Origin: Gammaproteobacteria bacterium
GTDB lineage: Bacteria; Pseudomonadota; Gammaproteobacteria; Pseudomonadales; Pseudomonadaceae
Assembly (NCBI GenBank): GCA_018827205.1
Contig: JAHJXZ010000177.1
Location: 1 to 37,635, forward strand
Length of the DNA: 37,635 bases
Direction of reading: 5' to 3'
In this document: piece after piece, positions 1 through 37,635 of the stretch
Layout: every line of letters starts with the position of its first letter
Position numbering within the stretch: the stretch's first letter is position 1
Position numbers and translations under genes: made by a program
The notes under the pieces: generated by a model
The model's input: the letters and a program-made list of their open reading frames with translations, nothing else
Told to the model about the DNA's origin: nothing
Databases searched by the model: none

Positions 1-300
1 CAGACGGTCATTCTCAGCTTGTGCATCGGTAAGCTCCTTGTGTTCTTTGGCATCGAGGGCGGCCAGTCGCAGCTCTAAGGCCTGCCGTTGTTCTTGCTGG
101 GCCTGCAACTGGCGGGCTGCTGCTCGGGCAATTTCACCCAGGGTGTGCTCATGGGCTGCGGCCTGGCGCTCCATGCTGGCCACTGCGCCGGCGGCTTCGA
201 CCTGGGCGCCAGCAACTCGCAGCTGCTGCACCCCAGCAACTGCCAGCAGTGCAAGGCCCCACCACACCCAGGCCGGGACGAACTTCAGCCAGGCGGTCAT
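1..300 (-). CDS. Rz-like inner-membrane spanin (partial, C-terminus outside window)
   Basis: One hundred codons are open from an ATG at 300 to the window edge. The product starts MTAWLKFVPAWVWWGLALL, a positively flanked hydrophobic N-terminal anchor (about residues 5-20), followed by a long Ala/Gln/Glu-rich coiled coil to the end of what is visible. This is the layout of i-spanins (lambda Rz, P2 LysB), which link inner and outer membrane and complete lysis after holin and endolysin. The start overlaps the endolysin stop as ATGA, the usual coupling in lysis cassettes. An o-spanin (Rz1) could be nested further left, outside the window. Family assignment rests on topology and position, not on a sequence motif. 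Confidence 0.8.
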   Translation of the reverse strand, partial: MTAWLKFVPAWVWWGLALLAVAGVQQLRVAGAQVEAAGAVASMERQAAAHEHTLGEIARAAARQLQAQQEQRQALELRLAALDAKEHKELTDAQAENDRL

Positions 301-926
301 GCCAGCACCTCGGTTGCCGTGGCCCACAGCTCGAGCCTATCGGGCTGGCCATTCAGGCCACCATTGATACGGCGAGTGATCTGCTCAAAGCGACCGGCAT
401 CGGCCAGTTCGTTAAGGCCATGCTCTGCCCACCACCAAGCGGCGGCCATGGCCGCATGCTCGGGCTGCTCGAGCAGTTCGGGCTGTTGCTCGAGCGGCAG
501 GCCAAGCCCTGCGCCGGCGGCGCGGTAGTTGGCGCGGCCAGTGATCTGGATCAGCGATCGACCGCGGTAACGCCAACCGTCGCCGGTATGCTCAGGGCCG
601 TTTCCGTTCCGGTCGGCGTATGCGTTATTGGCGATCGCCTCCGGCTTGCGGGACAGGCGCAGAGCTAAAGCGTTCGGCTTGCCATTCGCGCCCCGGTACC
701 GGCTGGGCCAGGTAACGGCCAGGCCTGGGGCGCTGTAGTTCAGGTTCTCGACCAAGCGGCGCAGGTGGCCAGACTCATGCCCGACCTGAGCAATGAAGGC
801 GGCAGCGCGCACGGGGCTATCAATGCGGAAGCGGGCCATGGCTTTGTTAAGAGCAGGAACAAAAACGCCCGCAACTGGGCGGGCGTTCGGCAGGATGCGC
901 AGCAGCTGCGCCTCTGTGATGGGCAT
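297..926 (-). CDS. Endolysin, glycoside hydrolase family 19 (chitinase-like)
   Basis: The 209-residue product cleaves the glycan backbone of peptidoglycan. Family 19 features visible are FIAQVGHESGHL with the likely general acid Glu51, the NLNYS motif, and WRYRGRSLIQITGRANY, the conserved substrate-cleft segment with the RG-LIQ-TGR-NY signature. No signal peptide or SAR segment is seen, so it should need the holin for release. I chose the ATG at 926 because GGAG lies 7 bases upstream; an upstream in-frame ATG at 992 would run back through the terminator hairpin. The gene sits between a terminator and the spanin gene, which it overlaps by 4 bases. The holin is not adjacent but about 20 kb upstream in the same late operon. 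Confidence 0.92.
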   Translation of the reverse strand: MPITEAQLLRILPNARPVAGVFVPALNKAMARFRIDSPVRAAAFIAQVGHESGHLRRLVENLNYSAPGLAVTWPSRYRGANGKPNALALRLSRKPEAIANNAYADRNGNGPEHTGDGWRYRGRSLIQITGRANYRAAGAGLGLPLEQQPELLEQPEHAAMAAAWWWAEHGLNELADAGRFEQITRRINGGLNGQPDRLELWATATEVLA

Positions 927-940
927 GCTTTTCTCCAGGC

Positions 941-965
941 AACAAAAAGCCCGCACTGAGCGGGC
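941..965 (-). terminator. Intrinsic terminator on the late-gene strand, upstream of endolysin
   Basis: On the minus strand the stem is GCCCGC/GCGGGC with a 5-base loop (949-965), followed by five T and then GTT. It lies just ahead of the endolysin RBS, so late transcripts from the tail genes must read through it. It does not face csrA, which runs the other way. Confidence 0.8.
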
Positions 966-1026
966 ATGGTCTAGGCTGTGACTTGCGCGCAAAGCGCACC
1001 CACATATCTATGCAAGGATGCTATCG

Positions 1027-1230
1027 ATGGGACTGATACTCGCCCGCCGTATTGACCAAGAGTTCGTGCTGTTCGCCGCCGCTGGCGCCAACCCTGCCCA
1101 GCTCGCCGAGCAATTGAAGGAAGGCATCAGAATTCGGGTGCACGATATCGAGAACGGAAAGGCCTACGTCGACATCAGCGCACCGCAAGACATCACCATC
1201 CTGCGCAGCGAGCTGATCAGGAGCGCCTAG
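1027..1230 (+). CDS. CsrA/RsmA-like RNA-binding protein (phage-borne)
   Basis: The 67-residue product has the CsrA pattern: an N-terminal LILARRIDQEF (compare LILTRRVGE in CsrA), a central IRIRVHDIENGKAYVDISAP matching the beta3-beta4 region (VRIGVNAP), and the closing LRSEL helix start. CsrA proteins bind GGA motifs in mRNA leaders and block or alter translation. The region between the two halves is about 10 residues longer than in host CsrA. The ATG at 1027 was preferred to the one at 1018 because AAGGA lies about 9 bases before it and the product then starts MGLILARR, as in the family. It is the only plus-strand gene near the lysis cassette and is antisense to late transcription, which suggests a moron expressed in the lysogen. 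Its targets are unknown. Confidence 0.72.
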   Translation: MGLILARRIDQEFVLFAAAGANPAQLAEQLKEGIRIRVHDIENGKAYVDISAPQDITILRSELIRSA

Positions 1231-1284
1231 AGGGCAGTTGCGCAACAAAAGCACGCACTAGCCTGGCTTCACATCGGCTAAAAG

Positions 1285-2298
1285 TCAGAAGGTTCTGGGA
1301 TAGAAGGCCACGCTGACTGCGTCTCCAGCTGGTAGAGCGGCCGGGTCACTAAGCTTCGTAAAGGTGTCCCCGCTTCTTTTGTATGTCGTAATGTATGGCG
1401 AAGTCGCGTGTGCAACCGTCATATATAGCCCGTCCGCGCTGAAGGCCACGCCATTCCCTTGTCCTGCTGGAAGAGCGGCTGGATCACTGAGTTTCGTGAA
1501 CGTGTCGCCGCTTCGCTTGTAAATCGTTACGTATGGCGAAACGCCATGGGCCACGGCCATATAAACATCGTCAGCACTGAATGCCACGCCGTTACCGGCA
1601 CCAGCTGGAAGGGTCGCTGGATCGCTGAGTTTGGTGAAGGTGTCACCACTGCGCTTGTAGATCGTGATGTACGGCGATGACAGGTGGGCAACGGCAAGAT
1701 AAGTGCCGCCCGCGCTGAATGCGACGCCAAGAGCAAAGCCGCCAGCAGGCAAACTGGCCGGGTTTGTGAGCTTGGTGAAGGTGTCACCACTGCGCTTGTA
1801 GATGGTCACCGATGGAGAAGTGGCGTGTGCCACAGCCAGATATACGCCGTCTGCGCTGAATGATGCTGAGTAACCCGTCCCCGCCGGTAAAGTGCCCGGG
1901 TTTGCCAGCTTGGTGAAGGTATCGCCGCTGCGCTTGTAGATTGTAATAAAGGGCGATGTTAGGTGGGCAACGGCTAGATAAGTGCCGTCAGCGCTAAATG
2001 CCACGTCACGCCCAATACCAGTCGGCAGCGTTGCTGGGTTGGAAAGCTTGGTGAACGTGTCGCCGCTTCGCTTGTAAATATTTACATATGGGGAGTTAAC
2101 TGTTGCGACAGCCAGGTATACGCCATCCGCACTGAAGTCGATACCAGTGCCAGCGCCAGCCGGCAGAGTTGCTGGGTTTGAGAGCTTGGAAAAGCTGTCT
2201 CCGGATTGGCGGTAAATTGTGGCAAATGGAGAGCTGCTGTGGGCGGCGGCGAGGAAGTAATCACCCGCCAACGAAAACCGGTATGGATTCAGCAGCAT
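1285..2298 (-). CDS. Tail-tip or fibre-associated protein, seven-repeat beta-propeller
   Basis: The 337-residue product consists of seven near-identical repeats of about 46 residues. Each runs FSADGxYLAVAHxTSPYITIYKR followed by SGDTFTKLSDPATLPAG and a short Gly-rich link, and the last closes with FYPRTF. Seven repeats of this length with a beta-strand pattern and an xYLAVAH strand indicate a seven-bladed WD/YVTN-like beta-propeller; the fold is inferred. The DNA repeats with a period of about 138 bp. The start overlaps the stop of the fibre gene (TAATG), so it is probably co-translated with it and acts at the tail tip, perhaps in receptor or glycan binding. No signal peptide or enzyme motif was recognised. 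Confidence 0.72.
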   Translation of the reverse strand: MLLNPYRFSLAGDYFLAAAHSSSPFATIYRQSGDSFSKLSNPATLPAGAGTGIDFSADGVYLAVATVNSPYVNIYKRSGDTFTKLSNPATLPTGIGRDVAFSADGTYLAVAHLTSPFITIYKRSGDTFTKLANPGTLPAGTGYSASFSADGVYLAVAHATSPSVTIYKRSGDTFTKLTNPASLPAGGFALGVAFSAGGTYLAVAHLSSPYITIYKRSGDTFTKLSDPATLPAGAGNGVAFSADDVYMAVAHGVSPYVTIYKRSGDTFTKLSDPAALPAGQGNGVAFSADGLYMTVAHATSPYITTYKRSGDTFTKLSDPAALPAGDAVSVAFYPRTF

Positions 2299-3599
2299 TA
2301 GACGGTACCTATCAAATAGACCTTGAGGCCAGCGCCAGCAACTATCGATCCTACGGTGTCTATGTCGATAGTGATTTCGGCGTCGTCAGCAAGTGAGGCG
2401 TCACTAATGACTGGCGGCGCGGAAGCCGTTTGGCTGGTTTTTTCGGTGGCATCAATTGTCAGTTTTGTTGACAGTATCGAGGTGCCTCCCTCATTGATGT
2501 CTACAGTCAGAACGGAGCCGGTTGGCGGCGTTGTTACGCTGGCCCTAACCGAGGTCAGAGTGAACGCATATGGCATGCGGAAGGTAACTTTTGTTGCGCC
2601 AGGTGTTAGAGCAGTTGTTTCATCAGAGCAAGCAATGATAATTGACTGCGTAGATGCGCCAGGCGGGCCTTGATCGCCGATAAGCGACTCCAGCCACTGC
2701 GCTTCTGTGCCAACAAAGCCATTGGCAAGCGCTACCTCGTAGGCGCTTGGGCCATCTTCCCCTGGCGCCCCATCCGCACCATCGCTGCCGGGAGCACCTT
2801 GAAGCGAAGCAAGCCAGGCGGACTCAGTGCCCACAAAGCCGTTGGCCAACGCTACCTGATACGCACTTGCACCAGGCGCCCCAGCAGCACCGGGGGCACC
2901 AGCCTCGCCAGGCTCCCCCTGCGGCCCACGGATTGGTCCGGTGTTCAGCCAGGCACCATCAACCCACAACCAAAGGTCGCCGGCAATTATGTAGCCTTCG
3001 CCTGGGCTTCCCGTGCCTGGCAAGTCGCCCGACGATGGCAGATCGCCCACGATATTTAGGCCCGCGCCAGTGGCACCCTCAAGGGACTCAAGCCATTCCA
3101 GCTCAGTACCCACAAACCCGTTGCCTACGGCTACTTGGTAGGCGCTAAGCCCTTCTGCACCGTCTGCACCGTCTGCACCATCCGCGCCAGGAGCGCCGAT
3201 CAGGGCTTCAAGCCAGGCGGCCTCAGTGCCCACAAAACCATTTGCCACAGCTACCTCATAGGCGCTGGCGCCTTCTGCCCCGGCGCTGTCGCGCAAGGTT
3301 TCCAGCGTGCCAGCCGTGGCGCGGGCGCTGATCGATGCGCCAACTGACCACGCAGCAGCGGCAGTGCCTTCCACTCCCCGCTCAACAGTCAGCGCACCAC
3401 CCACTACGGCCGTTACCTTGACGATCTCCCAGCTTGTTTCAGCATCGCCCACAAGCTCTGTCAGGGTCAGCAGGTAGTAGTCGCCACCGCCCAAGCCCAC
3501 CAGTTTGGCGGCCTCTGCTGGCTCTACGCTCAACGTCAAGTCGCCAGTGATCGCAGGCGCCGTCAGCGTGGCGGTCCAGTTATTGATAAAACGCTGCAT
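2298..3599 (-). CDS. Tail fibre protein with collagen-like segments
   Basis: The 433-residue product has an N-terminal domain (about 1-100) that looks like a virion-attachment domain. Four copies of a SAYxVAxANGFVGTExxWLxSL helix module follow at about 112, 152, 245 and 285. They are separated by Gly-X-Y runs such as GADGADGAEG and GPQGEPGEAGAPG. The C-terminus (about 315-433) is a Ser/Thr-rich beta domain. Collagen-like runs in phage fibres make rigid trimeric stalks. AGGAG lies upstream of the ATG at 3599. It sits between the tail-tip gene and the propeller gene and probably forms one host-recognition complex with the latter. Confidence 0.82.
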   Translation of the reverse strand: MQRFINNWTATLTAPAITGDLTLSVEPAEAAKLVGLGGGDYYLLTLTELVGDAETSWEIVKVTAVVGGALTVERGVEGTAAAAWSVGASISARATAGTLETLRDSAGAEGASAYEVAVANGFVGTEAAWLEALIGAPGADGADGADGAEGLSAYQVAVGNGFVGTELEWLESLEGATGAGLNIVGDLPSSGDLPGTGSPGEGYIIAGDLWLWVDGAWLNTGPIRGPQGEPGEAGAPGAAGAPGASAYQVALANGFVGTESAWLASLQGAPGSDGADGAPGEDGPSAYEVALANGFVGTEAQWLESLIGDQGPPGASTQSIIIACSDETTALTPGATKVTFRMPYAFTLTSVRASVTTPPTGSVLTVDINEGGTSILSTKLTIDATEKTSQTASAPPVISDASLADDAEITIDIDTVGSIVAGAGLKVYLIGTV

Positions 3600-3607
3600 G
3601 GTGTCTC

Positions 3608-5347
3608 CTAGACGAACGAGAATGGCTGTGTTTTGCCTAGCTCGACAAAGCCTGTAAGCGGGCTGCGCGAGCCGTACAGCGGCGGCGCGTTGGCAAATGC
3701 GCTGGGGGCGCTTGAGGTGATGCGGGTTGCGGTCACGCCGCCGGGATAGGCCGTAAAGCCATACCGGTCATTGAGGCGCAGGTTTGGCAGGCTCTTGGTT
3801 TCCTCGCGCAGGCACACAAGGTGGTTGCTCCACCAGTGCACATAACAGCGCCAAACGTGGGTATAGCCATCACCCAACCGCATATCGCTATTGCTCAGCT
3901 GTGGAAGCCAGTTATTTGGTGTGCCACTCTCAAAGCGCCCAGTGGTATCAAGGCGTTTGGTTGGCGTGATCAGGGCGCCAAGGGCAGCACCTCCAGCACC
4001 GGTCGTCAGAGTGGAATCAAATTCCTCACCATCTAGCAGCAGCACGGCGCTTATTGTTTGAGTCCCGCCCGTGGCGCTCGGGCCATCGTTCACGGCGAAC
4101 CCTGATACCTCGCTGTATTCAGATGTTCGCGTGTACTCATATCGCAGCTCATGCCGGTCTATCTCTTCGCCGGCAACGCGCAATATAAGCAGCAGGTTCT
4201 CAGTGGTTGTGTGAGTCTCTAGCCAGTCCCAGTTGTAGCTGCCAGCAACTGTTAGCTCGGGGACTGTTGGCGTACACGCCCCTTCGCTAAGCTCCTGCTC
4301 TGTTTCATAAACCCTTGGCGGGGCGCCAATGCCCTCGCCGGCGGCTGAATGTGTCGATTCAAGCGCATACGTCGCGTCCAGGGTTACTGGCTGCAGCTCT
4401 CCGGTCGGCGAGTACCAGAAGCCCAAGGCAAAGCCAGTTACCGAGGCGGTACGTGTACCGGTGGTTATGCTTGTACCTGGCGTGTTCACGGAAGGGATGC
4501 CGTCAGGGTCTAGATAGAAAGTTGACTTGTTGTCTGTCTGCCTAATGGTTGGGCAGTCTCGGCCCGGCACGTCGATTGATTCAGTGGTGGTGTCGACTTC
4601 CCACCCCCAAACGCCGGTCCATGTTGTCAGGTTGTCTTCTGCAGTTTGCTCATCACAGCCATTGCCCTCAGACAAAAGCTGGAGCACAGCAGCAAATGGG
4701 CTATCTGGTGTACCAGCCCCAGAGCATTGCAGCTCGGCAAATCCATAAAGCGTGGATGGCATCTGGTAGCCAAACCGCGAAATGGTCGTGAAGTCGGCCA
4801 GCACAGCGCGGCTTCCATTTGGCAGGCAGTCCCAGGTGATCGAGGTAAAGGCTGGGTTAACAGCCGGCGCGGCTACATAGCCAGATAACGTCACGGTCAC
4901 GCTCTGGTAGGTATCGGGCGGCAAATAGCCCAGCTGACTAATCAGCCTAAACGTCGCAGGCTCGGTCAGCGCCGTGCGGTCCCCGTTCACAACCACGCTA
5001 AACGGAAAGCGCGCCGCCCAGCAGTTGCCGGGACCTACCGCGTAAATAGACTGAGCCGTGATTCGATTGGCTCCATACAGGTAAAGGTCAGAGCTTCCAT
5101 CCTGCAGGCTGATAGCCACATCAGTACGCCACACTCGGCCGGCTGCGGTATCTGCCGCGAGCTCTTCTGGCGTGCGAGAAACCGCAGGCACTCCAGGCAC
5201 TTGCAGGCGAAGCGAGCCGCGGTGACCGGTTACAAAGCCGGTACGTGTTGTGGTGTTCGCTAAGGTCAGCACGCCGCCCTGTATGCGGCCATGCCATGGG
5301 CAGCCCTGAATGCGCTGCCGGCCGAACATCAGCGTGAACTCATCCAT
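3608..5347 (-). CDS. Large tail-tip / baseplate protein, unknown family
   Basis: The product has 579 residues when started at the ATG at 5347, which makes an ATGA overlap with the upstream gene. An in-frame start at 5431 would overlap that gene by 85 bases and add a low-complexity Arg-rich extension. The protein begins MDEFTLMFGRQRIQGCPWHG and is Thr/Ser/Gly-rich with a predicted beta character and no membrane segment. Its position between the hub-like gene (5784-7490) and the collagen-like fibre suggests a central tail-tip protein. I recognise no enzymatic motif. Structural role is inferred from context. Confidence 0.65.
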   Translation of the reverse strand: MDEFTLMFGRQRIQGCPWHGRIQGGVLTLANTTTRTGFVTGHRGSLRLQVPGVPAVSRTPEELAADTAAGRVWRTDVAISLQDGSSDLYLYGANRITAQSIYAVGPGNCWAARFPFSVVVNGDRTALTEPATFRLISQLGYLPPDTYQSVTVTLSGYVAAPAVNPAFTSITWDCLPNGSRAVLADFTTISRFGYQMPSTLYGFAELQCSGAGTPDSPFAAVLQLLSEGNGCDEQTAEDNLTTWTGVWGWEVDTTTESIDVPGRDCPTIRQTDNKSTFYLDPDGIPSVNTPGTSITTGTRTASVTGFALGFWYSPTGELQPVTLDATYALESTHSAAGEGIGAPPRVYETEQELSEGACTPTVPELTVAGSYNWDWLETHTTTENLLLILRVAGEEIDRHELRYEYTRTSEYSEVSGFAVNDGPSATGGTQTISAVLLLDGEEFDSTLTTGAGGAALGALITPTKRLDTTGRFESGTPNNWLPQLSNSDMRLGDGYTHVWRCYVHWWSNHLVCLREETKSLPNLRLNDRYGFTAYPGGVTATRITSSAPSAFANAPPLYGSRSPLTGFVELGKTQPFSFV

Positions 5348-5781
5348 CAAGCAGGCTCTGCAAATATCTGTTCGACCGTCGCCCCGTTGGCGTCTTCCAT
5401 TACGAACTTCTTGGGCGGGTCGATCTGCCACACAAAGATGCCGTCAACGGTCGTGAAGTAGCGGGAGTCATGGAACTCGCGCAAGGCGTAGTTGGTTTCT
5501 GTCAGAGGGCTGGCGATGCCGCCGCCACCAGTTGCCGGTGGTGGCGCAACGTAACTGCCACGGCCGCGCAAAGCAGGCACACCACCAACCGCCGGCACAC
5601 TGCGCAGCGTGCGCACTGTTCTGGCGGGGCGCTGCAGGCGGTTGAGGTCTTCAACCACTGATTCGCCACGGCGCTCGGCAACAATGCGCTGGCCGGTTGC
5701 GCGCCGCTCTGCAGCCCCGCTGCTGGTACGGCTGTTGGTGACGCCGGCACGAATTGCGGCACGTTCACTGGCGAGGGACAT
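5347..5781 (-). CDS. Small virion-associated protein, unknown
   Basis: The 144-residue product has a basic, Arg/Ser-rich N-terminal half (about 1-70) with low complexity. A Gly/Pro hinge (YVAPPPATGGGG, about 75-88) follows, then a C-terminal globular part with REFHDSRYFTTVDGIFVWQIDPPKKFVME. It starts 2 bases from the stop of the 5784-7490 gene and its stop overlaps the next start as ATGA, so it belongs to the tail-tip operon. No family recognised. The hinge and basic tail would suit a linker between tail-tip components, but this is a guess. Confidence 0.6.
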   Translation of the reverse strand: MSLASERAAIRAGVTNSRTSSGAAERRATGQRIVAERRGESVVEDLNRLQRPARTVRTLRSVPAVGGVPALRGRGSYVAPPPATGGGGIASPLTETNYALREFHDSRYFTTVDGIFVWQIDPPKKFVMEDANGATVEQIFAEPA

Positions 5782-5783
5782 GA

Positions 5784-7490
5784 TTACAACTCCAGTAAGT
5801 CATTCGGGATGCCGACGCGGTACAGGTATTCCCCGTCTATAACCCGCTCATCGCGCCAGGCTTCTGGCAGTTCTTCGGCCGGGGTCACGAAGTCGCGCGG
5901 GAACACCGAGGGTCCACCGCCGACCGAGATGTTGCCACTGAAGCCATCCAGGTCAGGGTCGTAGTCGGGGCCGCCGAAGTAGCTGATTTGAGTGGGTAGT
6001 GCTGTGGCATCAGCCTGGCCGGGCGACACATCAGCGGCGCCCAGTGCAGCCGGCGGCACAAGCGGATCACTGGTGCCGCCGCCGCGCATCACGGCAATGC
6101 TTAGGGTTGTCAGCGCAGAACCGCCGGCATGGTCGTAGTTGTCCACAATGCGGATGCACTTACCGCGCGCCTTCACGCCTTGGTCATCAAGCTCAAGGGT
6201 GTGGGTCAGATCGATGCCGCGCGCCAGTGGCGTGGGGATCTGCCAGCTAACTGTGGTTTGCCGGTGCGCGCTCACCAGCTCAGCCTGAGCCAGCAGCATT
6301 GAGATGGTCAGGAAGTTACTGCGGCGCGACTCATCATTCAGATCAGTCGTGCCGGTGGTGCCGTCTGTAATCGGGTCGCTTTCCCAGGCATCGGCGGCCT
6401 GGTCTTCAATCTCAAGCGAGGTACCCGAGCGCTGCACAATACGCGAGGCTTCCACCTCGCCGGCCGGGGTGGCCAGCACAATGGTGTAATTCTCGGTCAC
6501 GCTCTGCGTCCAGCGGCGCGCGGCAGTCCAGTCAGCGCCCAGCAACAGATCGGTGAAGATATTCGTCCACGGGATGCCGTCGCCGCAGGGGTTCGGCATG
6601 GTGGGCGGCAGCAGGTAGTAACTGGTGGCGATCAGCGTTTGATCGTTCTCGCGCGCCGCATCTTCCAGCATCTGGATAGTCGGCAACTCGCTGGAGAACC
6701 CGCGCCAGTTACAGAAGCCACCAATACCGCCCGAGCCGTCCGTTTCCGGGTGAATCCAGCTGTACACCTGGTTGCGCTGCCACAACCGGGCGTAACGGTA
6801 GGAAACCTCAATCTCCACCCGGTTGGTGATCTTGGTGGCGTCAGCCATATCGACCGTCACACTCTGATCAATCGTGGTACCGGGGCCAAATACAAAGTGT
6901 GGCACCGTATCGGCGTACCAGTCCGTCACGCGCAGCACGCCATCAGCGGAACAGTCGAGGCTCGCCGTGCGAGTGCTCAAGCGTTCAAGAGCGTAATCCC
7001 AACGGCTGCGGCCCTGCACTGGCTCGAATACATCTTCTGACCAGGCGCCGCCGGTTAGCGCATCGATCACAGCGACCGACTGCGCCTCACCCTGCTGCTG
7101 TATCTGATCGCTGAGGTCGCAGCTCAGAACGCGCAGGGTTGAATCCCAGGTTGGCAGCGCAATGCGGGCGGTATAGCGGCGTTCTTCAACGGTTACGCCT
7201 GCACTGGTGCTGATGAAGTCGAACGTCACCGGCAAGCCCTGCCACTCATCCGGCACCACTGGCCCGGACTCGATAAACAGATCCAGGCTGCCAACACCGG
7301 ACGCACCCTCTTCCCGGTCGCTGTCCGTGCTGTTCAGCACTTGGTCGCTCATATCCACGCCACCCACGGTTACCCGCAAACGCCATAAATACGAGGTGCC
7401 ACGCACCACATATTCAGGCTCACGAACGCCGACAAGGGAACTGGAGCCATTCAGCGGGGCGCTGTTGAGTGGGCCACCGTTGATAAGCAT
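5784..7490 (-). CDS. Phage tail hub / baseplate-type protein
   Basis: The 568-residue product occupies the place of the tail-hub (gpJ or gp27-like) protein, after the tape measure and a small tail protein. Visible features are an N-terminal beta domain with TSYLWRLRVTVGGVDMSDQV, a central region with GQAEAQSV-type strands and LSTRTASLDCSADGVLRVTDWY, and a C-terminal Pro/Gly-rich tail ending in YRVGIPNDLLEL. The pattern of early strands followed by a D-D-G-VLRVTDW block resembles proteins annotated as tail protein in Pseudomonas siphophages. Start and upstream stop overlap as TAATG at 7490. I saw no peptidase motif. Confidence 0.6.
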   Translation of the reverse strand: MLINGGPLNSAPLNGSSSLVGVREPEYVVRGTSYLWRLRVTVGGVDMSDQVLNSTDSDREEGASGVGSLDLFIESGPVVPDEWQGLPVTFDFISTSAGVTVEERRYTARIALPTWDSTLRVLSCDLSDQIQQQGEAQSVAVIDALTGGAWSEDVFEPVQGRSRWDYALERLSTRTASLDCSADGVLRVTDWYADTVPHFVFGPGTTIDQSVTVDMADATKITNRVEIEVSYRYARLWQRNQVYSWIHPETDGSGGIGGFCNWRGFSSELPTIQMLEDAARENDQTLIATSYYLLPPTMPNPCGDGIPWTNIFTDLLLGADWTAARRWTQSVTENYTIVLATPAGEVEASRIVQRSGTSLEIEDQAADAWESDPITDGTTGTTDLNDESRRSNFLTISMLLAQAELVSAHRQTTVSWQIPTPLARGIDLTHTLELDDQGVKARGKCIRIVDNYDHAGGSALTTLSIAVMRGGGTSDPLVPPAALGAADVSPGQADATALPTQISYFGGPDYDPDLDGFSGNISVGGGPSVFPRDFVTPAEELPEAWRDERVIDGEYLYRVGIPNDLLEL

Positions 7491-7996
7491 TAGGCTTCTT
7501 CCCAGGCGATGGACCAGCTATGCGTAGCGGTAGAGCTGGACTGCGACTTGGGCGGCCGGGTGGCGAACACCGAATACACAGGGAACCACCACACCTGATA
7601 TTGAGTTGCGCCTGCCACAGCGGTGACCGTGGCAACGCCTGCGACAGTCGCAACTTCGGCGGCCAGCCATTCATCGCCAACAAGGGCGAAGGCCCACGGG
7701 GCTTGATCGGGGCGCGGCGTCGACACCAGATTGAACACCAGCCCAGTAGATTGCATGGTGCTGACTTGAGTGCTGCGCAGCTCTAAAGGCTCGGCATAAT
7801 CCAGGCCATCAAGACCGGGCGGCATCCATCCCTGGCCGCTGATGCTGCCGGCCATCTTCTGATAGCGCGTCATCTTGTAGCCTGCGCCGTCACTCATGCG
7901 CAGCACCGTACTTGCGCCCGCGTCCTGCTCGCTCAATTCTGGCGCGCCAGCATGCAGCACAATCGGTATGCCACCGAGCATGAGAGGTACGGACAT
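7490..7996 (-). CDS. Phage tail protein, unknown
   Basis: The 168-residue product starts MSVPLMLGGIPIVLHAGAPEL. GGAG lies upstream of the ATG at 7996, within the repeated leader TTTTTTACGCCTGGAG that also precedes the 8311-8661 gene. The sequence is beta-rich and has no membrane segment. It carries a QYQVWWFPVYSVF strand near residue 135, and may be a small distal-tail component. It is the first gene of the tail-tip block that resumes after the plus-strand insertion at 8075-8308. Confidence 0.6.
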   Translation of the reverse strand: MSVPLMLGGIPIVLHAGAPELSEQDAGASTVLRMSDGAGYKMTRYQKMAGSISGQGWMPPGLDGLDYAEPLELRSTQVSTMQSTGLVFNLVSTPRPDQAPWAFALVGDEWLAAEVATVAGVATVTAVAGATQYQVWWFPVYSVFATRPPKSQSSSTATHSWSIAWEEA

Positions 7997-8074
7997 TCGG
8001 GAAACTCCAGGCGTAAAAAACCACCCTGCTACGCTGATTGGCTCCTACACCACACAGCGAACCAAGGAGGTTCT

Positions 8075-8308
8075 ATGGAAAATGGATTGACACAAGGGTT
8101 TATCGATCAGGTTGTTGCGTACATCGCCGAACACCCCAAGTGCTCAGCAAGCGCAATACCGGGCGACAAAGCACTTGTGTTGCTTGCCCTGCGCCAGCTC
8201 AACCGGAGTGGGCGTATAAAGGGCATCATCCAGGCCGACCCGACGAAGATCGGCAATGACAAAGAAGGCCCCTACATTGCAGACGCTGTAGGGCTTGAAC
8301 TCACCTGA
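8075..8308 (+). CDS. Small winged-helix-like protein, candidate moron
   Basis: The 77-residue product starts MENGLTQGFIDQVVAYIAEHP. AAGGAGG, the strongest Shine-Dalgarno sequence in the window, lies 4 bases before its ATG. The sequence has three predicted helices with KALVLLALRQLNRSGRIKGI, which looks like the recognition-helix part of a small winged-helix domain, and then a C-terminal hairpin. It opposes every neighbour: it faces the end of the 8311-8661 gene across 2 bases and its leader abuts the 7490-7996 start. This is typical of a moron expressed from the lysogen. Function unknown; DNA binding is only suggested. Confidence 0.65.
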   Translation: MENGLTQGFIDQVVAYIAEHPKCSASAIPGDKALVLLALRQLNRSGRIKGIIQADPTKIGNDKEGPYIADAVGLELT

Positions 8309-8310
8309 AG

Positions 8311-8661
8311 CTAAACCGGGGCCGGCTCAGTTGTCCGCCCCATCAGCACAGCAATCGCCCAGTTGAGCTGAGCGACCTCTTTCGCCAAGCCGCCATGATT
8401 GCTCATGGTGGACAAGCCAAATACCAACTCATGCTGCTGCAGTGTTTTGCCAGCCATCTGCACAACATCACGCACCCACTGCAGACTCTCTGCAACCTGG
8501 CAAAGAATCAGCTGATCACTCAGTCCGCCGCTCTCGGCCAGGCGCTGGCGCACCTCTACAAGCAAGTTGGCCAGCTGGTCCGCACCGGCGCTGCCAAATG
8601 CAGCGCACGCTTCATTGCGCTCAAGCTGGCGCTGCATGTTTGCAATTTGTTCTTGGGTCAT
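8311..8661 (-). CDS. Small phage protein, helical, unknown
   Basis: The 116-residue, strongly helical product starts MTQEQIANMQRQLERNEACAAFG. The ATG at 8661 follows CTGGAG by a few bases, immediately after the terminator at 8678-8700. The amphipathic N-terminal helix and repeated Gln/Leu/Val suggest an oligomer. It sits between the tape measure and the tail-tip genes, next to the plus-strand moron, and is separated from both by its own terminator and leader. It may therefore be part of the inserted cargo rather than a tail component. No family recognised. Confidence 0.55.
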   Translation of the reverse strand: MTQEQIANMQRQLERNEACAAFGSAGADQLANLLVEVRQRLAESGGLSDQLILCQVAESLQWVRDVVQMAGKTLQQHELVFGLSTMSNHGGLAKEVAQLNWAIAVLMGRTTEPAPV

Positions 8662-8677
8662 ACGTTTCTCCAGGCGT

Positions 8678-8700
8678 AAAAAAGCCCGCGAAGGGCGGGC
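8678..8700 (-). terminator. Intrinsic terminator after the tape-measure gene
   Basis: The minus-strand stem is GCCCGC/GCGGGC with a 5-base loop, followed by six T. It lies directly downstream of the tape-measure stop and ahead of the RBS of the next gene in the same direction. Confidence 0.85.
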
Positions 8701-8702
8701 TG

Positions 8703-10712
8703 TTACTGGCTTGTGCGGCCGCGCTTCATGGCTAGCCGTTTTAGGTCGAGTGCATCACCTGGGCTGGCGTACAAGCTGAACTTCTCGCCTCCCACTTCGA
8801 AGGCCACGCGGCCAAGGTCGGGGAAGCTGGGCGCTACAGAAGATGCAGCGCCGGCCATTTCTGGTGTCACGGAGGCATAACGAGAAGCCAGAGCCCGAGA
8901 GGCCCCGGCCGTTATAACCTGTTCGCCACCCGCAAAATTGAGCAGCTCTGGCCCCTGTTCACCAACCCATGCCATGCCAGGCGGTGCGCTGTTGGTGCCC
9001 CTAGCGAAACCCTGAGCGCCAGTAAACGTATCAGCGCCTTGGTTGCTTACATCGCCTAGGGTGATGGTCGGCGTGACAACCAGGCTCTTACTGAGGATTG
9101 CGGCCAGCTCTTGCATCTTCGCTTGAGCATTCGCAATTTCTTCGGGCGTCATATCGACGGTGATTTTTACATCTGCCAGCGCTTTGAGCTTGTTCAGCTC
9201 TGCCGTGATATCGGCCAGAGTCTTAGCGGCGCGGCTCTGTTCGATGCCGTTGGCCTCTGCCTCAATGGCCTGCAGCTCATCAGCAAAGCCCTGCAGGCCG
9301 TATGTGTTGCCGCCGGATTTGGCCAAGTCTTCCAGAATCTTGGCGGCGGCTTGCGCTTGAGTTTTGGCGTTTTCAAGATCACCATTCTGCAGCGCGTTGC
9401 GGGCGGCGACCTTCAGTGCATTGGCTTGGCCGTAGGATGGATCACCGCCAGTTGCGCCGCTTAAGGTTGCCCGTAGCTTGTTGTAGCGCTCATCAATATC
9501 AAGGCGTTCTTTCTGCAGCTTTTCCAGCTCGGCATTGGCCTCGCGCTGCGCGCTGGTTATTTTGGATATCTCTTCCTTGGCCACCTTCGACAAGTCCTTA
9601 TAGGACGCCTTCATCTTGTCGGTGGTGACTTTGGTGGAATCGCCCAGGCCTTTGTTGGCATTCTCAAGCTCTTTCTTGAGATCCGTGGCGCTCTTCCCCG
9701 CACCCTCGTAGGCCCCTGACCAAAGGCCTTTGATTTGGTCGGTAGCCTGCTTGGTTGATTCTGCGTTATCGCTCGCTACTTCCTTAAGAATGTCGCGGGC
9801 CTGTGAAAATTCTCCTGTCGCCGCCGATAGCGCGGCGGCAGCAGCCCCGCCGATTAAGCGGCCGGCGTTGGCAAAGCTCACACCAACAATGATCGCGATG
9901 CTGGCCAAGGCTTTCAGGCCGAAAGAGAGCACCTGAGCAACAGTCGATGTCAGCTCTGTTTCGCGCGAAACCTCAGCCATAAGGCCGGTCATTTCATTGA
10001 GCGTTGGCAGCAGCTCTGCAGAGATTTGCCGGCCAGCGCCTTCGGATACAGCGCCAAGGGTTTGCAGGGACTGGCGAAACTCTTCCGCGTCACGCACCTG
10101 ATCGCCGCCCAGCACTAGGCCAAGCGCTTCGGCCTCTTTACGCAGCGCTAGGTAGCCGGCGGCGTTACCTTGCAGTAATGGCAGTAACAGGGTCGCATCG
10201 TTGGCGATGGACTCCATGTAGAACGTCATTTCGCTTTGGCTGAGGTTGGCCTTCTCAAGGCTGCTCACATACAGCCCGAGCGCATCAGGGCCGGACAGAT
10301 TGCGGAACTGTTCAGCCGTCACGCCAACCTTTGGCGCGATGTTCTCAAAGAAGTCCGCCAGGGTGCCGCCGCCGGTCTGCAGGAAGTCACCAACCTTATC
10401 CTGCACATCCTTGAAGATGTCGCCCAGCTTGTCCTGCTCAATACCCACCGACTTGGCCGCATAGGCCCAGCCTTGGAACTCTTCTGCCGACGCGCCCGAC
10501 AGCATTGCCAGCTTGCTCATCTGCGCCGTTGCCAGGGCAGACTCTTTGATCCAGGCAGACAGCGCGCCTACAGAGAACACGCCGGCCAGCACGCCCGCAG
10601 CAGTCTTGGCTTGGCTGGTAAAGTTGTTGAGCTGCCTTGTGCCTTGGTCGAAGGCTGGCTGCGCAGTGTTTTTTCCCTCAATGACCAGCTGTGTTTTAAC
10701 TTTGCTAGCCAT
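8703..10712 (-). CDS. Tail tape measure protein
   Basis: The 669-residue product is the longest tail protein. It is mostly helical and Ala/Lys/Glu/Gln-rich. An early hydrophobic stretch (AAGVLAGVFSVGALSAWI, about 38-55) and a mid-protein one (VLSFGLKALASIAIIVGVSF, about 262-282) fit membrane-interacting segments. There is a long coiled coil at about 340-480. Tape measures set tail length and help DNA cross the envelope; at 669 residues this predicts a tail of roughly 100 nm by the usual 0.15 nm per residue rule. It begins at an ATG overlapping the stop of the frameshifted chaperone product (TAATG), the canonical position. Confidence 0.9.
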   Translation of the reverse strand: MASKVKTQLVIEGKNTAQPAFDQGTRQLNNFTSQAKTAAGVLAGVFSVGALSAWIKESALATAQMSKLAMLSGASAEEFQGWAYAAKSVGIEQDKLGDIFKDVQDKVGDFLQTGGGTLADFFENIAPKVGVTAEQFRNLSGPDALGLYVSSLEKANLSQSEMTFYMESIANDATLLLPLLQGNAAGYLALRKEAEALGLVLGGDQVRDAEEFRQSLQTLGAVSEGAGRQISAELLPTLNEMTGLMAEVSRETELTSTVAQVLSFGLKALASIAIIVGVSFANAGRLIGGAAAAALSAATGEFSQARDILKEVASDNAESTKQATDQIKGLWSGAYEGAGKSATDLKKELENANKGLGDSTKVTTDKMKASYKDLSKVAKEEISKITSAQREANAELEKLQKERLDIDERYNKLRATLSGATGGDPSYGQANALKVAARNALQNGDLENAKTQAQAAAKILEDLAKSGGNTYGLQGFADELQAIEAEANGIEQSRAAKTLADITAELNKLKALADVKITVDMTPEEIANAQAKMQELAAILSKSLVVTPTITLGDVSNQGADTFTGAQGFARGTNSAPPGMAWVGEQGPELLNFAGGEQVITAGASRALASRYASVTPEMAGAASSVAPSFPDLGRVAFEVGGEKFSLYASPGDALDLKRLAMKRGRTSQ

Positions 10713-11250
10713 TAGCTGAATTCCTTCATAAGCCGCTTAAAGCCTTTTTCGTCAGCCTGGCTGCCACGGGCAACGATCATCCCCAGGCGGGCGTCTTCTT
10801 TCTCGATGCGCGCAGCAGCGCCCAGGAACAGCTCAACTTGGTCGAATGTGTAACCGCCTACATCTTCAAGGCGATGCCCCATCGCAATCAGGCTTTGCGC
10901 GAGGTAACCCCAGCCAGCCGGCTTGCCGCCGTGACCAGGGCTTGATCGAAAAAACCGTTGTTGATTTCAACCACCTTGATCATCAGCTCCAAGGCGGCAG
11001 CAGTGGGCAGGCGCCGGATGCGCCAGGCTGAAAGACTGGTACAGGTGCCCAGCAAATCGCGCAGGGCTGGCGCGCTCTGCGCGTAGGCATACACAGCAGA
11101 CGGGTTCTGAGCGCCAATTACCGAAATCAGCCCGCCGGCTGCTTGGCCAAAAGCCTCAAAGTGGCGCAGCTGCACAGGCCGAATGCTTACCTGGCGCATG
11201 CCGAGCATCACCACAACAGGCTTTGGGTAAAGAATTTTCAGGTCGCTCAT
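10712..11250 (-). CDS. Tail assembly chaperone, -1 frameshift product (gpGT-like)
   Basis: If ribosomes slip by -1 on T TTT TTC (10954-10948), the first 101 codons join a frame that stays open for 78 more codons to the TAA at 10714-10712, giving 179 residues. The new part begins RSSPGHGGKPAGWGYLAQSL and continues IAMGHRLEDVGGYTFDQVEL, then a charged helix ending FKRLMKEFS. A gpGT-type extension that binds the tape measure is the established arrangement in lambda-like phages. The extension stop overlaps the tape-measure ATG. An internal ATG at 10882 could also make a free 56-residue protein, but it has no good Shine-Dalgarno sequence. The open frame across the join is directly visible; slippage is inferred. 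Confidence 0.82.
10888..11250 (-). CDS. Tail assembly chaperone, zero-frame product (gpG-like)
   Basis: The 120-residue product precedes the tape measure, where siphophages encode the chaperone that coats the tape measure during tail assembly. It is helical and has no recognisable catalytic motif. GAGGAA precedes the ATG at 11250, right after a terminator. The zero-frame reading ends at 10888. Codons 99-101 are GGT TTT TTC, which contain the slippery heptamer T TTT TTC at 10954-10948; slipping back one base there makes the long product described in the next entry. Assignment depends on position plus the frameshift site. Confidence 0.8.
   Translation of the reverse strand: MSDLKILYPKPVVVMLGMRQVSIRPVQLRHFEAFGQAAGGLISVIGAQNPSAVYAYAQSAPALRDLLGTCTSLSAWRIRRLPTAAALELMIKVVEINNGFFDQALVTAASRLAGVTSRKA
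10948..10954 (-). promoter_or_regulatory. -1 programmed frameshift slippery site T TTT TTC
   Basis: Read 5' to 3' on the minus strand the heptamer fits X XXY YYZ exactly in the zero frame set by the ATG at 11250. Both tRNAs re-pair after slipping (TTT, TTT). The preceding G-rich codon and the GC-rich downstream sequence could stall ribosomes; no clear pseudoknot was worked out. Confidence 0.78.
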
Positions 11251-11267
11251 ACTTTCCTCGGGGCATT

Positions 11268-11289
11268 AAAAAACCCGCCGAAGCGGGTT
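11268..11289 (-). terminator. Intrinsic terminator with UUCG tetraloop
   Basis: The minus-strand stem AACCCGC/GCGGGTT closes a TTCG loop and is followed by six T. It lies between the zinc-ribbon membrane gene and the chaperone gene, both on the minus strand. It is probably the terminator of the inserted membrane-protein gene. Confidence 0.88.
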
Positions 11290-11304
11290 GTTTGGTATGT
11301 GCCG

Positions 11305-11712
11305 TTATTCCAGGCCAAGTTCCTTTTTCGCCCTTGGCGAATTGGTCGGTATCAACCCCGGATTACTGCAGGTTTGGCAAACCTGCTGCCGGCTGGCCAG
11401 TCGCCAGATGCTGTAAATCAGGCCCGGCAACAAGAAGCAGAGCCAAAGGATCAGCTCAACAAATATTGAGCCTTTGGTTTGTGTTCTGCCGCTATTGGTG
11501 GCGCCGCATGATGGGCAGTACATAAACCCAAGGCGCTTCACTGGTGCGGCTTTTACTGGCTGAGGCGCCGGCCGAGCTTTTGCAGCCCTTGCCTGCTCGA
11601 TCCGTTCCTTGTTGGCCAAGGCCTTGTGATAGAACACGCCGCATGACGGGCACTTCGCCGGATCGCCGAAAGCGCCTTCAGCTGCCTCATGCTCACAAAC
11701 AGGACATTGCAT
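11305..11712 (-). CDS. Double zinc-ribbon membrane protein, LITAF-like layout; candidate moron
   Basis: The 135-residue product starts MQCPVCEHEAAEG and has two zinc-binding parts. The first is an N-terminal CPVC...CPSCG ribbon (about 3-26). The second is split: MYCPSCGATNSG (about 64-75), then one hydrophobic segment IFVELILWLCFLLPGLIYSIW, then VCQTC. CxxC-hydrophobic segment-CxxC is the layout of LITAF-type domains, which insert in one leaflet of a membrane. The ATG at 11712 has GGAGG 7 bases upstream, inside a hairpin; an in-frame ATG at 11751 lacks an RBS. It lies between tail tube and tail chaperone, where no structural gene is expected, and has its own terminator. Superinfection exclusion is a reasonable guess, nothing more. 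Confidence 0.7.
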   Translation of the reverse strand: MQCPVCEHEAAEGAFGDPAKCPSCGVFYHKALANKERIEQARAAKARPAPQPVKAAPVKRLGFMYCPSCGATNSGRTQTKGSIFVELILWLCFLLPGLIYSIWRLASRQQVCQTCSNPGLIPTNSPRAKKELGLE

Positions 11713-11717
11713 CGGTA

Positions 11718-11742
11718 TCCCTCCCAATTGATATGGGAGGGA
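11718..11742 (-). promoter_or_regulatory. Perfect hairpin that buries the RBS of the zinc-ribbon gene
   Basis: On the minus strand TCCCTCCCA pairs perfectly with TGGGAGGGA across a 7-base loop. The second arm contains the GGGAGG Shine-Dalgarno sequence, and the ATG follows 5 bases after the stem. In any transcript that reads in from the tail-tube gene the RBS would be paired; a transcript starting inside the loop would leave it free. Confidence 0.75.
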
Positions 11743-11760
11743 CTTTAGCACGCAGAATGA

Positions 11761-12546
11761 TTAAACGGCCTCTTCCTCGACCGTCATCATGGCCGACTCG
11801 CCAAGGCCGAAACGATCAGGGTCTTCGGACAGCGCGAGGGTTACGCCGATCTGCGCGAAGTCGTCGCGATTGATCAGTGGCAGCTCACCAGACAGCGCCA
11901 GCCGGGCACGGTGGAAAGTGACGCGGCGTCCGGTCAACTGGCCAGCCTCGTTCACGGTGCTGACGAACACTTCATAGAACTGACGGCCGCGCGTGAATGC
12001 CTGAATCAAACCAACCTTGGGGAAGGTGTAAGTGACTTTAACGGGCAAGCTTTTGATGCCGTCAGCATCTGCCGTTTCGCCGGCGATATCGGTCGCCAGA
12101 GCACCGCCATCAACCCAGCGAATGCCGCCGGGCATTTTCACGTAATCGACGTTTGGCAGGTACGTTACGTCGCCCGCTACGTTGGTGATTTCAGTCACGG
12201 CCAGCGGCAGACGCACAGTCATAGAGGTGCGACCGATCACGGCGCTGTGGTCTTCGTCGGTAATAGTGCCTGTTGGCACTTCGGTGCGGGTGGCGGCCAG
12301 CAACTCGGTCATTGTTTCCGGTGGCAGCTCCAGCAGATCACCGGTTACGGTTCCGCCGGCAGGACGGCTAACGCCATCAAGCTCGGAGTTGCTGAGCGTG
12401 CGCGGATCTTTGATGGTGATTTCTTCAAGCTCTGGCGTGAAGCTCACGTTTGCCATCGGCCCCATAGGGAAAGGCGGCAAGGTCGAACCTTTGCGACGAA
12501 TGTAGACCTGGCCATAGTTGAGCTGGGTATAGATTTCGTTGGACAT
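11761..12546 (-). CDS. Major tail tube protein
   Basis: The 261-residue product starts MSNEIYTQLNYGQVYIRRKGS. It has a beta-rich tube-type sequence: ELEEITIKDPR, a GGTVTGDLLELPPETM turn, GDVTYLPNVDYVKMPGGI and a C-terminal GELPLINRDDFAQIGVTLALSED block. Its place between the tail terminator and the chaperone/tape-measure genes is that of the major tail tube protein in siphophages. The ATG at 12546 follows AGGAG by 5 bases; an in-frame ATG 18 bases upstream has none. Ends MMTVEEEAV. Confidence 0.82.
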   Translation of the reverse strand: MSNEIYTQLNYGQVYIRRKGSTLPPFPMGPMANVSFTPELEEITIKDPRTLSNSELDGVSRPAGGTVTGDLLELPPETMTELLAATRTEVPTGTITDEDHSAVIGRTSMTVRLPLAVTEITNVAGDVTYLPNVDYVKMPGGIRWVDGGALATDIAGETADADGIKSLPVKVTYTFPKVGLIQAFTRGRQFYEVFVSTVNEAGQLTGRRVTFHRARLALSGELPLINRDDFAQIGVTLALSEDPDRFGLGESAMMTVEEEAV

Positions 12547-12573
12547 GTTGACTCCTATGGGCAAGGCCCAGGC

Positions 12574-13002
12574 TTATGCGTAGGCCTCGGTGTACCGGGC
12601 TTCCAGGGTTATCGTGATGGTGGTTTTTGTGCTGCCGTCGATGGCAGGCTCGATTTCAGCGCTGTCGCCAACAATTACGGCGTTTATCGGCCTGCCGAAC
12701 ACTCGGGCGCCGTAGCCTAGGGCGCGTAAAACGTCGAAGTGGAATTTTTCAAGATCTGCAAGCGCTGCCTCGGAGGGAAATACGCCTTGGACCGCATAAC
12801 TTCTAAGGCGCTGGGCGTCCCGTAGACCGCGCTTTTCCGTGGCGTCGTCTTGCCAGGCGAGCAAGGCAAATGGCATGGGCTGATTATCTTTTGCCGCCCT
12901 CAGCTCAAACACGCCTTTCAGGTCTGTGTAATACCCCGCCGCAGGGTTGATCAGCTCAAGGTTGGCCTTGATGTCCGCTGTTAAGTCAGTGCCCCTGGTC
13001 AT
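12574..13002 (-). CDS. Tail terminator protein (gpU-like)
   Basis: The 142-residue product starts MTRGTDLTADIKANLELINPAAGYY. An N-terminal helix pair and a central beta sheet (FALLAWQDD, YAVQGVF, TTITITLEARY) match tail-terminator proteins, which cap the tail and join it to the head. Position between the gpZ-like gene and the tail tube fits. The start overlaps the previous stop by 4 bases. Assignment is from length, strand pattern and order. Confidence 0.72.
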   Translation of the reverse strand: MTRGTDLTADIKANLELINPAAGYYTDLKGVFELRAAKDNQPMPFALLAWQDDATEKRGLRDAQRLRSYAVQGVFPSEAALADLEKFHFDVLRALGYGARVFGRPINAVIVGDSAEIEPAIDGSTKTTITITLEARYTEAYA

Positions 13003-13604
13003 TTAGCCGCCTTATCCAGTTCTTTCTGCATGCGCTTGGCGAACTCTTCCTGCAGGAAGTCGGTCGTCCATTTGATTGTTTGGGTAGTGGTGAGCTGCTT
13101 AAACCAGTAGGCGGCAGACGGGCCAAGGGCGGCGCTCAGCGCTTTCTTGGTTGTGTATGTTTTGCCTCTGGCTGATGTTCGGCTGCCGCGTGTTCTGAGT
13201 GGTACAGCGCGAGAGCTGGCAGGGTTTACAAAGCCGGCGGCAACCTTGCGACCGCGCAGGCCGTACACGTAAACGCGCGCCCTGGTTGGGGCCAGCACCT
13301 CGAATACCCAGCGGCGGTAATCATCCACCCGCACACTGGAACTGCTGGGGATGATCCGGCTATTCATGCGGCCTTTGCGGGCGCGCTTGATGGTTAGCTT
13401 GCCGCGCACATCGGCATTGCCCAGGCGGCTACCCAGCACAGAGCTTTTAAACAACTTGCTCATGGGCTTGACGTAGCGCTCGGTACGGCTTTTGGTTGCC
13501 GTGCTGTTGAGTGCGCCGCGCAACACTGAGTCAACCTTTTTGCCCTGGGCGGCCAGTTGCTTCTGAGCCTGCTTTAGGCCCATCACCTGAATGGAGACAT
13601 TCAT
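12999..13604 (-). CDS. Minor tail protein Z-like / HK97 gp10-like neck protein
   Basis: The 201-residue basic product starts MNVSIQVMGLKQAQKQLAAQG, like gp10/gpZ proteins that begin with a short strand and an amphipathic helix. RVYVYGLRGRKVAAGFVNPAS and RTSARGKTYTTKKALSAALG in the middle, and a helical C-terminus, fit the prophage minor tail Z family. I chose the ATG at 13604 because it overlaps the previous stop as ATGA, as most pairs here do. An ATG 18 bases upstream (13622) is possible and adds MAKASR. It connects head completion proteins to the tail. Confidence 0.72.
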   Translation of the reverse strand: MNVSIQVMGLKQAQKQLAAQGKKVDSVLRGALNSTATKSRTERYVKPMSKLFKSSVLGSRLGNADVRGKLTIKRARKGRMNSRIIPSSSSVRVDDYRRWVFEVLAPTRARVYVYGLRGRKVAAGFVNPASSRAVPLRTRGSRTSARGKTYTTKKALSAALGPSAAYWFKQLTTTQTIKWTTDFLQEEFAKRMQKELDKAAK

Positions 13605-14152
13605 ACGACTGGCTTTAGCCATAGGCCGCGCACCACGCCATCATCGCTGTCGCGGGCGTAGGCGATGACGTTGTAGAGGGTGCCGGCGATCAACAGTTGG
13701 TCGCCCTCTTCCGGCCGCCCGACCTCGATCACAGCCACCTCGGCCCTGGTCTTGTAATCGGTTACCTGGCCGAGCTCATCCAGGTACGGCGCCGAGTGCG
13801 TGAGGTGCACACGGCAGGCAACTGGCACACCACCCTGCGGACGATACTCAGCAGGCTGGCCGACCAGCTCAGAGCAGGTGATCACCACTTCTGCGCGCTG
13901 GTTATCGAAGTCCCGCACGTCATCGATCAGCAGCAGGCGACCATCAGCACGCAGGTACACACCCGCCCGCAAACGCTCATCCCACCAGGAACGCACCGTC
14001 ACCTTCGCCGGCGCCCGCAGTCCGCTGGCGGCGGGCGGGTCGGCGGACTCCTTAGAACGAATACCAACCCACAGCCAATCCAATACAACGGGCTGTAGGT
14101 TGGCATCCATTACCAACAGATCGGCTGGGGTGTCTAACTGGCCGGAACGCAT
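13601..14152 (-). CDS. Head-tail joining protein, apparently two connector domains fused
   Basis: The 183-residue product combines two parts. Residues about 1-95 resemble the phage head-tail joining family: TPADLLVMDANLQPVVLDWLWVGI, the helix-breaking loop, then VYLRADGRLLLIDDVRDFDNQRAEVVITCSEL. Residues about 105-183 (VACRVHLTHSAPYLDELGQ, then AEVAVIEVGRPEEGDQLLIAG, ending GLWLKPVV) look like a second small beta-barrel of lambda FII / phage-attachment type. Head-completion proteins of these types are normally separate. Start is 1 base from the gp6-like stop. Confidence 0.65.
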   Translation of the reverse strand: MRSGQLDTPADLLVMDANLQPVVLDWLWVGIRSKESADPPAASGLRAPAKVTVRSWWDERLRAGVYLRADGRLLLIDDVRDFDNQRAEVVITCSELVGQPAEYRPQGGVPVACRVHLTHSAPYLDELGQVTDYKTRAEVAVIEVGRPEEGDQLLIAGTLYNVIAYARDSDDGVVRGLWLKPVV

Positions 14153-14479
14153 TTAAACCCCCAGGTTGATACGGAATGGCCGGAGCATGTTCTCGGCCGT
14201 GTTCATCTTGGTGTAGATGGTGCCGACTACACCCTGCTCACGGTTGGCATACAGCTCAGCACCCATGATCAGGATCGCGCCCCGCACCGGCTTGGGCACA
14301 GCAACGTATACCGGCGCGCCTACCTCCGGCTGTTCAGCTGCCAGCCAAGGGATAGGCCGGTTGAGAAACTCGGCAGCATCCGCAATGGCGGTGTCGAGTT
14401 TCTCCTGCAGGTCTTCGTCTTCCTGACTGTGCCGAATACGCAGGTGGCGTTTGAATTGCTCAAGGCTCGGCACTGACAT
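14153..14479 (-). CDS. Head-tail adaptor (HK97 gp6-like)
   Basis: The 108-residue helical product starts MSVPSLEQFKRHLRIRHSQEDEDL, which carries the opening motif of gp6-type connectors (L-x-x-x-K-x-H-L-R-I, D-x-D-x-x-L), and continues with IADAAEFLNRPIPWL. These proteins form the ring under the portal. The order capsid, small accessory gene, adaptor, joining protein is the HK97 plan. GGAG lies upstream of the ATG at 14479. Confidence 0.85.
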   Translation of the reverse strand: MSVPSLEQFKRHLRIRHSQEDEDLQEKLDTAIADAAEFLNRPIPWLAAEQPEVGAPVYVAVPKPVRGAILIMGAELYANREQGVVGTIYTKMNTAENMLRPFRINLGV

Positions 14480-14490
14480 CAGACGACTCC

Positions 14491-14727
14491 TTACTTGGCG
14501 GCGGGTTTGGCTTTATCGCCAGATTTCGGAGCGGCCTTGTTGGCAGCTTCAGGGGCTTTTTTGGATTCAGGCGCCGGGGCTTGGCTTTCCAATTTTGGAT
14601 CCTCGATCAGGCCATTGGCGTACAGATCCTTGGCACGCTGAGGGCTAACAGTGATGGTGCTTCCACGCTTGGCATACTTGCCTTCGTTGTTGAAGCCCCT
14701 GGTAGTTTTCACGTCGATATCAGTCAT
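14491..14727 (-). CDS. Small head-module protein with Ala/Lys/Pro tail, unknown
   Basis: The 78-residue product has a compact N-terminal half (MTDIDVKTTRGFNNEGKYAK with TITVSPQRAKDLYANGLIED) and a disordered, basic, Ala/Pro/Lys-rich tail. The small N-terminal domain recurs in head modules directly after HK97-type capsid genes; whether it decorates heads or assists assembly is not known to me. Spacing is 11 bases to the adaptor gene and 37 to the capsid gene. Confidence 0.68.
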   Translation of the reverse strand: MTDIDVKTTRGFNNEGKYAKRGSTITVSPQRAKDLYANGLIEDPKLESQAPAPESKKAPEAANKAAPKSGDKAKPAAK

Positions 14728-14764
14728 GAGCTATGGCGCTCGGTTACCCGAGCGCCCTCCACGG

Positions 14765-16024
14765 TTATGGGCCGGCTGGCGCTTCAAACTCGCCGTGAAC
14801 AAACGACTCAGGGCGGTAAACCGCCAAGGCCAGGCGCTCTTCGGCACGGATGGTGACCATGTTGTTGCGGAAGTTGTCGCCGTCTTCGGTCGACACCTCA
14901 ACAGCAGCGTCTTCACGGTCGAAGACCTGGGCGGCGATGTTCATCGCACCAACCAGGAACTCGCCCTCGGGCACCGCGTTGCTGTCTACCACCGGCAGAC
15001 GCCACATGCGCTGGGTGCCGCCTTCCTGCACGTTCACCCAGACGTAGGAGCCGTTGTCATCCTTCTGCAGCTCGATATCGGCCCAGTCAATCGGGTTCAG
15101 CGCGATAGCACTGGCGCGATATTCCGCGATGCGAACTTGCAGAATGGCGCGGCGCAGGGTGTCGATCTTGGTGTCACCGACCTTACGCAGCGCATCGTTG
15201 AAGGCAGTGGCCTGGGGGATCAGGCCAAGCAGGTTCTGGCCGGTACCGTCGCCGGCAATCAGCTGCTCTTCTTCCTTGTACTTCAGGCCGTAGATTGCGC
15301 GGCCGTTGATGTAGCTCTGCAGCAGCGGGATATCGGCCAGCACCTGCTTGGAAGCACGGAACCAATGAGCGATGGTTTTGACCGTGGTGGTGATCAGCTC
15401 GAAAGACAGATCAGACTGCGGTTTGCCAGTGCCTTCCGCCACCATGTTGGCCATGTTCTGAAAGCCGCTTTCACGCACATACTCGATGGCGTTGGAGGCG
15501 GTACGGCCAGGCATGATCAGGTCGCGGATGGTGAACTGACGCTCGGGCGCTTGGATGACACCAGGCACGCGGGTGGGCTCGATGGCAACACCAACACCAC
15601 CGGTGCCCGTGGTGGCGCTGGTGATATTGGTGACCGCCTTCAGGTTCAGGCGGGCAATGCCACGGCCTTTCTCGGCCAGGGCCTTGAAGTCATCGCTTTC
15701 ACCGAACTGCTCACCAAGCGACTTGGCGCCGGCCGGGTCGTTGGCAGAGAAGCGGCGAGCGAGTTTTTGCTCAACCTCAACCAGGCGCTCTTGCAGGCCC
15801 AGGCCGGATTTAACCAGGCCGTCGAGCACGGTCTTTGTGTCATCCAGAATCTTGCCGTGCTGGGTAATTTCGGTGCTGGCCTTTTCCGCAAAAGCCTTGA
15901 TGTCGGCATCACGCTTATCAAGCGCTTCCATTACCTCCTTGAGTTCCAGTTGATCGTCGGCACGCTCTTTGCGCTGCATACGGCCGTGCTCACTACGAGC
16001 GGGATTGCTGAGTGCGTTATACAT
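14765..16024 (-). CDS. Major capsid protein, HK97 fold
   Basis: The 419-residue product has a long charged N-terminal coiled coil (about 20-100), the delta or scaffold domain normally removed by the prohead protease. The HK97-type body follows: NITSATTGTGGVGVAIEPTR, IQAPERQFTIRDLIMPGRTA, YVRESGFQNMANMVAEGTGK, then the spine helix and KYKEEEQLIAGDGTGQNLLG, the family's most conserved segment, and a C-terminal FVHGEFEAP. GAGG lies upstream of the ATG at 16024. It follows the protease gene by 10 bases. The cleavage point is probably near residue 100-110 and is not determined. Confidence 0.95.
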   Translation of the reverse strand: MYNALSNPARSEHGRMQRKERADDQLELKEVMEALDKRDADIKAFAEKASTEITQHGKILDDTKTVLDGLVKSGLGLQERLVEVEQKLARRFSANDPAGAKSLGEQFGESDDFKALAEKGRGIARLNLKAVTNITSATTGTGGVGVAIEPTRVPGVIQAPERQFTIRDLIMPGRTASNAIEYVRESGFQNMANMVAEGTGKPQSDLSFELITTTVKTIAHWFRASKQVLADIPLLQSYINGRAIYGLKYKEEEQLIAGDGTGQNLLGLIPQATAFNDALRKVGDTKIDTLRRAILQVRIAEYRASAIALNPIDWADIELQKDDNGSYVWVNVQEGGTQRMWRLPVVDSNAVPEGEFLVGAMNIAAQVFDREDAAVEVSTEDGDNFRNNMVTIRAEERLALAVYRPESFVHGEFEAPAGP

Positions 16025-16034
16025 TTATGTGACC

Positions 16035-16730
16035 TCAGAGTTTGGGGAGGGACAAGCCTTGGCTGAGCCGCTCATGCAGCGCCTTGGCAAAATCAGGTTC
16101 CGCCTGTTGGCCCTCGGACTCGCTCCGGAGCAGATGCTTCAGCCCGCGATTGGCGATCACCGCGGCCTGCGTTTTCGAGAAGCCTGCCTCACGCAGGAGC
16201 TGCTCAAATTCTGGAAGGTTGGGCAACGCGCCATGCGCCAGCTTCGACTTGATGGTGTCGATGCGGGCATCGTCGTTGGCCGGGAAAGTGACCAGGCTGA
16301 TCTCAACCAGATCTAGCCGCGTCAGAGTTCGCACGCCGGTCTTTTCATCACGGCTGGATTCGCGAACGTAGTAGCCAATGGACAGGCCTGAAACAGCACC
16401 GGCCTTCATCAGCGCATGGGCCTCTTGGGCACGCGGCACGCCATCGAGAATCAGCTGGCCATCACCGAACAGGCCGCGCTCATCTTCCTTGAGGTTCTTC
16501 CAAACCCCCACGGGTTGGTCGGAGCGGTGCTGCCATAGCACCGGCACAGGCCGGCCCTTGGCGGCTATCTCGGCCAGGCTTTCGGCAAAGGCACCAGGCG
16601 CCACGATCTCCAAGTAGGAATCGACCACGCCGAATACCGAGCCGTACCCAGAAAAAAGGCCGTCATCGCTGACAGCCTTCACGTGCAGATCGAAGTCCCT
16701 GATCTTCAGGGTCGCTGACTTACGATTCAT
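16035..16730 (-). CDS. Prohead maturation protease, HK97 family
   Basis: The 231-residue product starts MNRKSATLKIRDFDLHVKAV. It has the caudovirus prohead serine protease motifs: GYGSVFGVVDSYLEIVAPGAF, VLWQHRSDQPVG with probable catalytic His68, and GAVSGLSIGY with the probable nucleophile near Ser114. It removes scaffold domains during head maturation. The ATG at 16730 lies 7 bases after GGAG and overlaps the portal stop by 11 bases; the in-frame ATG at 16775 is deeper inside the portal gene and adds a basic stretch not expected in the family. Confidence 0.92.
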   Translation of the reverse strand: MNRKSATLKIRDFDLHVKAVSDDGLFSGYGSVFGVVDSYLEIVAPGAFAESLAEIAAKGRPVPVLWQHRSDQPVGVWKNLKEDERGLFGDGQLILDGVPRAQEAHALMKAGAVSGLSIGYYVRESSRDEKTGVRTLTRLDLVEISLVTFPANDDARIDTIKSKLAHGALPNLPEFEQLLREAGFSKTQAAVIANRGLKHLLRSESEGQQAEPDFAKALHERLSQGLSLPKL

Positions 16731-18060
16731 TCGGGCGCTCCGGGTTTTCTTGGTTGAGCCAGTCGAGCAGCGCATTGCGCGCCTGCTGGCCCTGGCTTTC
16801 GCCTCCCAGCTTGTCGATTGGTAGCAGGTTGGATTGAACGGTTAGCTCGTCGGCGTTGCCGCCGCGCTTGGGTAGGTTTTCTTTTTCGCGGCAGTCGTCA
16901 CGGGTGTAGATGCCGTTCTGGACCATCGAGCTGTAGAACGAGGCGCGCGCCGCGCTGTCGGCACGCAGCAAGCCCTCAGGGTTGAACTTGGCGAAGTAGC
17001 GACGACGCTCATCAGGCTGCAGCAGCCAGCGGTCAATGCTGTGCTCGATGCGCTTCATCCAGGGCAACAGGGTGAAGCTGAGAAATGCGATCATCTCCTG
17101 CTCCATCCCGGAGCCCCACTTGGTTGCGCCTTGCGCTGAGTGGCCGACCATCCAGGGCGGTGTTCGAAACCACCGGCAGATTTCCTCAACATTGAAGCCG
17201 CGCGTCTGCAGCATCTGTGCGTCTTCAGGCGTCATCGACACCTGCTGATACTTCATGCCAGCTTCCAGCACCATGGTTTTGCCAGTGTTCACTGCACCAG
17301 TGAACTGGTCGGCCATGCTAGCGCGCAGCTCTTTGCGCTGGTCAGGCTTGAGGATTGTGTCGGTAGAGAGCACGCCACCAAGCTTCATGCCGTTGGCGAA
17401 CATCTTGCTGGCCGATTCATCAGCGGCCATGGCAGCACCGAACACCTGCCGGCCCATGGACAATGGGCTCAGACCCTGCAGTGGGTCGGTACCGAAGCCC
17501 CGGATATGGATCAGCTCACCTTCTTGCATTACTTGCCGATTACCGGCCAGGTCAGTGAAGGTGTATTCGATTGATCCATCAGTTAGCCGTCGCACCGAAA
17601 CGCACTGCGGAAGAAGGAACTCCAACGCGATGACGCGACCCGCTGAAAAGGTTGGGTAGAGGAAAGCATTGCCGTGCAGCAACAGGCTGGCGACCACACA
17701 CTCCCAGAACTCAACAGGTGTCTGGTCCGCATTGGGTTGCCGGCTGATCACATCATGCAGCGCGTGGCTAGTGGCGATTACGGATGAGTTAGCACCACGC
17801 TCATAAAGCGCCAGGGGCAGAGTGGCGATGGTTTCAGCAATCAACCGCACGCACGCCCATACGGTGGAAACCTGCAGCGCGGTTTGCTGGCTTACCGTCT
17901 TACCTGACGCCGAGTCGGTTCCATAGAAGGCTTGCCAGAAATTGCCATCCGTCAGCTTCAATGTTTGCCCGGCAAACCCCGATAGCGCTGACTTGATCAG
18001 CCCAGGCTGCGCGGAGCGAATCAGGGCAGTGCTGAGTACAGACTTCAGGGATCTACTCAC
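16720..18060 (-). CDS. Portal protein, HK97 family
   Basis: The 446-residue product carries the standard portal blocks: VWACVRLIAETIATLPLALYER, PVEFWECVVASLLLHGNAFLYP, GLSPLSMGRQVFGAAMAAD and WFRTPPWMVGHSAQGATKWG. Portals form the dodecameric ring that DNA enters and leaves through and that binds the terminase. Translation starts at a GTG (18060), which overlaps the stop of the small upstream membrane gene. The C-terminus overlaps the protease start by 11 bases. Confidence 0.94.
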   Translation of the reverse strand: MSRSLKSVLSTALIRSAQPGLIKSALSGFAGQTLKLTDGNFWQAFYGTDSASGKTVSQQTALQVSTVWACVRLIAETIATLPLALYERGANSSVIATSHALHDVISRQPNADQTPVEFWECVVASLLLHGNAFLYPTFSAGRVIALEFLLPQCVSVRRLTDGSIEYTFTDLAGNRQVMQEGELIHIRGFGTDPLQGLSPLSMGRQVFGAAMAADESASKMFANGMKLGGVLSTDTILKPDQRKELRASMADQFTGAVNTGKTMVLEAGMKYQQVSMTPEDAQMLQTRGFNVEEICRWFRTPPWMVGHSAQGATKWGSGMEQEMIAFLSFTLLPWMKRIEHSIDRWLLQPDERRRYFAKFNPEGLLRADSAARASFYSSMVQNGIYTRDDCREKENLPKRGGNADELTVQSNLLPIDKLGGESQGQQARNALLDWLNQENPERPNES

Positions 18061-18217
18061 TGGTTAGCCCCTTACGAATGAACCCAGCAACCACCAACAG
18101 CGCAGCACCCATAGCGAGCAGCGCCCAGCCCAGACCCAGCAGCACGTACACACCAGCAACCAGAGTGGCCAACCCAGCCAGAGCAGAAACGATAAAGATC
18201 AAAAGGCCGCTGTTCAT
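18053..18217 (-). CDS. Small two-helix membrane protein between terminase and portal
   Basis: The 54-residue product starts MNSGLLIFIVSALAGLATLV and is almost wholly hydrophobic, with two predicted membrane helices (about 4-24 and 26-46) and a short basic/polar end (FIRKGLTSE). The stop (18053-18055) overlaps the portal GTG region by 8 bases; the start is 12 bases from the terminase stop. AGGT upstream is a weak RBS. Small hydrophobic genes at this spot recur in HK97-type phages and are usually unannotated. It could be a second holin-like or an inner-membrane exclusion protein; no evidence decides. Confidence 0.65.
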   Translation of the reverse strand: MNSGLLIFIVSALAGLATLVAGVYVLLGLGWALLAMGAALLVVAGFIRKGLTSE

Positions 18218-18228
18218 TGGGTTACCTG

Positions 18229-19953
18229 TTAGCCGATTACTATCGGGCTTGAGATGAAGTCGTCGATGTCGCCGGGCTGCTCTTCAAACTCGGCAGCCGT
18301 AGCCCTGGCAATCGCCATGAGCATCGCCAACACGCCGTCGATTTTTTCGCTTTCGCGGTCTTTGCCGATCTGGCTTAGCCCGTTGTATTTGCTGGTCAGC
18401 TTCTTGGCGTTGGAGATCATCCAATCCATCACTGGGTTTTCTTCGTGCACCAGCTGGCCAGTCAGCACCAGGTTCTCCACCTCGATGATGGGGGCGGTGA
18501 ACGTGGTTGGGTTCTGGCCGATCTCTACAGCGGGGACGCCCTTCTCCATCAGCTTCTTGACGAAGTACGGCGCGAACTTCGGGTCATAGTCCAACTCTTC
18601 AACAGCAAACATTTGCAGGTCGCCGGGTTGCTCGACCACTTCAATGCTGTGAGCCGCGCGGCGGCCTGATATCTGATCGCCGATTACGTCGAAGTCCGTG
18701 GCATTGCCAGGGGTGATGTGCAGGAATCCCGCCTCTGACCACTTCCTGTAATGCTGATTCTCAAGCAGGGTTGCCTGGTACTCGTTCTGGTAGAACCGCC
18801 AGAACACGTAGTACTTGCCGTTTTCGCGGAACACGTAGCACACGGCCGCGATGTCGCGCCGCTCGGCCAGGTCGAGGCCAATCCAGCAGCGCTTACCGGC
18901 GAAGTCTTCAAGCTTGAGGCTCTTGTCTTCGCAGGCACGCCAGTCGGCCAGGGCAATCCACTTGGCGCCGCCACTGAGCCAGATGTTAAGACGCTTGGTC
19001 TTGAACTCTGACTGCTCGGACGGCAGGCGGATGGCGCTATCGCAGGCATCTTTCAGGCCCTGCAGGTAGACCGATACACCCAGGTTGGGGTTTGCCTTTT
19101 GCCACTCAAGCGGGTCCTGCCATTTGTCCGGATCGTCGACGGTGTAGATGACGGCAAGAAACTCATCGTCATCAAACACGCCTTCAAGCACTTTCTCGGC
19201 ATAGCCGTGCAGGTCGAAGCCGGGGCCGCGCAGGTTGGTACCGGCTGTGGTGATCATCCAGATCAGCCACTGCTTGCGCGCACCGGTACCAGAGCGGATC
19301 ACGTCCAGCATGCCGGAGTCCGGATGGGCGTGAACCTCATCCATGATCGCGCCATGCGGGTTCAGGCCGTCGAGCGATTTGCTGTCACGCCCCAGCGGCC
19401 GGAAGGTATCCGCCTTGCCTCTGATGAATAGCTCGCCACGGCGGTCGCTGATATGACGGCGCAGCTGCGGGCTGGAGTGCACCATGCGCACGGCTTCGTC
19501 GTGCGTGATCTTGGCCTGGTCCATCTTGGTGGCGGCGGTATAGACCTCGGGGCCACCCTCGCCGTCCGCACTGAACAGGTACAGGCCGATGCCGGAGAGC
19601 TTGGTGCTCTTACCGTTCTTGCGTGGCACCTCTTCCCATACGCGGCGGAAGCGGCGGGTGCCGTCCGCACGCATCCAGCCGAAAGCGAGCGCTACCCAGA
19701 ATTGCTGCCAGGGCGATGGCACAAACTGCTCGCCGGCCCACTCACCCTTGGAGTGGCGCAGGAACAGGAAGAACTCCAGGGCGTGCTGCGCGTGGTCCTC
19801 ACTGAACCACAGCCCGCGCGCGGGGCCTTCCTTCAGGTCGCGGTAGTGGCGCTCAACGGCCAGGCGCGTCCACTTGCAGACAGGTATTTCACCTTTAAGC
19901 ACCATCTGGCCATAGCTGTCCCAGTCGAAGGTGCGCTCACGTGTTGCCACCAT
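18229..19953 (-). CDS. Terminase large subunit (ATPase-nuclease)
   Basis: The 574-residue product is the packaging motor. The ATPase half has a Walker A-like EEVPRKNGKST (about 108-117) and Walker B GAIMDEVHAH with Asp205/Glu206. The nuclease half begins at WIGLDLAERRD (first Asp about 361) and includes EELDYDPKFAP and the closing DGVLAMLMAIARA. The ATG at 19953 overlaps the small-subunit stop by 17 bases; an in-frame ATG at 20037 would overlap by 101 and adds a Ser/Arg stretch that does not look native. With the neighbouring HNH gene this type usually packages from cos sites. Confidence 0.94.
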   Translation of the reverse strand: MVATRERTFDWDSYGQMVLKGEIPVCKWTRLAVERHYRDLKEGPARGLWFSEDHAQHALEFFLFLRHSKGEWAGEQFVPSPWQQFWVALAFGWMRADGTRRFRRVWEEVPRKNGKSTKLSGIGLYLFSADGEGGPEVYTAATKMDQAKITHDEAVRMVHSSPQLRRHISDRRGELFIRGKADTFRPLGRDSKSLDGLNPHGAIMDEVHAHPDSGMLDVIRSGTGARKQWLIWMITTAGTNLRGPGFDLHGYAEKVLEGVFDDDEFLAVIYTVDDPDKWQDPLEWQKANPNLGVSVYLQGLKDACDSAIRLPSEQSEFKTKRLNIWLSGGAKWIALADWRACEDKSLKLEDFAGKRCWIGLDLAERRDIAAVCYVFRENGKYYVFWRFYQNEYQATLLENQHYRKWSEAGFLHITPGNATDFDVIGDQISGRRAAHSIEVVEQPGDLQMFAVEELDYDPKFAPYFVKKLMEKGVPAVEIGQNPTTFTAPIIEVENLVLTGQLVHEENPVMDWMISNAKKLTSKYNGLSQIGKDRESEKIDGVLAMLMAIARATAAEFEEQPGDIDDFISSPIVIG

Positions 19954-20485
19954 CGCCCTTACCGCCCTGGATCGCTCGCAGACCGAGCTTCGCCTTCCGC
20001 TGGCGGAACTGCTCGATAGGATCGTCGAACAGGTCACCCTGCGGCTGGAGCTGGTCTAGTTTGACTTTCTGGAAGCTCGGGATGGTCAGCGCTGCCTCTG
20101 GCAGCCACTTCATCAGCTCGCGCTTTTTGTCTCGGGCCACGTAGTAGGCCTGGTGTGGCTGCTGGTAGCCGTTCGGGGTGCTGACGTAGTAGCTGCCTTT
20201 GTCCTTCTGCAGCTTCTGCAGGAACTCTTCCTGCGCCACCCAATCGCTGAAAGTCTTGCAGATGATCGTCATCAACATGGCGTCGGTGCGGTGCAGCAGG
20301 CCGTAGTCAGCCAGCGCCCGAGTAACGTAGTCCCAGACCTTCCGCTCCTTAGCGCTCAGCTTGGCCAGCGGGTCTGGTATCTCGGGCATGATCTGGGCAA
20401 GGGGCTCAGCTCCATCTTTGCCAAGCCCGCCCTGAATAACTTGCGGGAATGCCGGGTCCATCTCATCACCATTCGGGGCGATCAA
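19937..20485 (-). CDS. Terminase small subunit (P27 family)
   Basis: The product has up to 182 residues. It resembles P27-type small terminases: KLSAKERKVWDYVTRALADY, LLHRTDAMLMTIICKTFSDW, and the YQQPHQAYYVARDKKRELMK helix. These proteins recognise the packaging site next to their own gene and activate the large subunit. The longest frame begins at TTG (20485) just after a run of nine G. An ATG at 20461 (MDPAFPQVIQ) is an equally good start, and I cannot choose from RBS strength. Upstream is the candidate cos region. Confidence 0.85.
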   Translation of the reverse strand: MIAPNGDEMDPAFPQVIQGGLGKDGAEPLAQIMPEIPDPLAKLSAKERKVWDYVTRALADYGLLHRTDAMLMTIICKTFSDWVAQEEFLQKLQKDKGSYYVSTPNGYQQPHQAYYVARDKKRELMKWLPEAALTIPSFQKVKLDQLQPQGDLFDDPIEQFRQRKAKLGLRAIQGGKGDGGNT

Positions 20486-20664
20486 CTGACCCCCCCCCTA
20501 TTTCAATTCACGCCACGCGCGAAACTTGGCTCCCCCCGTCGTTCGGCGTCCAAATTTCTCAGACTTTGGACCCGCCCTACCCTAGCGGCCTCCACCTGTT
20601 TTCCGGCTTAAAAAAATAAGATTTTTGTAAATCTATAAAACCGTCAAACAGTCGACGCGGGCAG
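20486..20664. other. Candidate cos / packaging-site region between HNH and small terminase
   Basis: These 179 bases contain no gene. They hold a C9 run, a 7-bp inverted repeat GTCCAAA/TTTGGAC at 20548-20571, and an AT-rich block at 20608-20640 with AGATTT/AAATCT (20619-20634). In HK97-type phages that encode an HNH protein beside the terminase, the cohesive-end site lies between these two genes. The location is established by analogy; no nick position can be read from the sequence. Confidence 0.5.
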
Positions 20665-21054
20665 TCAGTCGCGGCCCCTGCGGTCGTGGCGCCGGCGGTT
20701 GTCGTGAGGGCGACAGAGACCGCGCATGTTGGTCTCATCTAGGGCCAAGTCAGGCCGCTCCTTGAAGGGCTTGATGTGGTCGACCACCACGGCAGGCACC
20801 ACCAACCCTTCCGCCTCGCAATCAACGCAGAGCGGATGGGTGATCAGGTAGTAACGCCGGAAGCGCCGCCATGGCGCCGTGTCGTAGAACTTGTCGGACT
20901 CAGCCCGCCTCGGGTTGTAGCGCTTGTTGGCAGCCTGCAACTGTTCGGTGCGACGTTGATCAGCCAGCACCTGGTGCTGGGCACAGTAGCTGCCGTTGCT
21001 TACCAGTCGGCCACAGCCTGGATGGCAGCACGGCCTTGGTGCGTGGTCAGCCAC
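20665..21054 (-). CDS. HNH endonuclease (packaging-associated)
   Basis: The 129-residue product has an N-terminal Cys-rich segment (PCCHPGCG, about 8-15, with C24 and H27) and then the HNH core: PLCVDCE (about 74-80), VVDHIKPF with Asp92-His93, Asn109 in DETNMRGLC, and CRPHDNRRR with His117. Proteins of this kind (HK97 gp74) work with the terminase in cutting cos DNA. The start at 21054 overlaps the holin stop by 1 base. It is followed by the candidate cos region and the small terminase. Confidence 0.92.
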   Translation of the reverse strand: MADHAPRPCCHPGCGRLVSNGSYCAQHQVLADQRRTEQLQAANKRYNPRRAESDKFYDTAPWRRFRRYYLITHPLCVDCEAEGLVVPAVVVDHIKPFKERPDLALDETNMRGLCRPHDNRRRHDRRGRD

Positions 21055-21413
21055 TACTTGGGCTCAAGCTTAGTGAGGTTGATGCGTAGCACCTTGATGG
21101 CCAGCTGGCGCACCGCCTCAACCCCGAAGAAGCCAACAGTACCGCCAAGGCCAACAGAGATAAGCGCCATCGACGCCTGAAAGCTGGGGAACCAAAAGCC
21201 AATGGCCAGTGCGGCCAAGGCGGTACCGGCGATGGTCAGGAAGCCGCACAGCAAACCCTCAAGCGCGATGCGCTGCCAGGCTTTCTCCTTGCGGTCGTAG
21301 ATCACGCGCAACACAGCAATCAGCAAAGCCATAACAAACCCCTGGAGAACAGCCGGCGGTTCCTGGAGCCACGCGATAGCGACAGCCCACACACTTGGGT
21401 CCTTGTCCGACAT
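21054..21413 (-). CDS. Holin, three membrane segments
   Basis: The 119-residue product starts MSDKDPSVWAVAIAWLQEPP and has three hydrophobic segments at about 20-38, 50-72 and 80-97, with a basic linker (YDRKEKAW) and a basic C-terminus. This matches lambda-type class I holins, which time lysis by opening inner-membrane holes. I chose the ATG at 21413; an in-frame ATG at 21452 would add 13 residues without an RBS. It is the first late gene and lies some 20 kb from the endolysin and spanin, an arrangement known in Pseudomonas D3-type phages but unlike most lysis cassettes. Confidence 0.82.
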   Translation of the reverse strand: MSDKDPSVWAVAIAWLQEPPAVLQGFVMALLIAVLRVIYDRKEKAWQRIALEGLLCGFLTIAGTALAALAIGFWFPSFQASMALISVGLGGTVGFFGVEAVRQLAIKVLRINLTKLEPK

Positions 21414-21493
21414 CGTTCTACTCTCGAAGAAAGGCACGCCAGCGGCGAGCAAGGGATACAGCCGGCACCAATGATGGCGCAGGCCACATAAAG

Positions 21494-21514
21494 AAAAACC
21501 CCCTTACGGGGGTT
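21494..21514 (-). terminator. Intrinsic terminator ahead of the late operon
   Basis: The minus-strand stem AACCCCC/GGGGGTT with a 4-base loop is followed by TTTTTC. It lies in the leader between the Q-like gene and the holin, where lambdoid phages place the tR' terminator that Q overrides. Confidence 0.85.
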
Positions 21515-21641
21515 AGTGACCAGCGCAGGGACCGGTCGGGCGCACAGCACGTGCTAGTTGTTTGTTGCTGACGCAGCAATCAAACCTGGCTGCTTTGTAC
21601 CTCTTGACATGCAACGCCTGCAACGGGGAAAACAGGCATGG

Positions 21642-21685
21642 TTGCAAGCGGTTAACCAAGTGCGCGCAACTGGTTAACAAAGTGC
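21642..21685. repeat. Two tandem 22-bp repeats in the presumed late-promoter region
   Basis: Two units abut exactly at 21642-21663 and 21664-21685 and match at 17 of 22 positions. They share GGTTAACNAAGTGC with a conserved GCAA before it. The 22-bp period is close to two helical turns, so a protein dimer pair could bind one face. The repeats lie 20 bases past the end of the Q-like gene and upstream of the tR'-like terminator. The rest of the 21414-21704 gap holds no gene. Confidence 0.7.
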
Positions 21686-21704
21686 AAAGCGTGACGACGA
21701 ACGG

Positions 21705-22250
21705 TCATGACTCACGCCACAATGCCCGCCATTCATCGACACGCCGCTCAAGCCGACGCTGCTCCATGCGCGAGGTCTTCTGCGCAGTACGCACCCGCTC
21801 AATGCGCGCAACAGTGGCAGGCAGCACCCGCTCAGCGTGCTCCAAACCAGCAGCCACACCCGGCAATGCATCCTGCAGCGCCCTGTGCAACTCATCAACC
21901 CGGGTGCGGTAGGTGCGCACCGACACACCCAACCGCTGCGCCTGCTCAGCAACCGGCAAAGGCCGCGCCTGGCAGTACCGCACCCGAGCCAGCTGCACCA
22001 TCGTCCGCCCAACCGAGCCACGCCCAGCCGGCGCATCAAGCGCCAGATCGTGCAGCGCCTTATCCACCGCCTGCGCTGCACGGCTCATCGCCACCCAGCA
22101 CTCAACCGTGGACAGGCACCGGCTACCGCCCTGCCCGCTTGGCGCGTCTTCATCCATCCGGCCCAGCGGTGAGGCAATGCTCACATCGATAGCAGGGTCC
22201 ACGGCCTCACGGCCCCAGGCGCACAGCAGCACTTCCATAGCCTCAATCAT
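21705..22250 (-). CDS. Late-gene regulator, antiterminator Q-like
   Basis: The 181-residue product starts MIEAMEVLLCAWGREAVDPA. Its visible features are RMDEDAPSGQGGSRCLSTVECWVAM in the first third and a helix-turn-helix of sigma-region-4 type, PVAEQAQRLGVSVRTYRTRVDELHRAL, near residue 105-130. A basic Arg-rich C-terminus follows. Proteins with this layout occupy the Q position, last gene of the leftward early transcript and just upstream of the late promoter. The ATG at 22250 is preferred because longer in-frame starts run into the CCCAACACA repeats. Either antitermination or activation of the late promoter is possible. Confidence 0.68.
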   Translation of the reverse strand: MIEAMEVLLCAWGREAVDPAIDVSIASPLGRMDEDAPSGQGGSRCLSTVECWVAMSRAAQAVDKALHDLALDAPAGRGSVGRTMVQLARVRYCQARPLPVAEQAQRLGVSVRTYRTRVDELHRALQDALPGVAAGLEHAERVLPATVARIERVRTAQKTSRMEQRRLERRVDEWRALWRES

Positions 22251-22276
22251 CGCAAAACCCCCGCTATCCGCAGCAA

Positions 22277-22577
22277 CCCAACACAAAAGGCCCAACCCAA
22301 CACAAACCCAACACACTTAAAATCCTTATAAATCAACACCTTCAAGCTATCTGTGTTGAGTGTGTTGGGTGTGTTAGGTTTTTGAGTCCTCGCGTAGAGA
22401 ATTTTTCTTTGTGTCAGAGTCTCGCCGTCAGTAGTCGCGCGTTTGAATGCGCATGCGTGCGCGCGCGTACAAACCCAACACACCCAACACAGGCCGCGCA
22501 AAGTCCCGCCGTTGAAGGCCTCAACCTGTGCCGGGTTGCCAAAAGCCACCCAACACAACCCAGCACAACCCAACACA
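22277..22577. repeat. Array of CCCAACACA repeats in both orientations, candidate replication origin
   Basis: There are exact copies at 22277, 22296, 22307, 22474, 22483, 22549 and 22569 on the plus strand and at 22361 on the minus strand. One-mismatch copies lie at 22352 and 22370 (minus) and 22559 (plus). Within clusters they repeat every 9-11 bases. The clusters flank AT-rich stretches (22320-22333, 22401-22410). The array fills the gap of about 340 bases between the primase-helicase and the Q-like gene; no gene is credible there. Confidence 0.8.
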
Positions 22578-22590
22578 CTTTTAGGCAGAG

Positions 22591-25305
22591 TCATGCTGCA
22601 GCCGCCTTGACGTGATCCCACGCCGACACGTTCCAGCCCGCAGCCTTCGCGGCACCGCGCCACTTATCGACCATCTTTCCCAACTGGGCCGCATTCAAGG
22701 ATGGGGCCGGGGAAGGCTCCAGATCAGCAGGGAAGAAGAACGCACCAAAGCGCCTGCTCGTGCCCTCATTCCAAGGGATGCTGCGCGTCTTCTCAACCTC
22801 CGCGCTCACAAACAGGCTGAACTTTGTGTGGCTTAGCGCGTGCTCCTTGTTGCGCTGACACCACTCGGTAAACAGCGCGTACAGGTCAGTGCTCAAGCAA
22901 CCGCCCCACAAGTTGGGGCCCAGCTCGCCCACCCGCCACATATGCACAAAGGTCTGCCACGCTGCCCGGCTCAAGGCCACCAAGCGTTCACGCGCATCGG
23001 TCTTCGGAGGCCGAGTGCGTTGGTCGAAGTCGCCCAGGTCAATCGAGAGCAGCCACGCATAAAGCGCAGCCACACCTCCATTGCGCAACTCAGCACCAAT
23101 CGCCTTCTGCCGCGCTGCGGGCAATGTCTCCATCGGCCACATCACCAGCAAGCGCCGGTCGCTCTCGCTGATCGGCCAGGGCAGAATCTCGTTCGACAGA
23201 AACACGGCGTTCATATGGTTGGCTTCCTCCCAACCATTGATGAACTTGCTCTCCATCCGCACCGTCTTGCCGGTGATCAGATGCTTGATCTTGCCCACCT
23301 GGTTGTAACGCTGATCGCGGCTCACAACCTCTTCGAACACCGCCCACAGCTTGCGGCTCTGCCAGGCGTTGAAGTTCGACTCAAGCTGCGTCTGCCCAAC
23401 CGTTGCCGCGTACTGGCCGTACAGCTCGCCCATCGCATCAGCAAACAGCAGGCTCTTGCCCGAGCCTTCCATAATCGAGTGCATCAGCACGGCCGTATCC
23501 ATCTTGGCGCCGGGGTGCTGCAGCGGGTACGCCAACCAGCGCACCAACCAATCGCGGGAAGCCTCATCGTGGTTACACAAAAAGTCGATCAGCCAGATCA
23601 GGTTGGCGCAGGCCTCATCATTGCGCTCAGGCGCTAGAGGCAGGCCGTCATAAGTGTTGATGTAAACGGCAGGGTCTTTCGTCATGGTTGGGTCGAACAC
23701 GATGTGGTCAACATCCACCACCCGCCGCTCGGCACTGTTCAACCACAGCGCATAGGCATCGCCCAGCGCCATCTTTACCGCACCTTCAGGCACGCGGCGT
23801 TTCTTCTGCCGGTCCCACACATCCTTGGTGCCGTCGATGTACACATAGCGCTCAACCGGCGGCATACCCAGAGCACCGCCCTTCTTGCCGGTCAAGCGCT
23901 TGGCCTGCTGGATATCGCGCACATGGTCAGCCGCCACAACCCGCCGGGTATCGTCGGTCAGCGCCAACCACTCTTTCGCCAACGGCTTGCCCACCAGCGC
24001 TTCAAAGGCCGTCTTCTTCATCAGCAGGGCCTTGTCCCCGTCCCACACCTGGGTGGTGCCCTCCACCAATGCATAGCGCCGGGTCACCTGGGCAAGCGTC
24101 AGCGCCTCCCCCGCGCCCCCAGTAGTGCCGGCGGTGGAATTTTCGGGCGCGCAGTCATCAGATGGGGCGCGGGGAAGATCCTCAACCGGCGCAGCAGGCT
24201 CAAGCAACAACGCCGCCAGCAACTGCTCGCGCACAACATCGAGGCCCTGGGCAACATGCAAGTCATTCCAATCCTTGCCATCAGCGCCCTGCGGGAACAC
24301 CGCAACCGCGCCGCATTGCTGCGCTGCAAGTTCTGCCTTGGCACGCCCCGGGTTGCCAGCTGTGGTCGGGTCATCATCACCACAAATCACCAAGCGCGCC
24401 GCCGGGTAGATAACTCGCACACGCGCGGCAACCTTCGGCAAGTTGCCAGAATCAACACCGACCACCACCGGCCAGCCCGCTGCCATATGGCAACTCGCAG
24501 CTGTGGCATAACCCTCAGCCAGCCCAACTATCTGCGCAGCTGCATCATCAGCCACCACATGAAAACAGCCGCTCTTGCGGCCGTACTTCGGGAATAGCTT
24601 CTTACCTGTGCTGCTCACCTGCTGCAGGCTATGCAACCGCCCGGCCTCATCGCACAGCGGCATCACCATGTCGCCACGGCGCAAGACCAGCATCGACAAA
24701 TGCGCGGGCCGGGGGCTTGGCACGCTTTTCAGGTAACGCTGGGCATCCTCACCCACCCACAGCTGGCAGCGTTCTGCCTGGTCATCAATTTCCAGCACAA
24801 GCGTATGGCGCATGTAACCAATACCAAAAGCGCCCACCTGTTTGCTCTCCAGGTAGGCGCTCTTGCCATCAGTCGTAGTGTGCTGCGCCCAAATCACCGC
24901 GCACTCAGCGGCAACCTTGGCCCGCATGCGCTCGAGCAGCGCTTCATCGGCTTCTACTTCAGCTTGGCGGGCAATGCGTCGGGCTTCGTGCTCGCGGGCA
25001 AAGCGGCGCTTATCCTCGGCTGTCAGCTCGGTTTTATCAGGCGTCCACCCGTTATCCATCGCCAGCTTGATGACCGTACCCAGCCCGGTACCGGCCTTTC
25101 GGAAGCTCTTCCAAACGGTCTTAGCATCACTCAGCTTGTACCCGGTACCGGACTGGCTCCACGTGTCCCACGCATCCCAACCGTTGGTACCGAACTCAGC
25201 CTTGATGCCCATACCCACCTGCACCCAGGTTTCGCGATCCGTGGCGGGGATGAAGCGCAGCAGCACGCGCAGCTCTTCCAGTGAAACAGGGATCTGATCA
25301 GCCAC
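22591..25305 (-). CDS. Replicative primase-helicase (PriCT-2, Toprim, D5-like ATPase)
   Basis: The 904-residue product is the phage replication protein. Residues about 5-90 form a PriCT-2-type domain (FIPATDRETWVQVGMGIKAE, WSQSGTGY, VWKSFR). Residues about 255-350 are a Toprim domain with VGLAEGYATAA (Glu264), VICGDDD (310-312) and KDWNDLH. Residues about 540-780 form an SF3/D5-like helicase with Walker A MEGSGKS (612-618), FEEVVSRDQRYNQVGKIKHL and VFLSNEILPWP. The C-terminus probably binds DNA. It makes primers and unwinds DNA at the phage origin. The start overlaps the DksA-like gene by 8 bases. The CCCAACACA array lies directly downstream. Confidence 0.9.
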   Translation of the reverse strand: MADQIPVSLEELRVLLRFIPATDRETWVQVGMGIKAEFGTNGWDAWDTWSQSGTGYKLSDAKTVWKSFRKAGTGLGTVIKLAMDNGWTPDKTELTAEDKRRFAREHEARRIARQAEVEADEALLERMRAKVAAECAVIWAQHTTTDGKSAYLESKQVGAFGIGYMRHTLVLEIDDQAERCQLWVGEDAQRYLKSVPSPRPAHLSMLVLRRGDMVMPLCDEAGRLHSLQQVSSTGKKLFPKYGRKSGCFHVVADDAAAQIVGLAEGYATAASCHMAAGWPVVVGVDSGNLPKVAARVRVIYPAARLVICGDDDPTTAGNPGRAKAELAAQQCGAVAVFPQGADGKDWNDLHVAQGLDVVREQLLAALLLEPAAPVEDLPRAPSDDCAPENSTAGTTGGAGEALTLAQVTRRYALVEGTTQVWDGDKALLMKKTAFEALVGKPLAKEWLALTDDTRRVVAADHVRDIQQAKRLTGKKGGALGMPPVERYVYIDGTKDVWDRQKKRRVPEGAVKMALGDAYALWLNSAERRVVDVDHIVFDPTMTKDPAVYINTYDGLPLAPERNDEACANLIWLIDFLCNHDEASRDWLVRWLAYPLQHPGAKMDTAVLMHSIMEGSGKSLLFADAMGELYGQYAATVGQTQLESNFNAWQSRKLWAVFEEVVSRDQRYNQVGKIKHLITGKTVRMESKFINGWEEANHMNAVFLSNEILPWPISESDRRLLVMWPMETLPAARQKAIGAELRNGGVAALYAWLLSIDLGDFDQRTRPPKTDARERLVALSRAAWQTFVHMWRVGELGPNLWGGCLSTDLYALFTEWCQRNKEHALSHTKFSLFVSAEVEKTRSIPWNEGTSRRFGAFFFPADLEPSPAPSLNAAQLGKMVDKWRGAAKAAGWNVSAWDHVKAAAA

Positions 25306-25510
25306 GTTTCAGCTCCCGCAACTGCTGGCAATCAATGCAGCGCTGGCAGCCCGGCACTGCCGCGCGGCGTGCTTGGGGTATCTCAACCCCGCAGCTTTCG
25401 CACCACTCGGCGCTGGTGGCCTGGCCACCTGCGCGCCGCTGGTGTTGCGCCAGGGCCTGCAGCAGCAGGTGCTCGGCATGCTCGTTCGCGTCGTCGATAA
25501 GGTCAGCCAT
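25298..25510 (-). CDS. TraR/DksA-like zinc-finger protein
   Basis: The 70-residue product starts MADLIDDANEHAEHLLLQAL and has the C4 zinc finger CESC...CIDC (Cys37, Cys40, Cys58, Cys61). An Asp-rich tip (DLIDDAN) precedes the N-terminal helix. This is the form of short TraR-like proteins that enter the RNA polymerase secondary channel and change promoter choice without ppGpp. The ATG at 25510 overlaps the CII-like stop by 8 bases, and its own stop overlaps the primase start, so it is translationally coupled to replication. Effects on host promoters are inferred from the family. Confidence 0.85.
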   Translation of the reverse strand: MADLIDDANEHAEHLLLQALAQHQRRAGGQATSAEWCESCGVEIPQARRAAVPGCQRCIDCQQLRELKRG

Positions 25511-25988
25511 TGCTGCCGCCCTCCATCGCCTGGCGCGCACCGGACATAATGCCCAGCAGCTTGCCGATCAATGCATAGCCGTGCTCTTCAAGGTCAGCCA
25601 CTTCGGCCCTATCCCAGCGGCTGTCAGCAGCACCGCACGCCAAGCTGGCAACAAACTCACCCTCCTTGGCCAGCAGCTTGCCCAGCGCCTGCATCGCATC
25701 GCGCGTGGCCGGCACAGGTACGGGCTGATAACTCACCACCCCATACACCTGTTCAAACCAAGCGCGCACAGCCGGGCCACGCACAAGCTCAACAACGCGC
25801 GCCAGGTCATCCGGTCTCAAATGGTGGTCAGGGTAAGCACCTGAAAGGCGCTTTTGAAACGGCCCGTAAGGCTCGCCAAGCATCGCGCAAACGGCCTTGT
25901 GGCCTCCGCGAAACTCACGGCAATCATTGTCGATCGCCACGTCCAACGGCACCGCAGGGCCGCTGTAATCATCGTGCTGGTGCGTCAT
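25503..25988 (-). CDS. CII-like phage regulator
   Basis: The 161-residue product starts MTHQHDDYSGPAVPLDVAID. The N-terminal half reads CREFRGGHKAVCAMLGEPYGPF and RLSGAYPDHHLRPDDLARVVEL, matching the phage regulatory CII (CP76) family. A helical C-terminal half for oligomerisation follows (MQALGKLLAKEGEFVASLA). The gene occupies the cII position after cro and before the replication gene. AGGA lies upstream of the ATG at 25988. It probably influences the lysis-lysogeny choice, as an activator of cI or integrase; the target promoter is not identified. Confidence 0.75.
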   Translation of the reverse strand: MTHQHDDYSGPAVPLDVAIDNDCREFRGGHKAVCAMLGEPYGPFQKRLSGAYPDHHLRPDDLARVVELVRGPAVRAWFEQVYGVVSYQPVPVPATRDAMQALGKLLAKEGEFVASLACGAADSRWDRAEVADLEEHGYALIGKLLGIMSGARQAMEGGSNG

Positions 25989-26135
25989 GGTAGTAATTCC
26001 TGCCAACTACCATAGCCACAGGCAGGGCTGCGCCCTATCCTATGCCTACAGCAGCCAAAACCCCTTATGTACGTGCTGTGCCTCGGGGGCTTCGGTTGTT
26101 GAGGTGTTGCGGCTGGTAACCGCTTCACCGGACCG

Positions 26136-26181
26136 CCAGACCAGGGCTGAAACTTTGGTGAGTGGACCGCCCTAGGTCTGG
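26136..26181. repeat. Imperfect inverted repeat between cro and the CII-like gene
   Basis: CCAGACCAGGGC (26136-26147) is repeated in reverse as GCCCTAGGTCTGG (26169-26181) with one extra base, separated by about 21 bases. A direct repeat GGACCGCC overlaps both arms. No T-run follows on either strand, so it is not a plain terminator. It could be an operator or a transcript structure such as a nut-like or pause element. No gene is visible in the rest of the 26007-26230 gap. Confidence 0.5.
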
Positions 26182-26230
26182 CCTCTATTGCACCTGCCGC
26201 AGAAGCGTCAGGTTTGTTGCTCTTGAAACA

Positions 26231-26485
26231 TCAAGCCGCCGACGCTTCCACGTCATCTGGCAAACAGAAAACATCAGGCCGCAGTCGCTCGCGCGGGATG
26301 GCAGTAAGCAGCTCAACACGCAAAACCAGCTCTGCAGGTAACTCGCCTTTTTTGAGCCAGTAAGAAACCAGCTGCTGCGATACCGGCCGCGCATCCGTGC
26401 TTAAGCGCTGGGCGAAGTGCGCCTGGCCACCAAGCTTTTGGATAGCCTCCGAAAACGCATCACGCATGGCATCTATGTGGCTCAT
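26231..26485 (-). CDS. Cro-like repressor (YdaS-type helix-turn-helix)
   Basis: The 84-residue product starts MSHIDAMRDAFSEAIQKLGG. It has a helix-turn-helix (QAHFAQRLSTDARPVSQQLVSYWLKKG) with the W-x-x-x-G after the recognition helix that is typical of YdaS/Cro proteins. GAGG lies 5 bases before the ATG. It is the first gene of the leftward operon and is divergent from the CI-like gene across a 106-base control region. It probably represses cI transcription during lytic growth. Confidence 0.85.
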   Translation of the reverse strand: MSHIDAMRDAFSEAIQKLGGQAHFAQRLSTDARPVSQQLVSYWLKKGELPAELVLRVELLTAIPRERLRPDVFCLPDDVEASAA

Positions 26486-26534
26486 CTCAACCTCTCGGTT
26501 ACGTCTAAGGCGAGAACTTACGGCTTTTTTTGTT

Positions 26535-26549
26535 AAGACTCAACGTCTT
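26535..26549. promoter_or_regulatory. Candidate operator AAGAC-n5-GTCTT in the cI/cro control region
   Basis: A perfect 15-bp palindrome with 5-bp arms sits in the middle of the 26486-26591 intergenic region. The half-sites recur nearby, as GTCT at 26496-26499 and GAAGAC at 26560-26565, which suggests two or three operators as in lambda. The region also has AT-rich stretches able to serve as divergent promoters, but I could not pick -10/-35 pairs with confidence. Confidence 0.6.
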
Positions 26550-26591
26550 TTTACGTTTGAAGACATACAAAATAATTTGTAGGCTCAACGA

Positions 26592-27371
26592 ATGATCATT
26601 ACCCGCCTTACACCAAGCCCTATTGCCGCCCTATTCAAGGCTCGCCGCGAAGAGCTGGAGCTCACCCAACAAGAAGTCGCCGACCGCGTGACAGAGCTTT
26701 TGCCGGCCCGTGAAAAGCTCACCCAGCAGTCATATGCAGCATTTGAGCGAGGCAAATCGCAGACCTCGAAACATGCCATGCAGATCGCCAACGTGCTGAA
26801 AATCCCGCTGGAGCGCTTAACGGCCATATCTATAGGTGAAGTTTCTTCGGCTCAGGAACCACGCGCCTCATACGGCCCAACTGAACCAAGCGCGATTTTC
26901 TTAGGCGCAATATCGACCTGGGACGATTCAACACCGCTAGATGACGATGAGATCGAGGTGCCATTGCTCAAGGAAGTAGAGCTGTCCGCCGGTAGCGGGC
27001 GCATATCCATTCAGGAACACAGCAAAGCTAAGCTGCGCTTTGGCAGCATCTCACTGCGCCGACAGGGCATAGAGCCGGCCAACGCAGTGTGTGTATCTGT
27101 CTATGGCAACAGCATGGAGCCTGTCCTGCCCCATGGCAGCACGGCAGGTGTTGATAGAGGCAGAACAACGATTAAAGATGGCGACATTTATGCCCTGTCG
27201 CACAATGGCCACCTACGGGTGAAGCTCCTTTACCGACTACCAACAGGTGGCCTTAGGCTCAGAAGCTTCAACCGCGACGAGCATCCAGACGAGGAATACA
27301 CCCCAGAACAGATTCGCGACCAAGACCTCACTATCATCGGCCGCGTATTCTGGTACTCGGTTTTGCGTTAA
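26592..27371 (+). CDS. CI-like repressor, HTH plus S24 self-cleavage domain
   Basis: The 259-residue product has an N-terminal HTH (about 11-76: LFKARREELELTQQEVADRV, QSYAAFERGKSQTS). After a linker, a LexA/CI-type S24 domain carries GNSMEP with nucleophile Ser174 and RVKLLYR with Lys211. VELSAGSGRI contains Ala133-Gly134, a possible autocleavage bond. It should hold the prophage silent and be inactivated by RecA after DNA damage. The ATG at 26592 has only a weak AGG upstream, as often seen for cI. It is divergent from cro and ends at an intrinsic terminator. Mechanism is from the family. Confidence 0.92.
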   Translation: MIITRLTPSPIAALFKARREELELTQQEVADRVTELLPAREKLTQQSYAAFERGKSQTSKHAMQIANVLKIPLERLTAISIGEVSSAQEPRASYGPTEPSAIFLGAISTWDDSTPLDDDEIEVPLLKEVELSAGSGRISIQEHSKAKLRFGSISLRRQGIEPANAVCVSVYGNSMEPVLPHGSTAGVDRGRTTIKDGDIYALSHNGHLRVKLLYRLPTGGLRLRSFNRDEHPDEEYTPEQIRDQDLTIIGRVFWYSVLR

Positions 27372-27388
27372 CTGCACCACATTTAACA

Positions 27389-27413
27389 AGCCCGCCATGC
27401 GCGGGCTTTTTGT
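27389..27413 (+). terminator. Intrinsic terminator of the CI gene
   Basis: The stem AGCCCGC/GCGGGCT with a 5-base loop is followed by TTTTTGTT, 17 bases after the repressor stop. It separates repressor transcription from the early operon. Confidence 0.88.
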
Positions 27414-27442
27414 TGTCCGCAACCAATAAACAAAAAACATTG

Positions 27443-27470
27443 TTGCGTTTAACGTGTTTTCTTGTAATCT
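27443..27470 (+). promoter_or_regulatory. Candidate sigma70-type promoter of the plus-strand early operon
   Basis: TTGCGT (27443-27448), 16 bases, then TAATCT (27465-27470), placed 37 bases before the first early gene. It lies just after the repressor terminator, so the operon needs a promoter here. The -10 match is only moderate. Confidence 0.4.
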
Positions 27471-27506
27471 GCATCCGTACCCCTTACCAAGGTCACGGAG
27501 CACCCC

Positions 27507-27698
27507 ATGCACACAGCACATCACCAAACCCGCTGCCCGGTGTATCTGCACCCAGCATCGGCATCTAACCCAGCAACTGTTCGCAGCATTCAGCAGGCCA
27601 CCGGCCAGCTGGTAGTCATCAGCTGCGGCCGCACCATCCTCAAACCCACCGCCACCCCTGCCGACCCTTTCGGCCCATTCGGGGGTGACGCAGCATGA
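27507..27698 (+). CDS. First early-operon protein, unknown
   Basis: The 63-residue product starts MHTAHHQTRCPVYLHPASAS and ends GPFGGDAA. GGAG lies 6 bases before the ATG, and the stop overlaps the next ATG as ATGA. Sequence features are a short His/Cys-containing start, a central VVISCGRTI strand and a Pro/Gly tail. No family recognised. Being first in the early transcript suggests expression soon after induction, possibly as a host-takeover protein; no direct evidence. Confidence 0.6.
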   Translation: MHTAHHQTRCPVYLHPASASNPATVRSIQQATGQLVVISCGRTILKPTATPADPFGPFGGDAA

Positions 27699-28006
27699 GT
27701 ACCAATCACCCCACCATCGCCATGCAGTGTTTTATGCAGGGATTGGCCAACGAGATCAAAGACTGCCGCACCGCATCGTATGACTTTGCAGTTGAGGCGA
27801 GCGTATATAACGCCATTGGCCAAACCGTAGCAGCACTCAACCTGGAAGCTATCACCGGTCAACAGTACGACCGCCTCACAGCGATGGCGATGAATGCCGC
27901 CTCCCTGCGCCGTGAAGAACTGCTGCTTAAGCACCCTGCTCACAGCCGCGCCGCCCTGCAGTCTTACCAACAGCGCCAGGCCGCAAAAAAGCAGGTGACC
28001 GCATGA
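27695..28006 (+). CDS. Helical early protein, unknown
   Basis: The 103-residue product starts MSTNHPTIAMQCFMQGLANE. It is mostly helical, with a central LNLEAITGQQYDRLTAMAMNAASLRR and a basic C-terminus (YQQRQAAKKQVTA). It overlaps both neighbours by 4 bases, so translation is coupled to the kinase gene downstream. No family recognised. Confidence 0.62.
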   Translation: MSTNHPTIAMQCFMQGLANEIKDCRTASYDFAVEASVYNAIGQTVAALNLEAITGQQYDRLTAMAMNAASLRREELLLKHPAHSRAALQSYQQRQAAKKQVTA

Positions 28007-28578
28007 GCCATCTTCTTATCGGCCTGCACGGTCTTGCACGCACCGGCAAAGACACCGCAGCCAGTTACCTGGCCGCGCACTACGCTCTGCTCAGCTACGC
28101 CTTTGCTGACCCACTCAAGGCCGCACTGGCTCAACTGTTCGGCCTCACCTCAGCTCACCTGGAAGGCGCGCTGAAAGAGCTGCCTTTGCCCGATATCGGC
28201 AAGTCCCCGCGCGAGCTTATGCAGCTGCTCGGCACGGAGTGGGCACGCAACCTGGTGCACCGCGACCTGTGGCTGCTGCTGGCAAAGCAGAACATTGGCG
28301 CCCAGCTCGATGCTGACCAAGCGCACTACAACGGCGTAATCATCCGCGATGTCAGGTTTGAGAACGAAGCGCAGTGGATACGCAGCCAAGGCGGCGTTGT
28401 TGTGCACATCCTACGGCCAGACGCTCAGCCAGTAGCTGCCCACATCAGCGAAACCCCGCTAATGCGCGGCAACAAAGACGCAATGGTGCACAACACCGGC
28501 AGCATCGACGATTTCCACGGCGAGCTCCGCAGCTTGATGATCTACCTGCAGCGCCGCCACGCGCTCAACGCAGCCTGA
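28003..28578 (+). CDS. Deoxynucleoside monophosphate kinase-like protein
   Basis: The 191-residue product starts MSHLLIGLHGLARTGKDTAA with a P-loop GLARTGKDT (10-18). LSYAFADPLKAALAQLFGL, GKSPRELMQLLGTEWARNLV and VIIRDVRFENEAQWIRSQGG follow, the pattern of phage dNMP kinases (T4 gp1 type). These phosphorylate dNMPs for DNA synthesis, sometimes including modified nucleotides. It starts in a 4-base overlap with the previous gene. Context with a cytosine methyltransferase and an HD phosphohydrolase-like protein points to nucleotide metabolism. Confidence 0.82.
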   Translation: MSHLLIGLHGLARTGKDTAASYLAAHYALLSYAFADPLKAALAQLFGLTSAHLEGALKELPLPDIGKSPRELMQLLGTEWARNLVHRDLWLLLAKQNIGAQLDADQAHYNGVIIRDVRFENEAQWIRSQGGVVVHILRPDAQPVAAHISETPLMRGNKDAMVHNTGSIDDFHGELRSLMIYLQRRHALNAA

Positions 28579-28588
28579 GGCCCCGCCA

Positions 28589-28864
28589 ATGAACCGCGAC
28601 CTTAACCAGGCTGCCGCCGTGCTCGGCATTGGCCCGCGCAAGCTGCGCGACCAGCTGCGTGAGCGCGGCATCATCAACCACCAGGGCGATCTGGCGTGCC
28701 GCTACCGCGACAAAGGCCACCTCTACACCGAGACCCGCCGCCGCTGGAACAAGGCCATCAACGGCTGGAGCCACTACGGCGCCGTAATGGTCACCGAGGC
28801 CGGTATCAGCTGGCTTGCCCAGCAGCTGGCCAAGCCGGTTGTGCAGAAGGATTCCGCCGCATGA
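28589..28864 (+). CDS. KilAC-type DNA-binding protein (antirepressor C-terminal domain alone)
   Basis: The 91-residue product starts MNRDLNQAAAVLGIGPRKLR and continues DQLRERGIINHQGDLACRYR, then GHLYTETRRRW and AVMVTEAGISWLAQQLA. This is the phage antirepressor KilAC domain: an HTH on the pattern AxxLGI-xxKLxxxLRERGI, then a strand pair and VTxxGxxWL. Usually it is fused to a BRO/AntA or Rha N-terminal domain, which is missing here. It may modulate CI or bind phage DNA directly. Its stop overlaps the next ATG. Confidence 0.78.
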   Translation: MNRDLNQAAAVLGIGPRKLRDQLRERGIINHQGDLACRYRDKGHLYTETRRRWNKAINGWSHYGAVMVTEAGISWLAQQLAKPVVQKDSAA

Positions 28865-29223
28865 TCAGCCCAGCCAACCAAGCCATAGGCGCCCTCAAAC
28901 TGGCCGTGCTGAACATTGAGCACCCAGGCACCGTCAGCCCTGCAACCGTAACCACGGCCTGCACTGACGCCGCTAGCCGCCTGCAAAGCAACCAGCCCCA
29001 CGCGGATGACCTGGTGCGCCTCTACTCCCAGCTGCTGGCCGTAACCCCACCGGGCTACTGGCCGCACGTAACGCTGGTAGACGACGCCCCAGTCAACTTC
29101 GGCTGCGTCATCACCGATGCCGCCGGCAACGTGGTTGACCGCCAAGTGGGCAAAACAACCGAAGGCATCACCGAGATGATCCGCCTGCGCTTCACGCGCC
29201 CCACAGCGGAGAACAAACCGTGA
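28861..29223 (+). CDS. Unknown early protein
   Basis: The 120-residue product starts MISPANQAIGALKLAVLNIE. It has a helical N-terminal half (residues 1-60) and a strand-rich second half with PHVTLVDDAPVNFGCVITDA and GNVVDRQVGKTTEGITEMIR. The ATG overlaps the KilAC stop and the stop overlaps the following GTG. I recognise no family. The NFGCVITDAAGNVVDRQVG segment looks like a small beta-meander rather than an enzyme core. Confidence 0.62.
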   Translation: MISPANQAIGALKLAVLNIEHPGTVSPATVTTACTDAASRLQSNQPHADDLVRLYSQLLAVTPPGYWPHVTLVDDAPVNFGCVITDAAGNVVDRQVGKTTEGITEMIRLRFTRPTAENKP

Positions 29224-29468
29224 TCGACCGCCTTGAGTACCTGAAACAGCAGTACCCCATCGGTTACCTGACCATCGAGCAATTGCTGGCCCTGGAACCG
29301 TTCAGGAACGTACCCAGCCTGCGCGCCTTGCGCCGCCATGTTGACTCCGGCCGGCTCGACCTCCGCCTGAGCCGCCTTAACGACCTGCCAGGCGCCCGCT
29401 GGATTGTTTACACGCACCACCTTGCCGAATGGCTCGACCGCCAGGAAGCCGCCGCAGACGCGGCATAA
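29220..29468 (+). CDS. PrtN/excisionase-like small DNA-binding protein
   Basis: The 82-residue product begins at a GTG that overlaps the previous stop (GTGA). It reads LEYLKQQYPIGYLTIEQLLA, then LRALRRHVDSGRLDLRLSRL and ARWIVYTHHLAEWLDRQEAA. This follows the plan of the pyocin activator PrtN family: a short HTH, GRLxLxxxR, and a final VxxxxLAxWLD helix. It is also similar in size and plan to phage excisionases. It might control excision or early transcription. The match is by pattern only. Confidence 0.6.
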   Translation: MIDRLEYLKQQYPIGYLTIEQLLALEPFRNVPSLRALRRHVDSGRLDLRLSRLNDLPGARWIVYTHHLAEWLDRQEAAADAA

Positions 29469-29507
29469 CCCGCCCAACCAGGGCACACCAACCAAGAGGC
29501 ACAGCAC

Positions 29508-29855
29508 ATGAAAGCAACCGACACCACCGAGTTCCTCGGCTCACTCAACGCCGGCGTATTTGCTCAGCAAGTAGGCCGCGCCCTATCTGATGTAGCCGCT
29601 GGCGTTGTTGACCACGGCAAAAAAGGGAAGGTCGTACTGACCTTTGAGCTGAGCCAGATCGGCGAAAGCAATCAGGTGAAGATCAACCACAAACTGGACT
29701 TCGCCCAACCCACCAAACGCGGCACCAAGCGCGAAGACACCGCGCTGGATACCCCGATGTACGTCACTGCCAACGGCATCGAGCTGTTCCAAAACGACCC
29801 CACCGCCCAGCTGTTCAGCAAGCAGGACACGCCGGTGATCGCCCGCGAAGTTTAA
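29508..29855 (+). CDS. YfdP-position early protein, unknown
   Basis: The 115-residue product starts MKATDTTEFLGSLNAGVFAQ. It has a helix, then strands GKVVLTFELSQIG and NQVKINHKLDFAQPTKRGTK, and a C-terminal GIELFQNDPTAQLFSKQDTP that repeats the FxNDPxAQLFSKQD type of ending. It directly precedes a DUF2303/YfdQ gene, as yfdP precedes yfdQ in the E. coli CPS-53 prophage; length also agrees (about 120). AGAGG lies about 10 bases before the ATG in an 18-base leader that is repeated exactly at 30761-30778. Function unknown. Confidence 0.68.
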   Translation: MKATDTTEFLGSLNAGVFAQQVGRALSDVAAGVVDHGKKGKVVLTFELSQIGESNQVKINHKLDFAQPTKRGTKREDTALDTPMYVTANGIELFQNDPTAQLFSKQDTPVIAREV

Positions 29856-29904
29856 GCAGCCTACCACCCCTTAGAAGCAAGCCACTCACCAAAAGGAAGC
29901 ACCC

Positions 29905-30720
29905 ATGTCACTGAACAAAGACACCCTCGAACTGATCATTGCCCAGGCCGTAGCGCTACAAGGCACAGTTTCGACGGCTACGCCCATTGCCACGCTGCCC
30001 GCCAACGTCAGCATCCACAACCTGGAGAAATTCCAGCTGGAGCGCTCACGCTTTCGTGGTGCCCTGACCACCAACAGCCTGACCGACTTCGCCAACTACG
30101 TAACCGCGCGCAACGGCAAAGCCGCTAAGGGCTTCATCAATCAAGACGCCATGTCCTGTGATGTGTTTTTCAACCTGGGCGACGAAGCCGCGCCCGGCCA
30201 CGCCGACGACACCGCCACCCTCAAACTCAAACCCACTGCAGCCTACACAGCCCTTTGCCAATTGGCCGGCAAAAAGCTGACCCAGAAAGAACTGGCTGAG
30301 TGGATGGAAGACTGGCGCGCCAACCTCACCGCTGTTGATTCGGCCGATGCCACGCTGAGCATCGTTCAAGCCATCGCTGCCGTGCGCAACATCACCATCA
30401 AGGCAAGCGCGGAACGCACTTCGGTAGAGGGCAACTTCGCCTCCAACCGCAGCGCCATGGATGCCATCGAAGCCGCCAGCCAGGACACCCTGCCCGCCAA
30501 GTTGCACTTCAACATCGTGCCGTATGAGGGCCTCGGTCAGCGCGTCTTCACCCTTGCCATAAGCGTACTCACCGGCGAGGACAAACCCGCGCTCAAGCCT
30601 CGCTGGGTAGGCGAAGAGCTGCAACGCGAGGAAGTCGCCAAAGAGTTCAAAACAGTCCTGGCGAAAGAAGTTGGCGGCAGCGCCACTCTGCTGCTTGGCA
30701 GCTTCAACGCCGGCAACTAA
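29905..30720 (+). CDS. DUF2303 / YfdQ family protein
   Basis: The 271-residue product matches YfdQ closely in pattern: NLEKFQLERSRFRGALTTNSL, TDFANYVTARNG, FFNLGDEAAPGHADDTATLK, KPTAAYTALCQLAGKKLTQK and LAEWMEDWRANL. The family is widespread in temperate phages of Gram-negative bacteria; its role is unknown to me. AAGGAA lies upstream of the ATG at 29905. It is followed by a hairpin and the membrane-anchored gene, then by a YfdR-like gene, so the yfdP-Q-R order is kept with two insertions. Confidence 0.88.
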   Translation: MSLNKDTLELIIAQAVALQGTVSTATPIATLPANVSIHNLEKFQLERSRFRGALTTNSLTDFANYVTARNGKAAKGFINQDAMSCDVFFNLGDEAAPGHADDTATLKLKPTAAYTALCQLAGKKLTQKELAEWMEDWRANLTAVDSADATLSIVQAIAAVRNITIKASAERTSVEGNFASNRSAMDAIEAASQDTLPAKLHFNIVPYEGLGQRVFTLAISVLTGEDKPALKPRWVGEELQREEVAKEFKTVLAKEVGGSATLLLGSFNAGN

Positions 30721-30732
30721 ACACACCCAAGC

Positions 30733-30755
30733 CTGCCGGCCTTACCAGCCGGCAG
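30733..30755 (+). promoter_or_regulatory. Perfect 8-bp stem-loop in the gap after the YfdQ-like gene
   Basis: CTGCCGGC pairs with GCCGGCAG across a 7-base loop. No T-run follows, so it is not a plain terminator. It lies 21 bases before the next start codon and may mark an RNA processing or attenuation point inside the early operon. Confidence 0.5.
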
Positions 30756-30775
30756 CAACTCAAGAGGCACAGCAC

Positions 30776-31294
30776 ATGTCGAACATCATCGCGATTCAAA
30801 TCATCGCCGCATTGGCAGTCATCGCCCTACTGGGCCTGGCTGTTTGGGCATACCGGGCAGCGCAAAAAGCCCAGGTCAAAGGCTACGACCAAGGCTATGA
30901 CGACGCCAAGCGTGGCCACGAATCCCGCATTGCCGCCAAGCAGGAAGAGGTTGAGCAACTGCAGCGCAAGTTGGGCAAGCAGCACATCGCCCACATGCTG
31001 CAGGTCGAGTCGATCATGCAAGACGCCGACACTCGCGTAGCCATCTACTCGCGTCGCGCCAACCCCTTCAACCATGAAGACCGCATCACCCTGCAGGCAG
31101 CAGCCAACCAGCTAGACGTAGCCGCCAACACCTACTCCGGCTTGCAGGCCGGCGACCAAGTGCGTTTCGCCCGCCAAATGCAGCAGCGCCTGCTTAACCT
31201 CGCAGAGCGCTTGGACGTAGCCCTAAAGGCCATGGACCAGCAAGCAATGCAGCACACAGCGACTGGCACAGCAGACAGCAAGGCGGCCGCGTAA
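30776..31294 (+). CDS. Membrane-anchored coiled-coil protein, unknown
   Basis: The 172-residue product starts MSNIIAIQIIAALAVIALLG and has one N-terminal membrane helix (about 4-25). KGYDQGYDDAKRGHESRIAA and a charged coiled coil (about 45-80) follow, then a helical rest ending in an Ala-rich tail. The arrangement resembles i-spanins, but it lies in the early operon, far from the lysis genes, so a lysis role is doubtful. The ATG is fixed by the repeated leader with AAGAGG. Its stop overlaps the next ATG. Function unknown; an early inner-membrane protein might act on host envelope or on superinfecting phage. Confidence 0.65.
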   Translation: MSNIIAIQIIAALAVIALLGLAVWAYRAAQKAQVKGYDQGYDDAKRGHESRIAAKQEEVEQLQRKLGKQHIAHMLQVESIMQDADTRVAIYSRRANPFNHEDRITLQAAANQLDVAANTYSGLQAGDQVRFARQMQQRLLNLAERLDVALKAMDQQAMQHTATGTADSKAAA

Positions 31295-31509
31295 TGGAAA
31301 CCACAGTTGCTACACCCAGCGACCTGCTGCGCGCCCGGGCGGCGCACATGGACAACCTCCAGCGCCTGCGCCACGCCATGCCAACCCTTAGCGCGCCTCT
31401 GACCCAGCGCGCAGAAAACACCATGGCAAACCTCATGCAGCAGGTTTACGAAATCGACGAACAGCTGCGCATCAAAGGCAAAAAGCCGGATCAGTGGGGT
31501 GCCGCATGA
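31294..31509 (+). CDS. Small helical early protein, unknown
   Basis: The 71-residue product starts METTVATPSDLLRARAAHMD and is helical throughout, with LMQQVYEIDEQLRIKGKKPD near the end. It overlaps its neighbours on both sides, by 1 base upstream and as ATGA downstream, which supports it as a real gene. No family recognised. Confidence 0.6.
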   Translation: METTVATPSDLLRARAAHMDNLQRLRHAMPTLSAPLTQRAENTMANLMQQVYEIDEQLRIKGKKPDQWGAA

Positions 31510-32081
31510 CCTTCATCATCACCCGCAGCGGCCAGAAGTTCGACCTGGCCAACCCAACCGCCGCCATGGTGCACCCGGCCGATATCGCCCACAGCCTGAG
31601 CATGCAATGCCGCTTCAACGGCCACACCATCGACTTCTACAGCGTGGCCCAACACTGCTGCCTGGTGGCTGATCTGGTACCGGAAGAGCACCAACTGGCC
31701 GCCCTACTGCACGACGCAACCGAGGCATACGTGGGCGACATGGTGCGCCCACTCAAAGAGGGCATGCGTAACCACGCACACGCCATTGGCGAGGTTTGTA
31801 TCTACGCGCTCACTGAAGAGCGCGTATGGCAAGCCATCTGCCAGCGCTTCGACCTCAACCACGTCCTGCCAGCCAGCGTTAAACACGCCGATCTAGTTGC
31901 CCTGGCCACCGAGAAGCGCGACCTAATGCCAGCGCACCCAGAGCCATGGGCCTGCCTGGACGGCATCACACCGGCTCCAGATCAGATCCATTCATGGGCA
32001 CCCGCCACAGCAGCCATCCACTACCAGGCGCGCCTGCTGCAACTGCTGGCCACCACACACCGCGCGAGGGCATCGGCATGA
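31506..32081 (+). CDS. HD-domain phosphohydrolase, YfdR-like (5'-deoxynucleotidase type)
   Basis: The 191-residue product starts MTFIITRSGQKFDLANPTAA and matches YfdR: HPADIAHSLSMQCRFNGHT, IDFYSVAQHCCLVADLVP, and AALLHDATEAYVGDMVRPLK, which holds the HD pair. Later come SVKHADLVALATEKRDLMPA. HD residues bind a divalent metal; family members remove phosphate from dNMPs. That would favour recycling or removal of unwanted nucleotides during phage DNA synthesis, next to a dNMP kinase gene. The ATG overlaps the previous stop; a longer frame start at 31494 is not needed. Confidence 0.88.
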   Translation: MTFIITRSGQKFDLANPTAAMVHPADIAHSLSMQCRFNGHTIDFYSVAQHCCLVADLVPEEHQLAALLHDATEAYVGDMVRPLKEGMRNHAHAIGEVCIYALTEERVWQAICQRFDLNHVLPASVKHADLVALATEKRDLMPAHPEPWACLDGITPAPDQIHSWAPATAAIHYQARLLQLLATTHRARASA

Positions 32082-32689
32082 CTACCGCACACGACCCAAT
32101 GAAGGAAGTCATCACCCTGCACGGGCTGGGCTTTATACAGGTCCAGTTGCAGGCCAACCAGCGCCTGCACGTGTGGCACCCGGCATTGCCACGCCGCCGC
32201 TGCTTCGAACACTCGGCGATTCACAACCACCGCTTCAATTTCACTTCCCGCGTGCTCATCGGCCAGCAGATCAACATCAAATTCAAGGCAATTGATGCTG
32301 ATGAAGACACCGCCACCCACCTTCTATACCTGCATGAAGGCCCCAGAACTGCAAATGGCGGCAGACCCTGGACACCAAACGCTCCAGTCGCAATGTTTGA
32401 GCACAACCGCAACGTGATCGATGCCGGCACGGAATACGACATGTGGGCCTATGACTTCCACCGTACTGAGCCAGGCGGCGATGGGCGCGTGGCCACGCTC
32501 ATGACCAAAACAGGGGAAGGCAAGCACGGCGCAATGTCGAGCTGCCGCATTGGTATAGAACCCGATACAGACTTCGACCGCTTCCAACTTCCACCAGCAG
32601 AGCTGTGGGGCTTCGTAGTGGACGTGCTCGGCGGCAAACCGCTGTCCCTGCTAGCAGCGGCAGCAGCAAACGGTGGGGAGCACTACTGA
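32078..32689 (+). CDS. Cupin-like unknown protein
   Basis: The 203-residue product starts MTTAHDPMKEVITLHGLGFI. It has strands separated by His-rich turns: LHVWHPALPRRRCFEHSAIH, NHRFNFTSRVLIGQQINI, and later TEYDMWAYDFHRTEPGGDG. HxxIHNHRFxF followed by G and a distant YDFHRT is the kind of pattern seen in metal-binding cupins. The fold and any enzymatic role are guesses. It overlaps the YfdR-like gene by 4 bases and its neighbour by 1. Confidence 0.6.
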   Translation: MTTAHDPMKEVITLHGLGFIQVQLQANQRLHVWHPALPRRRCFEHSAIHNHRFNFTSRVLIGQQINIKFKAIDADEDTATHLLYLHEGPRTANGGRPWTPNAPVAMFEHNRNVIDAGTEYDMWAYDFHRTEPGGDGRVATLMTKTGEGKHGAMSSCRIGIEPDTDFDRFQLPPAELWGFVVDVLGGKPLSLLAAAAANGGEHY

Positions 32690-33393
32690 TGAGCATTGAA
32701 GTGAAAGTCTCTCTGGAGTGGCTCAAGCAAGTACACCGCGATCTGGACGCCTGCCAAAAAGTTATCTGGCTGGCAGGCTGCCGCCCGCAGGTGCCCGGCG
32801 GCTTTGATCCTGCCTATGTCACCGGCGCCCAAGCGCGCCTGCAAGAAATCGATGCACTTATCGCTACCGGTCAGCAGCTGGAATCAACGCAGGCCGCTCA
32901 GAACGACCACGACCTTTCCCACTGGGCGTCCAGCCTGAAGTGCACCTGGCCAGTTGAGCCTTTAGACCCTGAAGGCGCCTGGATGATTGGCTCGATAGAC
33001 GATCACGGCGATGGCGACAAAACGCACTACCCCGTGATCACGGTCGAGGCCGATCAGTACGACGCACCTGGTGACTCCGAGAAAATTGCCAAGGCTCTGA
33101 GCGCGCTGTGGCAGCGGGCTTTTTCTGATGCATCACCAGAAGCTAAACCGGCTCTACCCCCGATGAACGAAGCCCTGCTCTACATCTTGGGCCGCCCAAA
33201 TTTCATGTGCTACGGCGTAGCACAATCACTGCGCAAACTCGGCCACTCAATCCCTAATAAAACCGAGGATGAGCAGGCACACGTAATCCACTGGATGCTA
33301 AACAGCTACCTGCTGCACGGCGAAGGTTGGCTTGGTGCCTGCAACACTGAAATTGCGTCGCTTAACCCCACCGCGGGGCCGACCAATGAATAA
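32689..33393 (+). CDS. Unknown early protein, two-part
   Basis: The 234-residue product starts MSIEVKVSLEWLKQVHRDLD. The N-terminal part (about 1-70) is a helical hairpin with LQEIDALIATGQQLEST. The middle has WPVEPLDPEGAWMIGSIDDH and a DGDKTHYPVITVEADQYDAP strand block. The C-terminal part (about 155-225) is a separate helical unit, LPPMNEALLYILGRPNFMCY with GHSIPNKTEDEQAHVIHWML. The last looks like a small phage domain that often stands alone, so this may be a fusion. It overlaps the methyltransferase gene by 8 bases. Function unknown. Confidence 0.6.
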   Translation: MSIEVKVSLEWLKQVHRDLDACQKVIWLAGCRPQVPGGFDPAYVTGAQARLQEIDALIATGQQLESTQAAQNDHDLSHWASSLKCTWPVEPLDPEGAWMIGSIDDHGDGDKTHYPVITVEADQYDAPGDSEKIAKALSALWQRAFSDASPEAKPALPPMNEALLYILGRPNFMCYGVAQSLRKLGHSIPNKTEDEQAHVIHWMLNSYLLHGEGWLGACNTEIASLNPTAGPTNE

Positions 33394-35173
33394 CCTCTAC
33401 CGTATCCACCCCCAGCCCAGCTTCAACTTTGGTGGCCTGGTGATCGATAACTTCGCCGGCGGCGGCGGCGCTTCCACCGGCATAGAAATGGCCATTGGCC
33501 GGCCGGTTGATATCGCCATCAACCACGACCCCGAAGCCATCGCCATGCACGAAATCAACCACCCGCACACCAAGCACTACTGCGAATCGGTGTGGGAGGT
33601 GGACCCGCGCGAAATCACTGGCGGCCGCCCGGTCGACCTGTGCTGGTTCAGCCCGGACTGCAAGCACTTCTCCAAGGCCAAGGGCGGCAAGCCGGTGAAG
33701 AAGGAGATACGCGGCCTGGCCTGGGTGGCCATCCGCTACGCTGCCACCGTTCGCCCGCGCGTCATCATGCTGGAGAACGTCGAGGAGTTTGTGACCTGGG
33801 GCCCCATCACCGTCGACGGCCGCCCATGCCCGAAGAACAAAGGCCGCACCTTCAACAGCTTCGTCAATGCCCTGCGCCGCCACGGCTACCAGGTGGAATG
33901 GAAAGAGCTGCGCGCCAACGTCTACGGCACCGCCACCATCCGCAAGCGTCTGTTTCTGATTGCACGCTGTGACGGCCTGCCGATTGTTTGGCCCGAGGCT
34001 ACCCACGCCCCGCACCAAAGCCCGGCAGTTAAGGCCAAGCAAGCCAAGCCGCAACGCCTGGCGGCGGACATAATCGACTGGTCACTGCCGTGCCCTTCGA
34101 TCTTCACCCGCAAAAAGCCACTGGCCGAAGCAACCCTGCGCCGGATTGCGCGCGGCATTCAGCGTTATGTGATCGACGCCGCCGAGCCCTTCATCGTCAA
34201 GGTCAACCATGGCTACGACTACTTCCGTGGGCAAAGCCTTGGCGAGCCCCTTCAAACCATCACCAGCAAACTCGGCAGCGCGCTGGTGGTACCCAAGCTG
34301 GCCCCCTTCATCACAGAGCACGCCAACGGCAGTACCCAGCGCAACATGCCGGCCGACGAACCACTGCGCACTATCTGTGCCCAGGTAAAGGGCGGCCACT
34401 TTGCGGTTGTAGCGCCAACCCTGGTGCAGGTTGGCTATGGAGAACGTAAGGGCCAGGCACCACGGGCACCAGGCCTGGACAAGCCACTGGGCACTATCGT
34501 CGCCGGCGGCGGCAAACATGCTCTGGTGGCGGCCTTCCTGGCCAAGCATTACGGCGGCAACTACACCGGCCCGGGCAGCGATCTGCGCGACCCGCTGTCC
34601 ACCGTCACCACGGTGGACCATAACGCTCTGGTGCTCGCCCACATCCAGCGCGACTACGGCAACAGCATCGGCCACCCCGCCACTGAACCACTCGGCACCA
34701 TTACAGCTGGCGGCGGGGGCAAAGCAGCACTGGTCGCCAGCAGCCTGATCAAGCTGCGCGGCACCTGCCGTGATGGCCAGCCAGTAACCGAACCGGCTGC
34801 CACCATCAGCGCCCAAGGCAACCACCTCGGCGAGGTACGCGCCTTCCTGCTCAAGTATTACGACACAGGCGTAGGCCAAAGCCTGGCCGAACCACTGCAC
34901 ACCATCACCACCAAAGACCGCATCGGCCTGGTGATGGTCAAAGGTGAGCCCTACCAGATCGTCGATATCGGCATGCGCATGCTCGAACCGCACGAACTCT
35001 ACGCGGCCCAGGGCTTCCCGGCCGACTACATCCACGACCGCACCGCCACCGGCAAACGCCTGAGCAAAGCCGCCCAAGTGCGCATGTGCGGCAACAGCGT
35101 CTGCCCACCCGTAGCAGCCGCACTGGTGCGCGCCAACCTGGTGGACCAGCAGAGCGGGGAGGAAGCGGCATGA
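33386..35173 (+). CDS. C5-cytosine DNA methyltransferase with internal repeats
   Basis: The 595-residue product methylates cytosine in DNA. Motif I is DNFAGGGGASTG (21-32), motif IV is FSPDCKHFSKAKGGKP with nucleophile Cys92 (PDC instead of the usual PC), motif VI is MLENVEEF (128-135) and motif VIII IRKRLFLIA (185-193). The C-terminus has GNSVCPPVAAAL (569-580) as motif X. Between 280 and 520, where the target-recognition domain should be, the motif xEPLxTIxxxxxxALV is repeated about seven times (near 287, 325, 366, 402, 434, 469, 502). Probably protects phage DNA from host restriction. No cognate nuclease gene is seen. The ATG overlaps the previous gene by 8 bases. Confidence 0.9.
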   Translation: MNNLYRIHPQPSFNFGGLVIDNFAGGGGASTGIEMAIGRPVDIAINHDPEAIAMHEINHPHTKHYCESVWEVDPREITGGRPVDLCWFSPDCKHFSKAKGGKPVKKEIRGLAWVAIRYAATVRPRVIMLENVEEFVTWGPITVDGRPCPKNKGRTFNSFVNALRRHGYQVEWKELRANVYGTATIRKRLFLIARCDGLPIVWPEATHAPHQSPAVKAKQAKPQRLAADIIDWSLPCPSIFTRKKPLAEATLRRIARGIQRYVIDAAEPFIVKVNHGYDYFRGQSLGEPLQTITSKLGSALVVPKLAPFITEHANGSTQRNMPADEPLRTICAQVKGGHFAVVAPTLVQVGYGERKGQAPRAPGLDKPLGTIVAGGGKHALVAAFLAKHYGGNYTGPGSDLRDPLSTVTTVDHNALVLAHIQRDYGNSIGHPATEPLGTITAGGGGKAALVASSLIKLRGTCRDGQPVTEPAATISAQGNHLGEVRAFLLKYYDTGVGQSLAEPLHTITTKDRIGLVMVKGEPYQIVDIGMRMLEPHELYAAQGFPADYIHDRTATGKRLSKAAQVRMCGNSVCPPVAAALVRANLVDQQSGEEAA

Positions 35174-35469
35174 CCTGCACCATATTCCACAGCACCGAGC
35201 TGCCTCCAGGCCGGGGCGCACAGGTCAAAGGCTCCCTGCCGCGCAGGCGGGTGCGCTGGTCAGTCGAATACCTGATCAAAACCCCAGATGGCCGCACCCT
35301 GATCGAGTCCACAAAGACTATCCAGGCCGCTACCAGCGAAGAGCTGTACCCAATCATGGACGCCACCATTGACGAACTCGGCAACGAAGCCGGCGGCATA
35401 GCCACCTTCGTCAGCTGGCGTGCAACCGCCCACGGCGGCAAGAAGAAACAGAAGCGAGGTAAGCGCTGA
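35170..35469 (+). CDS. Small protein after the methyltransferase, unknown
   Basis: The 99-residue product starts MTCTIFHSTELPPGRGAQVK and has strand-rich RVRWSVEYLIKTPDGRTLIE, a helix SEELYPIMDATIDELGNEAG and a basic tail (KKKQKRGKR). The basic tail suggests nucleic-acid binding. It overlaps the methyltransferase stop as ATGA and the next gene by 1 base, so all three are probably made together. Confidence 0.62.
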   Translation: MTCTIFHSTELPPGRGAQVKGSLPRRRVRWSVEYLIKTPDGRTLIESTKTIQAATSEELYPIMDATIDELGNEAGGIATFVSWRATAHGGKKKQKRGKR

Positions 35470-35741
35470 TGAAGAACTCAGTACCCAACCCACCGCTGCT
35501 GGCATGCAGCGTCAGCGCAACTATCAGCACTGGCTTCACTGCCAAAACGGCGACTGGCAAGCCTGCCCGGCTGGCCATCATTGACGAAGCCGGCAACGTC
35601 ATCGAGGCAGGCCCGAGCGTTGCGTGGGCTGCCTGGCGCGTATGCATCGAAGCTCAGGAAAACTTCTGGCAAGGCCAAGGGCACCTGGTGGTGCACGCTG
35701 GGCCTCCAACAGAGCAACAGGCAGCCGACAAGGCTGCCTGA
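35469..35741 (+). CDS. Last early-operon protein, unknown
   Basis: The 90-residue product starts MKNSVPNPPLLACSVSATIS. KPARLAIIDEAGNVIEAGPS forms a strand pair around a DEAGNVI turn, followed by a helix AAWRVCIEAQENFWQGQGHL. The coding end forms a perfect hairpin (35718-35740). Its TGA abuts the integrase stop codon on the other strand. No family recognised. Confidence 0.58.
   Translation: MKNSVPNPPLLACSVSATISTGFTAKTATGKPARLAIIDEAGNVIEAGPSVAWAAWRVCIEAQENFWQGQGHLVVHAGPPTEQQAADKAA
35718..35740. terminator. Hairpin at the convergent ends of the early operon and integrase
   Basis: CAGGCAGCC pairs perfectly with GGCTGCCTG across 5 bases, overlapping the last codons of the early operon. No clear T-run follows on either strand, so termination would be weak or factor-dependent. 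It sits where opposing transcripts meet. Confidence 0.45.
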
Positions 35742-37382
35742 TCACCCACCCCGGTCGGTGCGGGAAACCCACGCGCCAGACCGGCGATCCACTTCCAACA
35801 TCACCCGCTGACCGGAACGCGAAACAAGCAAGACGGCAATCGTCTTGCCGTCCGGATCCGGCACCAGGCCGCGCATGTACACCACTATCCGGCTGAAGGT
35901 ATCTAACACTAGCTGCCGCAGCTGTTCGCGCACCGGGCTGTAGATGTCACCCGCCTCAGCCGTCAGCTTCGCCCATTGCTCCGCCGCAGCAGGCGTTCTT
36001 CCTGTACCGTGCGCACCCTGCTCACGCCCAAGCTGTTCAATCTCGAGCTGCAGGGTCTTCAATTCGGCCTCTAGCTCTCGTGCCTTGCGCACAAATGCCA
36101 GTGGTGCAGCGCCCTGGTCGTCGGCCAACAGGGCTTCAGTCACCCGCGTCAATTGCCTCTCGACTTCACCATGCTTCCGCCGTGCTGCCTGCAATCGCTT
36201 CTGCAGCACCTGGCCATCGTCTACAGGCTCCATCAGGCGAGTGAGGTTCATCTGGTCAGAGCAATAGGACAGCACCGCCGTCTCAACCGGTACCGAGCTG
36301 CAGCTCGCCCCCGCGCATCCAAGCCCACTGGAATAGGAAACACAGTGCAGGCGCCGGTGACCATCAGCGAGGGTGCCATCTTTGCGCGCGCGACCAACCA
36401 GGTTCTGTGCGACCAGAGCCGTGCCGCAGTAGCCACAGTAGGTCATGCCGACACCCGTAACGATGCCGACGATATCGCTTGCACCGCGCCGGCCGTGGCG
36501 CACAGCGTTGGAGGACTCCAGCTCACTGAACTCCTCGTCGCTCATCAGCCGGGGGTAATAGTCCTCAAGAACATAGTCTTCGCCATCAACACTTATGCGC
36601 TTGGCCCCGCGCAATGCCGGCAGCTTCACCAGTCGATACAGCTGCTGGCCTGCCATCGGCCGGCCAGATAGGGACATACCGCTTTCAGCCATTTTGCGAG
36701 CAGCCCGGGTAGCGCCATCGCCCTGCCGGTAAAGTTCAATTGCATAGCGCACTGCCGCGACACGCTCAGGGATCAACTGCCAGGCACTGCCATCCCAGCG
36801 TAACCAGCTCGGGTCATTGCCATTACGGATAAGCCCTCGGTAGGTACCGGCTACCCAGCCATCACACAGTCGCCGGATCGAGGCCTTGACGCGCTTGCTC
36901 TTTGTGTCCGATTCCTCATGCGCGCGGATCATCACCAGCAGCGAGTACACCAAATCCATAGGCTGGCTCTTGAGCCCCGCCCGGTTGTACTCCCGGCCGT
37001 CGCTGGCCGTCACCACGGTGATGCCGGCATTGATGATCTGCGCAAGCTGCGCCTGCGCCTGCAAAGGCTCCGCCCGACTGAGGCGGTCAAGCCCTTCAAC
37101 AATTAGCACCGAGCCCTCAGGAATTCGGCCCTCGTCGACAGCAAGCAGGAACGCACCAAGCGCGCCCTGTTTGATATGGCGCTGATGGTAGGCAGACAAC
37201 CCCTCGTCACGCAGCGACAGGGACTCATCAAGCACTAACCCCCGATCAGCCGCCCAGCGCTGCGCGTACAATAACTGACGGTCGGCGCTACTGCCGGTCG
37301 ATTGCCGTGGATCGGAAAACCGAAGATAGCTGTATACTCGCGCGCTAATTTTTGCTCTCCCGTGAATAGCCCATGACCACAT
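35742..37382 (-). CDS. Large serine recombinase (integrase)
   Basis: The frame of 546 codons encodes a phage integrase of the large serine type. The catalytic domain begins [20 protein letters not shown] with Ser23 as nucleophile in this numbering, and continues [11 protein letters not shown] and [12 protein letters not shown]. The recombinase domain is about 190-290 ([20 protein letters not shown]). A zinc ribbon has CGYCGTALV and [17 protein letters not shown] coiled coil is about 390-460. The only conventional in-frame start is the ATG at 37382, inside rimO. A likely native start would be near codons 11-15, where an ATT (37349-37347) follows GGGAG by 7 bases. It ends stop-to-stop with the early operon. 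Confidence 0.9.
37320..37382. other. Right attachment-site region (attR) between integrase and rimO
   Basis: The integrase coding sequence is recognisable up to about codon 15 (37340), and rimO starts at 37373, so the phage-host join lies in or next to this stretch. Serine integrases recombine at a core of only a few bases, so it cannot be located without the left end or an empty site. On the rimO strand, TATACT (37333-37338) lies about 35 bases before the rimO ATG and could be its -10 box; it is formed by integrase codons. Confidence 0.6.
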
Positions 37383-37635
37383 TAGAAACTAAAAAAGGCC
37401 CGAGTGTAGGGTTTATCTCCTTAGGGTGCCCCAAGGCGCTGGTGGACTCTGAGCGCATCCTGACCCAGCTGCGCATGGAAGGTTATGAAGTGGTGTCCAC
37501 CTACCAGGACGCCGACGTGGTAGTGGTCAATACCTGTGGTTTTATCGACAGCGCCAAGGCTGAATCCCTGGAAGTGATCGGCGAAGCGATCAAGGAAAAT
37601 GGCAAGGTGATCGTCACCGGCTGCATGGGCGTGGA
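37373..37635 (+). CDS. rimO: Ribosomal protein S12 methylthiotransferase RimO (partial, N-terminus)
   Basis: Eighty-seven codons are visible; the gene runs out of the window. RimO is a radical-SAM enzyme that adds a methylthio group to an aspartate of ribosomal protein S12. The N-terminal MTTase domain is clear: [18 protein letters not shown] with Cys19, [14 protein letters not shown] with Cys55, and VTGCMG with Cys84, the three cluster-binding cysteines. The closest remembered relatives are Pseudomonas RimO. The start codon is intact, but everything upstream is prophage or join. No strong Shine-Dalgarno sequence is seen before the ATG. Confidence 0.95.

Follow-up and report, generated by a model that had tools for sequence, protein, structure and literature searches.

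A prophage methyltransferase with seven exchangeable units that may each recognize its own DNA target

We describe a gene in a 37,635-nucleotide stretch of Gammaproteobacteria DNA (the window) that is likely to encode a prophage-borne, multispecific C5-cytosine methyltransferase (C5-MTase) with exchangeable target-recognition cassettes. One catalytic core, with motifs I–VIII before a repeat array and motifs IX–X after it, would serve seven different cassettes of ~36 amino acids, each keeping a PxxT[IV] strand, carrying two variable loops and reading its own short site. With up to seven short targets, a single polypeptide could mask the phage genome against several restriction enzymes. The arrays would evolve through recombination at conserved unit edges, by which units are swapped, added and lost while redundancy is avoided. 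From the sequences, we infer enzymatic activity, one target per unit and protection from restriction.

The gene occupies 33386..35173 on the + strand (ATG at 33386, stop at 35173, stop codon included) and specifies 595 amino acids. Judged by profile, motifs and fold, its product is a C5-MTase that would form 5mC. It matches PF00145 (E 5.8e-30, 105.3 bits against a curated cut-off of 22) and the DNA methyltransferase families PHROG 116 (E 5e-104) and PHROG 23072 (E 3.3e-103), and scores 84.8 with the NCBIfam dcm superfamily model TIGR00675, under the cut-off of 100.65. Both PHROGs represent the same family as the window protein, and their annotation is silent on repeats and specificity. Invariant columns among 66 aligned members give the motif order I, IV (catalytic Cys), VI (ENV), VIII, IX and X; Cys92, ENV, RxR and the motif IX and X residues do not vary. 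The C-terminal motifs IX and X span residues 531–583 (34976..35134, + strand), with R531, L533, P535, E537, G569 and N570 invariant across the 66 rows.

Motif IV reads SPDC at residues 89–92 (33650..33661, + strand), in which Asp rather than the usual Pro precedes catalytic Cys92. The residue before this Cys is among the most conserved positions of C5-MTases and is usually Pro, a usual rather than a defining feature. S89, P90, D91 and C92 are invariant in the 66 aligned rows, SPDC is found in all 185 filtered family proteins (the window protein included), and the aligned PDB relatives 3g7u and 8yf3 have PPC at the nucleophile. The PDC noticed in the earlier sequence-only reading is thus borne out, and it is a family-wide trait.

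The window is, on sequence grounds, a prophage region. It encodes a CI-like repressor (26592..27371, + strand; PHROG 4 transcriptional repressor, E 7.5e-43) and, adjoining the methyltransferase at the prophage end, a serine-recombinase-type integrase (35742..37382, - strand; PHROG 95 integrase, E 3.1e-57; PHROG 125 DNA invertase, E 4.8e-7). A deoxynucleoside monophosphate (dNMP) kinase (28003–28578, + strand; PHROG 139, E 2.2e-51) and a dNMP phosphatase (31509–32081, + strand; PHROG 318, E 7e-69) are also present; such a pair can accompany nucleotide-pool or base-modification schemes. The ORF immediately upstream (32605–33393) overlaps the methyltransferase start at 33386 by 8 bases, which suggests that the two are co-translated or translationally coupled. 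None of the ten window ORFs compared with PHROGs matched a nuclease family, and a nuclease partner could still be encoded because three of the ten had no match and three fell in families of unknown function.

Between catalytic motifs VIII and IX lie seven units of ~36 amino acids. In order, their [x]P[x][x]T[IV] motifs begin at residues 286, 324, 365, 401, 433, 468 and 501, a spacing of 32–41, so that the repeats first read from the sequence at that spacing are confirmed with positions shifted by one residue. A 41-column unit HMM whose training set included the window protein along with other family members detects seven domains in a row in that protein, each of 42–57.5 bits, compared with a best domain of 7.3 bits in 1000 shuffles of residues 241–530. 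The pattern [DEK]PxxT[IV], observed seven times, had a mean of 0.03 and a maximum of 2 in 10,000 shuffles of the same residues. The seven repeats are not a product of chance.

Unit types were defined at a 50% identity cut-off, on which the typing and its 87 clusters depend, and the window array reads E-D-F-B-G-C-A. All on the + strand, the units are unit 1 (type E, residues 268–303, 34187..34294; 42.0 bits), unit 2 (type D, 306–345, 34301..34420; 48.0 bits), unit 3 (type F, 340–384, 34403..34537; 43.8 bits, its HMM range overlapping its neighbours), unit 4 (type B, 379–419, 34520..34642; 57.5 bits), unit 5 (type G, 414–452, 34625..34741; 46.9 bits), unit 6 (type C, 448–487, 34727..34846; 42.1 bits) and unit 7 (type A, 482–518, 34829..34939; 51.1 bits). 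Pairwise identity among the seven is 21–47%. Unit 2, for comparison, is 91–94% identical to its three best matches in enzymes with cores below 70% identity, whose cores are 54–57% identical to that of the window protein.

Enzymes of this kind are widespread among phages. A tblastn search of 50,697 phage records at E 1e-5 gives 491 records with a match, 257 of them with at least 80% query cover, and the remaining matches include ordinary C5-MTases; scans of bacterial and viral contigs returned at least hundreds of matches. Within the same genus, 19 of 199 genomes match at E 1e-60, the window's own genome counted. Proteins were extracted from 7 of the 19 same-genus loci (L262–L280), with L262 and L280 representing one and the same gene. 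Of the 20 same-genus matches, 17 belong to a second and more remote group (L263–L279), with 45–53% identity over the matched part and open frames of 585–767 amino acids; its five readable arrays have 5–6 units. Two actinophage relatives, from Gordonia phage Frokostdame and Mycobacterium phage Purky, give five unit matches each (6–38 bits).

Whether repeat number differs among homologs had been put forward as a check, and it does, from 3 to 10. Extraction yielded 228 proteins (window included), and the 185 that passed a regular-expression filter on motifs I and X have three (3 proteins), four (15), five (34), six (63), seven (43), eight (17), nine (7) or ten (3) units, with protein length rising by 36.5 amino acids per unit (r 0.93). 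The filter was too strict, because most inspected tails of the 43 dropped proteins contain motif X or the residues leading up to it; 42 of these 43 have 3–9 units, the exception being one fragment. Across 1147 aligned units, P24 is kept in 1133 and T27 in 1138, [IV]28 and V38 are strongly kept, and columns 10–22 and 31–35 are mostly variable, giving a fixed scaffold, PxxT[IV] ... V, with two variable stretches. The target-recognition domain (TRD) of C5-MTases has a fixed strand with a T-[LIV] dipeptide and a variable loop on each side, and the units have the anatomy expected from this plan. We take the PxxT[IV] strand to be the counterpart of the conserved T-L/I/V in those TRDs.

Unit types are almost never repeated within a protein. 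Among 106 representatives with cores less than 85% identical (670 units, 82 types), a single unit recurs by type inside its own protein. Shuffles in which units were exchanged among proteins with the last unit kept gave 74 +/- 6 redundant units when free, 69 +/- 6 when rank counted from the start was preserved and 53 +/- 5 when rank counted from the end was, and the lowest single value was 33. Type A is final in all 175 proteins that have it, and 31 of 224 type pairs occur in both orders, most clearly B and G, with B ahead of G in 16 and behind it in 13. If today's arrays derive by deletion from an ancestor whose units were all distinct, this could partly account for the scarcity of duplicates, but it is not the whole story because order changes and swaps are seen. 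On the core tree, the presence of types B–K changes 11–26 times each (F 26, against a shuffled mean of 34.8); thus, the turnover of unit types is fast but not random.

Natural alleles indicate how these arrays change. The window protein and its close relative L002 have cores that are 99.4% identical. Of the 552 codons outside unit 3, 7 differ with a change of amino acid and 93 silently, whereas among the 41 codons of unit 3, which is replaced in L002, 21 differ with a change of amino acid and 13 silently. Per 60-nucleotide stretch, DNA identity is 29/60 and 27/60 across unit 3 and 48–60/60 elsewhere; besides L002, one protein of the set (L007) has the replacement unit type. This pair was one of five read by eye. 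The main difference is one unit in L051/L058 and unit 1 in L056/L077, L082/L083 show a clean 36-residue gain or loss with scattered substitutions, and in L215/L223 three units have been cleanly gained or lost. More broadly, 277 pairs have cores at least 88% identical yet different architectures, a count that leaves out same-architecture pairs and may include cluster-edge effects. In 28 pairs, unit DNA is at least 88% identical, a value 12 points or more above the identity of the core DNA; among them, type D is the fourth of eight units in L116 and the second of six in L020. These pairs are suggestive of recent unit transfer between distant genes, with strong conservation of type as the alternative.

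Structure prediction, proposed earlier as a check on the repeat region, was informative for the core only. The core of the AF2 model has a Rossmann-type MTase fold and matches solved C5-MTases, but pLDDT was below 50 over nearly all of the unit array, both for the window protein (66-row alignment) and over nearly all units of L048, a four-unit relative (28 rows). Shallow or badly registered alignments may be the only cause of these low values. Targets were sought through palindrome frequencies in the flanking phage DNA of 116 viral loci and the window (683 kb, 960 tests). Type L with GAGCTC and type F with CCGG headed the leads, with type G and GCNGC lower down, and the largest z was 4.44, compared with 3.76 under label permutation. 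A phylogeny-controlled sign test, of low power with 3–9 usable pairs per case, did not support the idea that unit types track palindrome abundance among the cases listed, which leave out L-GAGCTC and B-GGCC: the median p was 1 for F-CCGG, F-CGCG, F-GTCGAC, C-GGCC, D-GGCC and A-CCGG, and 0.69 for G-GCNGC.

The sequence-only reading had offered a multi-target enzyme of the SPbeta/phi3T type alongside a low-specificity enzyme or a solenoid tracking along DNA. Unit modularity, non-redundancy and swaps argue indirectly for the first; we favour it because the units have the size, position and layout of TRDs, number 3–10, fall into many types that are rarely repeated, and are exchanged or lost one or a few at a time. 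The other two are a poor match, since structural repeats that can stand in for one another need not be non-redundant. It is highly improbable that the enzyme is of low specificity or processive, with repeats that bind or track DNA without reading it. The repeats do form a long array, and no confident predicted fold speaks against a solenoid; prophages also carry relatively non-specific methyltransferases, with m6A examples, according to passages of PMC3526280. However, such repeats would not be expected to fall into discrete types with hardly any duplicates, to be swapped as cassettes, to change order, or to confine most variable columns to two stretches between fixed motifs. A TALE-like arrangement, in which all units jointly read one long composite site at a few bases each, is very unlikely, although a row of modules that share a scaffold and differ in their loops would suit it, and a unit swap would then alter the site in one place. 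In a composite reader, modules would be free to recur, whereas one redundant unit was found against 53–74 expected. The site would also be destroyed by a clean deletion of three neighbouring units, as seen in a close enzyme.

A more serious competitor, though still an unlikely one, holds that only the last unit (type A), beside motif IX, is a working TRD and that the others are accessory DNA-binding or spacer repeats. The invariably final position of type A (175 of 175) favours it, as does the fact that the single TRD of ordinary C5-MTases ends at motif IX, which type A adjoins; type A also resembles the last TRD of SPbeta-type enzymes, by eye only. Against it, type conservation is no weaker in the upstream units (up to 94% for unit 2, with cores at 54–57%). 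These units are also non-redundant and are exchanged as complete cassettes, with mostly silent change elsewhere, and spacers would need none of this. Least probable of all is a catalytically inactive family with another DNA-binding role. That all 185 proteins checked lack the Pro preceding the catalytic Cys would agree with inactivity, but Cys92, ENV, RxR and the motif IX and X residues remain invariant in the 66 aligned members, and change outside the swapped unit is mostly silent.

Extending this reading to phages at large is an evenly balanced proposition. There may be a phage-wide, modular anti-restriction code in which some 80 interchangeable ~36-amino-acid cassette types (at the 50% identity cut-off), up to ten per methyltransferase, are traded among phages, with selection acting against redundancy; a lineage could then switch the restriction enzymes it resists through a ~110-bp swap, all served by a core with the unusual PDC. 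The principle of multiple TRDs is known, which lowers the surprise; a recognition code would become testable through the large, non-redundant library of cassettes together with the natural allele pairs that differ mainly in one of them. As natural pairs differ mainly in one cassette, the targets of cassette types could be assigned by comparing alleles. If this holds, 'DNA methyltransferase' annotations would become readable anti-restriction repertoires. Our literature search, with most subscription journals outside its scope, found no study of these repeats.

To our knowledge, multi-TRD methyltransferases come mainly from a few Bacillus phages, and we know of no structure that shows several TRDs taking turns at one active site. 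The enzymes of SPbeta, phi3T, SPR, rho11 and H2 are multispecific C5-MTases of Bacillus phages with TRDs of about 40 amino acids. M.(phi)BssHII and M.BceSV are further C5-MTases with several targets, which we set beside the window family from the literature rather than from sequence. Passages of PMC12707154 and PMC8936443 describe temperate Bacillus phages that counter many RM systems with multiple TRDs arrayed in one polypeptide, and a portion of PMC3526280 describes M.BceSV as a multi-specific, prophage-encoded C5-MTase; M.BssHII appears among the references of PMC7653180 and M.(phi)BssHII among those of PMC8936443. The window enzyme has seven units in 595 amino acids, in contrast to M.HhaI and M.HaeIII with chains of about 325. 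Those two enzymes have one TRD each and PC at the nucleophile, where the window enzyme has PDC.

Several features set the window family apart from the SPbeta/phi3T enzymes. Its units are regular, ~36 amino acids long, 3–10 per enzyme, of dozens of types and frequently swapped, whereas the TRD stretches of SPbeta-type relatives are, by eye, less regular. Relatives of the latter type from viral contigs (L236–L260) have such irregular stretches, and L260 has a stop-free match of 540 codons. Motif IV is SPDC in the window family but SPCQ in nine of nine SPbeta-type rows of an alignment of these enzymes, and FPC in phi3T_150. With the unit HMM against 257 ORFs, the last TRDs of the SPbeta-type L236 and L241 ranked first and second, weakly (E 0.36 and 3.8), phi3T_150 ranked fifth with 0.2 bits, and L239 was absent from the best 12 of 257. 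Comparison of the units with phi3T_150 by hhalign gave no significant match (probability 0.9%, E 0.062 for a single template), a phmmer search of unit 7 with motifs IX–X against the PDB returned nothing up to E 10, and the best stretches listed in a profile search with the 66-row alignment lay in the core, none in the units. Because unit similarity is non-significant and motif IV differs, we do not place the family in the SPbeta/phi3T lineage, and it is probably a separate one.

The two groups share one core, tandem TRDs or TRD-sized units before motif IX and carriage by phages. The cores of SPbeta-type TRDs, such as SPTLTT and EPAFTVNT, are like the PxxT[IV] of the units, and the last TRD of these enzymes aligns across a whole unit of the window family. 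The likeness of the units to Bacillus TRDs is suggestive without reaching significance. On the multispecific reading, the enzyme would work as the SPbeta/phi3T methyltransferases do.
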